This document shows, piece after piece, positions 1 through 64,000 of a DNA stretch of 64,000 nucleotides. The translations under genes and the position numbers were made by a program. This DNA comes from Dromaius novaehollandiae. Its lineage: Eukaryota; Chordata; Aves; Casuariiformes; Dromaiidae. The notes beneath the pieces are model-generated. The model was not told the DNA's origin. It searched no databases and saw nothing but the letters and a program-made list of their open reading frames with translations. The stretch is from the NCBI RefSeq assembly GCF_036370855.1, contig NC_088112.1, positions 16,670,469 through 16,734,468 of the forward strand, in the 5' to 3' direction. How positions within the stretch are numbered: the stretch's first letter is position 1; the number at the start of each line of letters is the position of its first letter.

Positions 1-2000
1 GTGCTTGACCAGCCCACACCTATTTGCTTTTCCCTTGTAACTCGAGCTCAGCGGTGGCAGCCAGCCTGCCCTCGTGCTGTACTGAATTTGGTGTCCCTGG
101 AGAGCCCGGGGCTGGGGGCCAGATCCGGGCGAGAGGAGCGCGGGGCCAGCGCGCGGGAGGGCGGTGAGCAGCGCGGCAGGAAGGAAACTGCTCAGACCGG
201 TGCAAAAGGAGGCTTGAGCTGCTCCTCCAGAGGACTCGACAGCAAGGCTGTCTTGCAAGAAAATCAGCGAAGCACTTTAAAATCTGGGTTGGAATTAGAA
301 ACGTGCCTGAGGCAACGCCTCTGCTGGGGCGGAGCGGGCCACCTGGAGCTCCTTCCCGCCCGGTGCTGCATCAGCCGCAGCAGAACGGCTCTTGCCCCGA
401 CGTGAGGCCTGACGTGATGCTGATGGGCACGAAGAAGCGGTGACGCAGGCAGCGTGCTCTGAGGGGAGATGGCTGCGCTGGCGCTCCGGGGATGCTGAGG
501 CCGGGGAGCGGTGGGAACATCTGCCTGAGGATGGAGCCGGGACACTTCTGACGTCTCCACAGCGCTGGGCCAAAGGCAACGCGCTCAGGCTTTTCGCTGC
601 TTGGGAAAACACCTGGGCAAGGCTTGACTCGCTGCTGCCGGAAAGGAAAATATCCCCAAAGGCCCCAGCAGGTAAACCCCTCACGGCTGGCCATGCGCGG
701 CTTGCTCGCACCCCCGGCCTGGGCTGCTGCAGGGCTCGCTGGGCGCGGGGCATCCCGCCAGCACACGCTGCTTGCGAGATGCCGAGCGGCTGCTTGCTCC
801 GGCGCTCCTCCCTCCCGTGCCGGCCCGGCCTGTGGCTCTGCTCATCGGAGCTCTCCGTGATGGGTACGGCACGGGCTCAAAGGTCGCACCACGGGCAATC
901 AAGTGCCTACCAAGCAGTAAAACAATTCTCAGCCTTTCCAACGTATCGCTCCCTAAGGCTGGCCTGGGAATGTGCTCCCACTGCTGTCCTGCGGCAGCCT
1001 CGCGCCCGGCCACCAGCCCCGGCGAGGACCTCGCTGCCGCTTCCCCACGCACCTGCCTGGCTTTCCACGCATCCTGCCTCCTCGCAGCCCCTGTGGGAGG
1101 CTGCTGTACCCCTGTTTCTACATTTCTGCCCTGCTTAGTCATCCTTAAAAGTGCTTGCTTCCCGCAGCATCTCCCTTATGACAGGTATGCGTGAGGGTGC
1201 TGCGCTTCTGGCCGAGTCCGGCAGCTCCGGCACCTCCTTGCCTGTCTGGAGACGTTGCGGAGAAGCTGGCAGGGAAGGCAGCGGGCATGTCCCTGGGGAC
1301 CAGGGTGGGAGCCAACGAGGGACACGTGTGTCCCCCCGAGCCCTCCTGCCCCCGGGACCAGACCCCAAACCTCTGCCTGGAGGCTGGGCTGGTGCCAGGC
1401 GGCCGTGCCGGGGAGAGACGCCATGGTGGGAAGCCCCTCCTGATGTTTGGAGAGGTTTGGGTCTAGGTTTCAGATGCTGTTTGTGACCTGCACGACTCAC
1501 CAAACGTGTACCAAAAAGAGTACTTTTGGCTCTGCCACTCTCTGGACACTACGGGTCAGCTGGAGAAGTCCGGGGCGCCGCTGTCCCCTCCCTGCGGCCG
1601 GAGCGGGGATGAGTTCCCTGAGGAGCTGCGAGAGCCCATTGGAAATCAGGCTCCGTATCCTCCACAGCTTGTTTATAGGGATGCAAACAAAAAAAAGAAA
1701 AAAAAAAATCAGAGCAAAAGGCAAAAAAAAAAAAAAATCACACCAAAAAGCAAAAAAAAAACCCACACCAAAAAGCCATTGACTCCCAGCGCAGTGGTGT
1801 GCACAACCACTTCCTCAGTTCCACTTCCTCAGTTCAACTCGCTTTTTCGTTTCTGTTCGCTCAGGACCCTCGTCTGCGCCCAAACATGCAGGGAGCGACG
1901 GTGGAGAGCGGGTGCCCATGGGGTGCCGGGGGGCAGATGTGGGGCTGGAGGCAGCCGGGCTGCAAAAAGACATAGCGGGGCAGGCTGGCCCTCGGCGTTC
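1..2000. other. 5' flank with no supported gene
   Basis: Moderately GC-rich sequence upstream of ARHGEF37. Several open frames cross it on both strands, but none resembles a protein family I recognise and none has a convincing exon structure. In human, as I remember it, CSNK1A1 starts head-to-head within about 0.5 kb of ARHGEF37. I looked for the CSNK1A1 N-terminal kinase exon (glycine-rich loop of type GSGSFGD) on the minus strand here and did not find it. Confidence 0.5.
1682..1785. repeat. A-rich low-complexity tract
   Basis: About 100 bases made mostly of adenine runs broken by short C/G-containing words; the word CACCAAAAAGC recurs. It may be a decayed poly(A)-type simple repeat. No retrotransposon body is recognisable next to it. 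Confidence 0.7.
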
Positions 2001-2049
2001 ATTCGTAGCCCCCCAGCTGGGGACCGACGGGGCCAGACCCGCCATCCGC

Positions 2050-2383
2050 AGCCACGGCATCCTCCGCACGGAGACCCCGCCGGCTGCCTTTCCCCAGCCC
2101 GTCTCCCTATCACGTTTGGTTGCCTTCAGAGGCAGCGAGAAACCTGCTTCCAGCCCGGCTGGGCGGCTGGCCTGCTGCCAGTGCGCTCGCCCACGCTGCG
2201 CTCGCGCAGGCGGCACGGCCGCGGCTCGTCCCCGCGTCCCCGTCCCCGCGCCCGGCAGGATGGCAGGGGCCGAGGGCAGCCACCGCCGCCACGCAGCAGG
2301 TTGATCATTAACCTCCTCCTCTGCCGCCGCCGCCGCCGCAGCCCGGCAAAGCTCCCCGGGGCTGGCTCCGGCCTCCCTGGCAG
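2050..2383 (+). promoter_or_regulatory. ARHGEF37 GC-rich promoter and non-coding first exon
   Basis: Very GC- and CpG-rich stretch with GCC/CCG triplet runs near 2285-2345. It ends in a strong splice donor: CAG at 2381-2383 followed by GTGAGAG. The next acceptor leading into ARHGEF37 coding sequence is at 4313-4314, so this is the best candidate for an untranslated first exon spliced across about 1.9 kb. The transcription start cannot be placed exactly. The intron at 2384-4314 holds no recognised coding exon. Confidence 0.5.
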
Positions 2384-4314
2384 GTGAGAGCCGCTGGGCG
2401 GCTGGTTTGGGGGGCGCGGGGCGGTCCCGGGGCAGCGGGGACGGAGCCGGCAGCTGGCCTGGCTTTGCGGATGGGGATGCCGCAGGGCCGGCGGGGGGGA
2501 CCTCAGCCGCGGCGCTGCTCGCCTGCCTGCTCTGCCTGGCCCGAGCCTGCCCAGAGCTGCTCTTGAGCTGGCATTTTGCTCAGTTCCCTGTTTTCTGCGA
2601 TGTTTCAGGCACTTGGGGGGGCTCAGGCCTCTCAGCCGCCACGCCACCCGCCGCAGAGAGCTTCACCACTCGCCCGGGCTGAACCATTGGGGCTTTTCTG
2701 CTGTGGCGTTTGCTGAGGATGCTGGAAACTCGGTGCCCTTGCGGGGAGGCTGTCGGGAGCGGTGCCGTTAGGGAGGCACCAAACCCCTCCGCAGCACCGG
2801 CGTGGAGGGGGCAGCTCGGGAGCTGCAAGGCAGCTGAGTTGGATTTAGCAGCTGCTTCTCCAGGGAGGGGGCAGAGAGTCGCTAAATCTCTCCAGGGCTC
2901 CGCTTTCAGGCTAAAATACTCCTTTAAAGCAGGCAGAGGCTGTGGAGGTCCCACTCCCCTTCCTTTTCATTTAGTGCCTCTTCGCTTTCTGCCCAGAGCT
3001 GAGATTTCTTTCAAAGCAGCCGGGTAGGAGGAGGCATCCATGCTGCCTGGTGCTGGCACCGCACCATCCTCGCGTTAAGTGGTTTGACTTTACTGCTGGT
3101 GAGCTTTGGCCAGGCAGGTGGCTTAGGGCACGCGCAAAGCTCACTTTGCCTTGCAGCTGGTGGTGCTCCCTCCCTCTTGTCTACCTTGCCAAGACCTCCC
3201 CGCCCTACCTTTGTTCCCTGCCTCCTCCACATCCCTCACCCTAGGAGGACACCCCACGGGCATCCCTCCCCCCGGGATCCTTCTTCATCCTCCTCTGCGA
3301 GTCTGCGGGATCTGAGTCCAGCAGAGCTGCGTGCAGAAAGCCGGGGCTGGCGTGGGCTGTGCTCTGTTTCTCTCTTCCAAGGCCTCCCGCCGCGGACTGC
3401 TGGGGTAGCGTGCTGCTTTCAGCACTGCTCCTTACTCTTCAGCACCAAAATAAGCAAAGGATACTCCCCAGGAAGGAAATGTCATGAATTAGCTTAGATT
3501 TTTCATGTTCTCCTCGAGCAAAGAGGAAATCTGAACAGGCTCAGCTGTGAAAAGCTGTGCATTGTGGATCGGTGGCTGCCAGCGTCTCTGATAAAGGCAC
3601 CTGCAGCTTCTCCCATTTCTTTTTCTTTCCCCCCCATCTTTTTTTGATCAGCTCCCCCTACCACAGAAACGCCCGTTGTCCACACACTGGAAAGCTACTC
3701 TTTGTACTTTGAATAGGACTCTCAAACACCAGGCAATAGTCCAGGTGCTGAAAGCCAACTTAGAGCAATAGCAACCAGCCCAAGTACAGCGGCAGAGGAG
3801 CAGGGAGCGGCGGGCGGCAAAGCCTCTCCTCCTCCGCTGCCCCGCGGTGGAAGTGGCCCCGGCACAGAGGCAGCACCCAGGCAGCGCTGCTGCTTTTCCC
3901 GTGAGCCGTTGGGCCTGGTGCCCGTGCACGCGGCTGAGCTCCCCTTGCGCACGTCCTGCTGCCTGTGCAGCCGCTGGAATTTGTGTCCCCGTGTTCAGCA
4001 CGTCCCTGCCCGCCTATCATAGCCACGTGTCCGCCTCTATAACAAGCTGGCAGTAGAGAACTTGGAGCAATCAGCATTTTATGACCGTGTCCATACTGTA
4101 GCGGTAACTGCTACGCCGTGTTTGTAAATCACTGGTGCTGGGCGGCCTGTGCATCTCCCGGAGCAAGCGTGTGTCGTGGACACGGCGCACACGTGGTGCC
4201 CCCGCCGGGCCCAGGCTCCCGGCCCTCTGCCCCACGCAACGGGGACACAACGCGTGGCGTTGCCCCTTCGGGAGGCCATTCAGTCGCAGGCTCATCCTAA
4301 CCCTGCCCTTTCAG

Positions 4315-4532
4315 GAGTGCCTGCCGGCATGGCGAGCTCCCGCGCGGGTGAGCCGTGCACGGCGGTGGCAGAGGAGCCCGAGTGCTCCGTCTACGAAGAG
4401 GTGCTCCCCGACGAGAGAACGGAGCAGAGCCAGAGGCTGGCCGTGGAGGAGCTCATCACCACGGAGGCCAGCTACGTTCACAACCTCCAGCTCTGCGTGT
4501 CGGACATCCGGGCGCACCTCCAGGAGAAGCAG
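4315..4532 (+). CDS. ARHGEF37: ARHGEF37 exon 2: start codon and first DH helix
   Basis: The acceptor CCCTTTCAG precedes 14 untranslated bases and ATG at 4329. The exon codes 68 aa and ends in phase 0 at CAG before GTGGAG. The first 35 residues are acidic and poorly conserved. From there [19 protein letters not shown] is the typical opening helix (CR1) of a DH domain. The donor is followed by an open frame of several codons, so read-through would not stop at once. Confidence 0.88.
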
Positions 4533-7500
4533 GTGGAGATGATGCGGAGGCCATGGGGGCCCTGCCGCCTGGGTTTGAGGAGAGGGGGACTGTGCCATCT
4601 TCTACCTCCTTTGCTGGGCAGCCCAGTTACCCTATACAACAGCACGGCATTTCCAAGGAGAGGTGTCTGTTCCTAAGAGGCTGACATCTTAGCTCCAGAC
4701 CCCTAAAGTTCACCTCGGTGGGGATGGTTACCCCAAGGGACATCCACCCTCGTACGGCATGAGGGTCTGGTCTCTAAAGGAATCCAGTACAGCTGCACTT
4801 GGGTGCGGTTTTTTAAACCATTGGGGTTTTCAACTTTACAGCACCCAGATGTTCACAGCTGTCCTCCTGGGTGGGCTGAGAGAGGACTAGAAGGGGCAGA
4901 GCATCTGAGCCTGCAGGCCTGGGCGACCACGCCTGTATCGTATCTCAGAACTTTTTGCTACTGGTTTGGCAAAACCCAGATGCTTCGGGGAAACCTATTG
5001 ATTCCCACCACATGATGTTTCTTTGCTGGTAACTATGATGCTGGACTAAGGTATGAGAGGGACCAAGTCCCCTTTCCAAATTAGGCTGAGCTGCTGAGAA
5101 CCATTTAGCAATGGTTAGGTGAGTCTCTAGGGTTAGGTGAATCTCTCCAGAGCTGTGAAACGCTCAGATCCTCAGCAGTGCCCGGGCCGAGGATTGCTGG
5201 GAAAACAGTATGTGCTCACCCTGTTCTTCTGTCTTCCCCAGATCCCATGACCAGCCACAGTACTGGGTTGTACAGACACTTGGTCTGACAAAGTACAGTT
5301 GTCCTAATACTTTTACCTCTACTTCTGTAGCATTAGAAAGGCCTCATTATCCTGCACAGGAGCAGAGCCAGGTCTCAGTGTCTCCAAATGCCTCCTGAAA
5401 TGGAGTCTTGCTCCCAGCCAGCTCCTCAGGTAACATGGGAGGCAGGTGGAAGGACACTAGGACAGGAGGGTATGAGCGACTCCAGGAAGCATGTTCCACC
5501 TCCGTCTAATTTATGGGGCTTGTTCTGGGCCATCTTTACTCCTTTCAGCTGCCTGAGCTTGACCTGGAAGGACTCTTCTCAAACACTGATGACATCCTCC
5601 ATGTCTCCAGACGGTTCCTGGAAGGCCTCAAGGCCACGGCTAACCAGGAGTACGAGCAGCTGCTCTGCATCAGTAAGTGGAGCAGTGCCAAGAACCGACT
5701 GACACCAGTGGCTCCCTGGCAGAGGCATCCCTTCGCTTGGCATTGCTGCTGCCCCAGCACTGCACACAGCAGGCTCCTGCTGTGGCTCCGGCACCCATGC
5801 CCAAGGTAGCAGCCTCCAGCCCACACACTGCACATCCTCCCGCATCTCCCCAGCACCCAGGCCGGAGGGAAAGCGTGGCTGGCCTTGTGTGGACCACTGT
5901 CTCCAGGAAACCACACAGACACTAGCCCTGCGGGACTCCCACACAGCGAGGCACGGGACAGACCTGCCCAGCCTGTCGAAAGTAAGGTTTAGCAGGGATA
6001 GCGTCAGGCCCGGTTTAGCTGGAGGTGCCTGAGGGACTGCAGGGCTTGCTGCCCTAGCATGTTTGGCTGGCACTGTGCTGCCTGCTTCATTTCCTCTCTG
6101 CTCTATTCCCTCATTTCCAGCAGGGTGGGAAGAAACCTCCAAATTGCCCATGCCTGCCTGCTGGGGAGAGCAGAGCCCTCCATCTCTGCTCTGTCCTTCA
6201 GAGACAACGGGGTCCACCTCAGCTGGGCAGCCTGGCATGGCGAGTGAGGGACAAGAAGCTGCTCCATCACTTGCCAGGCCCATCCTGCCCTGCCTCCTCC
6301 CCCAGGCCAGGACCACACTGGTGCCATGTGCTGTGGGAAGACTCTTTCCCATATGAATGGACTGGGCTTTGCAGCCTCACTCTCCTTCCCCAGGTGCCCT
6401 GTTCCAGGAGTTCAAGGAGGAGATGGAGACCGTCTATAAAATCTACTGCGCTAGCTATGAGCATGCCCTTCTGCTGGTGGAAAGCTACCGGAAGGATCCA
6501 AGGCTGCAGGAAGAGATTTTGGAGACCCTGAAAACGACAGTGTAGGTACCTAATGCTGAGGCCACTCAGCTTCATCTCTGTTTTACATATTGGGCTTGTC
6601 CTTCTCTAGACAACCTGTCTGCATGGATACATTCCCCCAGGCACCTGGCTGAATCAAATATTGTGGCCATCACCTTCACAGTGATGGTGGTGTAGCTCCT
6701 AGCAGCCTGTCCTGCTCCATATCCATCCTCTGGGTCGCCTGACAAAGCAGCACAACAGACTGGCAGTTTTTTATGGAGGACCCCAAAGCAAGGGATGGGA
6801 TGGCAGCCACAGCCCCTGCCTGCTCCTCACCCCCAGCAGGCATCAGGGAAAGCATCGCTCGCAAGCCACAGAGGCTCTGCCCACGGTGGGAAGTGTTCCC
6901 CAGCTTGATGGGACCCATCAGACCCCTGTTGTCCTATTAGCTGGGTCACAAACAGGTGATTTGAGCCAGAAGAAGCAGGAATGGCAGCGGGGGAACCGCC
7001 GTGATTCCCTGCTCTCTGCTTCTGAGCACAGAGACGTGGGAAGGAGAGGACTCGGGGTGCCTGCGCTCTGCTCACAGCCTCCCTCCCCGCCGCACCCACA
7101 GCAAGCGCCAATCCCAGGGCTGTTAGCTGAACAAATGCAGCACTGTTCAGTGAGGCGGGCGCCCACGCCGGGGCTGGCACTGCCTTTCGGGGGCTGGCAG
7201 GGATGGCACCTCTCTGCCCGTGCTGCCCCAGAGGCGCTGACACCATGGCCCCGCAGATGGCCAACAGCAGGGATCCACAGCCAGAAATCCCCATCGCAGC
7301 CCTGGACACTGCATCATAGCTGGAGAGAGGCTGGTACCTCACCCAGAAGCTTGCAGAGAAGTTGGGAGAAGCAGAGAAATGCCAGGGCAGGAGAAGCATC
7401 CTCCACGCCACCCCCATGCTATTCCTCTCTCCCTCAGGCCTCACACAGGGGCATCAGACCTCAGCTTCTTTCTGGTGATGCCGGTCCAGCGGATCACAAA

Positions 7501-10500
7501 GTACCCGCTGCTGCTGCAGAAGATCCTGGAGAACACCCCTGCCAGGGCCAGCGCCTACCCAGCTCTGCAGAGGGCACTCAGCGCCATGGCCGAGGTCAAC
7601 ACCAACATCAACGAGTACAAACGGCGCAAAGAAGTAGGTGAGCGGGCAAGCGGGCAGGGTGCAGGTAGGAGGACCCAGCGCCTGGGAAGCCCCAGACCAA
7701 CTCCAGTTGTCTCCCTTCAGTGTGGCACTAATTTCTGTTTAATTCAGTTTAAAGATCTCCCTTTCTCCATCTGCCTTGTCCAGTGGAAGTGCAAACCCTC
7801 CAGGCAGGGACTGCCTCAGAGCGATTCCTGGCACTGCCTCTGGTCTTGGATGGGCTGCAAGGCACCGCTCTCCTACTCCTAATGCAAATGTCACTCTGGG
7901 CAAGAAGCAAACGCTGCAGTAGCAGGGTGGCATGGGGAGGGCTGAAAATAAAACTGGTCTGTCTGCATTCCCAGAGCTGAGGAATCAGGAGGAACAGTCC
8001 TGCCCTGGAGACAGGAGAAATCAGGCTCTCCACAAACAGGATTTTGCTCTTCTTTTTGGCTTTAACAATTTTCCTGTGGTTAATTGATCCTTCTTTGATG
8101 TGGGTTAAGCTTACGCTGTTGATCATGATTTCTAAACTCTTGGCCTCAGCGCTGTTCACAGCCTCACTATTTCTCTGTTTGGCTGTTCAGGCTGCCGAGG
8201 ATTCTGCATTTAAGTTTATTTAGCTGCTTCTCCTGTTTTGCCACACCACGTTCCTTACTGTCCTTCACAGCACTTAGGCACCGAGGTCACTCATACTGCG
8301 AGGCAGGGGCTAGATAAGAGTCACTTATCTAGCGTGATCAGCCTGGCAGAGAAAAGTGCGTGAAACCTGGCAGACAGAGAGGAAACGTGCTGCCTGCCCA
8401 CATGCACGTCAAAATCAGCATGCCCCACACATGCATGCTGCAGCACACGCAGCAAGAGTCCCGAGTGAGACAGATTTGCTGCACTCTGTGTTTGATCTGT
8501 ACTTGCAAGGGGCTGTGGCCAGGATTTCTGGGCACCAGGAGCAGAATCCAAGAGCCCTGCTGTCATATAAATGACGGGCAAAAAATCCTTAGGATCAGGA
8601 AGATGCTTAATGGGGAAAGAAGTGGTGTGAGCAGTCTCTTTGCCTTTCTCCTGCGGAGACAGTGCTGTGCATGTGGGGATCTCATGGATTCCCGTGGCCC
8701 AGAGAAGAATTCCTCTCCCCTCACTGGCTTCTTTTCCTCCCCACCTTGTGTGCCCTGCACCCGAGGCAGCAACCAAATACAGCAAGGCCGAGCACCTGAC
8801 GCTGCGAGACCGCTTTGCTCGCCTCAACACGCACTCCATCGCCAAGAAGACCACGCGGCTGAGTCGGCTCTTCATGCACGAGACTGGCATTGTGTCCAAG
8901 GTAGGGAGCTTGCTCTCTTCTGGCCACTCCACAGCCCATACCCATGGACCACTCCTGCTCCCCTCGCATGGTCTTTCCTCTGGTGTGTTACTGCTGCCTC
9001 CCACACCCTGGAGATACCTTGCAAGGGAAATGGAGCTGAGCTGAGCCAAAGCCATGCAGCCAATGCTGACACCCAGTGGTCCATGCCCTCATATGGCAGC
9101 ACATTCCCATTTTCAAGCAATCTAGCAGTGGCTCCCGGTCAGGATCAGCAAGGTAGTGGGGGCTCAGGTGTGGACCTTGCTCCCTTTCTTCCTGCTTTGA
9201 GGAGTGCTGGGAGCATTATGGGGGAACACTTTGGCCCCCAAAGGCCCTACAGGATCCTAGGGCATCCCAACAAAAGGAGACAGACCTGGTAAAGTGGACC
9301 ATTTCTTGAGGCTATGCCTGGGATGTTTTCCCAAGCTCCATGTGCCCTTTTAATGCCCTATTTCTTTGTGCATCCCCAATACCCTCAGCCTTGGCCGTTT
9401 TGAAGTCAAAGTCCAGAAGCCTCTCAGGTTCTCCCCCTCCCTGTCCCCCAGCACTGAGTCTCAAGCAGGTATCTGGCTTCATTTTACATTATCATCCAGT
9501 GAGTGGCATTGCCCCCACCCAGACCATTCTCTGGCCTCTCTGTGGCTCCTCAAGTCTGTGGGATAACTTGGCCCTTGCCTTGCAGACAGAGGACAAGGAG
9601 TATGATGACCTGGAAGAGAAGTTCCAGTGTGTGGCATCCAGCGTGATCGCACTGAAGGAGAATGTGGTGTCCTATCTGAAACATTTAGAGGTAAAAACCT
9701 GACCGCTTGCAGGGCAGTGGCCCCATCCAGGCCTCAGGACCCTTTTTGTGGGGTTGCAGAATACTTTCAAGTCCCCATGAGATCAATAGCGGTTGGCAAT
9801 GTTCAGGAGCTTGCTTCTCACAGCTAAAATGTATCCTTGTGCCCAGGACTTCCACAACATCTGAGGGTCACTCAAGTCCAGGGGAGGTTAAAACAAAGCC
9901 TGGACTTCATCCACACAGTTGGCACTGGGTGTCATGTGAGAAGAATCAATTCTTAAATCAGTCGTTATTTTAAGGCACTAAATAACCAGACAGTTAAAAA
10001 GGCTAATTGTTGTTCAGCCTGGGAAATTCTCATGTTAACAGTTATTATAAGGCAGAGATGTCCCCAGATCAGGCCTGAAGCAATGAGCTTTCCTCCTGAG
10101 ATGATCTGAGTCAGTAACTGCTACAATTTTCTCATGGAATTCCCACAAGGCATCTGGAGGAATGAAACCTCATGGACGGGGGAAATGGGGGATATCTGTT
10201 ACCTGGGACATTTGGTGCTCCTGGAGACCTGTCTACCACTGCCCCCTTGGGGAGCTGCGTCTCTGTAAGCCAACTCCTTGTTTTCAGCCAGGACATTAAG
10301 TTTGAACAGACAGACACAGCAGCCTAGATAATAAGCTGTGGTTAGGAGTCGTGCTGGAGCTTGGATGCAGCTTCGGAGGAGCTGCTTGCAGGAGAAGATG
10401 CCTGCAGTGTTCATGCCCTGTCTCTTCCCTTCTGAAATCCTCTTGTAGCTGTCCCAGGGAGCCTATAAAGATGCATTCGCATGGGAGATAGAAGGCCTGA

Positions 10501-13500
10501 CCTCTCAGTGCACCAGCTGGGAGCTCTGCCCTCACTGCTGTTCATCTGGTGCCTCCACTGCAAACAGAGGCAGCTCTGGGTTCATACAGCATTGGCATGG
10601 CCGCCTCTGCTTGTGCAGCAGCCTCTGTAGGGCAAGGGAGCATCACACAGCTGCGCTCGGAGCTGCTGCCCTTGGTCAAAGGGTCAGTCCCTTTCCACCT
10701 TTTATATTCCTGGCCTAGAGATGACCACAGGTGGGAAGAAGGCAGCCCCCATCTCCCCAGCAACCCTGTACCAGAGCTGTTTCTACAATTCTTAGGCCCG
10801 ATATCTATCTTTGTTTCCTTCAGGCATTCCTGTTGTCCACCCCACACAAGCATGAGCTGCAGATCGATGAGGGAGTTGCCCAGCAATACCACCGCTTTGC
10901 AGAATGCCTCCATCACAGTGTCTTCCCAGAGTTTGTGAGTGCTCCTTCCCCTCCTTGAGGTCTCCTCAAAGATCACTGCCAAGCATTGCTCTCACACCTC
11001 CTGTCAGGGCACAGCAACGGCCAGCTGTTTCCTAAGGGCAGGAGAGCCAGCAGTAGCCACCGCACAGGCAGTGCTTCACTGGCAGGCACAGTCCCACAGG
11101 GCAGCAGGCAGAGCCAGTTGCTGGTAACAGCAGCCCCAGACATGGCAAGTGATGAAATAGGTCCACAGTCCATCCAGAGAGGGTAGACAGGAGTAAAAGG
11201 AGACAGGGAGAGGGCTGGAGGCAAGCTACCACATCCATCCAAGGGGTCTATGCAAGCATCAGGTCCAGGGCTAGAGACAGGCACAGCTGCAACATAGCTC
11301 AGGAAGAGACTGAAAGTCCACAGCTGAGTTTAAATGAAGCTCCTGGGCCATGGGCAGGAGGTGCGGGTGGAGGGCCCAGGTGAGGCTGGTCAGGGCCATC
11401 AAGGCCTACTAGTGCACTCAGGCCCTGATGGTCACCATGGGATGGTGGAAAAATCAAGTGTACTGCTTATTTGACTCAAACAATGTATTTGCAACTGTGT
11501 TTGAGCCAAACCTACCCATGACTTGTGGGCATCCAGGGTCATCTTTGGGAACCTGGAGCCCAGGAGCCCCCTTCCTGTCTCCTTCCACAACCCCTGCTTT
11601 ATTCTCCAGGACCGCCTCTTAGGTGGTGTCTGCCATCAGACTCAGTTACAGTAAACACAGTCAAGGAGGTTTTCTGAGCAGTGAGAAGTGCGTGCAGGGT
11701 AGCTAGAACACCAGATATGATGGCCAACATAGCCAGGGAGGGCCAGTCCTTCCCATGCCTCTCTGCCGTACCGAGAGGGTAGCTACGTGGACTAAAAGCA
11801 CAGACTATACGCTGAGGACCTCCATCAAACTAAGATGTTATAGTCTGCTAGGAGACTTGTTGTACCAGTCCCTCCAAGCCTGTGGGACACTGTACATGAT
11901 TTGCTGGGTCAGAATGGAGCCCAGGTTCTGAATCATGGCACACATGACTCTACCAAGAGTTTACTTTGGCTGGAAGCTGGTATCCCATATGCCTCCAGGG
12001 AAAGATGCCTCAGATGCCCCCTGCTCCACACATGCCTTTCAACATGTCCCTGACCTTCCTGTCATGGTAACCCAGTGCCCATGAAGACAGGTGGGTCTGT
12101 CTGGGGGGGCGTTTCAAGCAGAGATTTGGATCTGTCATCCCATAGAGGCAACGGCTGGACAGGCTGGTCTGCCAGCCCCTCCGCAGCCTCTCAGACATGC
12201 TGGTGGGGCCACAGCAGCTGGTCAAGAAGCGCCTGGACAAGCTGCTGGACTACGAGGAGATCCAAGAGCGTAAGAGCGAGATGGGCAGTGTCACATACGA
12301 CGAGGAGGCAGCCATGAACACCTACCTCGCTATCAACGCTCTGCTCGTGGCCGAACTCCCACGGTTCAACCAGGTGGCTGTGCAGCTGCTGGTGCAAATA
12401 CTGTGCTCCTTCACTGTCCTTCAACGGGACTTGGCCGCACGGGTCTTGGAAGAGGCAGAAAAGGAGCTAGAGCAGGTGAGAGTGACCCCTTGGTATGTGT
12501 GTCCAAACTGGTGTGCAAGATTGAGCCAGACCACAGTGGGCAGCCTGCCTTTTTCAGGCTTGAGACATCTCTCAGACATCAGGGCACTGTGGAAGATTTT
12601 CTGCATCCTGAGCCTCCCCTTGCAGACACACAGCTCTATGGTCTAGCATTTGTAAGTGATCTCTCCCCTTTGACCAGGGAAGGCCAAATTTCCATTTCTT
12701 CACTGTCAGGGATTGTCCTGTTTTCTCTTTGAGGAATACCACATGTACTTTATTGATGTGGTGCCTGAGAGATCAGTGTTGACTCTGAGCTCCAGTGAGG
12801 TCTGTGTCAGGCAGACAGGGAGGAAAAATACACTTCCCAGCCTGAGGAATGAACATCACTCACACCACAGTCTCCTGGGAGACATCTCTCAGGACGTCTC
12901 ACTATGCAGACACTTTCTAAGCTTGACGTTTGCAAACATGAGAGTAATAGGTCAGGCCCTCGCCTGACCTGTGACCAAATGAGAACATCATGCAACCACA
13001 TAAAGATATCCTCTCACACATTGTAAGTAAGTATCTAGTCAGGAGGAATGGATTCCTCCTGCTCAGTTTGAGATGCTTACAGTGCAGATGTCTACTCCTG
13101 AGCTAGATCCCCCTGTCTTCCTTTACAGTTAGCTGGACTACGAGGGAGTAATTCTTCTGCCCTCTTTTAGATGCAGGCTTTAGGAGGAGATGGATCCGCC
13201 CCATGTTCCACTGACTGAACCAGCCAGGTCTCCCCAGCTCTGAAGGGAGCCCAGGACAACTGGCTTAAGTTGATATTCCCACTCATGTTGTGGGAAGGGC
13301 TGCAGGATCCATGGACAGGACAGCAGGACCCAGCAACTGCTCCAGTGGGCTGGGTCCAGCCCAAGAGCCATTCCTTTGACTGCCCTGCTCCAGAGCATGT
13401 GGCTCAAAGTCAGGGGCAACTTTTGTTGCCAAAAGAGACTGGATCTTAGATGTAAAATGCATCTTTAGAGGCAAGGCTTGTTCTTTTGCCTTCTCACCCC

Positions 13501-15667
13501 TTTTTTCCTGCTCTTCCTCTTTTGACCCTATTCACAGCTCTTCCCTAAGGACCTCTCTAATCTCAGGGTCTGTCTTTACAGATGCCCCACAGCCATGTGC
13601 CTCTACCTAGTTTCTGGAAGATGATGGAAGACACCTTGCAGCAGTCTGGGGCTCAGCTCCATACCTTCTGCCAGAAGTTTGAAACAGTCATGCCAAGCCC
13701 TGTGTCACAGGTAGGAGCTGCGAAGGGGGTTTTTCACAGGCCAGCTAGATGAAGAGGCAGGACTGAGGCCTCCTAGCACAGGAGAACACCTCCTTGGAGG
13801 GGAGGTTGACTCAGAGATAGGGACATGGAGGGGTTTGCCACAGCCATAGTATTGCCTCTGACCTTCGACAGTGGCTGGCAGGCAATAATGGTGAACCAGG
13901 GCTGAAACACCCGTAACTCTTCTAGTTCTGGAAACTTGTCTCCAAACCATGAGGCTAGTTAGCATGAAGGAGTTTCTACTTCAGTAGCTCACTGGGATGT
14001 GATCACTCAGAAAGGATTACATGGAGGGCCTCAGTCTCCTGTGTTTCCAATCAAGTGCTCCTTTGTCTCTTGCTCTCCATTAGCCTCTGAACCCTGCTGA
14101 GGAGCGGAAGGTCCTTTCCCTTGTGAGCAAACATGGTCCAGACAAACTTTACCAAGTGACAAGCAACATCAGCGGCAACAAAGATTTGGACCTGACCTTG
14201 CAAAGGGGACAGATTGTAGCTCTGCTGCAAAGTGCGGACACTAAGGGGAACACGAGCAGATGGCTGGTGGATGCTGGAGGTACTGTGAGGGCTTCAGGGA
14301 GGCTTTGCCTGCCTCAGCATGAGGGTCAGAAACCCAACCCTGAACCACGTATTCATCCTGGAGTCTATGGATGCGTTTGGATGAAACAGCAGGCCATTTC
14401 CTCCTGGGTCATCCCTCTACAGGGTTTGCTCAGTCAAAACCCACCTCTGCGTTGCCAGCTACACCTGTAGCCATTAGATGTTCAGGTTTCCCCCTTCACT
14501 CCCTGTGGGGGTGGACACAGAAACACTTTGACACCCCTTTGCTGGGTTTTGCTGCTGGATGTCCCCTAGCGATCGAGTGGTTTGAACAGGGCTCCTGTGC
14601 CTTGCTAGGCAGTAGCCAAGTCAGCATTCCCCCCTCCTCCACCCAATCCTAAATGTGCCAGGCAGCTGGAACCCCTTGAGCTATGTGCATGCCTGTCCTC
14701 CAGGTCCCCGAGGGTTTGTCCCTGCTGGAAAACTCCAGCCCTATTGTCCAGTACAAAGCCAGCAGCCCGGGATGCAGATGCCAGCCCTGGAGAGTGGGAC
14801 AGAGAGGAGGCGACATTCATATGCGTTACCTGATGCTCCCAGGCCTCAGGTCTCCACATTCACCCCAGCTTTCCAGGTGAGAATGCAAAACACCCCAAGG
14901 TTCATTCCTAGCAGCCTGTCAGCTCAAACGCTAGTCCTGTGTGTGCAGAGTATGGGGGGATGTATGGACCTGTTTTTCCAGCACACGTGTGGTCATACAT
15001 GTGCCTAGCAGGGAAGCGTGGTGCCAGCCTGGCTCAGTGTCCTGCAAGGCTGGTATTCGCCCTGCTGGGAGGAACCATCCTGAAGCACAGGGGCACACTG
15101 GAGAGTGCTGCAGGGCGTGAGGGATGGGCCTTTCCATCTGCCGCTGGGACCAGAGCGGGAATCAGCGAAGGGCAGCAATTTCGGGGTGTCAGGAACACCA
15201 CGCTGCCTAAGTGTTGTGCCATTTCCATGTCTATCTGGCTAGAAGGGTCAGTAAATCGCTCCAGGGAATTGTGCTTAGTGGCACATGCAGTCACCAGTCT
15301 CCCTGCATTGAGGGCAATACTGTGCTGCCCTCTTGGAAATGGCCTCAGGGAGTGGGACCCTACATGTCCCCTCTAGATCCTGCTGTGCATGCCCTTTCCC
15401 TCTTTGACTCTTATTTCCAGTAAGGGCTTCCTCTCCTCCTTCTCCTGCTTTTCCCAGGTGGTTGCAGGTTTCTCCTTCACAGCCAGGAGTCCCCAGGAGG
15501 TCAGCATCCAAGCTGGGCAGCCAGTGCTGGTGCTGGAACCACACGACAAGAAGGGAAGCAAGGAGTGGAGCCTGGTGGACGTGAATGGCCAGAAGGGCTA
15601 CGTGCCCTCCAGCTACCTGGTGATGGTCCCTGTGCAGCAGCCCCTGGGCTGGAGCTTGCCTGTGTGA
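4329..15667 (+). CDS. ARHGEF37: ARHGEF37, Rho guanine nucleotide exchange factor 37 (12 coding exons)
   Basis: Coding exons: 4329-4532, 5549-5672, 6394-6541, 7438-7637, 8770-8900, 9586-9690, 10824-10934, 12146-12475, 13582-13710, 14084-14279, 14704-14876, 15458-15667. Phases join without a break and give 686 aa; human is about 675 aa. Domain order: DH about 38-223 ([11 protein letters not shown] at the start, [19 protein letters not shown] in the core), a BAR-like helical region about 240-450, SH3 about 514-572 and SH3 about 618-676, ending GWSLPV. There is no PH domain, as in the ARHGEF37/38 and DNMBP-like group. The family activates Rho-type GTPases by nucleotide exchange and binds membranes through BAR; the exact GTPase is not readable here. 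The start codon was chosen because it lies 14 bases after a good acceptor and opens the conserved frame. Identity rests on remembered similarity along the whole length, including the C-terminal tail. Confidence 0.95.
7438..7637 (+). CDS. ARHGEF37: ARHGEF37 exon 5: catalytic core of the DH domain
   Basis: This 200-base exon holds the most conserved DH block (CR3): [20 protein letters not shown] followed by LQKILENT, then [12 protein letters not shown] at the end of the domain. In the Dbl family this helix contacts the GTPase switch regions. The acceptor was set after CCCTCAG at 7437 because it restores the codon split with exon 4, reading T-V-P-H-T-G-A-S. The exon ends with one base of the next codon at 7637 before GTGAGC. 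Confidence 0.93.
12146..12475 (+). CDS. ARHGEF37: ARHGEF37 exon 9: BAR-like helical segment
   Basis: The longest exon (110 codons, phase 0 at both ends). It reads as amphipathic helix throughout, with [18 protein letters not shown], then [20 protein letters not shown] and [15 protein letters not shown]. Charged heptad-like helices of this sort form the crescent dimer of BAR domains, which sense or shape curved membrane. The preceding exon (10824-10934) carries the connecting [20 protein letters not shown] segment. Confidence 0.9.
14084..14876 (+). CDS. ARHGEF37: ARHGEF37 exons 11-12: first SH3 domain
   Basis: Exons 14084-14279 and 14704-14876 together code the first SH3 domain, split by a phase-1 intron inside the RT/distal region: [20 protein letters not shown], then [16 protein letters not shown], and after the intron [13 protein letters not shown]. 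The tryptophan of the binding groove and the GFVPAGKL strand are both present. A Ser/Thr/Pro-rich linker with RRRHSYALP follows, a possible basophilic kinase site (inference). Confidence 0.92.
15458..15667 (+). CDS. ARHGEF37: ARHGEF37 last coding exon: second SH3 domain and stop
   Basis: Seventy codons from the acceptor CTTTTCCCAG to TGA at 15665-15667. The second SH3 reads [39 protein letters not shown], with the aromatic, acidic and WSLV elements expected. It ends GWSLPV, close to the human C-terminus as I recall it, which supports this stop. Confidence 0.93.
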
Positions 15668-16370
15668 GCACCGCCAACCCAGCACCCAAGGGCATGGGCT
15701 TCGTGCTGGTCTCAGAAGAGAGCCATCCGCCTGGCACCCCAAGTTGCTCACCGTGGGAAATGCTGGAGAGGGAGGCAGCGTGGGAGGGGCCTGAGCAGGG
15801 AAGGCGGTGGGAAGCAGCTGGCAGAATATTGCCCAGAGGATGTGGGTGCGAGGGATGGAGGTCAGGAGATGTGTTTTGTGCTGACAGGTGCAAGAGCAGG
15901 AAGGCGTGAGGCTGTGGTGTCCCATACATGTTCGCTCACTGTTAGGCACCATGAAGGAAAGGCTCATGAGGAAGAGAAGGCAGGTGGGCTGCCATTTTGC
16001 AGGGATTTACTGAAATCCGTATCAGTGACAAAAGTGTCCTTGGGGCAAGGAGATAGAACGTGTCCCCAGTTAGATCAGGTCCAGCTGCAAAGGGGGTTTT
16101 CAGCCTGGCACAGAGCTACTGGGGCTCCTGGAAATGTGCCTTTAGGGCAGTGCCCACAGACAACCTTCTCATCCAAAAGAGAGATGCTGGTGTGAGTGCA
16201 GAGAGGTGAGGAGCCCAACACAGCTCCCCACTCCTTACACGGGGAGGGTGTCTGCATGGGCGCCGTCCATGAAGTGCCACTTCAGCCCCGTTGGCAGCAC
16301 AACCTTCACGTCTCACAGAAAGGGCATGGCAACATCAGCCTGTGTTCACCCAAATTATCAGTGACGCCGA

Positions 16371-16560
16371 GTGGGCAGAGCATTGGGCTGAGATTCCCAA
16401 GGCTTGGGTTCCTCTCCTGGCGACCATGCACCACCCCTGGCCTCAGTTTCCCCCTCCGTACAGCGAGGCTAATGCTACTGATGTCTTTGTTAAGCACTTT
16501 GCACTCTCGTGGTGAGAAGCACTCTGTACGTGACAGGTACGTCTGACCAATGTTATTTAA
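16371..16560 (+). mobile_element. MIR-family SINE relic
   Basis: The order of words matches the MIR consensus as I remember it, in plus orientation: GAGCATTGGGCTGAGATTC (tRNA-derived head), GGGTTCCTCTCCTGGC, then CCTCAGTTTCCCC, followed by AAGCACTTTGCA and AAGCACTCTGTACGTGACAG near the tail. MIRs are ancient amniote tRNA-derived SINEs, so a decayed copy fits the 3' flank of an old gene. A RepeatMasker run would settle the subfamily. Confidence 0.75.
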
Positions 16561-17529
16561 CGTGACTAATGTGCTGACATTATAATATATCTCTACTCAC
16601 ACAGACAGCGCAGTGCTGCTGAGTTTCGGCTCCCCACTCTCGCCTGGTCCCGGGTCGGTGGGGCTCTGGGGTGGGCAGGACACCGGGGCATCGCTGGGCT
16701 GCGCTGGCAGCTCTGCGTGCTCCTGGCACGGCGGCAGCAGCTCGGCACAGCCCTGGCGCGGCGGCAGCGCGGCCGCGAGATGGCAGAGCTCCCCTGCACG
16801 CCACCGCGCGCCTGGGCCTGCTGGGCCACCCGCCTCCCAGTTAGCAGTGCACTGGGGGCACTGGGAGCACTGGTTTCCAGGCCACCACCCCCCGCTCAGG
16901 GGGCAGCGGAGGGGTTTTGCTGCTGCATGCCCAGCAGTAATGGATTTTGCTTGTCCTTGGCCAGCAGAGCCCGGGGGGTGGCGTGGGGACACCCCGAGGT
17001 GTCACGGCTGGCAGTGCCCCAGGGCACAGTGCGGGTCCCCACTGGGCTCTCACACGTGCATCGCACAGCCGAAGCGGTGACGGAGGCCCTGGGATTCAGC
17101 AAACGGGGCAGCACGAGGCGTTTGGGGCTTGGGAAAGCTCGCCGAATTGCGGAAGAGCAGCCAGGGTGAGGGCATAGCAGACAGCCAGGCAGGACCGCAC
17201 TGTCCCCACCGGGACAGGACCCCCCAGGCACCTTGGAGCCAGCATCTTTTCTGGCTGCTGCTGGCCCATTCTGCAGTGAAATCCCCTAGATCCCCTCTGA
17301 ACCCACGGATGCTTTTGGTCCCCATGACATCCTGCGGCAGGGAGTCCTCCATTTCGTCATGTGCGCTAGGATCTCATTGCAACACAAACGTGTCTTTGGC
17401 AAGGGACTGTGACAGTGACGGCAGGAGGGGCGTCCTGGCGGGCGGCTGAGACCCCTTGTCCCCATGCACTAAAGGTAGCATAAGGTTAAGTCAGAGACGG
17501 CACACTCCCTCCCACCACTGCCTGAGGTG

Positions 17530-17570
17530 TCACCACCCCGTGCCTCAGTTTCCCCGTAGCTCACTCTGGT
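17530..17570 (+). mobile_element. possible MIR core fragment
   Basis: GTGCCTCAGTTTCCCCGTAG matches the best-conserved core of MIR elements, but head and tail are not recognisable. It is short enough to be chance or a heavily decayed copy. Confidence 0.3.
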
Positions 17571-17779
17571 GCTCTCCGTGAGGACACGGGCAGCTCTGAG
17601 AAGGGAAGGGCCACCCCGAGGTGCTCCTGGGGCCGTCTGCACAGTTTCTAGCAGAACAAGCAAAGGAGAGAGCGTGCCGGAAAAATCAAAGGCAGCCTTT
17701 AGGGTAAGTGTTAAGAGCCATGGCTTTTGCCCTGGAGATGTGAAGAGGTGGAGGTCACTGGGTGAGAGAGAGTTTTTCT

Positions 17780-20700
17780 AACAATCCTCAAAAGATCACA
17801 TCTCCCTATACTTCACATATAAACACCATTGCTCATGACAGAAGTAATCCATTTCTAGTTGAAAAGCTTGTTTCTGCATTACTAATAGAAAAGCACATTT
17901 GTGAATGGTATCAAGCCTTGACAAATGAATGACAGAAAATACTCAGAACCATACAAAATTTAGCTTTCTCTGCAGCAAGATTTTATTAATGGAAATGACT
18001 GTTTTCCAAAGGAAGTAACATAAGCCTGGTAAAAACTATCCTTCAGCAGCGCTATCTAACTACCACAGCTGAGATGTCTACAGGTTATCTTAACGGAGTA
18101 ATCAGCACTCAACAGCTCGAAATTTTTATATTTTGGCTTTTTGCCTGGTTTGTCTGTAGAAGTAATTGAAGTAATTTAAATGTATGGACTATTAGCACAT
18201 ATTCTGTGTATCAGTTACTCAGTTGTTTACCTAACAGTTCAGACAGGTCGATCACAGACGCTTATGCTATGCTGCCCCTGTCCCACACCCCTGACATAGT
18301 ACTGCCAAAACTACAACAGTTCAGAATTACTACTACATAATAAACACTGATATGAAAACAAATGAAAAATCTCAAAATGGTTTGGCACATCATCTTACCA
18401 TCATTTTTTTCAAAGAGATCCATAACTTCTTTTTCTAGCAAGCTCATGCAATGTCCACCAAGCGGCTGGGCAACCAGAGTTCACTGATAGAGGCTTGCGA
18501 GTCAATGAGATGTTGACCAAGAGGTTTCTCTCTTTTCACTCCTGATTTGCTAAAGCTTGTTATTCTGTCACGCTGCAAAGCTATCCATTTAAAATCCATT
18601 TAAAAATAATGTATACATACAAGTAGAAACGCAGGAAAGCAGATATGTTAACTCAGTTGCGTGGCAGTAATATAAGTTGTTCTTAAAGCTAATCCAAGCA
18701 GCAGCATTAAAACTCAGCAACTGTACTGTCAGCAAAAATATTTTTACATACAGAGATTACATTTCATAGAAAGACATCATTTAAGGTAGATTCGTGACAA
18801 GTACGTAACCATATTTCAGGCTCAAAAGTATATGAATCATGTCAAATTCTTTGCATTTCAAGATTTTGAGTTGATCTTCTCACGTTACTCCCTAACCATC
18901 CTTGGGGTGAATAAATACAGTACCACAAAGATAATGTGAAGAGCTTTAAGTCTTTGAGGATATTATATAATGCTGTAAAGGTGGTACCCAAACTTATCTA
19001 ATATACATCAGATACAATTTTTTTCACTTACATTGAAATGTTCTCTTGGCAATCATTTAAAATGGCATTCAAGATCAATTTCACTGTAATCTGTTCCAAG
19101 TAAACCATATTAAGAACAAATCTGTTTAATCAGATTGTGATGGCAAGATCTCTTTCAAGCCACAAATGAAGCTTAGACATGGTTACTCTATACAGTTTCT
19201 TCATCTCAGACAGACAAGTGATGATTAACTCGACAGCCAGTGAGTAGCCAGCATGGCTTAAGTATCGTATCTAGAAAGCCCAAGTCAGTAATTTTACTGC
19301 AATCAATTTTAAAATAATTAAACAGTATACAGTTTATATAAAATACTTGGCAACAAGTTTCAAAGTATTCAAAATTATCAAGTTAATGCTACTGAATAGA
19401 GACGTGTTTGACATACAGTACACGGTTATTAGCCAAAATAGTTCCATTTGAATCATTTTGCAACTGACTTTGAAGAACAACTGCAGATCCTTTACCATTA
19501 AAAAAAAAGAAATAACATTCCTAACAGTTTGAACATATCTGCAGTGTTTACTCAAATATTTCTGCGGTTAAAGAAGCTTCTCCAGATCAGTATCGTTACT
19601 TTTCTTTAACTGAAGTTACAAAGGAAGTTCTTTAGGTATAGAAACTCAAAAATTTTCTGAAGTCTAACTCTTAATATCCTTGTAAGAACATGTCACATTG
19701 TCCACAGCGCTTGGAGTAAAACAGCATACAGTGAGGGGTTATCATTACAAAACACAATGTCATGAAGACCTTACCACATCATCTGCCAAAGATTTTATTT
19801 GAATATTCTATTAAAAAAAAAGAAAAAAGGAAGTTACCTATTGTTTCAAAACAATAGTCTATGTTTTATATGTTCTGTCATTAAAAATCACAATGTCAGT
19901 AACTGCTCTGTTTTCCCCACCCATTTCCTTGTAAACAAAAACAACAACAAAACCACTAAACACTCACTCCTACCTCCAGTCCCTGTGCCAGAACAAAATG
20001 ATGTGGGAAAAAAGATGAACCCACTTCTTTCAGCAGCAGGGATGTGTCAAAGGGCTCAAACTAGGACATTAAATCCTAGGAAAACACTCCAGTTTATACA
20101 TTAGTAGCATAAAGACTGGCAATAAATTCTGATTGTATAGTCTGTCAAGTTCAACATATTATGTCAGACTTGAGTGACTCTCAAAATGACCCAGAGCAAA
20201 AAATATTGAATTAGGAGTTTTAATACAGACTGCCTCCACTTTTTTTGGGTGTACACATACACTTCACCATTTCCATAAACTTCAACCATTTCTAGCACAA
20301 ATTCTTTCTCTGTAGCCTGGTTTTAGTTCCTGTCAATCAGGGAATAAATACTAGCTATCAAATCCAGCTTCACTCCTTAAAAAAAAGTGACCCTGCTTAT
20401 GGAACAAACCCCTCTGCTCCCATGGGCCAAGCACCACTGCCCACCCCTTAATTTCACATAGAGGGGAAGGGAAGCAAAAGACCTCTGCTGCCTGCACCGA
20501 GAAGCTCCCTTTCCCCAAAATAATGATTTCAGCTGTCCTAACTCCCTCTGATCTGGAGCCATTTTAAGTCTATCAGCTGAAAATCAGTCCCCTAGCCCTC
20601 TTCCCAATGACTTGCTTAAGTTCAGCCGCTTTGCCAGGTACTAAAAATGTATATTCTGTTATAGGTAGCTGCACACCCTCTCCCACAAAGTCCTGTTCAG

Positions 20701-23700
20701 CACTGCACTTGATGTAGTGAAATAAATAAAGTTATGGAAAAGAGACATACTGCCATCAGCACACTGTAAGAGCTCTTTGATGAACTGCATGTAGCAAATT
20801 GAAAAAGTGATTTTGATTCATCTACATAACTTAATTGTAACTTGGTGAATCACAAATTGTGAAGCTGAACCAAGAAAATCTCCATACCAAACTCTTCATA
20901 TGCTTTCTGCAGAAACGCAGTGACAATTTCACACTTGTACAAAACCCCAAGATTTTCTTACAGAAGTCCCAAATGCCCCCTTAATCTTATTTGTACAGTG
21001 AAGAGAACTGGGATGAGGTACAAGCAAGGTTACTCTCCAAGTACCTAAAGAGATTGCTAGCCTCAGCTGAACAGATTGCTCATTCGAAATTAAAGCCAGC
21101 AAAATTTAACAAGATTATTCTTTTACATAATGGACGAAGCCTCCCCCTGATCACAGTCTTCTTCTTCCCTTGGAAGAAGATACCAATAACTGATACACCA
21201 GGCTACCCACTCACTCACACCGCCTCGAGAGATTTTATTTTCTCGCAGAGAGACTCTATTTCACTTAAGTTTTACATAGAATTTGTGTAGATCATGTCCA
21301 AAATAAATCTACTTTCCCAGTCAACACATTTACTCGATTATACAATCGGAGGGTAGTCACTTTATCTCAGGTTAAGGTTATCTTTCAGAAGGTATCTAAT
21401 TCAATATATCGCTATTCAAATCCGCGCTCTCGTTGGGCTGTAATGATTTCCTCAGGGCACAAAAGCACGTAAGACTGCCTGAGAACTCAAGTATTACTCT
21501 AATGTATTTTTTCACTAAATGGAACAAAAAAAATTAGTGATTCTAGAAGGACTGATGAGAACATACAATGGAAAGAGTTGGCCTGCTTAAGGCAATTTTG
21601 AGCTCATTTCGCACTTGATTTTTAAAATTGAATAGTTATTACATAACAAAGTGCTTTCCTCTGATAGAAAGAAATTCAGATTTATGTCCACGGCTTCAAA
21701 TAGAAGCGCTTTCCTGTGTCCACACACTACACACAAGATTTTTTCAATGACTTCTTTGTGGGCATCTTCAGCTAGCTTTCCTCGCTAGTTTAGCTGTAAG
21801 AAGTTTGTTTATATTATGACAGCACAAGAAAGTATGAGTTTGTTTGTAATAAGACCATAAAACAAAGTAAAACATCATGTTTGGTTGTGTCTGGTTAAGA
21901 TATACATGGTCACTTTTAATACAAGCAGATTGTAACTTACTCAGTATTCTGGCTTTCCATCATCCTCGTAAATAACTGGCACTTTCAGCAGCTTTTTTAT
22001 GCCTCATACATTACCAATTTAATATTAAGATCTCACTTGCTTTTGAACAGTTGGCAAGCTGCTAGGCATTGCAATGAAAATACATTAGTCTGATTTTTTT
22101 CCCCCTCTTCTCATTATAATGAAAACAAGGCGCAGGTAGTCATGCCTCCCTAAGCATAAAAACGATGCAGTGTGTGTGCGCAAACCTCCTACCAATCTAT
22201 TAAGTGAGCCTGAATGAGCTGAGACCTGGCATGTGGTAATCTTTGCCAGAAGTATATTTCTATTACGTGTGTTGATTGCCCAATAAAAATTTCAGGTTGG
22301 TGTTAAAGTTCTGATGATGTAGGAAATTACACGTGGCTTGGGATCTTCTAACTTCATAATGCGACAAGTGATTATTATTGATTTGGAAGTGAGGCACAGA
22401 GGCGCATCAAACCTCCTGGCTTTACTGATAGGACAGGTAGCATATGGGGAACGTGCTTAAAAGATCTGGCCTCCTGAAGGAGAGAGTAACAAAGCAGAAT
22501 CAAAATGCTAGGAATAGAAAGGATTTTCACAAATCCTGGAAAAGCAGTCTTGTAGCAGCCTAGGCAGTGCTGAAGGTCAGGCATTGCTTTAGAAAACACA
22601 CATATCAGGGGACACAGTCTACTAAATCTCACCTCCAAGTGATTTCTGAACAGAATTTGCTGCTTCAATATATTTTAAAGGAATGTGTATGCCTTAATTA
22701 CACTTCCAGATTCCAAGTTTAAGATAAAAACAGTAAAGCACTGGATAGCTATTGCTCCTTCCTCATACAGCAGTATTTTAACAGGCTCCAACATAAAACA
22801 TCACTTGATGAGAGAGCAGCAACATTTTTCAGTAGTTTCAGCACCTATGTCATTCCATGTAAATGAGTGAGGGCTTTAAGAAGGCTTAATTAGGAAAGTA
22901 TTTTTTGAGCGGAATCATGAAAGGTTCAGACCTGTAGTGGTGAATCACAGTAACGGTGTGAGGCAGTGCAGATTTGGGAATGTGATGCTTCCCTCTGCTG
23001 GCTGATGCACAGAGAGTATTACACGGTGAAGCACGCCGCAATAATATTTTTGAAAGCAGCCTCTGCTCAGGACTGAAGCAATTACAGTCTCTTGCACTGG
23101 AAGGATTAAGTCCCTTACCTGCATCACAAAATAGCTTTCTCTTATAAAGTGACTAAAATCACACCGATCAGTTTTGGGAAAGTGAAAGGGCACTAATATT
23201 TTAAGCCATTTCATGTCTACTAATAACATTGCCACTAAGTTTTAGCAGTATGTTCGAAAAAGCATGCAATCAAGTACTTGAATATTGCAAGGGAGATATT
23301 TATCCAGGGTGGACCCATGATCCATATAGCTTTGTGAATGACATTGAAAACTGGCTTATCTTCCAGCTTAACTTTGGAGAGTTTAAGCGCTCAGTTAATT
23401 TCAAAGGAGAATTTCTGGGCATAAAAGCTCATTCTGCGAGGTAGCCCAAAGCCATGCAAACTCCAAAGGCAGCATCAGCGGCTGATCGAACTCGGCTTCC
23501 TGGTCAGTCGCAGTATGTAAAGTAACAGGAAAAAATGCTCAGCATTTGTTTACAGTATCCGTATTTGTATGCTAATTATTAGGAGCTTTCACATACGCTT
23601 CGTATAATTTAAGACTGCCTCGTACATGAAAGCCTCTTGCTGTCTTGTATAACTTAGGATGTTCTTTCAAGTGTGGAGAAGACTTCTATATTTATTCTTC

Positions 23701-23850
23701 CTTCCTTAAATTATGTCATTTTGCCTCTATCGTGTCTACTGTTACAGGACGCAGATCCTCCACCTTTCTAGCTACAGATAATTAGCTCAGTGAGAGACCT
23801 TCTCTTATGTCTTAAATTTTAAGTTCTTATGGTAAATCAGTCCTAGCTGC
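17780..23850. other. AT-rich block without a recognisable gene
   Basis: About 6 kb of visibly AT-rich sequence with sharp edges against GC-rich flanks. It is dense in stop codons on both strands, has AATAAA-like words on both strands (for example plus-strand 18339-18344), and contains no protein family I recognise. The texture resembles a long 3' UTR or a conserved non-coding block more than intron. It may belong to an unassigned transcript or mark a rearrangement junction; the sequence alone does not decide. Confidence 0.5.
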
Positions 23851-24030
23851 TGAGAGGCCGCTCAAGCTGGCTCGCCCGAGGTGCAGAGCAGCCGAAGTCC
23901 CCGCTGCGGTCCCCAGCTTCGGCAGCGGCACCTTCCTCGCATTGCTGTTGCCCTGCAGGGCCATTCCCGCCCCGGAGACAGGAGGAAGGGGTGACTGCTC
24001 AGCACAGGGTATCTGGGCTCTCTGCCTGCG

Positions 24031-24075
24031 GTGCTGAGTGAATTTGGGCAAACCGCTGCGCTCTGTGCCTCGCCA
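24031..24075 (+). mobile_element. possible MIR core fragment
   Basis: The words GTGAATTTGGGCAAA and CTCTGTGCCTC follow one another with the spacing of the MIR core (GTGTGACCTTGGGCAAGTTA ... CTCTGTGCCTC). Flanking parts are not recognisable. Confidence 0.45.
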
Positions 24076-24984
24076 TGGGTGCCCTCCCTCTCAAGCGCTC
24101 GGTTGACGAAGAGCTTCACATTTGCTGCCTGTCCCTGCTCCTTCGAAGTCGGCTGTCCGGTCTCGTGCAGTCACGGGAGCAAGCTGCCGGCCTGCAGAAC
24201 TGAGCATGCATGTGGCTGCAGCGATGCAAGGGAGGAAGGACGTGTGGGTGGTGGATGCGCACGGCCGGCAGCGGAAGGCTAGCGCTGTTTAACCCAACCC
24301 TCCCCGAACCTCCTGCCGTGCTGGAGGGCGCAGCAGTGCTCCTGAGCTGCTCAGGGTGCAGGTCCCAGCGCCGGCCCTGCGCTCCCCTCTGCTGACCCCC
24401 GGTGTCCTCATCTGCCCCACGGAGAGAGGGAAACCCTGGCTCCAAGCTGTCCGAAGCAACTTTAGCTGCGGCGCGGTGCTGCAGGGTTTGATTTTTGTTG
24501 CAACAGCAACACCCACAGCATGGTGCAACACAAACGTGCACTGCCCGAGTGTAAAATTGAAAAATAAAGCACAGCAACGCAGTGCTACGTGCCCCAGATA
24601 GCTGCCTGGAGGCTGCTGGTGCTTCGCTGCCCTGTCGCGAAGTGGGACATCGCTCTGCAGCAGGCTCTGCCTCAGCAGCAGGGAAAGGTCTGAACCAAAC
24701 TCCTTGCCTCTGTCCTGCAAAAACCGAAGTTTGAGTTTTGTCCTGGAATCATCAAGCAGAGTCTGTTTCTGGGCTCGCTGAGAGTGGGCGAGCAGCGGAA
24801 GGCACAAGGTGGGAACAGATCTGCTGGTAAATCCTGTGGCTTTGTGGTTATACTTGGAGTTGCTCTGCAATCGCGTTGCAGCGGAGCCCCTCCAGGAGGG
24901 CTGACCCTGTGCTGCAGAATAGGATGTCGCGTTGCAGGCAGCGAGCACTGTGTGTTTCTTCAGCTGCATACCAGGAACTGTGGG

Positions 24985-25075
24985 CCGAGGACTGTGAAAC
25001 GGAGGCTTTGCCTGGTAACAAATGACGTCACTTGAACGCCCTCAGGGTTATTTCCAACTCCACGCCTGAAATAAT
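24985..25075 (+). promoter_or_regulatory. distal X-box module A (RFX plus CRE), about 3.3 kb upstream of the CD74 start codon
   Basis: CCTGGTAACAAATG at 25011-25024 fits the MHC class II X1 box bound by the RFX complex. It overlaps TGACGTCA at 25023-25030, a perfect CRE and the ideal X2 site. No CCAAT (Y box) lies at the usual spacing downstream. The surrounding bases resemble module B at 27485-27575 over roughly 90 positions (GGGCCG, TTTGCCTGGTAAC, AACGCCC). The CD74 link is inference from position; a promoter for an unseen transcript is an alternative. Confidence 0.55.
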
Positions 25076-27484
25076 AGCTCTGTCTGCTTGGGTCAAGGTC
25101 TCCATGTAACAGGCAAGTCTGAACTAAGTCCCCCTAAGACTGAACTCCTTCTCTCGGATATTAAGGTGGTTTGGTTCCCCCCCCAAAAGACAGCCAGTTC
25201 CCCAGCCTCCTATAATCAAGATTTACCATATTATCAAGAGTTTCACGGGCAGCACAAAACGTGGCTGTCCTGACTCCTGCGTATCTGAAGCCTGGGGGGT
25301 GACAACGTGGTGCCGAACATATGTTTGGGGCCAATTTATGGGTTACTCTGAACAGGGCCATGAGGGGGAAGGCTCTGTTTCTGCTTCTTCAGAAGAACAA
25401 GCCCTCTGAGACCCCAGCTAGAGCCTGTGCATGTGCCGCAGAGGTGCAGGGACTTGGTTTCCACCCCAGCTGCCTGGGTTCGGGTACTACTCTGAGGCTG
25501 TGGAAGAAACAGCTGGGAAAAAGGAGGGCTGAAAGGGTCTGCATCTGCCCTGGGAAACTCACTTACAGACCTAAAACGCATCAAACGTCACTGCCCTGTG
25601 CCGAAAGGGGTAGTGTGATGTACTGGAAAAGTTGACAGAAAAGAGATGTCTGGATGCAGAGCAAATGGTTGATTCAGTGGTGAAAATCCATGAGCTGGGC
25701 TTGATTACGGGGGGGACCCCCACATAGGGGCAGCCCTGCTGCCTCCTTCGGCTCACGTAGGGAAGAGCGTGAGTCTTCTCCCTCTGCCCCCACAGCAAAA
25801 TGTGCAGAATTAGGCACATTTCCAATGAAATCACTGTCGGTTTCATTTATCTAGTTCCTACTAAGACTTTCCATAGTTCCCCTTTCGGACTGAGGCCAGT
25901 CATGGAAACGTGCCCGGCGCTCGCTGGGCTCTGCGGGTCCTTTCCAGCCCCCTGTTCGGACAGGTCAGGTGCAACTGTGCATCCATGAGGAGTGACTCGT
26001 CTCCAAAACAGCCTCCGGGCGCTGCTGGGGATGGCTGCTCGCAGCCGAGCTTGGCACCGGCTCAGGGAGCGCGGCAGCCACGAAGTTCTGTCCACCCTGG
26101 AGCAGAGCGAGGACAGCTCTGCACCATCACGGCTCCTCGTTTGCGTGGTGACGCCGTGCTGCGACACAGTGCGGGGCCAGCCCGAACGCACTGCGTGCGC
26201 TGTCCACGGGAGCAGGACCCGGGCAGGATGTGCCCCACAGATCTCCAGTGCTCAGGTGCAGAGCAGGGATGTGGAGGTGCAGCTGCAGGTGGGAAAAGGC
26301 TAACAAATATCCACATCATCCATGGGCACCTGCAGCAGGGTCAGGTCTTGCTCACGCGGGTGGATCTGGGTGTCCCCAGTGCATCGCTCCAGCTGTGCCA
26401 GCACAGGCGTGCAGCGCCAGACCTGTGCCTCCCGCCGCGCCAGCAGTGCTGCTCCCCTCCGCCGGCACTGGCTCCGTGGAGGAGCTGGCCCGAGGAGCCA
26501 GAGCACGGGCCAGGAGGGACCGGCATCTCCTCCAGAAACAGCATCTCCCGAGAAACTCTGCCTGAGTCTTCGTAAACGCCTTTTCATTTTTCCTGAAACC
26601 TGATTTCTCAGCTAACTGGATGCCTAGAAAAACCTCAGTACCAAGATTAGGCAAGAGAAGTGAGGCGTTTCCGTAATGCCAGCTCAAATGGCTGTTTTAG
26701 AAGTAAAAAGCTGCGAATACACACGACCTGCAGGCCGGGAAGCAGCGTGGGGGCTCCCCAGCTATCCTCGGTGAAGGCACGCTCCCCACCTGGTCTGGTG
26801 AAGACCACACGGGAAAAGCTGGGGAGCAGGCAGCCGGGAAGGTCTCTGCACCAGGCACAGCCTCGACACCCAGGGCTGGGCAGAGCGAACACGGAGGTTT
26901 GCCTGACTGCCGGGTGGTGGTGGCACTTCCAGCCGCATCTGGGAGGACAAGCCAGTCCGTAGAGACGTGGCAGGCAAGACTTAAGCGCTGGGGGTGAGCC
27001 CAGGCCAGGTCACCCCATCTCCATCCCTCACAGCTCCAGGAATTTCAGGTCCCAGCCTGGCTGACAAGCACAGCGGGGGAACGGGGCTCCCTTAGGACAA
27101 AATGGGCGGAAGATGGAGAGTGCTTGGGCATCGCTGTGCTGCCTCTGGGACTGATCCAGGCAGATCAGGATGAGACTGCATGCAGAAGCAGAGCAGGGAG
27201 CTGGTGGTCAGCTGGGGTCATGATATTTAACACAGCAGGAATCATTGCCTGATTTATGCTAGCTGGGTAAGGACACCTTGAAGGGCTTTCCAGGGGTGTG
27301 CTTATGGCAGGCAGGGAGCAGGATGTGGCCCCAGCCTTGCTCCCAAGGGTGAGTGTGTGCTGGGGCTGCCGGCTTTGCAATTCAATCCTTGCCAGCTAGA
27401 GAGCCCTGGAGCTGAGCTAGCAGAACCCGTGTAACAGTTAAAGAAGGCTTCCTGAGCTCCTTGCAGCTCCCGAGGCGAAACTTT

Positions 27485-27575
27485 CCGGGCCGTGAGCCGT
27501 GAGTGCAGTGTTTTGCCTGGTAACCGGTGACGCCAGCAAACGCCCGCACGGGTTGCTTTTAACTTCACCCCCGGA
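27485..27575 (+). promoter_or_regulatory. distal X-box module B, about 0.8 kb upstream of the CD74 start codon
   Basis: CCTGGTAACCGGTG at 27516-27529 fits the X1 consensus and overlaps TGACGCCA at 27528-27535, an X2-like CRE variant. As in module A there is no CCAAT downstream. The tail AAACGCCCGCACGGGTTGC parallels the equivalent part of module A. It lies at the edge of the CD74 CpG-rich promoter region. Confidence 0.5.
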
Positions 27576-27926
27576 GTATCGCTTCTGGCTGAACTCTGAC
27601 CGAGGTCGTGCTGGCTCCTGACGCTGGAGGTGGCAGCGCAGGGAGCCTGGCGCCCCGGTGGGGGGGCAGCCCGTGGGGGCAGCCCGAGCGGGGGGTGCCC
27701 AGCGCTGCGGCAGGCCCTGGGCTGCCTTTCTCCCACCGCCGTTGAGCAAAACCCGGGTGGCCGCTTCTCCTCTTGCGTTTTTGGGGTGGAGGCAGGGCTG
27801 CCGGACGCACTTGGGGCCCCAACCCCAGCCGTGGCAGGTGACAAGTGCCCAAGAGGGCCTGAAAACAGTTGATGGTCCTTTTAGTGTTACCCCCTCGTGC
27901 TGGCGAAACGCCCCCGCAGCGACATG

Positions 27927-27936
27927 GGGATTTTCC
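27927..27936 (+). promoter_or_regulatory. kB site upstream of CD74
   Basis: GGGATTTTCC fits GGGRNWYYCC exactly and is preceded by another G. Mammalian invariant-chain promoters are known to use NF-kB/Rel elements, so the position about 0.4 kb upstream of the start codon is plausible. A single match of this length can arise by chance. A weaker near-match, GGTATTTCCC, lies at 28271-28280. Confidence 0.4.
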
Positions 27937-28174
27937 AGCCTCAGGGTGACCTCGCAGCCCTTGAGATGGGGGGGTTCTGCCGAAGTGCAGGGCGATTGCA
28001 CCGAAAAAAAAGAAAAAAAGCAGCTTTTCCCTGGCCGCAGAGGCAAGCAGGGAACGGGCCTTTGCATGGGGGGTCCTGCAGTGTAGGGGAGCGGCATAGG
28101 GGAGCACGCCCTGCCACCGCCCGCGTCCCGCCGCGGTACCGTCCCGCCGCAGGACCCGCACCATCAGCGCAGCG

Positions 28175-28233
28175 GAGACCTGGCGGACAGAGCTCTGCCT
28201 GGCAGCAGGTGACGCGGCCCGCGGCAGCCAATG
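28175..28233 (+). promoter_or_regulatory. CD74 proximal S-X-Y module
   Basis: In order: GAGACCT at 28175-28181 (S/W-box-like), CCTGGCAGCAGGTG at 28198-28211 (X1, RFX), TGACGCGG at 28210-28217 (X2, CREB/ATF-type), and CCAAT at 28228-28232 (Y, NF-Y). Order and spacing match the enhanceosome that recruits CIITA at MHC class II and invariant-chain genes. It lies about 110-165 bases upstream of the CD74 start codon. This predicts expression in antigen-presenting cells and induction by interferon-gamma through CIITA, known for the family but not testable here. Confidence 0.7.
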
Positions 28234-28339
28234 GGGCTCCTCCCCGGCGCCCCGGGGCGGCGGGACACGGGGTATTTCCCGACGCGGCGGCCCCGACGCC
28301 CATTTCCCCCGGCGGCGGCGGCGGCGGCACGGCGGAGCC

Positions 28340-28416
28340 ATGGCCGAGGACCAGCGGGACCTGCTGTCCACCTCTGACCGCGGCAGCGCCGTGGTGCGCG
28401 TCGCCGAGCCCCAGAG
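28340..28416 (+). CDS. CD74: CD74 exon 1: cytosolic sorting tail
   Basis: Codes 25 residues plus two bases; ATG follows GGCGGAGCC, a good initiation context with G at +4. DQRDLL is the acidic dileucine signal bound by AP-1/AP-2 adaptors in the family. The second Leu/Met-Leu-type signal of the mammalian tail is not evident between here and the membrane span; the sequence instead reads GSAVVRVAEPQR. The donor GAG|GTGCGG opens into the intron-1 minisatellite. Confidence 0.92.
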
Positions 28417-31400
28417 GTGCGGCGGGAAGGGGCGACCGTGGGGCAGGAGGAGGCACAAGTGTGGCTGTGGGGCCAAGGGGGGGTGCAGTTGTGCGGAGCA
28501 GGGCGTGGCGCGGCTATGGGGTGGAAGGAGGCAAGTTGGGCCAAGGGGGGGGGTATGGCATGGCTGTGGGGCCAAATGGGGCACAGTTGGGCCAAGGGGA
28601 ACATGACGTGGCTATAGGATGGAAAGAGGCAAGTTGGGCCAAGGGGGGGGTATGGCATACCTCTGGGGCCAAATGGGGCACAGTTGGGCCAAGGGGAGCA
28701 TGGTGTGCCTATGGCACACAGTTGGGCCAAGGCCATGGGGCCGAATGGGGCACAGTTGGGCCAAGGGGATCTCGGCATGGCTGTGGGGCCAAGGAGGGTG
28801 CAGTTGGGCCAAGGGGGTCTCGGTGTGGCTATGGGGCCAAATGGGGCACAGTTGGGCCAAGGGGGTCTCGGTATGGCTGTGGGGCCAAAATGGGGCGCAG
28901 TTGGGACAAGGGGGGTCTCAGTGGGGCTATGGGGCCAAGGAGGGTGCGGTTGGGCCAAGGGGGTCTCGGCATGGCTGTGGGGCCAAATGGGGTGCAGTTG
29001 GGCCAAGGGGGTCTCGGCATGGCTGTGGGGCCAAATGGGGTGCAGTTGGGCCAAGGGGGTCTCGGCATGGCTGTGGGGCCAAGGGGGCAGGCACAGTTGG
29101 GCCAAGGGGGTCTTGGTGTGGCTACAGGGCCAAGGGGGGTGCAGTTGGGCCAAGAGGGTCTCGGTGTGGCTGTGGGGCCGAGGGGATGTGGTGTAGCCAC
29201 CAAGCACAAGGGTGGCCGTGGGCATGGCATGGACACGGGACCCCCTCGTGATGTAGGGCTGTCCCCTTGGCCCAGGGTCATCTCCCATCTCCCAGCCACC
29301 TTCACCCACCTTGGGGGGGAGGGGGGGGTCAAGCACCCCAGCCAATCAGAGAGCTGGGAACTGCTGACATCAGGAGTAGCCGGGCAGGCAGGCCGGCAGC
29401 GAGACCGGATCCTGCAGCCGCGTGCCAGCCCGAGGCTCCTCTGGGCGCTGCCACTGGCCTCTCCCACCGCTTCCCTGGAGAAAGGCGGCTTCTGAGACAG
29501 CTCTGCCGGGGGAGAGAGTTTGAAAGCGCGTCAGAATATCTGCCCCAAAGTGCTGTTTTTTACCTCTTTCATTTTCTGGAGGAAAAAAGCATCCGTTGGT
29601 TCTGATTAATAGAACAGGCAAATCAAATGAGCCCACAGGACATGCAACTCGAAAAAAATCCTTGCACAGAAGAGCAAGAGAAAGGGAGTCAGATTGTGTG
29701 GACAGGGAGTAGGAGGGGACCGTAAGGATTTTCCCATTGCTCTGGCATCAGGTGCTCCTGGGCCACTGCCAAGCTCTGCTTCTGCCACCTGTGGAGCTGC
29801 ACAGGCCCCCCCCCGAGCGAACCGATCTGTTCCCCCACCCCTGCCAGGTTCAGTTTGGCTCCTGAGAGCCTGGCACTTCCTTCCTCTGTTTGCATTTCTT
29901 CGGCACCTGTTTGCAGTCTGTAGCCTCGCTAAAGCCATCCCCTGCCAGCAGGCGCAGGTCAAAGACCTGCTGGCGGTGTGTGGCTGCCCTCACTCGTGTG
30001 CTTGGGACCTTGCCCACTGCTGGCAGCATGCAGAGAAGTGCAGAGTCTGCCTCGGCACCCAAGTGTGGTGCTGGCCAGGTACCTGCTTCGCCCTCATGCA
30101 GCCGCGGGACTGCTTTTGCATGAGTTTTGCTTTGGACAGCAGCAGGGTGCCTTGCCCATGCGCCTTCTATTTACTTTTTAGAAGTATATACAACCTGGCA
30201 TCCTTTGGGATATGTCCTCTGCCCATGGGGACCCATGGCCTTTCCCAGCTGGCTGCACCCTGTGCTGAGGGGCTCTGGCGAAAGGGGGTGCCCCAGCTGG
30301 GCTGCTCTCCCCCGAGCCATGTGACGTGTCCTGAAACCCCCTCGCAGCGTGCTGGCACTCAGCCTGCGGCTGCTGCTGTGCCCCCGTGCTTCTGGCTGCC
30401 CCCTCCGTGCGTGTCCCACCTACGCCAAGCAGGTTTCGGTTCCCCTAAATGTACAGAAGTAACCTTAACACTGAAATTTCACTTCTGCATGCTGCCGGCA
30501 GCCAGCGCCTGCTCCCCCGCTGGCCTGCCGGAGCTGGTGGTACTTAAAAAGTGCCTTTGTTTGGCTGCAGAGTTGATGGAGGCTAGTTAGGGTGGTCCAT
30601 AGACTAGCATGAGGATTTTGTGGGGCAGAGATTGAGGAGTACAAGTGTGTTTCCTGCAGCCTGTGGTGCCACCTCCTCGGGGTGTTAATTGGAAATCCCC
30701 GTACTTGGGTTACTGGCGTAAAGGTTGGGCAAAGCACCAAGAATGCGGCTCCTGGGCCTCTCCCTCAGCACCCTTACAGCAGGGTTTTGTGAACATTTCC
30801 AGCTTTCAGGAGAGCAGAGCAGGGCCTGAGCTCCTTCCCCTGTGTCTTGCAGATCTACGTTTGGCCGCAAAGCTGCCTTCTCTGCTCTCTCCATCCTGGT
30901 GGCCCTGCTCATCGCTGGCCAGGCTGTGACCGTCTACTTCGTCTACCAGCAGAGCGGGCAGATCAGCAAGCTGACCAAGACTTCGCAGACCCTGCAGCTG
31001 GAGTCGCTGCAGAGGAAGCTGCCTCCAAGTCAGTAGCTCACGTGGTGGCGGTAGGAGGTGGCTGGGGAAATGTGGCAGGTCTTGCTTGACCTCCAAAATG
31101 AAGGTCAGCAGGGGGAGATATCTAGGAGCGGGCCTGGCTTTCTGGGCAGTGGCAGCTCCCCGGGGCTGTTGGGGACCTTCCCCTGGTGGAGTTGTGTCTT
31201 GCAGAACATGACCGTGCAGGAGAGGGTCAGGGGATCGGGGGATGGTCTCTTTTGTTGGTCCCCCTCACGTTGCTCCTTTCTCGGCAGGTGCCAAGCCCGC
31301 AAGCAAGATGCGGATGGCTGTGGTGAACGTGCCCCTGGCCATGAAGGATCTGCCACTTGCCCCCTCTTCGGACGGGATGGTAAGAGGTGGCCACCCCTGC

Positions 31401-34400
31401 CTTGCGCTGACTGCTGCCTCATGGCCCACTGCCAGGCCTTAGGCTGACTCTTTCCTTTTGAATTTTCTCTTTAGTCTGTGGAGAGCATGGGGCCCCTTAG
31501 CAACAAAACAGAGGACCAAGTCAGGCACCTGCTGCTGGTAAGGTCACCATGTGTCCCCTGGTGTGCAGGCACTGCCAGAGTGTGCCAACCCCCCACAGCT
31601 ACTCTCTGTGCTGCCGGAGGCAGTGGGACCCCATGCTTTGGGCGGCTGGATGGGCATCATCGAGGGTTCCCCTCCTGCACCCTCAGGGTCTCAGAGCTGG
31701 TGGGAGCTCCGGGACTCCTGTAATATCACTCTGGTTAACGAGATCTTCATCCCATCCCTTCTTTTTTCTTTGCCCTGTCTCACTCTGGTGGTCACCTCTG
31801 CAGCAAGCAGACCCAAAGAAGATGTTCCCAGAGCTGAAAGACAACCTGATGGACAACCTGAAGCGCCTGAAGAAGTCCATGACTGATTCGGATTGGAAGG
31901 TCAGTGTTTGGCTGCGGTCCTGCCCTGCACCTTCCAGAAGCACTCTGCTTTTCTCTTGGGAGGGACTGGCATGTCTGTACCTGGAAATGCAAATCCTTAT
32001 TGTGCCAGGCTTGCATTTCTCCCACCCCAAGGGAGGGGACATGCACGCGGCTGTCACTGCTCTGAGCTGGAGCCTGCAGCAGGGCACGTGTCCCCGTTGT
32101 GCATGTTCCCTTCTCCTGGTTACCCTGTGCTGTTTCCCCTTCTTGCAGTCCTTTGAATCCTGGATGCACAAGTGGCTGCTGTTTGAACTGGCCAAAAACC
32201 CCCAGAAGGATGAGAAGGTGATCCCGGCGGCGAAAGGTATCACAGATGGGGGCTACTAAATTAAGGGAGGGTTAGGACTAGCCCTTCAGTAACAATTGCA
32301 TCCCACGAGGGTACAGCATGAGAGCACCCCACAGGCAACTGAGACTGGCCCAGGAGCTAGGAACCTCTTCCTTCCTCAGTGTCCAGCCAGGAACCTCTGT
32401 CTGGAGCCGTTAGGATGCCCTTGGGGCAGGGCATGGTGGCTGTTGAGGGTGAGGGCATGGGTCCAGGACAGCATCTGGGGCACTGCTGGGCTGGAGAGAG
32501 GAGTTCAGGCAACTGCTCCCCCTAGCCCTCAGGGTTTCCACTTTCGCAGAGGTATTAAAATGTCTTCACTGTTGGTCTTCAGCACCTTTGGTGCCTCTAA
32601 TCTGCACCAATAAAGCCAAACTCACAGGGAAAGGAACAGCCTTTGGGGCTTTGCAGAGGAGCTGTTTGTTTGTTGGACTGAGGCTGAAGTCAACCAGGAC
32701 TTTCCAAAGGAAAACTCATGGTCCCAGAAAGGGCCGGCCAGAGGCGCTGCCCGTTATCTGTGAGCAGACACAGAGATGTTGGAAAAGAGTGAACGTCTGG
32801 AAAAACACACCACCACTTCAAATCCTGTTGGTTAGAAGGAAAGCTTTAAAAAAAAATCCCTGGGGTGGGGTTTGCTCTTCCTCCTTTTAAATTCTGTTTA
32901 GCTGCTTCTGGATAAAAGCTCAGTGCCCAGAACTTCACACCGATTCGTTCCCTAGCCCTGGTCAGACCAATCCCCCTTAAGAAAATTGATGTTGACATGG
33001 TCTCCATTAAGTAGGGTTGTTACAGATTGCTATCATTAGGGTGAATGGCCCTTCCAGGAGAAATCCCCAAAAAGGCAGTCGTCCCAATGAAGTTAGGATT
33101 TTGTTTGTTTCCAAAACAAGCATTTTCCAGTTGCTTCCCTGCTCGTGTAGTGTCAAGGGGCTGGCCCAGGGTTTCCGAAACCCTGTTGGGTGACGCATCC
33201 TCTGGCCGGTTGTTGGCTGGACCGTCCTCTGGGCTGAGCGATGCCGTAAGGCTCCTGGGCAGTAGACAGCCCGAGGTGCTCATGGTGTATCCTGTTTGTT
33301 TTTATTGCCCTAGTGCAAACTAAGTGCCAGGTGGAGGCCAGTTCTGGTGGTGTCCATCCGGGTCGCTTCCGCCCCCAGTGCGATGAGAATGGAGACTACC
33401 TTCCCAAGCAGTGCAATGCCAGCACGGGCTACTGCTGGTGCTCCTACAAAAATGGCACCAAGATTGAGGGCACTGACACTCGGGAAAAGCTGGATTGCCC
33501 TGGTAGGTTGCCAGGGTGGGGAAGGAGGAGAGGAACAAACAGCACCTCCAGTCACAGTCCCTGGTTTCTCTTGAGCTCAGTAAGGAGCAGAACCAGCCAG
33601 GAGCTGAGAGGGTGCCCAGCACCACTCAAGCTGCTCAGCGCATTACAGGATCAGGCAGTGCCCCATTAGGGAGAGGCCAGGTGCCCTGGGGTCAGGTGGC
33701 ATGGGTGGCCAGCAAAGGAAGAGGTTCCTAGAGGCAGCAGTGACCTGCCACCTTTGCTCCTGTGGGGCCTACCCCAAGGATGTGCTGTGGGGGATGGCCC
33801 TTCCCTGCCCCTTCAGCACCTCCACACCATGCAGTGCCATTGTGTTATGGCTGTTCTCTCTGAAGGGGACCTTAAAAAAAAATAGGAATGGGAGCCTCAG
33901 CCCTTGCCTAGTCACAGCTAGAGCTAAGGCCCTGAGTCCTGCCCCTCCTGTCTCTTGTTTGAGGTCTGAGGTTATCTGAAGTCCCAATGCAGCCCCTCAA
34001 AACAGAGCAAAAAGGCCCCAGCTTTTACAGGTGGGGGAAAACATTCAAGAGAGTCTTGCTTCACTCATCCCCTGCATTGCTCAGCCTGCCCCTTGGCACG
34101 CACTCGATCCCACCATGTCAGCATTTGGCTGAGCTTGAGCCAGGGTTGTTCATGTCCTGGCAAGGGAGCCCTCGAATGGCAGCAGGGCTCGTTGCAGTGA
34201 CTACAGTAGCAGCAGTACAGGCCACCAGCATGGCAGTAGCAGAGAGGGTGGCACAGGGCAGTGTGCTTTCCTTGTCCCAATGCCGAAGTACTTTGTGTCC
34301 CCTGCAGCTGCACCCAGAGGTTTGGAGCCAGAGGAGATGATCTTCTCTGGGGTGGATGTTCTCAAGCTGGACACGGAGAAAAGTGAGTGGCTCAGCACGG

Positions 34401-34884
34401 TTGCAGTGGCAGGGTGATCACCTCCTAGTCAGTCACCTGGGTCCAGGGCAGGGTGGTGTTAGCTTGGTGGGCTGGGAGGAAAGCCCTGGGTCTTTGGGGG
34501 CAGAGGGGGTGCTTGGAGCTGCAATACAGATCCAACCCCTAAGTCTCCCAGCCTCAGCAGCACCACAGCAGTGCTGAGCAGGGGCCAGCAGTGAGACCTG
34601 GGTGGCCAGGCCCACACAGTGACTGGGACATGTGCCCTGTGCTGCAATACAGAACCAGCCCTGGGCTGGGTCCGGCCAAGTTGCAGCAGGGAGCAGCCTT
34701 GCTGTCACTGCATAGTGAGGCCAGGAAGCATGCATGGTCTCCCCCACATGCCCTGAGCAGTGGCAGTGCCTGGCTGCTGCAGCCATAGGGAACAGAGCAG
34801 CTCCTGCTGAAACCCATGTCCTGCGTGCTGGACCCAGAGTCATCTTATTAATTTCTTCCTCTTTTCCTTGCAGAAGCCAAGTAG
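28340..34884 (+). CDS. CD74: CD74, MHC class II invariant chain (nine coding exons)
   Basis: Exons: 28340-28416, 30853-31028, 31288-31379, 31475-31537, 31804-31899, 32149-32236, 33314-33502, 34308-34382, 34874-34884; phases are continuous and give 288 aa. It is a type II membrane chaperone that trimerises, occupies the class II peptide groove and carries class II to endosomes. Visible parts: cytosolic MAEDQRDLLSTSD with a dileucine sorting signal; membrane span about 34-56 (ALSILVALLIAGQAVTVYF); CLIP region around KMRMA at 91-95; NKT glycosylation sequon in exon 4; trimerisation helices in exons 4-6 (MFPELKDNLMDNLKRLKK, SFESWMHKWLLFELAKNP); thyroglobulin type-1 domain about 202-259; tail ending KLDTEKKAK. 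Exon 7 is a multiple of three with phase-1 edges, so skipping it gives a p33-like form of 225 aa. Close to avian invariant chain as remembered. Confidence 0.97.
28440..29215 (+). repeat. 48-bp G-rich minisatellite in CD74 intron 1
   Basis: About 14 recognisable copies of a 48-bp unit, each with the core TTGGGCCAAGGGG and a GGGGCCAA word. The copies from about 28770 to 29160 are the most regular, with steps close to 48. The left part (28500-28690) alternates in a longer period of about 100. The coding strand is strongly G-rich. Because 48 is a multiple of three, long open frames cross the array on both strands; they are artefacts of the period, not genes. Confidence 0.93.
29216..30852 (+). other. 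remainder of CD74 intron 1
   Basis: No exon, repeat or RNA gene recognised. The acceptor at 30851-30852 is preceded by CCCCTGTGTCTTGCAG. Confidence 0.5.
30853..31379 (+). CDS. CD74: CD74 exons 2-3: membrane span, stalk and CLIP
   Basis: Exon 2 (30853-31028) carries RSTFGRKAAF, the hydrophobic span, YQQSGQISKLTKTSQTL and the stalk up to LPPS. Exon 3 (31288-31379) continues AKPASKMRMAVVNVPLAM and KDLPLAPSSDGM. KMRMA is the conserved start of CLIP. The following residues, VVNVPLAM, differ from the mammalian TPLLM, so pocket residues P6 and P9 would be Val and Pro if the human register holds. Confidence 0.92.
33314..33502 (+). CDS. CD74: CD74 exon 7: thyroglobulin type-1 domain (cassette exon)
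   Basis: Sixty-three codons with six cysteines in the order of a type-1 thyroglobulin repeat, including FRPQCDENGDYLPKQC and the signature YCWC. The domain inhibits cysteine cathepsins such as cathepsin L in the p41 form of the family. Sequons NAS and NGT are both present. Both edges are phase 1 and the length is 189, so inclusion or skipping keeps the frame. Confidence 0.95.
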
Positions 34885-35630
34885 AAGAGGATGCCTGCAG
34901 ATGCCTCATCCCATCTTCAGCATCCCTGCTCACCATTTTGCTCTATTTCATTTGTGCTTTTACATTGCTCTTCCAAAGACTATTAATAGCAGGCAAGCCT
35001 GAGCACTTCTGCCCAGGTGTTAATTCTCTTCCCCTACTGCAGAGCATGAAAGTGGGTTGATCGTATGTTGTCTGCAGGCTGTCTCCTGCCCTGTGCTAGC
35101 ACAATAGTAGGAGCATTCCCTTTGCTAGATACAAAATGTTCCCTTATAGGTATGTCTGGTAGAGCAGTCTAGAAAATTTCAACTGCATCAGACCCATAGT
35201 TCTTTCCCCTTTCGCTAATCAGGTATGAGCTGCTGAGTATGAGCTCTTGAGCAGTAACAGCATTGCTTGAGGGGAGCCCAGTGGGTCCCACTGTGGGGCT
35301 TATTAGCTCCACACTCAGGAGCCTCACCAACCCCTCTGCATTTGGTGACTCTCCCAGCAGTTTCTCCACAAAGTGCCTTCTTTGCCCTCTAAGGTTTGTA
35401 AACGGCTCCACCCCAGCCCCCAGAACACCTCTCCTGTTCAGGAGCTCTTTAGGAAGATGCTGTCGGTGAGAACAGCTTTCCCACTCGCAACCAGTCCTGT
35501 AGTGCTTTGCAGCACCCTGGCCACAGGCAAACAGCAACAGGCAAGTGTAGTGATCACCCATGCTGAAGAATGAGCCGCTAATGCTTTGTTATACTGAATG
35601 AACATTAAAAGACAGCAGCAAAACGGACAA
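34885..35630 (+). terminator. CD74 3' UTR and likely polyadenylation signal
   Basis: After the stop at 34882-34884 the first polyadenylation-like hexamer I see is ATTAAA at 35604-35609, giving a 3' UTR of about 0.7 kb. Canonical AATAAA follows at 35904-35909, 36007-36012 and 36016-36021, so longer ends are possible. A 16-base T run at 35705-35720 lies downstream of the first signal. Confidence 0.5.
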
Positions 35631-37290
35631 GCTTCCACAAGCTTCTTAACTGAACCCTGTAGGTTGGAGCCACATATGACTACTAGATGTTAGACTACTG
35701 AAGCTTTTTTTTTTTTTTTTGGTAAACGGGTAAGTTTTGTAGGCATAGATGCTCAGCTGCAGCTTTTCCCTTCAGCTCTGAGACCAGCCAAGCAGCGGGT
35801 GATAGCCAGAACAGGAACTAATGCTGGAGTTAGAGGGCTTTTAATTTTTTTTTTGCAACATTTTTTCTTTATAAATGAACTCACTCACAAGCTAATCATT
35901 TCAAATAAACTTTTGAATAAGAAAACCTTGTAGCAACTCTGGCAGGGCCACACATGCAATCATTTTGCACCTATCCCATGTTTTTTAAAAAAAAAAATTT
36001 GGAGAGAATAAAACCAATAAAGTACACTCCCTACAGAGAGCTTCTTCCACTCAGATACTGTTCAGACATCTGTGCATGGTTCCCAGGCCTGTTTTCACTC
36101 ACGCTTGCACAGCAAGGGAAGGAGCACAGGCAGCAGGGGTGCATGCTGCCGGAGTGGCTGCAGGGACACTGCAAGAGGGAGGATGTTATAGGCAAGCTGC
36201 TGCTGCTTGCACCACGCAGGCAGGGACCGAGGCCACCAAGCATTCTCACCTCATGGATGAAAAGCATCTTTCCCCCCGCCATGAAGGCTGGTGGAGCTGG
36301 AGGACGACCAAGCCACAGTGGCAGGTGTGCGGGGGTTGCATCTCCAAGTGGGGTTACAACACCCCTGTGGGTTTGGCTCACTGCAGAGCCCTGGGGCAAA
36401 CACTGCCTCTGGTCTTGCCTCACGTGCTTGAGGTCCAACACCAGGGCTGGCGCTTCAGGCTCCCTGCTCCATCCAGCCCCAAACATGCCAGGGCCTGCTC
36501 ACCTCGAGCACTGGGGCTTCAGTCCCCCCCTCTCCAGGGGCTTCAGGCCTGGTGAAGCCCAAGGCCTCCCACCAGGAGGATTTTAATTAATCCTCTGCTC
36601 TGAGATGGTGGGGGAAACAGCTTGCAGTCCCTGCCTCAGACTGCCCTCCTTCACCCCACTCTCACCTCCAGCTCCACGACAGCCACTGGACCTCGTGTTC
36701 CAGATGTGCTGAGGGCAGCCACAAAGCTGGGCTCTGCTGGGAGGAGCAAGAGGGTATCCCCTCCTATTTTCCTCGCATCCTAATTGCTAGGGCAGGGAAT
36801 GAAGAGATGAAGCTAGGCATGAGCCCAGCACAAACTGCAGGCAGCAGCTGCCTGCGAGGCAGCAGGCTGGAAACAGAGTCCCACTGTCAGAAGGCGACAC
36901 ACTGAAATCTGGCCCAAACCACACTGCTCTCAGCACCTGCCCCACAGCAGTGTAGCATTTTAGTAATAAAAAACAAAACAAAACCAAACCCCAGAACCGC
37001 TGCGCCAAGAACATGCATTCAAAGCCCAGGAACACCAGCGTCTGCTCCTCAGGGAGCAGGCACAAAGCAACTACTTTTTGCCTGGGTTGGCGGGCGGGGG
37101 GGTTAAGCTGATCCTATGAACCCAGCAGAAGCTGGGCTCTGCTCCTGCATGCAACATGCTCCATAGACAAGCCCTTCCTGCCCCAACCAGCCCCCCATGC
37201 TCTCCCCCAGCACTACAGCCAAGAGTGGTCAAACCCAGGCCTGAGAGCTTCTCCCCCCTTCCCTTCAGAGCAGCTCAAGCAAAATCTCAC
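35631..37290. other. intergenic gap between convergent CD74 and TCOF1
   Basis: No coding exon seen on either strand. It contains the alternative plus-strand AATAAA words near 35.9-36.0 kb, in case CD74 extends further, and short A-rich runs near 35990 and 36965. Confidence 0.5.
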
Positions 37291-38351
37291 CATTTCTCTT
37301 TTATTTTGTTTTCCATAAAAAACCCCCACAAAAAATTATGCAGCCTTGGCTGAGAACAGCTGCTGGGCACAGCTGTGCAGCACAACTCCAGGGATGGGAT
37401 AATCGTCATCAGTGTCAGAATAAAAAGTAAACCCAAGAGCTCTCTTCCATAGGTAGCAAAAAGACCGACACCACAAATCACAGGAAGAAGGGGAAAAAAA
37501 AGAAAAAGAAGTAAAAGTTTCTCTTAAAAATATAGCTCTGTGAAGAGAGAGAAAAAGAGATGGCTGGGTGTCAACTAGGAGGAAAGCAGTTTATGCAAGC
37601 TGGCTCTTCTCTGGTCAAACTGCCTCCTTTAGTTCAGTTATAGTGCAACAGGCGAGCCGTCAGGAGGGGCGATAAAACTCTTCTCCAGGCCCCAGCAGGA
37701 CAGGAGGAGGCAGAAAGTTATACCACTCTGCTCTAAAAGTCACAGTTAAAAGGAGGAGTTATAAATTACTATTAAAAAAAAAAAAAAAAAGAAGTTGGAA
37801 TTCTCCTGATGGGCTTCCTTTTCCTCTCTTCCACTTGATCTTCACTCATAAATCCTCAATCACAGGGCCATGGTACCTTTGAGGAAAGGAGTTAAAAGAG
37901 TTAGGGAGAGGGAGGAAAGGAATGGCCTACAGCTGAGCAGAGTGGGAGCAGATTCATCTGGTCCACTTCCAGGTGGCTACAAAAATCACCATCTAATCCA
38001 CATTACTTTTCCAAGCTCCCTGGGGTCAGCAGGGACTAACAGACACTGTCAGAGGTCACTTATCTCTGCTGATGGCAGAGGACATCAACATCTAGGCTGG
38101 ATATCCAGTTTGCAGCAGCTAAAGAGATAGTTGAGAACAACCGCATCAACAGAAGCCAGCACACTGCTGATTGACTTTCCTTACACTGCTCCACTCCCTG
38201 TCCCTCTCACATAAGGCCAAGTTGATTCACACAGTGGTTGTTTAGCGGGTAGACTGTGCTCCTGGGACTGGCCCAGGAGTACCGAATTTGGCAAAGGTTA
38301 CTGCTGTTCAGAGAGGTACCAACTGACAGTTTCCGCAGGCCATGTACCTTC
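37291..38351 (-). terminator. TCOF1 3' UTR and likely polyadenylation signal
   Basis: On the minus strand AATAAA occurs at 37305-37300, about 1.05 kb after the TCOF1 stop, and no clear canonical hexamer was noticed nearer. An A run on the plus strand at 37774-37790 (T run in the transcript) lies inside. The UTR end is inferred only from this signal. Confidence 0.45.
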
Positions 38352-38387
38352 TCACAACAATTCTTGAGATTCAGCTGTTTTCTTCTT
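38352..38387 (-). CDS. TCOF1: TCOF1 last coding exon (KKKTAESQELL, stop)
   Basis: After the acceptor TTCTTTTTAG the frame reads KKKTAESQELL and TGA at 38354-38352. Human treacle ends in a lysine run followed by TAEQTV as remembered, so KKKTAE anchors the end of the protein. Too short to show as an open frame. Confidence 0.85.
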   Translation of the reverse strand, partial: KKKTAESQELL

Positions 38388-41300
38388 CTAAAAAGAAAAG
38401 GGAGAAAAATAAATCAGTATCATCTGCACCACAAACATGCAGAACCCAGCAGAACCACAAGCCTTCAGAGGCTTCTTTGCTGCCACCTCCACAGGAACAA
38501 AGTCCATAACAAGCAACACATCTTATTTTCTCCCTCTGCCCCCTTTCCTAGCCCTGGGAATGGGATACAATAGCCTGCTAAGCCCCCAGGAGCTCCAATT
38601 TCTGCTGAAAACACCTCTAGATGAATAGGAGGTAGCAGGGAAGAGCCCTCTGACAGCAAACCCAGCCACTGAGTTTGACCTTTCCAGTGAAAGGCTGCAA
38701 GAGCTCTGAAGGGATCCCTCCTGGGGGAAAATACAGGAATGAGCCCTTCTTGGAGCCTCCCCAAGGAGGGAGCCTCCCCTCCCAAGACCAGACCACAACC
38801 AACTGCAGCCTCCTCTGTACTGCCCACATGGTGAGGACACAGCTCCATTCCTCTCTCCAGCCCCACATCCCTAAGGGACCAGCCAGCTGCACTGCAGGGA
38901 CAAGCCCCACAAGTGCTGCTTAGAAAGGCTGTCCCCTGCGGTAGCCTGTTCCAGTGTCCTGCACATACCTTCTTCTTCTTCTTGTGAACTTCAGCAGAGC
39001 CATCTGCTAACGGCTCCCCTTCTGAAGATGCTTTTTTGCCCTTCTTCTTCTTTTCTTTTCCATTCTTTTTTTCTAGGCAAGGGAAAGAAGTCAACTAAGA
39101 GAGCAAATCTGCTAAAGGCATTGCCTGAGAAACGCTTGTTTTCACCTGACACTGGAGGAAACTCTTGGTTAGAAAGGGGGCATTCCCAGCAGGTCCTTGA
39201 CCACACCTAAAGCTTTCCAGATCAGTAACTCTAGGTGACACCAGAGTCCAGCCACAAAGCAGCTGTCATCAAGGCTGTTTCTCCAATACCCTCGAGCCAG
39301 AGTGGTTTGATCTCACCATGCATGCACAGTGTGGGCAGAATCACACAAGATCCCCTTCTTCCCGCCTCCCGCTGTGCAGCCACTCCGAGGAACCGCTTCA
39401 GTGCTAGAGCAGCTGGGCACATGCGAGAAATCGGAGCAAGGGAAGCTGCTGACACAGGATGGACACACGACTCAGCTCAGCACAACCGCTCCAAGTGGCT
39501 CCAGCTCACCTCTGTGCAACAGCCCACACAAGGACTGATGGTTAAGTCCGTGTCTCCTCCAAAATGAAGGGCTGCATCTCTGCGGAACAGAAACCCCAGC
39601 AGTTCTGGCCCACCCATTCCATCTTCTCTCTTTTATTTTGGGTAGCAAAAGCCTGCAAGAGCCAGCACAGAACCAGCTCTAATTTGCAAATGCAGTCTGC
39701 ACTGCAAAGGAAAAAAATTTCCTTTGCATTAGGGCAGCAAACAGAGCATTACACAGAGGTGTGCAGGGGCAGGAAGCACTCTTAATTAGGAGCAGTGAGC
39801 AAGAGGCTGGTACTATCCTCCCCTTTCTCCTGGGGTTTGAAAGCAGCAGTAATAACCCTGAGTCAAATCCCTCAAATGAGCAGCTCACCATGTTGTAACA
39901 GGAGGCACTGTGATCAAGCAGGGACAGGGAAGGGGCTCTGTTGCCCTACAGGCAACAGCAGTGGGTGACAGGTGACAGCATGGATATCAAGGCTGATCTT
40001 TTTTGAAGAGGCTGCCAGGGAGGGGCCATGTTCAGGCAGCTCTGACTAACACAAAACCCTATGCATACGAATGCTGGGCTTCATTTACCATGCCCTCAGC
40101 TCATCAGGCTGAAGGGAGGAAACAGCAATCTTCTGCCTGCCTTCCCCAGCTACGTTGCAGCTTGGATCTCCATTAGCACACGTGGCATTTGCCATGCTGG
40201 AGCCACTACAGGCAACAGGTTTAGCACAGCCGTTCTGCACTGCAGACAGAGCAGAGCATTGAGCAGGGCATCCTGCAGAGCCCCAGCATTTCCCCAGAGC
40301 AGGCAGAAACCAGCCTCGAGGCTTCATGCCTTGCAACTAGTGAGAACTTGCCCCAAGCCCAGCACAGATGGTGGACTGTCCACATGTGGAAGGCAAACAG
40401 GCCTCAGGAGCTTTCACAGAGACACACTCAAACTACTGCCTGCCCAGAGCCAGAGAGCCACTTCCAGCCACAGTAAAGGCCAGGAAAGGAGAAAGCACTA
40501 GAGGAACAAGGCATGCCACTGAAGATACACTGGGACATCAGCTTGCTCTGCAAGCAGCAAAGATCAGTAGGACAGCAAGCATGAGCATTATGTAGTTTCC
40601 ACTGTGCTGGGCACCAGACAGAGAGGGGCACAGGAGCCAAGCTTGCTGCCTGCAACACAGCTTGGTGATGAGACTGCAGAAACACACTGAAGTGGGGGTT
40701 TGAAAATCTGCTACTGGCTTTGGGTGGGCCAAGAGGGCAGCAGCCAAGCAGAAAGTTAATGGGAAAGCAGGTGCTGTTTACATGGTCCTGCACCAGAGGC
40801 TGAACATGCAACAGCAGCAAAAGCCTATTGCAAATGCAGCCCTGAGTGATGGCTAGTGCTCAGATGCTTACTTTTGTTGGATTTTTTCTTCTCCTTGCTC
40901 CCTGGCAGCTTCTCCAGGTCACCAGCTGCTTTCTTCTTTTTCTTTTTGGGCACTTCTTCACTAGCTTGCCCTTTCCGCTTCTTCTCCTTGGGCTGCCCAA
41001 CAGCTCCATCCTCTCCTGGCAGTTTCCGCTTCTGAGAGGCTTTCTGCTTCTTGTTCTCTTTGTCTTTGCTCTTGGGTGTTTTCACAGCCTTGTCTGCTGT
41101 GGAGGAGGGTTTCTTCTTTTCCTTCTTTTCTTTTTTCTCCTTCTTTTTTTTCTTCTTCTCTTCCAACCCTCCCAGTGTTTGCACCGCAGGGATCTTGGCA
41201 GCTGTGGTAACCTCACTTTCACTCCCTGAGCTTGACTCCTCTGACTCTGGGATGGAGAGCAGCGTGTGTGACAATGGGGTTGCTTGTGTCCCTTTTGCCC

Positions 41301-44300
41301 CAACGTCATTCTGCTTCACGGTCAGGGCTTTCTTGACTGGGGAGGCTTTGAGGCTGGCAGGACTCAGTGCTGTCTTCCCTGCTGCCTTCTCTTTGCCAGA
41401 AGGTCCCATGGCTTCCTGCCCCGGCGGGGGTTTGTCTTCTGCAGAAACAGTGACGAAAGAGATGACAAATTCAGGGAGTTTTTAAAACACACACACAACC
41501 AAAAAAAAAACCAAACCCACCACAGACCACTCAGTTCCAGAGCATTTAAAAAGGAGCACACAGCTCTCCCCCAAAAGTAAAATCTGCTTGGTATCTCATC
41601 TACAGCAGAGAAAGACACCTTTGCCATAACACTAAGTACCTGGAGAGGGAAGTAGGTGACAACAGGGACTAGGCTAGAGGGAAATGAAGCATAAGAAGGG
41701 TGAGCATAGAGCAGTCCTTCCCTAAGAAGTCAGGGACTTCCCAAGGCAGAAGTGGTATCTACAGGACCACATTTAACAGGCTTATCTGCCAGCACCTGGG
41801 CCTTCCTGAAACTACTTATACTTCACACCCACTCAGCAGCTTGTTCCACAACTTAATGATGTACCTGTCAAAAAGGCCAACCAACCCTCTTAAGCCTCAA
41901 GGGCGGGCCAGAGCTCAGAGCCCAGCCAGAGCTCATCTGGAGGGTCACACCAGACCAGAAACATCTTCCAGCTCTGAATTTTACAATTCACCAACAACTG
42001 GGGAGGCAGAGAAATGGCAGGACATCTCATTTTGCCACAGGCCTTCCCATTCACTTCCCCTTCTCTGCCCTCCAGACATGCAAAAGGAACAGAGCACAGA
42101 GAGACCACAAGGAGACTTGACACCAGCACTGTGTAGTAGAGGAGCTCTTTAAGCCTGCTTTTAGAGGCTCACTAGGAGCTGTCGCTACTGCAGCACACCG
42201 ACACCACGAGCACAGGTTGCAGAGAGAACCCTGTCTGCTCCCATTAGTTACAGTAACTACTGCAGTTACAGCAGGACTCGGAAGAGGCAAGGGCACGGGG
42301 TAAGAGCTGCAGGCCCGCTCTCGCAAGGCGGCTGGTGAAAGAGGGTGTGCAAGGAGAAGGCCATGTCATGGCTGGGGGAAGCCAGCAGACGGCAGCAGCA
42401 CTCCATGGCCGGGCTCTGCAGCAGAGACATAGCGGGAATAGTCCCCAGTCCAGCGTCACACTCCCGCTCCCTTGCCAGCATGGCTTTGCTCCTGGGCCAA
42501 ACAGATTTCTGGCCTTGCTGAAGGACCCACCTGCTTTGTGGACTGCAGGCACCTGCTCAACATCTGTGTCGGAGTCACTGCTGTCGCTGCTGGAGCTGTT
42601 GCCTGGGGCTGCTGTTACAGAAGCCTTGGTGAGGGGGTTAGCAGCAGGCACTGCTGCTTTCCCTTGCCCTGCTTTGCCTGCAGGCAAGGAAGGAACCGTC
42701 TTTGGTATCTGAGGTGCTGTTGCCATCTTGGAGACGCCCAGATAGCCTGTGAGGAGGGACTAAAGAAAGCACAGACACTAAGAGTCACAGCAGGGCAGTC
42801 TCTTACACACCAGATGCACAGTTCTGTCCCTGCTATTGCCCCTATACTCCAAGTGCAGGGCATACCTTTGGCCACCCATGGGCTGACCATGCACGGTTCA
42901 GCCAGCCACCAGCCCTGCAGAGAGGGCAGGGCAAGGCAGGGCTACCCGGAGAAGGGGTCAGCACTGACAGGCACTGGCTGAGCTTACAACAGCAAGAGCC
43001 GATGGTGACAGGGTCGCTCCTTTGTTCTCGCCCAGTTAAGCGGACTTGGGGGAGGCTCCTGGCCATTAGCATGTACCCACGCACAGCTAATGCACTGCAG
43101 ATGTGCTGCACGCCCTGCACATTACTTACAAAGGGAATTTAATGGCTTGGACATGGGTTAAGTTACAAGTAAAAGTGGGGGGAAAAAGCCCTGCTGCTAT
43201 TGGCACTGCAAACCAGCTCTCCTGGTTTAACTCTTGCAAGGCACTGCCTCCTCCCATCCTTTCGTTCAATAGGGCAAGGTACAAGCCCTGCACCCAGGCC
43301 CTGGCTGCCTAGCGAAGCATTGCTAAGGGCCCAGATTCAAAAACCTTTCTCTCCCCCACCACAAGGCCCTACTCTACAGCACTGCACTGCAGAGCCCCCA
43401 CTTCCCCGCTGGCAAACTCACTGAGCACCCCGCTTGCTCTGGCTGGGAATGTGACCCTCTCTCTCTGTCCTGCTTTGGGGCCAGACGCAAGACCCGAGAG
43501 GATCCCAGCCTGCTCAGGCATAGTACCTGCGACGCTGTCCCTTCTTCCTCGCTGGACTCCGAGGAGGAGCTGTGGGCTGGCTCAGTCCCTCCTGGTTTCT
43601 GCAGCACACCTGCTGAAGGAGCAGAGTTCATCCCATCAGACCCATCACTGCCTCTTGAGGCTGAATTCATCTACCCAGCACACAGGCATTGCTGCCAAGA
43701 GGACTTCTGCCTCCAAAGAAAGAGGAGCGCTCTGCAGAGCTGGAGAGCGGAAACCCCTTTCCAGCCACTATGTGAAGGTGACATCTCCCATAGGGTTAAA
43801 AAAAGTCACACCCACCCTGGCCTGGGTGCTGCCAGCCAGGCTAAGGCTGTGCACAAGCACACCTCTTGGCATGACACAGACAGCATCTCCTCAGGAGAAC
43901 TGACCAGGTTTGGGGAGCTGCTTGGCTGTCTCCTCCTCATCGCTGTCAGAGGAACTACTGCTGTCTGAGGTCTCCTCTGCTTGGGTGGGCAGCACGGCCT
44001 GGCTCAGCTTGGTGTCCTGGGCAGGCTGCAGACCTGGCTTCCTCGGCATAGCAGTGGGATTTCTCAGGACTGAAGCAGCCTGCGGAGCAGCAGTGTTGGC
44101 TGGAGGCGCTTTCCCTGTAGGAGCTGTCTGCTTCAGGCATGGAGGAGGAAGGACCTAGGGAGAGGAAGAAGAAATATACCTGAAAGGAGGAGCAACTGCT
44201 CATTCCCATGAACTATAGAAAGCAGCCCTGAATAGGTGGGCTTGGACCACCTGGGCTCTCCTTCAGCCACACTGTTCCAGTTCCTGTCCAGGTTAGCCCA

Positions 44301-47300
44301 ACACCTTCCGTGCAGGGAGATGAGGCCCCAAACGTCCCCTGACCCACAGACAAAGCAGGGAGCTGTGGCCTGGTAGGCAGCTCCTGACTGTACAGCCCAC
44401 TGCTATTGCAAAAGGAGGAGGAAAAAAAAAAAAAAAAAAAAAAAAAGTCAGCCAGCTGGGTGGCAAGAACAGCAAAGGTGACAGGGCTATCCTCCCCTCA
44501 TCTGCTTTACTTCATCATATCAAAATATTGTTTAAAACAACTACTCCCCCTGTTCCACCTCCTCCCCAGGCCCCCACACATGCTCCCTCAGAGGGGGATA
44601 CTTCACTAGCAGCCTGCACGCCTCAGACTCCCGCATGCCCACCCTGTCTGCCCACTCTCCCCAGGGAGACTCCCCACAGTCATCTCCTCCGCCATTACCT
44701 CTCCCACAAGCACATCACTCTCTGAGGAATCGCTACTTGAGCTCTCGGATACTCTGCAAGCTGGTGGGGCAGCAGGTGCTTTTATCCCCTTCCCCGAAGG
44801 TAGCGTGGCATTAGCCTTGGCAGCCGCTGTACTTACAGCCTTGGTTGGTTTGATGTTTTGCTGTGACAGGCTCTAAGGCAGATATGAAAAAGTCAGGACA
44901 GAGCACAGCTTGAGAGGGAAAAGAAATAGAAGCACAGCCCAGTCCACCAGCTCCTGACCCCTTCCATCATTTTCAGGACAGCAGGGCCTCCAGCAGATTC
45001 AGGAGCACTGACGCGAGGGGCAGCACATCTGGGTGTGCCTACTGCATTAGCTCCGTGCCCAGATGGCATCAGACTGAGGACGCGCAGCTGAAACATGACA
45101 CACTTGCAGCCAGCGAGATACCTATCCACTGCAGCACCAGGAGGAGAGCAACTTGCAAGATGCAAATGCTATTTTGCTGGATGGGGATTCGGATTCCAGG
45201 ATGACTCCTACACTCAGATATTGCACGAGGGTTAACTGGCTACACAGACAAAGCGGGGACACCAACCATAAGGCAAATTTGTCCTCAGGTTCACAAGCAA
45301 GCCATGGATTAGATAGCAAGTTAACAAGAAGCAGCTGTGTTTCCTGACACTTGAAGTGTCTCATCAAACTAAATAAAGAGGGGTTAAAACCAGGAGAGCC
45401 AGAAGCAGAGATGGGGGAAATCAGACACTGACATCAGGTCCAAGGCACAAATGCCAGCAGAGGAGGCAGCAGCAGCGATGGAGGGGCGCTGAGCCTCCTG
45501 GTTTGTGTCCGTTCCTCCCCAGATCTCTGACAAGCTGGGCCTTTGTGGGCTGACATTTCTCACACACAACATCTGGCCTTCAGAAAGGAAAGCAACGCTC
45601 CACGATGCGGAGAGCGCCAATCCAACGTGCGCTTTCAGCCGTCTTGCACACAGCTCAAGTTACAGCAACCGCGTTATTTTATACAATCTTGGTATTACAA
45701 ACAAGCTTTAATCAAGGACTGCTCAGGCTGGCTGCCTGCCCACCAGCTGGGGAGAAGGCAGCCTTTTCACCAACCACAGCATCAGGCCAACATGGGGAAG
45801 GGCTTCCTTGAATGCATATAATCCCCCTCTCCCAACAAGGGCATTGACCAGAAAGCGGATGCATATGCATGGGAAGAGAAGTGCTCAGAGCACCTCTCCC
45901 TTTTGCAGTGGAGAAACCACCACCAAGCAGGAACGGCAGCCACACTCCCCAGTCAAGGCTTCCTCGTGTGCTTTCTTTCCTGGGCTCAAAGCACAGCAGA
46001 GGTACAGAGACATGAAGAGAATCAAGTGAGAGAGCTGGGATTGACTCCACAACATTCAGACCACCCCCACTGTGTGGGATCAGAGATCACTTGTGAGCAA
46101 GACCCAGCTGTCAGCTCCAGGGCTGAAGTGGAGGTCAGGCTGAGCACCACACTGCAGGGGTCAGAGCGATGCAGTGCTCCTTGCGCCGACACGGGGTCAC
46201 CTCCATTCTCTAAGGCAAGAGTCTGACTCCTTTTCTGGCTGAAAGGCAGCACAGCCACTGTGTTACTCTTTAGGACAGATCCCACCAGCCTCCTGTGGGT
46301 GGTGGAGTGGGAGTCTAGAGTCCTCCAGCTGCACCCCACACCAAGGGGGAGCTGGGAGAAGGCAGGGTGCAGGTTGCCTTGGAGCTACGTGGCTCATGGA
46401 AACACTGTCCATAAAGATTTGGCTGCTTTTCTGGCCCATTTCATTTCTAGGACTAGGGTAAAGGAGACAGAGTCTAGAAGGTCTGGGCTCATGCATCTAG
46501 TCATGTTCCTGCCAAAACAGTCACACCCTCCCCTGCTCACACAGCAAGCTTGCTGAGGCTGAGACATGCACCCAGAACCAGGGTCACTGAGACCCAGGAA
46601 TGCTGCCAGGAAGCCTTGACGCAGCCAACAGGAGAGGTCCTCTCTCTATCACTCATCACCCACCAACTATCATCTTGCAAGTCCTGAGATGAGTTATCTC
46701 ATGAGTGTGGGGGGCAAACAGTGCCCATGCCCTGCAGATCAGCAGCTCCTTACCTGTGAAGGGGGGATTATTTCCTCCTCTGAATCTGATTCCTCACTGG
46801 AATCATCACTGCTCTCTGCAGGCGGAGGGGCTGGGGCTGGCACCGGGGCTGGAGCTTGTGCCTTCTTCGCACTTGTCGGCTTGGGCACAGCATTGGTTTT
46901 CACTGAAGGAGAAGCATGAGAGATTGTCAGCATAAGCAAGAGTTGCTCTCCTTGGCTGTCCAGAACGGCCAGGGCAGCTCTGCAGGCAGGGCAGAGAAGG
47001 AAACCCAGGAGGAAGAGGGCAAGAGGTCCTGACCACTACCAGAAGGAGCCTTACCAGCTGGTGGAGGCTGTTTCTGTGCCACGGGGGTCTCTTCTTCACT
47101 GTCAGATGAGTCACTGCTCCCACTCTCTGAGGTCTGGCTTTTCAAGGTGCCTCCCACTGCCTTTTCAGGCCCCGCAACTTTAGCAGCCTGGCTCAGGTTG
47201 GGAACGTGTCCAGGCTGTTCTGTTAATCTCTTAAAAGAAAAAAAACATAGACCCAGAAATGCAGTGTTACTATAGGTTTTGTTCAGGGGTTTAAGTGCGG

Positions 47301-50300
47301 TCTCAGTTGAAGATGGGTTTTGGTTTGCCCTAACACAGCTGTTGCTAACACTCACTCCATCCTCAGTGTGTCAAGATTGAAATGGCTTCAATTACTGCCT
47401 GGACCGAGCTGCTGAAAATGCATACGACTGCATTTAGCAATGCGCCTTTGACAGGAAGCCCAAGTGCATTTTATCTCATGAGTGTGCAGGGCTAACAGCG
47501 CTCATAAATCGCACTGCAACGAGACTTCAGGAGCCTTCTAGCAGAGGGGCAGGCAGGTCAGCCAGGACAGCTGCTGCCCCAGGGCAGCCAGGAGCACAGT
47601 CCTTCCGTACTCAGCCTCTCCAGCTCCCAGATCAAGCCCTCACCCACCAGTTACAGTAGCACAGTGGACTGAGCTGATGATATACGCTGGCTCAGATCCC
47701 ACTCCAGGGCTGGGAACAGCAGGCAGCCAGGAAAGGGAACAGCTTAACCCAGGGCAGCAGGTTGCTGACTGGCCACAAAGTCAAGCCTCTCAAGTGACTG
47801 TCCTGGGTTACCTACTGCAGCTCACCTAGGATGCAGCAAGTCAAAGCCCAGAGGGACTGAGGGAAGTCCCATGCTATCAGAGCGCTAACAAACCCACTCC
47901 TCAAAGGTTTTCATGGGGCTCAATACCTCATTTTCACTTCACCCAGCAGTACCTCAGGCAGTCTTGCAATTCCTTAATGAGGCTGAGACAGGCTGGACAG
48001 GAGTCTGAAGGGAAGAGCAACACCCCAACCCCCAAGCTCCTGTTCCAAAGAAGCCTCTCATTTGAGCACAACCTCTCCCTAGCTTGGGGAATCCGTAGGA
48101 ACCAGAAAGCCTTTTGCCAAAATATTTGCAAGATTTAAAGAAGGTATCGGAGCAGTTACTCCCTAGAGCTGCTGGAGAGCTTAGCATAGAGACAGGCTGC
48201 CACAGGAGCTTGGGAACGTGAAAGGCAGGCAGAAACATACCCAGGGCAAGAATATGACTGAACCCCTTGGAAATTAACCTGTTAACGGATCTAAAAGAGT
48301 TTGAAAACAATAAAAAAAAACCCTATAACTCACTTGGGCTGTGCCTTTCTACAGCACCTGCCAACACTACTGATATCCAGGACCCAAGACAGGCCATGAG
48401 CCACTGTCCCAAGAAGCTGGTGTGTCAGTACAAGGAAGACATGGTTATTGCAGCACTAGACATACAACTGGCCAGGTAAGATGTCCTCTTCCTGGCCTCT
48501 CTCCCAGCTTGAACAGAGGGCTGCAAACATCTCTCCTGCATGCTTCGGCAGGCTAGCGGTGGCAGAGAGAGAAGGAGAGCTTGCTGGGAGCTCTGGTAAC
48601 TTCACCACCCGTAGATATTCTTCAAGCTCGCGGTGCTCTGCACCCACTCAGTCTACTCCACTCATCGCTCATCTCTGGGCTGTTCTGCCAGAGAGCAGCA
48701 CCACACTTGCCAGGGCAGACAAGACCCATCCAACCCACACATGATGACAGCCCACTTCGGCACTCTGTCTCACAGCCCAGGGTCTCCTGCAAGAAGGGAA
48801 AAGGGACTCTTGCCCTGCTGCACAGTCACTGCAATCCCCCCTTCCCAGCCCTGCAATGCTGCTAACCCAGTGACTCTCCTCCCACCTCAGACCCCTTTTC
48901 TCAACCTGCAGCTGAGTACCTCAGCACTGCTGGCCTATCTGGGGGCTGCTCCTGGCCAGCAGCCGAGAGCAGCAGCCTAGCAGCCTCCCAGAAGGATGGA
49001 TCTTATCGTGCTTCCTGGCACAGACCCGCTGAGGGCTGCCACTGGGGCAGTGTTTATCATTTCCAAGCCAAACACTAAACAGACAACAGCATCTGCATGT
49101 TTATCCCATTACAGAACAGCTCTCTGAACAAGCCAAGCACATTTTGACTCCGCTTAGAGAAACAGAAACCTCCACAAGCACTTGGGGAGGGGAGACTGCA
49201 AACCTCACTTGTCTGTTTTGTTTTGATACCAGTGAGTCACTATCTCCAGGAGAGAGGCCAGATTTGCAATGGTGAAGAGAGAACTACTTGAAGCAGACAA
49301 AAATTCACATGGTCTACTTGAACATATCAGCCCCCTCCCTCTCCTTCGCAAGCACTGGTACCCAAGGGAAGAGAGTCTACCGAGATCAAACCCTACTCGC
49401 TCACTTCTAAGACCTTCATCGCAACAGGACTGGTTTCTGCCTCTGCTCAGGTGCACAGTGTGAGGGCTGGTTTGTTTTCTACAATTCATAAAAGATTGGC
49501 AGAGAGCTGCAGAAGAATCGTACAGAGGCAGCCTGACACAGAAAGAACGCAGTGGTACCCACAGAGAAACCACCATAAGTTTTATACGGCTGGAAGACTC
49601 CTCAGACCTTCCCAGGTGGATGCCAAGGTCCCTCCACCTGCCTCATCTCGGTCCCTGCCAGACAGCCAACTGGTGCCACATCCTATGGCATGGCCCCAGA
49701 CAGGCTGAATTACACCCAAATTTCTGACATCTTAGAGTAACAGGTACCTACGGTAACTGAGAGGAGGAGGAAAATAACTCAAGAGGAAACCGTTTTTCCT
49801 TCTCCCTCCCCAGCCCCCAAAGCAGGAGCTGCCTGCAGATCAGTACGAGAATGATGACTCAGCTGCCACACAACCCATCTGCCACTCCGCTGGGTCCATT
49901 TGCATCATGCAATTCTGCATGACAAGAGAGGGGGGAAACAACGCCAAGCCACGTGCGCTGAGCAAATTATAACAATTACACTCCATTGCTGCCTGTGCAC
50001 AGTGGAAGCGCTGCCAGTGTATTAGAACTGGGACTAATAGCTCAGCTGTGTCACGACACAGGGAAGGGAAGGATTGCCACCTGCATGGAGTGGGGACAGG
50101 ATTCAGGGAGCAGGATAGAGGGAGAGACCCTCCATCTCTTTGGAGATTTGGCCTCCCCTCACTGGACCTGCAGTTTGTGATAAAAACTTTCAGGCAGAGC
50201 TACCACCAGCGCAGCCTGTACAAGTTTCCTTGGATGATCAAGAAGCACACAGGTTCCCAACATACACATGTATTTGTATCTCCTGCCCAACACTGGTGAG

Positions 50301-53300
50301 CAGAAACCAGAGCCTGCACATGGAGGGATCTAGTGCCATTTTTAGCCCACAATGTCCAGGAAAGGGGAAGCAAAGCAGAATTAATGATTCCAAAAGAGAA
50401 GCAGCTCACAGCATCTTTAAGGTCAGTCCAAACTGTTCCCCCACCACCACCATTCTCCAAAAAAACATGCAAACACCTTGTCAACTTCTTTGACTAAATA
50501 TTCCTGAGTCTTCAGGGGTAAACATACCAATTAAGCAGTTCAATTTAGGCATGATGTTCATTTTAATTGTGCTAATCCACCCCCACAGGGAAAGATGAAG
50601 CAGCTTCCAACGCTCTGTATCTGCTTGGATCTTGCACAGAAGCCAGAGGAAGTTGCAGGATACAGTAAGTCAGTGGTTAGCATATGCCCAAGTAGCAGAT
50701 GGCGAGGATGAGCTAAGAAGAGTTTGACTGGGAGGACAGGACTGTGGACACAGATAAGCCTAATGGTTTAACTTCAGGCTTCGCTCATGGTCTCTGCCTG
50801 CAGGCTGCTAACATAGGGAGAAACAGCCTGTTTGGCAAAAATAGAGCTTCCTTGATCACAAGCTTTTCCCTGCTGACTGTGCTAGGTGAAGGGTAATCAC
50901 CAGTTTGAAGAAGGAAGATGAAGAAGTGGTTAAATAGCCAGAGATCTAACTGCTGTTGCCAGCTTCAAATCAATACTGGGGAGAACAAACCCACCCCTGC
51001 AGGTCCTTCACCTCCAACCCCACTAAAACAGACGAGCCTTGTTAGTTTTAGAGCGAGCACCCATTGCAGAGCTATCAGAATAGCTGCTCCTGCCACCCAG
51101 AGCTGTATCTTCACATACAATCATGCAGGAAGAGAGCAGCACAGAGCCAACTGTTAGAGATGCGCCCCCCTCCACCCACGTCAGCAGGCCAAGGCTATAA
51201 AGACAAAATGCAGAGTCTCTCTGGCTCCTGCCTGTCAATACCAAAAGGACGTGTTGACAAAGAGCCTCCTTGCAAGGACACGTGAGGCTCTGCCCCCAGG
51301 TTCCCTGCCTCCCTAGCAAATAATAGCTGCTGTCTCGGAAACACTACTTTCAGGCCACTTGCCGAAAGGCCCTGCAGCTCAGAGTCAATGCAGGAGGTCT
51401 CCATACAATGGACCTGGGATTATCAAGGCCCTATTTCATCAACCAGAAGCACAGCAACTCCCACCCTGCACAGGTAGGGGGATGCTCTCGGGAAAGGATT
51501 TGTCTCTCAGCAACTCGAGCCATCTAAGTCCAAGCTTTTTCTGGGTTCATGGACCTTCTCTCAAGAAGGGACTAAACATCCCCTTACAGGAGGGCCAAGC
51601 TGTCAGTGACCCCTCAGAGGAGCAAAGCATGAGTGGAGTGAAACCAGTCTGTGTCAAATAGATTAGGGGCACCTCACCCTCTTTCCCTATTTGCTATGCA
51701 TGGACTATGGCTGCTGTTGGGACACCACCCCTCATCTGAGCTTTCCTGTTGCAACAGTTTTTGCATCAGGGAAGAGCCAGACAAGCTCCAGCATAGGGCC
51801 AGGTATTTGGTAACCCTCAACTATCCCCCAAGAAGTTCTTTGTCTCCATGTGGTGAGACAAAGAGGTGAAAATAACAGGCAAACAAAGCCACATCTGAGT
51901 GAGAAGAGCTGGCCATGCTTGTTTCCAGGTAGGAACAAAGACCCTTCCCAAGAGAGATAAGATGCAAAGTACTATGTGCTACTGGAGTTTCAAGGAGATC
52001 AGCAGTAGCATGTAATGGCTGAACTACTGTTCTGTGCACATTTCATCTTTCAAAATTGAGTTTGAATACGGCATCACCAACCTTCTGGCTGACAGGCACA
52101 GAGAGTTCCTCCTCTTCACTGTCTGAGGAGTCAGTGCTCTCCACGGGCTTCGTACTTTCAGCAGGCTTTGTGGGAACAGCAGTCCTTTCCAGCCCGGTTT
52201 TGCCCTGCTTTGGCACTGCTGGTTTTGGTGCTGGCTTCCCTTGGGCTGATGGAAGCGTTTTTGCTGGAGCTGCTTTGATGGAGAGTGACGCTGCCGGTGT
52301 GGGTTTCACTGGGGATGGGACGGCCTGGGAGGATTTTGGAGGTGGCTTTGTCTGGACAAGATAAGAACAGCATGAAACAAAGTGAATCCCACAGTGGTAC
52401 AATTCATATACTCAGACTGGAATCAACGGAAGAGATTTCAGCACCGCCTGCAAAAGGCAAATGCTGAAGGAAATGCTGGCAGGAAAGATAAGGCATTCTT
52501 TCATCCAGCTGTCTGGGGATAGTCTCCAAAGAGGAAAAAGCAAGACCAGACACTCCTTGTCAGCCTTCAGATATTACCAGTCACCTCCCGTCAGGTAAGT
52601 TATAGCGCTCCGCACTCTCCACAGCAGGGAAACCAAGTTGCATTACAGCTTGCCAAATTAGACACTGTATATCACAATTTATAGCTGACAGGCAAATTCA
52701 GCCATGACAATTTGCCTCTTCAAGTGGGAAAGGAATTGCTGTTTTTATTACATTTAACAGCACTGATTGAATTTTAACTTCAAATCCTGCTCCTCCCCCC
52801 AAAAAAAAGAAAGGCAAAGACATTCTGGGGCCTTTAAATGCTCCCCCTGCAAACATGACTTCGCTATATGCTGCATCTGTTTAGAGATTTTTCCTTCACT
52901 GCAATTCCTAGCTTTGGAGAGGAACGCAAGGAAAGACTGAGTCTCAGACAGACGCACTTGGGTTACTGATGCAGGTTCCTCATTTTCATTGTCTGATGAG
53001 TCGCTGCTCTCTGAAGTGTCATCAGGCTTTGCAGCCCCAAGAACCGTTGCTGATCCGAGCTTGGCCTGGTTTGGTGCCACTGCTGTTTGCTTTAATGCGC
53101 TCTTCTTGGTGGACACTGGAGCGGCAGGCATGCTTTTCACAGGTGCTGCATTAACTTGCACTGCTTTCACAGCTGGTTTTGCCTGGGAACAGGGGAAAGA
53201 AAAGGATCAGGGTATCAGGTAACATCTTACATTTTTAGGAGGGAAGAAACTGGTTGATAGCTGCAGCTGTTTGGAGCCTGCTTTAAGCCAGGCCACTTGG

Positions 53301-53866
53301 CCAATTTGGCTAGGGTAACAGGTAGGCTTGTTCAGACCCATGGGCAGCAGAGCATCTGAAGCTTCCTCTGGGGGGACTGTCTGACCAGCCTGCATTTCTC
53401 CTGCATTTGCAGTAAGTCTGGAATTGCATGCCAGTCACCTCCTACAGATCAAAGACTTTCCCTCTGCTTCAGGCACTGGGAAGAAGTGGTTGACTGGCAG
53501 GGGTTGGTGGGGCTCTCAGTCACACAGTGTGTCTCCATGGCCTCAGGTTTGTGGATCCCACACGCCCAGGGAAGAGAGTGTTGACAGACTGCAGCAGTTC
53601 TGGGCTCTCATTGCATTTTCCTCTCCCCTTCAAGGTTAGGGAAGTGATTTCTTAGAAAGAAGGACCCTGGGTCGGAGAGGTTACCTGGACTGTTGGAGCT
53701 GTGAGCTCCTCCTCGGAGGATGTCTCATCACTTGATTCCTCACTGCTACTCTCAGCTGCCCCAGCTGCCTGCTTCAGCTCTGAAACACAAGCGAGGAGAT
53801 GTCACAGCTGCTGCCAGCTCTGAGTTCCCAAAGTGAGATGCTAATGCAGCTTTTGAAGACAGAAGG

Positions 53867-53900
<34 letters not shown>

Positions 53901-56900
53901 GCAGAGAGAGGCTAAGGAGATTTGCAGGGAAGAGGGCCTAGTCTCACTGAAAGTACTGGTGGTCTGCTGGGAATAGCCTCTCCAGGAAAACAAACAAACA
54001 CACACACACACATTTGCCTGCAAGCACCACTCCTCAGTGTGGGCAGAGACAAGAAATCCCTCCTGGCTAGTCTCAGACCTTAAGGGCAGCTGCCCAGGCA
54101 GACAAAGCTTCCTGAAGGAGCACTTAGCCTGGCTGCATCTTATCTGAAAAGGAGACAAGGACTGAGCGTCTAGGTTCTTTCTATTCCTTCCCTCATCTCC
54201 AAAACAGCAAAAGGGATTTTCTTAAAGACTTCAAAAAAACAAAAACAAACATTCATTTTGCAACTGGGACTGAACACACAATGCTGAAATGCCTTTCCAG
54301 AAAGCTGAAAGCATCTATAGTATTAGTACTGCATCTTCTCCAAATACACCATCATCTCCAGTGCTGTAGCGTGGGATGCTGCTGGAGATGCAGACAAACT
54401 TCTTAACTACAGCATGTAGCACCCTAAATGCGAGCAAGCATGCTGGATTCATCCCATGGAGCTCCAGAGCTGCCTGCTTTGCAATATTCTTGCAGTATTC
54501 CTGGCAGCACGTCGTGCTCCGAGCTTTCCAGCGAGGGAGCTGAAAGCAGCATACTGCTGGCACAGTTCAGACCTGACGCGCAGCAAAACCAGAGCACACA
54601 TGCTTTCACCCAGGCCTGCAGGCTCCTTACCCACTTTGGGGGCTGCTGGATTCACTGCTGGTGTTTCCTTCTCTTCTTCACTCTCCGATGAGCTGCTGCT
54701 GTCAGAGCTCTCTGGTGCATTGGTCGTTACTGGTGCTTTGCTCTGACCTACTTTGCCCGGGGCTGCTACTGCATGTCCCAGCTTCTCAGGACTGGCCAGC
54801 TTTTGTCCAGCCTTGGCCGGAGGTGCAGACGCAGCTGGCGCATTGGGCTTCTGCTTATTTGAGACCACAGTTCTGTGCACAGCAGAGGCCACCACTGCCT
54901 TGTCTGCCGGAGCAGCGGTTTTATTAGGAGAATGCAGGGAGTTGGCAGCTTTGCCACTAACCACAGCTGGCTTCGCCTACAGGAAACAAAAGAAGTTAGA
55001 AGACCAGAGACAAATAAAGGGCTAAACTTGATATGACATACCTTAAACAGCACTTTGGCATTTGGGCAAGCCACGCAACTCCTTACAGAGGTGCTTGGGG
55101 GACAGATATCTATGAGAAGGCTTATGCCAGCATAGGAGGGTCATTTAAATATGAATTCCACCCCAGCCCACAATACTACATGTGCCAAAGAGGCTGGGAC
55201 AGCCCTGGCCTCAGAACACCATCAGCCCCCAAGGCCAAGACAAGCATGCTCTTACCATAACTGCATCTTTTCCAGCTGGCGTCTCTTCTTCTGATGAAGA
55301 GTCATCATCCTCACTGCTTTCTACATTCACTGCTGAGTTTGTGACCAGGGGAATGCTGGCTGCAGCACAGGAGAGAGCCACAGAGCAGTAATGTGAGAGA
55401 TGCCTCCCATCAAGATGGTCTCTGGTCCATGGGAAGGCCCCAGCAGACAGGACAGGGTCCTATCTTTGCACCTGCCCTTGCAACAGGCAGGCACTTTGCT
55501 CCTCCAACCCACTCTTCTCCCCACAACTGAGAAAAACCTGCCAAGATTTACATGTTTCCAAGGGCTGGTCTGCAGCACAGACTGAGCCAAAACATTTCAG
55601 ACACTGTTTCTTATTAGACTATTCAAGCCAATGCCTCAGACATTAGCTGCCTCAGGCATCCATTCCCACCTCAGAGGGAACTGGTTTTCCAGACCAACCA
55701 GAAAGCCCTCCTTCCCTCATCCGTGAGGCAAACCTTCCTTTGCTGGCCCAAGAGATGCCACAACTGATGACCAACAGGTTCCCAAGGCTTCACCCAAGTA
55801 AGGACACTCATCCCTTCCCCGCCTCCCCCCCAGTGAACCATAACTATTGATTCTACCACAACACAAAGACACCTTTTCACACATTCAACAAGTCCAGGGA
55901 AAAGGGAACCTTGCTGAGCTTCTATTCAGCAAGCCTAGATTGAGATGAAGAAAACAGACTCTTGGATGGACTTTTGAGGGTGGTAGCTTTGGGTGCAGAC
56001 ACCAGGCTAGTGTGAGACACTGTCAAACTTGCTGTCCTAACCCATCAGTGATGGATGCTGGGAACAGGACAGACCCTAAGGGGCAGGACTGTACCAATGC
56101 AAGTTAGCTGGAAATCTGGCGAGTGCTGAATCCAGACAGTGTTGTAGCTTTCAGGGCTGGAAGGGGTGATAGCAAGAGAGGTGATAGCACTTGCTTCAGC
56201 ACTGATCTATACCCAGCAGGATACAGCTCTGCTCAAACTTGAGTAGCATCCCTGAGCTCAGCCTCCCCAGAGACACTAACCTACACTGCTTTTGGGGTGG
56301 GTTTGCCAGTGCCAGACTCTGACATGGGCCAATGGGGGGCAAAAACACACATCGTTACAGGGCAGTGACTGGGACAGCCACATCCATCTCAGAGGGGAAA
56401 CACTTCTCCAAGGACCTATGCTCATCCACACCAATCAAACAGACTCTGTGAGAGGAAGAAAGGAAAAAGAGAGCAGGAGCAAAGACAAAGAGATATACCT
56501 TCTCCCTATATCTTTGACTTTCTTTCTGCAGAAGCAATCTAAACCTAGCTCCTAACACCACAGGCTTTTGCTAGCTTTAGCAGGCATCTCTGCTCCTCAG
56601 AAACTCTACAGAGACAGAGATGCTCAATTAGTTGTTCTATTCTCCTAGAAGCATCAGGGAATAGCTATCATTTTACAAGCATTTTCTCTGGCCAAGCAAA
56701 TTGGGCTGCTCTTGCACAGTCCTACTCAGTAAAAACATGGGGAGATAAAAGGCTCCTACCCTTGACAGCTTTTGTCTTCTCTTTCTCATCCTCTTCTTTC
56801 TCTGAACTCTCAGAGCTGCTCACGGGATCAGGAACTCTGATCTTTTCTGGGATGGCTGTCTCCACATCAGTCACCTTTCTTCTCCTGGAATTCGAGGGAG

Positions 56901-59900
56901 TCCTGAGGAAACAGATTTGGTAAGAATAGAGAGCAGGTGTCAAAAAGGGGAACAGCTCTTGAAAACAGAACAAATCTGAGCACTCATTAATTCAGCCACT
57001 CTCAGGTCTGACACAAGTCTCAGGACAAGCACTGTCATTCCTCCACAGCTCCTGAGAGGATGGAAGAGATCCATAGGTAACCTGCAAGATACATCTCTGT
57101 CCTCCTCAGGCAACTCCTGAGAGCAATATATCCTTGCAACACTTCAAGGAGATACTGGATACAAACTTTAAGAAAGCATCTTTCTCACATCAGCAGAGAA
57201 GTAAAAACGTATTTGGTCAGGCTGATGCTCACCACGCAGCAAAGGCAACCTGTAGAACAAATTCAGTGTCCAGGAAACAGCTATAGCCAGACAGAGCAAT
57301 CAACTGATGCTGTCTCAGGGTTAGAGCAGCAAGCCCCAGACAGGTCGTGGTACTCTGTGAGGCCATGACAAGGGAATGTAGAGGCTGCACAAGCTGTTTG
57401 CACTTGGGCACTTGAGACAAAATGAGATAAAAGTTAGTGTGCAAATATGTTTACGAAAGGAAGTGGCTGGACCTACAAAATGTACTGAAAGATAGCAAAG
57501 AAAGGGCCAAAGACAAGTATTAATCATCCAAGCTGTTTACCTGGGTTAAAGCATTAAGATGGAGAGAGGTGTTTCCAGGCTGACTCCTACTTATACCAGG
57601 AGAACATAAGACATGGCTGTTACTTTCAAATGAAAACACAAGTAATACTTTTGCTTTATTAGCAGGGTAACAATGACTGGTACATATGTCCATGTACGGC
57701 TCACACACACAACACTATGCCAGTAAAAGCCCTTACACATATACGATTATATTAAAAAAAAAAAAAAAAAAAAAAGCCCACACAACACTTTTCTGACAAT
57801 TTAGCTTATTTGTTCATCTGACATAAAAATAAGGTTATTTAATGATTTGGCCAGTAAAGATTGTTTATACTACGAGAGGGTTTCACTGGCATAGCTGTAT
57901 CGGCAACTCTTTTGCAGGCAGGCTCAGCCAAAGGAACATTTGCTATTACAAGGCCTGCAACTACTCCAATAATCATTTCAACAAAATATAGGGCAAGTCA
58001 TGCAGGCAGCTACTATATTCCTGATTCGGTGGCAGTTAACAATACAGAGACTACTGTGAGAGTTTACACTGCATTTGACTGGGGCTCAGGGATGCAGCGT
58101 GCAGGAGCACAGCCCGCCCTCAGGCACTGGCCCTACAGCAGCCTGGAGCATATAACTCCTGCATTACTCTAACTGCTCCTGCTGCTTCTGGGGCTGAGTC
58201 AGTCCAGCTTTGCCACCTCACCCAGGCATCAGGCAGCTCTGCTTGTCTTTCCAGTGGACTCCAGGACTAAATGTAGCCCTAGAGGGAGGCCATTCTTAAA
58301 TAACTGCAAATCTCAACTGTTAAATTCACTTTAAAAGAGTTTAAGGAGAGCATCAAGGATGACCTCAGCTAGATGGAGAAGAGCTGCAGCACAGAATCTG
58401 GGGAAGGCATTTTCAGGCCAAGAGCCTGTGAAGTGAAAACAAGATGTGAGAATCACAGCTCACCCACACGAGAGCACTTCAGCTAAGCGGGGCGCTTCCT
58501 GGATAAACCAAACAGCTGGTCAGTACATCCCCCATTTTCACTCCAACCCAGATAAAGCAACAAGGGGAGACAAGGAATAAGAGGCAGACTTGTCAGGTGG
58601 AACTACGACATAAGGGTGACACCAGAGAAAGAAGAGCTAAATGTGATGCGAGTCCCTGTTGCTCTCCACAATCTAAAAGTAATAGTGTCTGGGAGGGTGT
58701 GCAGCAGAGCCCAGGATATCTGGCACACAGAACACTCAGCATCAATACCCAAGAGAGCAATAAGTTGTTAGAGGGAGGAAGCACAAGCCCAGTTCCACAC
58801 TGTTACATCTTCACCTGGTTTCACAGCATCTCTCCTGCCCAGTTAAGAAAACTGTGGAGACAAAAGAGCAAGAACAGGACAGCCCCAGGCATAAGGCATT
58901 CTAGCAGAAAATACCTCTGGAGCAAACACCCACCCTCCAAGGCGACTAGCACAGCCAGGCTGAAAAGCATCTTCACCCAAGTGCTCCACAGCACAGGCCG
59001 GACTCTGCAGGCACAGAAAGCCAACTACACTGATCCCCTGCTAACCTGGCTCTGCGGCGCTGCACTTCTATGACAAAACAAAGCAAGCAGCACACAGAGT
59101 GGGTGCAAATATCACCTCACTCTGCAAACGTGAAAGCTTCATCGCTGTGGACGTTCACAGGTGTAGGATAAGTGTGAAGTCACTGGGACCAAACATGTAT
59201 GCACATGCGAGGGCAGGCTGAAACCAAACATGCCTTCCTTTAAATCCTAAGTTATATGACCTATGTCAAGATCTAACATCCCTGTAACAGCTTTAACAGT
59301 TCTGATTCAGCAGCCTCTGCTCACAGGCAGTTCACATGTTCAGCCCACACTGGCCAGTGTCAACATCCATGTAAAGCACATGACTTTGAAAAAGAAAGTG
59401 AAATGAAACTGGGGAAGACTTTTTGCCAGTGAAGCGTGACTCTCACCCTAGTAATACTCCAGTATCATCCCAACAGGCAAGAACAGCACCAGCTTCTCAA
59501 AAATGGAGTAACGACTTATCCCCGAGCTGAAGAAATTTTAATTTAATTTCTCTTTAACATCTGAAATAAATCTATCCGAAAGCAGGGCCTAGGCAGGAAA
59601 GTCTCCCGAGCACACTTACTATTGAAAATACTCTGACAAAAGGAAATTCCAACAAATAAAGATCACAAGTGTAATACAGCTTGGTTGCAAATTCCACGGT
59701 CTGGAATCCATCTGAGAGCAATTTCCTCCTTAGACTTACTTTTGCCAGTGGGTAAAGATCTCCTCCAGAGAGGTCGTCAGGGAAGGAAGCAATTTCTGTG
59801 AAAGCAGAGAGCACACAAGTCAGTCGCCATCCCCGCTGCAGGATGTGGCCAGCGAAGAGGAAAACCGGAGACCGCACGGGTCCCTCCAGGAATCTGGGGG

Positions 59901-60369
59901 AAAGAGGGAGCATTTCCTCCCCACGTGCGGGCGCTCCCAAGAAAGCCCTCCTCTCCCGGAGCTCTGCCCGGCTGCAGCGCGGCGGACCCGCCTCCTCCCC
60001 GCGCCGCCGCCGCGGAGACACAGATCAATCAGTCCATATATATATATATAGATATATATAAATATATATGTGTGTATATATATATATAAAAAAACATATA
60101 TATTTGCGCACACGTGCACAGGCGCGTATCTAGGTACAGGCCTCGGCGCTGCCCCAGGGACGGGCCCGGGCCCCCGGTGGCTGCTCGCTGGACCCGAGGC
60201 CCTGCGGGGGCTCCAGGCCCGCGCGGCCCCCCGAGCCCGGCCCCGCCGCCGCCGTTACCTGGCCCAGCTGCGCCTGCAGCTCGCGGGCCGCCCGGGCGTA
60301 GCCGCCGCGCAGCAGGTGCTGGTGGATGAGGGCCAGCAGCTCCCGCTGCCCGCGGCCGCCCGCCGCCAT
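38352..60369 (-). CDS. TCOF1: TCOF1, treacle ribosome biogenesis factor 1 (17 coding exons)
   Basis: Exons in transcript order: 60369-60259, 59795-59740, 56902-56760, 55359-55256, 54976-54631, 53779-53685, 53182-52958, 52351-52082, 47229-47055, 46902-46754, 44872-44699, 44154-43905, 43609-43527, 42726-42531, 41438-40872, 39072-38969, 38387-38352; phases are continuous, about 1,027 aa (human about 1,490). Treacle is a nucleolar scaffold for RNA polymerase I, UBF and rRNA modification, and recruits NBS1 in nucleolar DNA damage. Seen: an N-terminal LisH motif; twelve exons each with one Ser/Glu/Asp cluster (for example ESSDSSSSSESEEE) separated by Lys/Pro/Ala linkers; then lysine-rich exons and a KKKTAE ending like human. 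The acidic clusters are typical CK2 targets. Exons may be missing in the 4.8-kb intron 47230-52081. The exon-14 acceptor is uncertain (42726 or 42708). Confidence 0.92.
38969..39072 (-). CDS. TCOF1: TCOF1 exon 16: lysine-rich segment
   Basis: The acceptor CTTGCCTAG is followed by seven adenines. With the one base carried from exon 15 it reads KKKNGKEKKKKGKKASSEG and ends AEVHKKKK before GTATGTGC. It continues the basic tail. Confidence 0.88.
40872..41438 (-). CDS. TCOF1: TCOF1 exon 15: large lysine-rich C-terminal exon
   Basis: The longest exon (567 bases). It opens EDKPPPGQEAMGPSGKEKAA, has one more acidic patch (PESEESSSGSESE), and then dense lysine/glutamate runs such as EEKKKKKKEKKEKK and KKKKKKAAGDLEKLPGSKEK. 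These basic runs match treacle's C-terminal nuclear and nucleolar localisation region. The purine-rich coding strand here (about 41090-41165) is a likely slippage-prone spot. Confidence 0.93.
42531..42726 (-). CDS. TCOF1: TCOF1 exon 14: acidic cluster with SDTDVE motif
   Basis: Codes a Lys/Ala/Pro linker and then NSSSSDSSDSDTDVEQVP. SDTD followed by an acid is the CK2-phosphorylated motif known from MDC1, and a related SDETD in human treacle, that binds the NBS1 FHA/BRCT unit. The motif lies at 42556-42576. Two acceptors keep the frame: before ATG at 42726, or after CCTCAG giving 42708; neither has a strong pyrimidine tract. A better-looking acceptor at CCTCCTCACAG further upstream would break the phase with exon 13. 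Confidence 0.8.
43527..43612 (-). CDS. TCOF1: TCOF1 exon 13 with tandem NAGNAG acceptor
   Basis: Codes GVLQKPGGTEPAHSSSSESS followed by EEEGTASQ. The acceptor reads CTTCAGCAG, so splicing at either AG keeps the frame and differs by one alanine codon (exon start 43612 or 43609). NAGNAG sites are often used both ways. Confidence 0.85.
44422..44446. repeat. poly(A)/poly(T) tract in a TCOF1 intron
   Basis: Twenty-five adenines in a row on the plus strand, T on the TCOF1 coding strand. No retrocopy body next to it. Confidence 0.9.
47230..52081 (-). other. long TCOF1 intron 8
   Basis: 4.85 kb without a convincing treacle exon. Since avian and mammalian treacle differ in repeat number, a diverged repeat exon could hide here; I saw no in-frame Ser/Glu cluster with splice sites. 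Confidence 0.5.
53867..54012. repeat. poly(A) tract and CA microsatellite in a TCOF1 intron
   Basis: Thirty adenines at 53867-53896 and a short AAAC/CA repeat at 53989-54012 on the plus strand, both likely length-polymorphic. Confidence 0.9.
56903..59739 (-). other. TCOF1 intron 2
   Basis: No exon recognised. It contains an adenine run on the plus strand at 57754-57775. Confidence 0.6.
57754..57775. repeat. poly(A)/poly(T) tract in TCOF1 intron 2
   Basis: Twenty-two adenines on the plus strand after a TATATT context. Confidence 0.9.
59740..59795 (-). CDS. TCOF1: TCOF1 exon 2: conserved LEEIFTHWQ segment
   Basis: A 56-base exon too short to stand out as an open frame. It reads KLLPSLTTSLEEIFTHWQ with a strong acceptor (CTTTCACAG) and donor (AAAA|GTAAGTC). 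It corresponds to the human segment ending LLDIYTHWQ, and the phase (0 in, 2 out) joins exons 1 and 3. Confidence 0.88.
60036..60104. repeat. AT/TA microsatellite in TCOF1 intron 1
   Basis: About 70 bases of TA dinucleotides interrupted by GATA, a short TG stretch and an A run. It lies 155-220 bases downstream of exon 1, inside an otherwise very GC-rich island, so the contrast is abrupt. Confidence 0.92.
60259..60369 (-). CDS. TCOF1: TCOF1 exon 1: start codon and LisH motif
   Basis: Thirty-seven codons, phase 0, beginning at ATG in GCCGCCATGGC. RELLALIHQHLLRGGYARAA and RELQAQLGQ are a textbook LisH dimerisation motif, matching treacle's N-terminus ([20 protein letters not shown] in human as remembered). 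The donor is CAG|GTAACG. Confidence 0.95.
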
Positions 60370-60449
60370 GGCACCCCCGGCCCGCTCAGGGCGAGCCCCC
60401 GGGGCGCTCCCGGCCCGGCCACATGCCCGCGCGGCCCCGCTGACCCGCG

Positions 60450-60500
60450 CGCGTCACTTCCTCTTCCGCCGCGCCGGGCGCTGCTGGGAAATGTAGTGCG
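60450..60500 (-). promoter_or_regulatory. TCOF1 core promoter: ZNF143/THAP11-type and ETS sites
   Basis: On the minus strand ACTACATTTCCCAGCA (60497-60482) fits the promoter motif ACTAYRNNNCCCR used by ZNF143/THAP11. Between it and the start codon, GCGGAAGAGGAAGTGAC (60469-60453) carries two ETS cores, the second matching GGAAGTG. Both are typical of GC-rich, TATA-less housekeeping promoters, which suits a ribosome biogenesis gene. The exact start site is not visible. Confidence 0.6.
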
Positions 60501-60514
60501 GCCCCGCGGCTGGG

Positions 60515-62070
60515 CACCGAGCCCGGCTGGGGCAGCCGAGCCAGGAACCGGGCCGGGCCGGGGCAGCCGAACCGGGCCCCGAACCGAGCTGTGGGAACTG
60601 AAGGGGTCCGAACCAGGCTGGGGGAGCTGAACCGGCCCCAAGCCGGGCTCCGAACCGGGCCGGAGGAGCCAAACCAGGCCCTGAACCAGCCCCTGAACCA
60701 GCCCCCGAACCAGGCCAGGGGAGCCGAACCGGGCCCCTGAACCGGGCCAGGGGAACTGAACGGGTCCGAACCGGGCCGGAGGAGCCGAACCGGGCCCCGA
60801 ACCAGGCCGGGGGAGTCGAACTGGGCCCCTGAACCGGGCCAGGGGAACTGAACGGGTCCGAACCGGGCCAGAGGAGCCAAACTGGGCCCCGAACCAGGCC
60901 GGGGGAGTCGAACTGGGCCCCTGAACCGGGCCAGGGGAACTGAACAGGTCCAAACCAGGCTGGGGGAGCCGAAGCAGGAACCGAACCAGGCTGGGGGAGC
61001 CGAATTGAGCCCTGAACTGAGCTGTGGGAGCAGAATGGGTCCGAACCGAGCTGTGGGAGCTGAACCGGCCCCACACCGGGCCCCGAACCGGGCCGGAGGA
61101 GCCGAACCGGGCCCCGAACCGGGCCAGGGGAGCTGAACGGGTCTGAACCAGGCCAGAGGAGCCGAAGCAGGAACCGAACCGCGCTGGGGGAGCTGAACTG
61201 GTCCCCAGACCAAGCTGAGGGAGCTGAACAGGTCCAAACCAGGCTGGGGGAGCTGAACCGGCCCCACACCAGGAACTGAACCGGGCCGAGGGAGCTGAAC
61301 CGGGCCCAGAACCAGGCTGAGGGAGCTGAACTGGGCCCCAAACAGAGCCAGGGAAGCCGAACCAGGAACTGAACCAGGCTGGGGGAGCCGAACCATCAGC
61401 TGAGCTGGGCACTGAACCAAGCTAGGGGAGCCAAACCCAGCTGGGACCTGAACTGGGCCGAAGAAGCCGAATCGGGAGCTGAGCCCACCAGGACAGCCAG
61501 GCCGGGAGCTGGACCGAGCCGGGCTGGCCCAGGGAGCTGCGCCAGGAGCTGCAGCGGGCCAGCCCGAGCGCCGAGTGGAACCAGAACAGAACCCCACTGG
61601 GCCAGAGCAACTGAGCTGGGAACCACACCAAGCTGAAAGCTGAACTGGGGCAGGGGAGCTAACTGGGACCGAAATCCAAGCTGTACCTAGGCCTGAACTG
61701 GGCCAGGCTAGGGGAGCCATCCAGGAACCGAACTGGGCAGAGGAGCTGTACCTGGACAAAGCTGGAACTGAACCAGGCTGGGGAAAATGCTCCCGGCAAC
61801 TAAACTGAACTGGGCAGGGAGAGCTGCACCCAGGAATGAAACCAACCAGGCCACGGGAGCCAAACTGGGGCCTGAACGGGGCTGGGGGAACAGAACGCGG
61901 AACCAGACTGGGCCAGGTGGAGGAGCCATGCCCAGGAACCACACTGGGAACCAAACGAGGCCAGAGAAGCTGTGCCCAGGAGCCAGACCGAGCCATGTCA
62001 GGTGGAGGAGCCATGCCCAGGAACCAAACCCAGAATCGAACCGGACCAGGGAAACCACCTGGGGACCAAA
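60515..62070. repeat. GC-rich minisatellite of about 31-bp units upstream of TCOF1
   Basis: Degenerate tandem array with a unit close to GGGCCRGGGGAGCYGAAC plus YGGGCCCYGAACC (29-32 bases), about 1.5 kb long. Between about 60720 and 60960 a higher-order block of three units (about 92 bases) is repeated with few changes. Regularity fades towards 62 kb, where only AACCAGGC/GGGAGC words remain. Long open frames through it, one over 500 codons, are products of the repeat. Confidence 0.92.
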
Positions 62071-64000
62071 GAGAACTGAACTAGGCTGGGTGGAGGACAC
62101 AACCGTGTCTGGGAGATGGAGCAGACACCGCTGCTTCAAACACAGGCAAGTGGTGTCTGTGGAAGCCCTGCCACCTTCTTGGGGGTGATCCGTCCTCTTA
62201 CATGCAGTGCCCAGAGATTGTATCCAAGAGGAGTGGACAGAGCCTTAGCTTTAACATATTGTCCTGCAGTCTTGTGAACCTGAAGTACCCAGTGCAACTG
62301 AGACTCGTGAAAATCTCAAAGTCAGCTTAGTGATCATGAAATATTTGCAATACAGATTGATACTTGAATTTGCTGCTTGGCTGTTTCATAGGGTGTGTAT
62401 TTTGGACCTTTTCCATGAAGCAAGGAATGCCAAAAGTGCTGTTTTGGGGAAGGAGAAAAGGGAGAAAAGAAGGGCTGGGGCTATTGCATCATTGTACAGC
62501 TCTGCAAGAAGATAAAGAGAAGCCACCCAATACTGCAGGATGCTCACACATGCACTGCACTGCTGGCTGTGCCCAGTGCCAGGGATTAGCACCCCTCCAA
62601 GGCTGGCAGAAAGGGTGAAGTTTATGCATGAAGTGCATTAACACTTAAGCTGAAATTGATGGTGGTTTTAGTTAACACGGCAGCTGTGAAATGTAGCGTC
62701 CCAGGAGTGGATTTGTGGCCCATTCCACCACCCCAAATAGAGATTGGCCACCCTCTGCGAAGGGGACAGGCAGATGATGGTGGAAGGGGTGTGGACAGGG
62801 CAGCGATTATTACAGCACCATCCACTAAATCTTTCTGCTCCCTGAGGGCAGAGGCCTTGCTCCCAGAGCACTGGGGAGCTGAACGCTCCGGACTGATTTA
62901 ATGTTGGATGGACATGAAGCTGCTCTGAGGAGCTGCATGGGCATTTTTGGGGCTAAAACAAGCAAACAGCAAGAAGAGACGAACCGTCTCCGTGACGCAG
63001 AGGACTGTTGGTCAGAGCCTGCACAGCAGAGGGGCTGCTCTGTTACCACCCCCTCCCCTTCCCCATGCTGATACTTTCCAGGAAAAATCTGGCTCCCTTC
63101 ACTTTGGCAGAGGTTTATTTTTGGAAGGTTTAATAATGTCCATGGTGTGTCTGTCACTCACTCAAAATACAGAACCTTTATTTGTATTTATAGGCAAGAT
63201 TAAATATAAAACTGGCTCTGCGCCAGCTGGCTCCTGCACCAAACTTCTTTGACACCAGCATCATCCACAGCAGTAAAGCCACTGGCCAGGTGGCAGTTTT
63301 ACGGCTCCTGTAAATGAAAGACAGACCTGGCTAGTCGTTTTTAAGACTGACCTCCCCCTACACAAATGGTCATTGATGCTCAGAGTAAATGTGGATGCAG
63401 CATCTCTGTGAGGGCAGCAGGCCTCTGAACCAAGATGGTGTTCCTGCAAGACTGCCTTTGCTCTGAAATGCCCCTTGCAAAGTGGCACAAGGCACGATCA
63501 GCTGGAAGCCTGGTGTGGAGACCCGATTCTCTTAATTGGAGAGGAAGAAGCAGGTAAGAAAAGCATCCCAGGGCAGTAAAGCACTGAAGTGAGTTTCCTG
63601 GGGAGGTGGTAGACCAGGACAGGCAAATGGTTGTCAGGACTGAGCCCATAGAGGTGACACAGTCTCGGGCAGAGACTTGGTGAGGACGGCTTCCAGGGCC
63701 TCTGAAAAAGAGGTTTGGGTAGGACTCGGCCCCTGTGATTTGCCAAGAGTGCTGCCTGCTGCAGATATATTGTAGAACAGATTTTTACCTACTTTGACAT
63801 GGTGCCATCTGGAATGGTTTTATACCTCCAGCAACCTTTTTATTTGTTTTCTTTATTAAAAAAAAAAAAAGTCCTCAAACCAATCCAACTCTTGTCTGCC
63901 ACCATCCCTGCACACCCTGTAGAGTTCAGGAGTCTCACAATTGCAGAACCTGCTGGCCAGGCCTTGGGCAGAAAGAGGCAGGGAGTTTCTCCTAGGCAAT
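62071..64000. other. right flank, no supported gene
   Basis: No recognised exon. In human ARSI lies head-to-head beyond the TCOF1 5' end; its sulfatase exons were not seen here. Minus-strand AATAAA-type words occur at 63182-63177 and around 63858, each next to AT-rich sequence, so the 3' end of a minus-strand gene further right is possible but unproven. Confidence 0.4.

Follow-up and report, generated by a model that had tools for sequence, protein, structure and literature searches.

The gene for the invariant chain, CD74, is preceded in the DNA analysed here by two copies of a cassette of about 110 bp, each built around an RFX-type X1 site and a CREB-type X2 site. The two modules, A (24977-25086, the distal copy) and B (27480-27591, the proximal copy), lie 2.5 kb apart on the plus strand and are oriented the same way as CD74. 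We take them, with a probability of roughly 0.6, to be a duplicated RFX/CREB element that acts on CD74, similar to the distal X-box-like (XL) elements of human MHC class II genes. The window, i.e., the whole stretch that was analysed, is 64 kb long (G000:C15:16670469-16734468) and belongs to an assembly of 1.47 Gb in 271 contigs.

CD74 itself occupies positions 28340-33502 of the plus strand. Exons 1-7 (exon 1, 28340-28416), translated after splicing at sites picked by eye, give an invariant chain of the p41 type with 260 residues, the terminal exon being outside the mapping; the identity of the gene is seen from Pfam matches to the CLIP (PF09307), trimerisation (PF08831) and thyroglobulin-1 (PF00086) domains. 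Judged from this protein, the animal is probably a bird. Upstream of it, also on the plus strand, is a gene with stretches similar to the RhoGEF, BAR and SH3 domains of Pfam; of its two RhoGEF matches one falls under the curated cut-off, as do the BAR and SH3 matches. Presumably this neighbour is ARHGEF37. Much of early intron 1 of CD74 (28512-29185) is occupied by a GC-rich minisatellite with periods of 48 and 97 bp. Upstream of module A, at 18001-24000, the GC content falls to 35-42%, against 57% and 56% in the adjoining 2-kb blocks. Another unusual stretch, 60001-62000, has a strong AT skew (0.415) at 68% GC and long open frames that encode repetitive peptides, and is probably a minisatellite.

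The boxes at the center of the two modules are CCTGGTAACAAATGACGTCA at 25011-25030 and CCTGGTAACCGGTGACGCCA at 27516-27535 of the plus strand, exactly as quoted in the preliminary description of this DNA. The longer box of A (25007-25030) consists of the RFX-like sequence TTTGCC-T-GGTAAC, in which X1 is CCTGGTAAC, followed by AAA and by the full CRE TGACGTCA as X2; that of B (27512-27535) consists of TTTGCCTGGTAAC, CGG and TGACGCCA, the latter an X2 one base away from a CRE. Measured against the consensus CCTRGYAAC-N3-TGACGTCA, box A has no mismatches and box B has one, located in X2; X1 agrees with CCTRGYAAC at every position in both modules, and the CRE-like X2 follows 3 bp past it. Class II modules have a 3-bp gap between X1 and X2, and the X1-X2 reading of both boxes fits in spacing as well as in sequence. 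A and B have the same X1 with TTTG in front of it, and TTTGCC-T-GGTAAC thereby forms a near-palindromic RFX site, of the kind preferred by RFX proteins including RFX1-3. Other landmarks named earlier were found in place: GGGCCG, said to lie about 30 bases before the box, begins 29 bases ahead of X1 in both modules (24982 and 27487), and AACGCCC begins 5 bases past the last box base in A (25035) and 4 bases past it in B (27539). The distance from X1 to the CD74 ATG is 3329 bp for A and 824 bp for B, in agreement with the placement at -3.3 and -0.8 kb proposed before.

Homology of A and B over about 110 bp is well supported, mainly by the sequence on the 3' side of the box. A conserved block at and past the Y position (25035-25086 in A, 27539-27591 in B) starts with AACGCCC and runs through GGGTT to AACTCCAC in A, and the two modules have GGGTT...AACT.CAC in common where a Y box would sit; the same anchored-score and alignment tests apply to both copies of the block. 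In the pairwise alignment with the box excluded, 60 bp of 3' flank against 60 bp gave a local score of 27, which was reached by none of 2000 shuffles (maximum 24); shuffles over 100 bp had a maximum of 26. The best of 228 real 100-bp windows between 22 and 34 kb also reached 26, so the plain local score is not decisive alone. Anchoring the flanks to the box edge gives a score of 16 across 56 bp; none of 2801 real windows, all of them more than 200 bases from A and B, scored above 11, and none of 3000 Markov sequences above 9. Global alignment of the 56-bp flanks likewise gives 16; among 2947 random real pairs (3000 less 53 removed as too near), the highest score was 12. Within this stretch (25031-25086 in A) there are 39 matches and 15 mismatches, 10 of the latter being transitions, and the ungapped identity over 56 bp is 72%.

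On the 5' side the likeness is weak. The local score there was matched by 548 of 2000 shuffles over 100 bp and by 1098 of 2000 over 50 bp, the anchored score was reached by 17 of the 2801 real windows and 17 of the 3000 Markov sequences, and 13 of 25 positions are identical without gaps, a value equalled by 74 of 11858 windows. The 25-30 bp upstream of the boxes are thus weakly alike, which is suggestive; the idea of similar flanks on both sides, as first proposed, holds firmly for the downstream flank and in this suggestive form for the upstream one.

The kinds of substitution point in the same direction. Transitions account for 19 of the 28 aligned mismatches in 3' flank, box and 5' flank (P 2e-4 against 1/3; 13 of 19 without the 5' flank), and for a share of 0.31 in random real pairs; such an excess is expected of duplicates, with the caveat that the aligned stretches were picked after the likeness had been noticed and that degenerate binding sites can raise the transition share. 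Conservation is highest in the X1-X2 core, where 20 of 24 positions are identical, and within it TTTGCCTGGTAAC is the same in A and B at 13 of 13 positions, including the left half-site TTTGCC. A decidedly improbable alternative is independent evolution, in which selection produced each of the two CIITA-type X-X2 sites on its own and the likeness of their flanks is due to coincidence or convergence. It would agree with the marginal 5' flank, with the local score of 26 attained by unrelated neighbouring sequence, and with a promoter box that resembles A and B across the box alone (see below), but has to contend with an anchored 3' likeness above every real window and every Markov sequence, with the transition excess, to which degenerate binding sites could contribute, and with complete identity of TTTGCCTGGTAAC where functional degeneracy would permit variation.

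A scan along the 2505-bp offset gave one clear peak, 39-42 at 24950-25000, followed by runner-up values of 26-27 at 23800-23850 and 24 at 25400. Away from the module the scan stays at about the level of unrelated windows, and the homology is therefore taken as confined to about 110 bp; a larger segmental duplication was rejected on the same grounds. BLAST searches of the assembly with A and with B returned each query itself alone and no close copies. Since A and B miss each other in these searches, copies this diverged would escape detection, and a close repeat family is rejected at BLAST sensitivity, which is too coarse for copies that differ as much as these two. A profile built from A and B was also run on the window with nhmmer, and its third match, after the modules themselves, is the CD74 promoter box, aligned over the box only with an E value of 0.47, under the inclusion line. 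A third cassette copy at the promoter was rejected: the box alone aligns, with local scores of 21 with A (23 columns) and 26 with B (28 columns).

In the 1.47-Gb assembly, the exact shared box pattern has two matches, namely A and B, and its reversed control has none; a broader X1-X2 pattern, CYTRGYAACNNNTGACGYMA, also matches A and B only, with three matches for the reversed control. At up to one mismatch, the shared pattern has 5 matches against 12 for the reversed control, so the near matches are regarded as noise. The counts alone are without enrichment, and the argument rests on both boxes lying together at CD74. Within the window, the shared pattern with up to three mismatches is found at three sites, where 0.23 are expected, and three were reached in none of 100 shuffles. 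Model R1 left the CD74 promoter box unreported at E values up to 10; elsewhere in the assembly, among the one-mismatch sites, it matched L006 (34 positions, E 0.0057), and it had no match on L005, L007 or the class II locus L004 described below. As L005-L007 were selected by the box, a match to the box is expected there. Taken together, the 3' alignment, the sole exact matches in the assembly and the transition excess support the earlier suggestion of a duplicated cassette.

Neither module contains the CCAAT Y box, as had been noted before; there is no CCAAT or ATTGG in the 401 bp around each box. CCAAC is seen 23 bp past X2 in A and is absent from B, a one-mismatch Y match of little weight. 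An S/W box is expected some 16 bp ahead of X; inspection by eye, without an S matrix, shows GGAC (A) and GAGC (B) near this place as putative counterparts. As the Y-box feature is missing, A and B are not classed as full S-X-Y modules. They could conceivably be true duplicates bound by RFX1-3 homodimers and CREB/ATF without CIITA, i.e., general rather than class-II-type elements; the absence of a Y box and the left half-site TTTGCC, which is the same in both and completes a near-palindromic RFX site, agree with this. We consider it rather unlikely, because the order and orientation of X1 and X2 and the 3-bp gap between them are those of class II modules, the gene downstream is a CIITA target, and the exact pair occurs at this locus alone in the assembly. 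The RFX5 family (PF14621) had no match in the assembly, which might be counted in favor of RFX1-3, but the control matched nowhere either, so that this null result shows little.

Class II genes themselves were also sought in the assembly. The MHC class II alpha domain (PF00993) had no match there, the control genomes being unmatched as well. The beta domain (PF00969) matched one exon on the minus strand of the 219.5-Mb contig C1 (L004, G000:C1:214514001-214523000), with the control genomes again unmatched. By eye, the promoter of this MHC-II-beta-like gene has an X-like sequence, CCTGGTTACCAGCGATG, with CCAAT 40 bp past the position of the 20-base box; a regular expression for the X box found none in this promoter.

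The promoter of CD74 has an X1-X2-like box of its own, CCTGGCAGC-AGG-TGACGCGG at 28194-28217 of the plus strand, with four mismatches to the consensus. The preliminary description had set this copy (20-base box at 28198-28217) apart by its CCAAT, and the CCAAT is indeed found at 28228, 10 bp past X2. In HLA-DRA the Y box comes about 18 bp after X2, and the gap at the CD74 promoter is below this value. It is likewise shorter than the 20-22 bp described between the Y box and the X box in most NLRC5 targets (PMC4374748).

Downstream of the promoter, intron 1 contains an inverted X-X2-Y candidate, CCCGGCTAC-TCC-TGATGTCA followed after 18 bp by ATTGG (29342-29384, minus strand), which was noticed by eye and then tested; given this candidate, the list of modules in the preliminary description is probably incomplete. 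X1 of the candidate has two mismatches and X2 has one, the elements are in the order X1-X2-Y with the 18-bp Y spacing, and no obvious S box was seen upstream of X by eye, without an S matrix. It is the sole site in 64 kb where X1-X2 has at most four mismatches, no more than two of them within X2, and is followed at 16-22 bp by a Y box; 0.017 such sites are expected (mean of 60 Markov sequences), the limits having been chosen after the candidate had been seen. Four hundred shuffles of the 5-kb region that holds A, B and the candidate produced no X-X2-Y site at up to three mismatches. A plus-strand match at 29353 overlaps the candidate by way of the near-palindromic CRE and is not counted separately.

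With the same limit of three mismatches, all four X1-X2 sites of the window lie within 25.0-29.4 kb, two of them overlapping, against a mean of 0.033 and a maximum of 1 in the 400 shuffles of the 5-kb region, whose limits were drawn once the sites were known. At up to four mismatches, the CD74 stretch has five of the eight sites of the window (shuffles: mean 0.333, maximum 4), and at up to five it has just 5 of 28. With two upstream copies and a differently built candidate inside the gene, CD74 may have several such switches rather than one. The duplicates might also be decayed relics, the promoter and intron modules being the ones that drive CD74; the missing Y boxes and the single base that separates X2 of B from a perfect CRE could be seen as signs of decay. 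This we find very improbable, as the X1-X2 core is precisely the part conserved best, and A and B are the sites nearest to the consensus at the locus, at zero and one mismatches against four at the promoter.

Distal S-Y or XL elements of the human MHC class II region were reportedly described by Gomez in 2005 and by Krawczyk in 2004. In human cells, RFX, CREB/ATF1 and NF-Y assembled on S-X-Y modules recruit CIITA (PMC4243378, PMC7866136), and CD74 is one of the CIITA targets, for which the relevant passages mention a promoter-proximal CIITA mark only (PMC4243378). The order and orientation of X1 and X2 in A and B are the same as in the S-X-X2-Y modules of MHC class II and CD74 promoters, but a CCAAT Y box and a clear S box are both missing; the promoter modules are described within about 200-300 bp of the start site (PMC4243378, PMC2278383), whereas A and B precede the ATG by 3.3 and 0.8 kb. 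A closer parallel is provided by the XL elements, which bind RFX and CIITA and have enhancer activity (PMC7866136). These are likewise distal X boxes apart from the promoter copy and were found by likeness to the X box; correspondingly, A and B are X boxes off the promoter and near a gene that CIITA targets in human cells. The differences are that XL elements sit inside the MHC class II cluster, with RFX and CIITA binding demonstrated, while A and B are a homologous pair at CD74, outside the MHC, and are known here from sequence. As for the missing Y box, CIITA recruitment is tied to the ordered S-Y module in most targets, yet incomplete modules exist: KIAA0841, a human CIITA target, has X/X2 without a Y-like sequence, as do A and B, though there the recruitment of CIITA was determined by ChIP and the module is close to the promoter, in contrast to the distal position of A and B (PMC2278383).

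These human precedents (S-X-Y, XL and Y-less X/X2) suggest to us that A and B are RFX/CREB elements that act on CD74, probably by way of CIITA. The proposed course of events is that a cassette of about 110 bp with an RFX-type X1 and a CREB-type X2 would have been duplicated upstream of CD74, after which both copies would have kept the box and the 3' block of about 50 bp, and the sequence around them would have diverged. X1 would be bound by the RFX complex (RFX5/RFXAP/RFXANK) and X2 by CREB/ATF1, and this platform would recruit CIITA, with other factors at neighbouring sites replacing NF-Y. A and B would then serve as an upstream enhancer pair on the CD74 promoter, working alongside the weaker promoter X-X2-CCAAT and the inverted X-X2-Y candidate of intron 1. 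RFX/CREB/CIITA action of A and B as a distal enhancer pair is, judged from their sequence, plausible but unproven.

In the house finch, just 5 SNPs are reported across 1967 bp upstream of CD74, and a scan of these 1967 bp with chicken factors lists two sites each for ZEB1 and NFE2L1 and none for NF-Y, which is not specific evidence for the modules (PMC3605853). Our literature search gave, among the matches listed and with subscription papers mostly outside, no title that deals with X boxes upstream of CD74 in birds.

A broader proposition, which we put forward only tentatively, is that CD74 in this lineage is run by an array of X boxes, comprising the two Y-less upstream duplicates, the weak X-X2-CCAAT of the promoter and the inverted intronic X-X2-Y, such that the strongest RFX/CREB sites are the distal ones. 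If true, the invariant-chain gene would be under a locus-control arrangement that resembles the multi-element control of the MHC class II cluster, and a Y-less CIITA platform would have been kept twice. CD74 must be co-expressed with MHC class II, and if it owns an array of distal X boxes, its co-regulation from a place outside the MHC would depend on more than a promoter module. The two homologous Y-less copies would also provide a natural setting in which to ask whether CIITA can be recruited by RFX and CREB without NF-Y.
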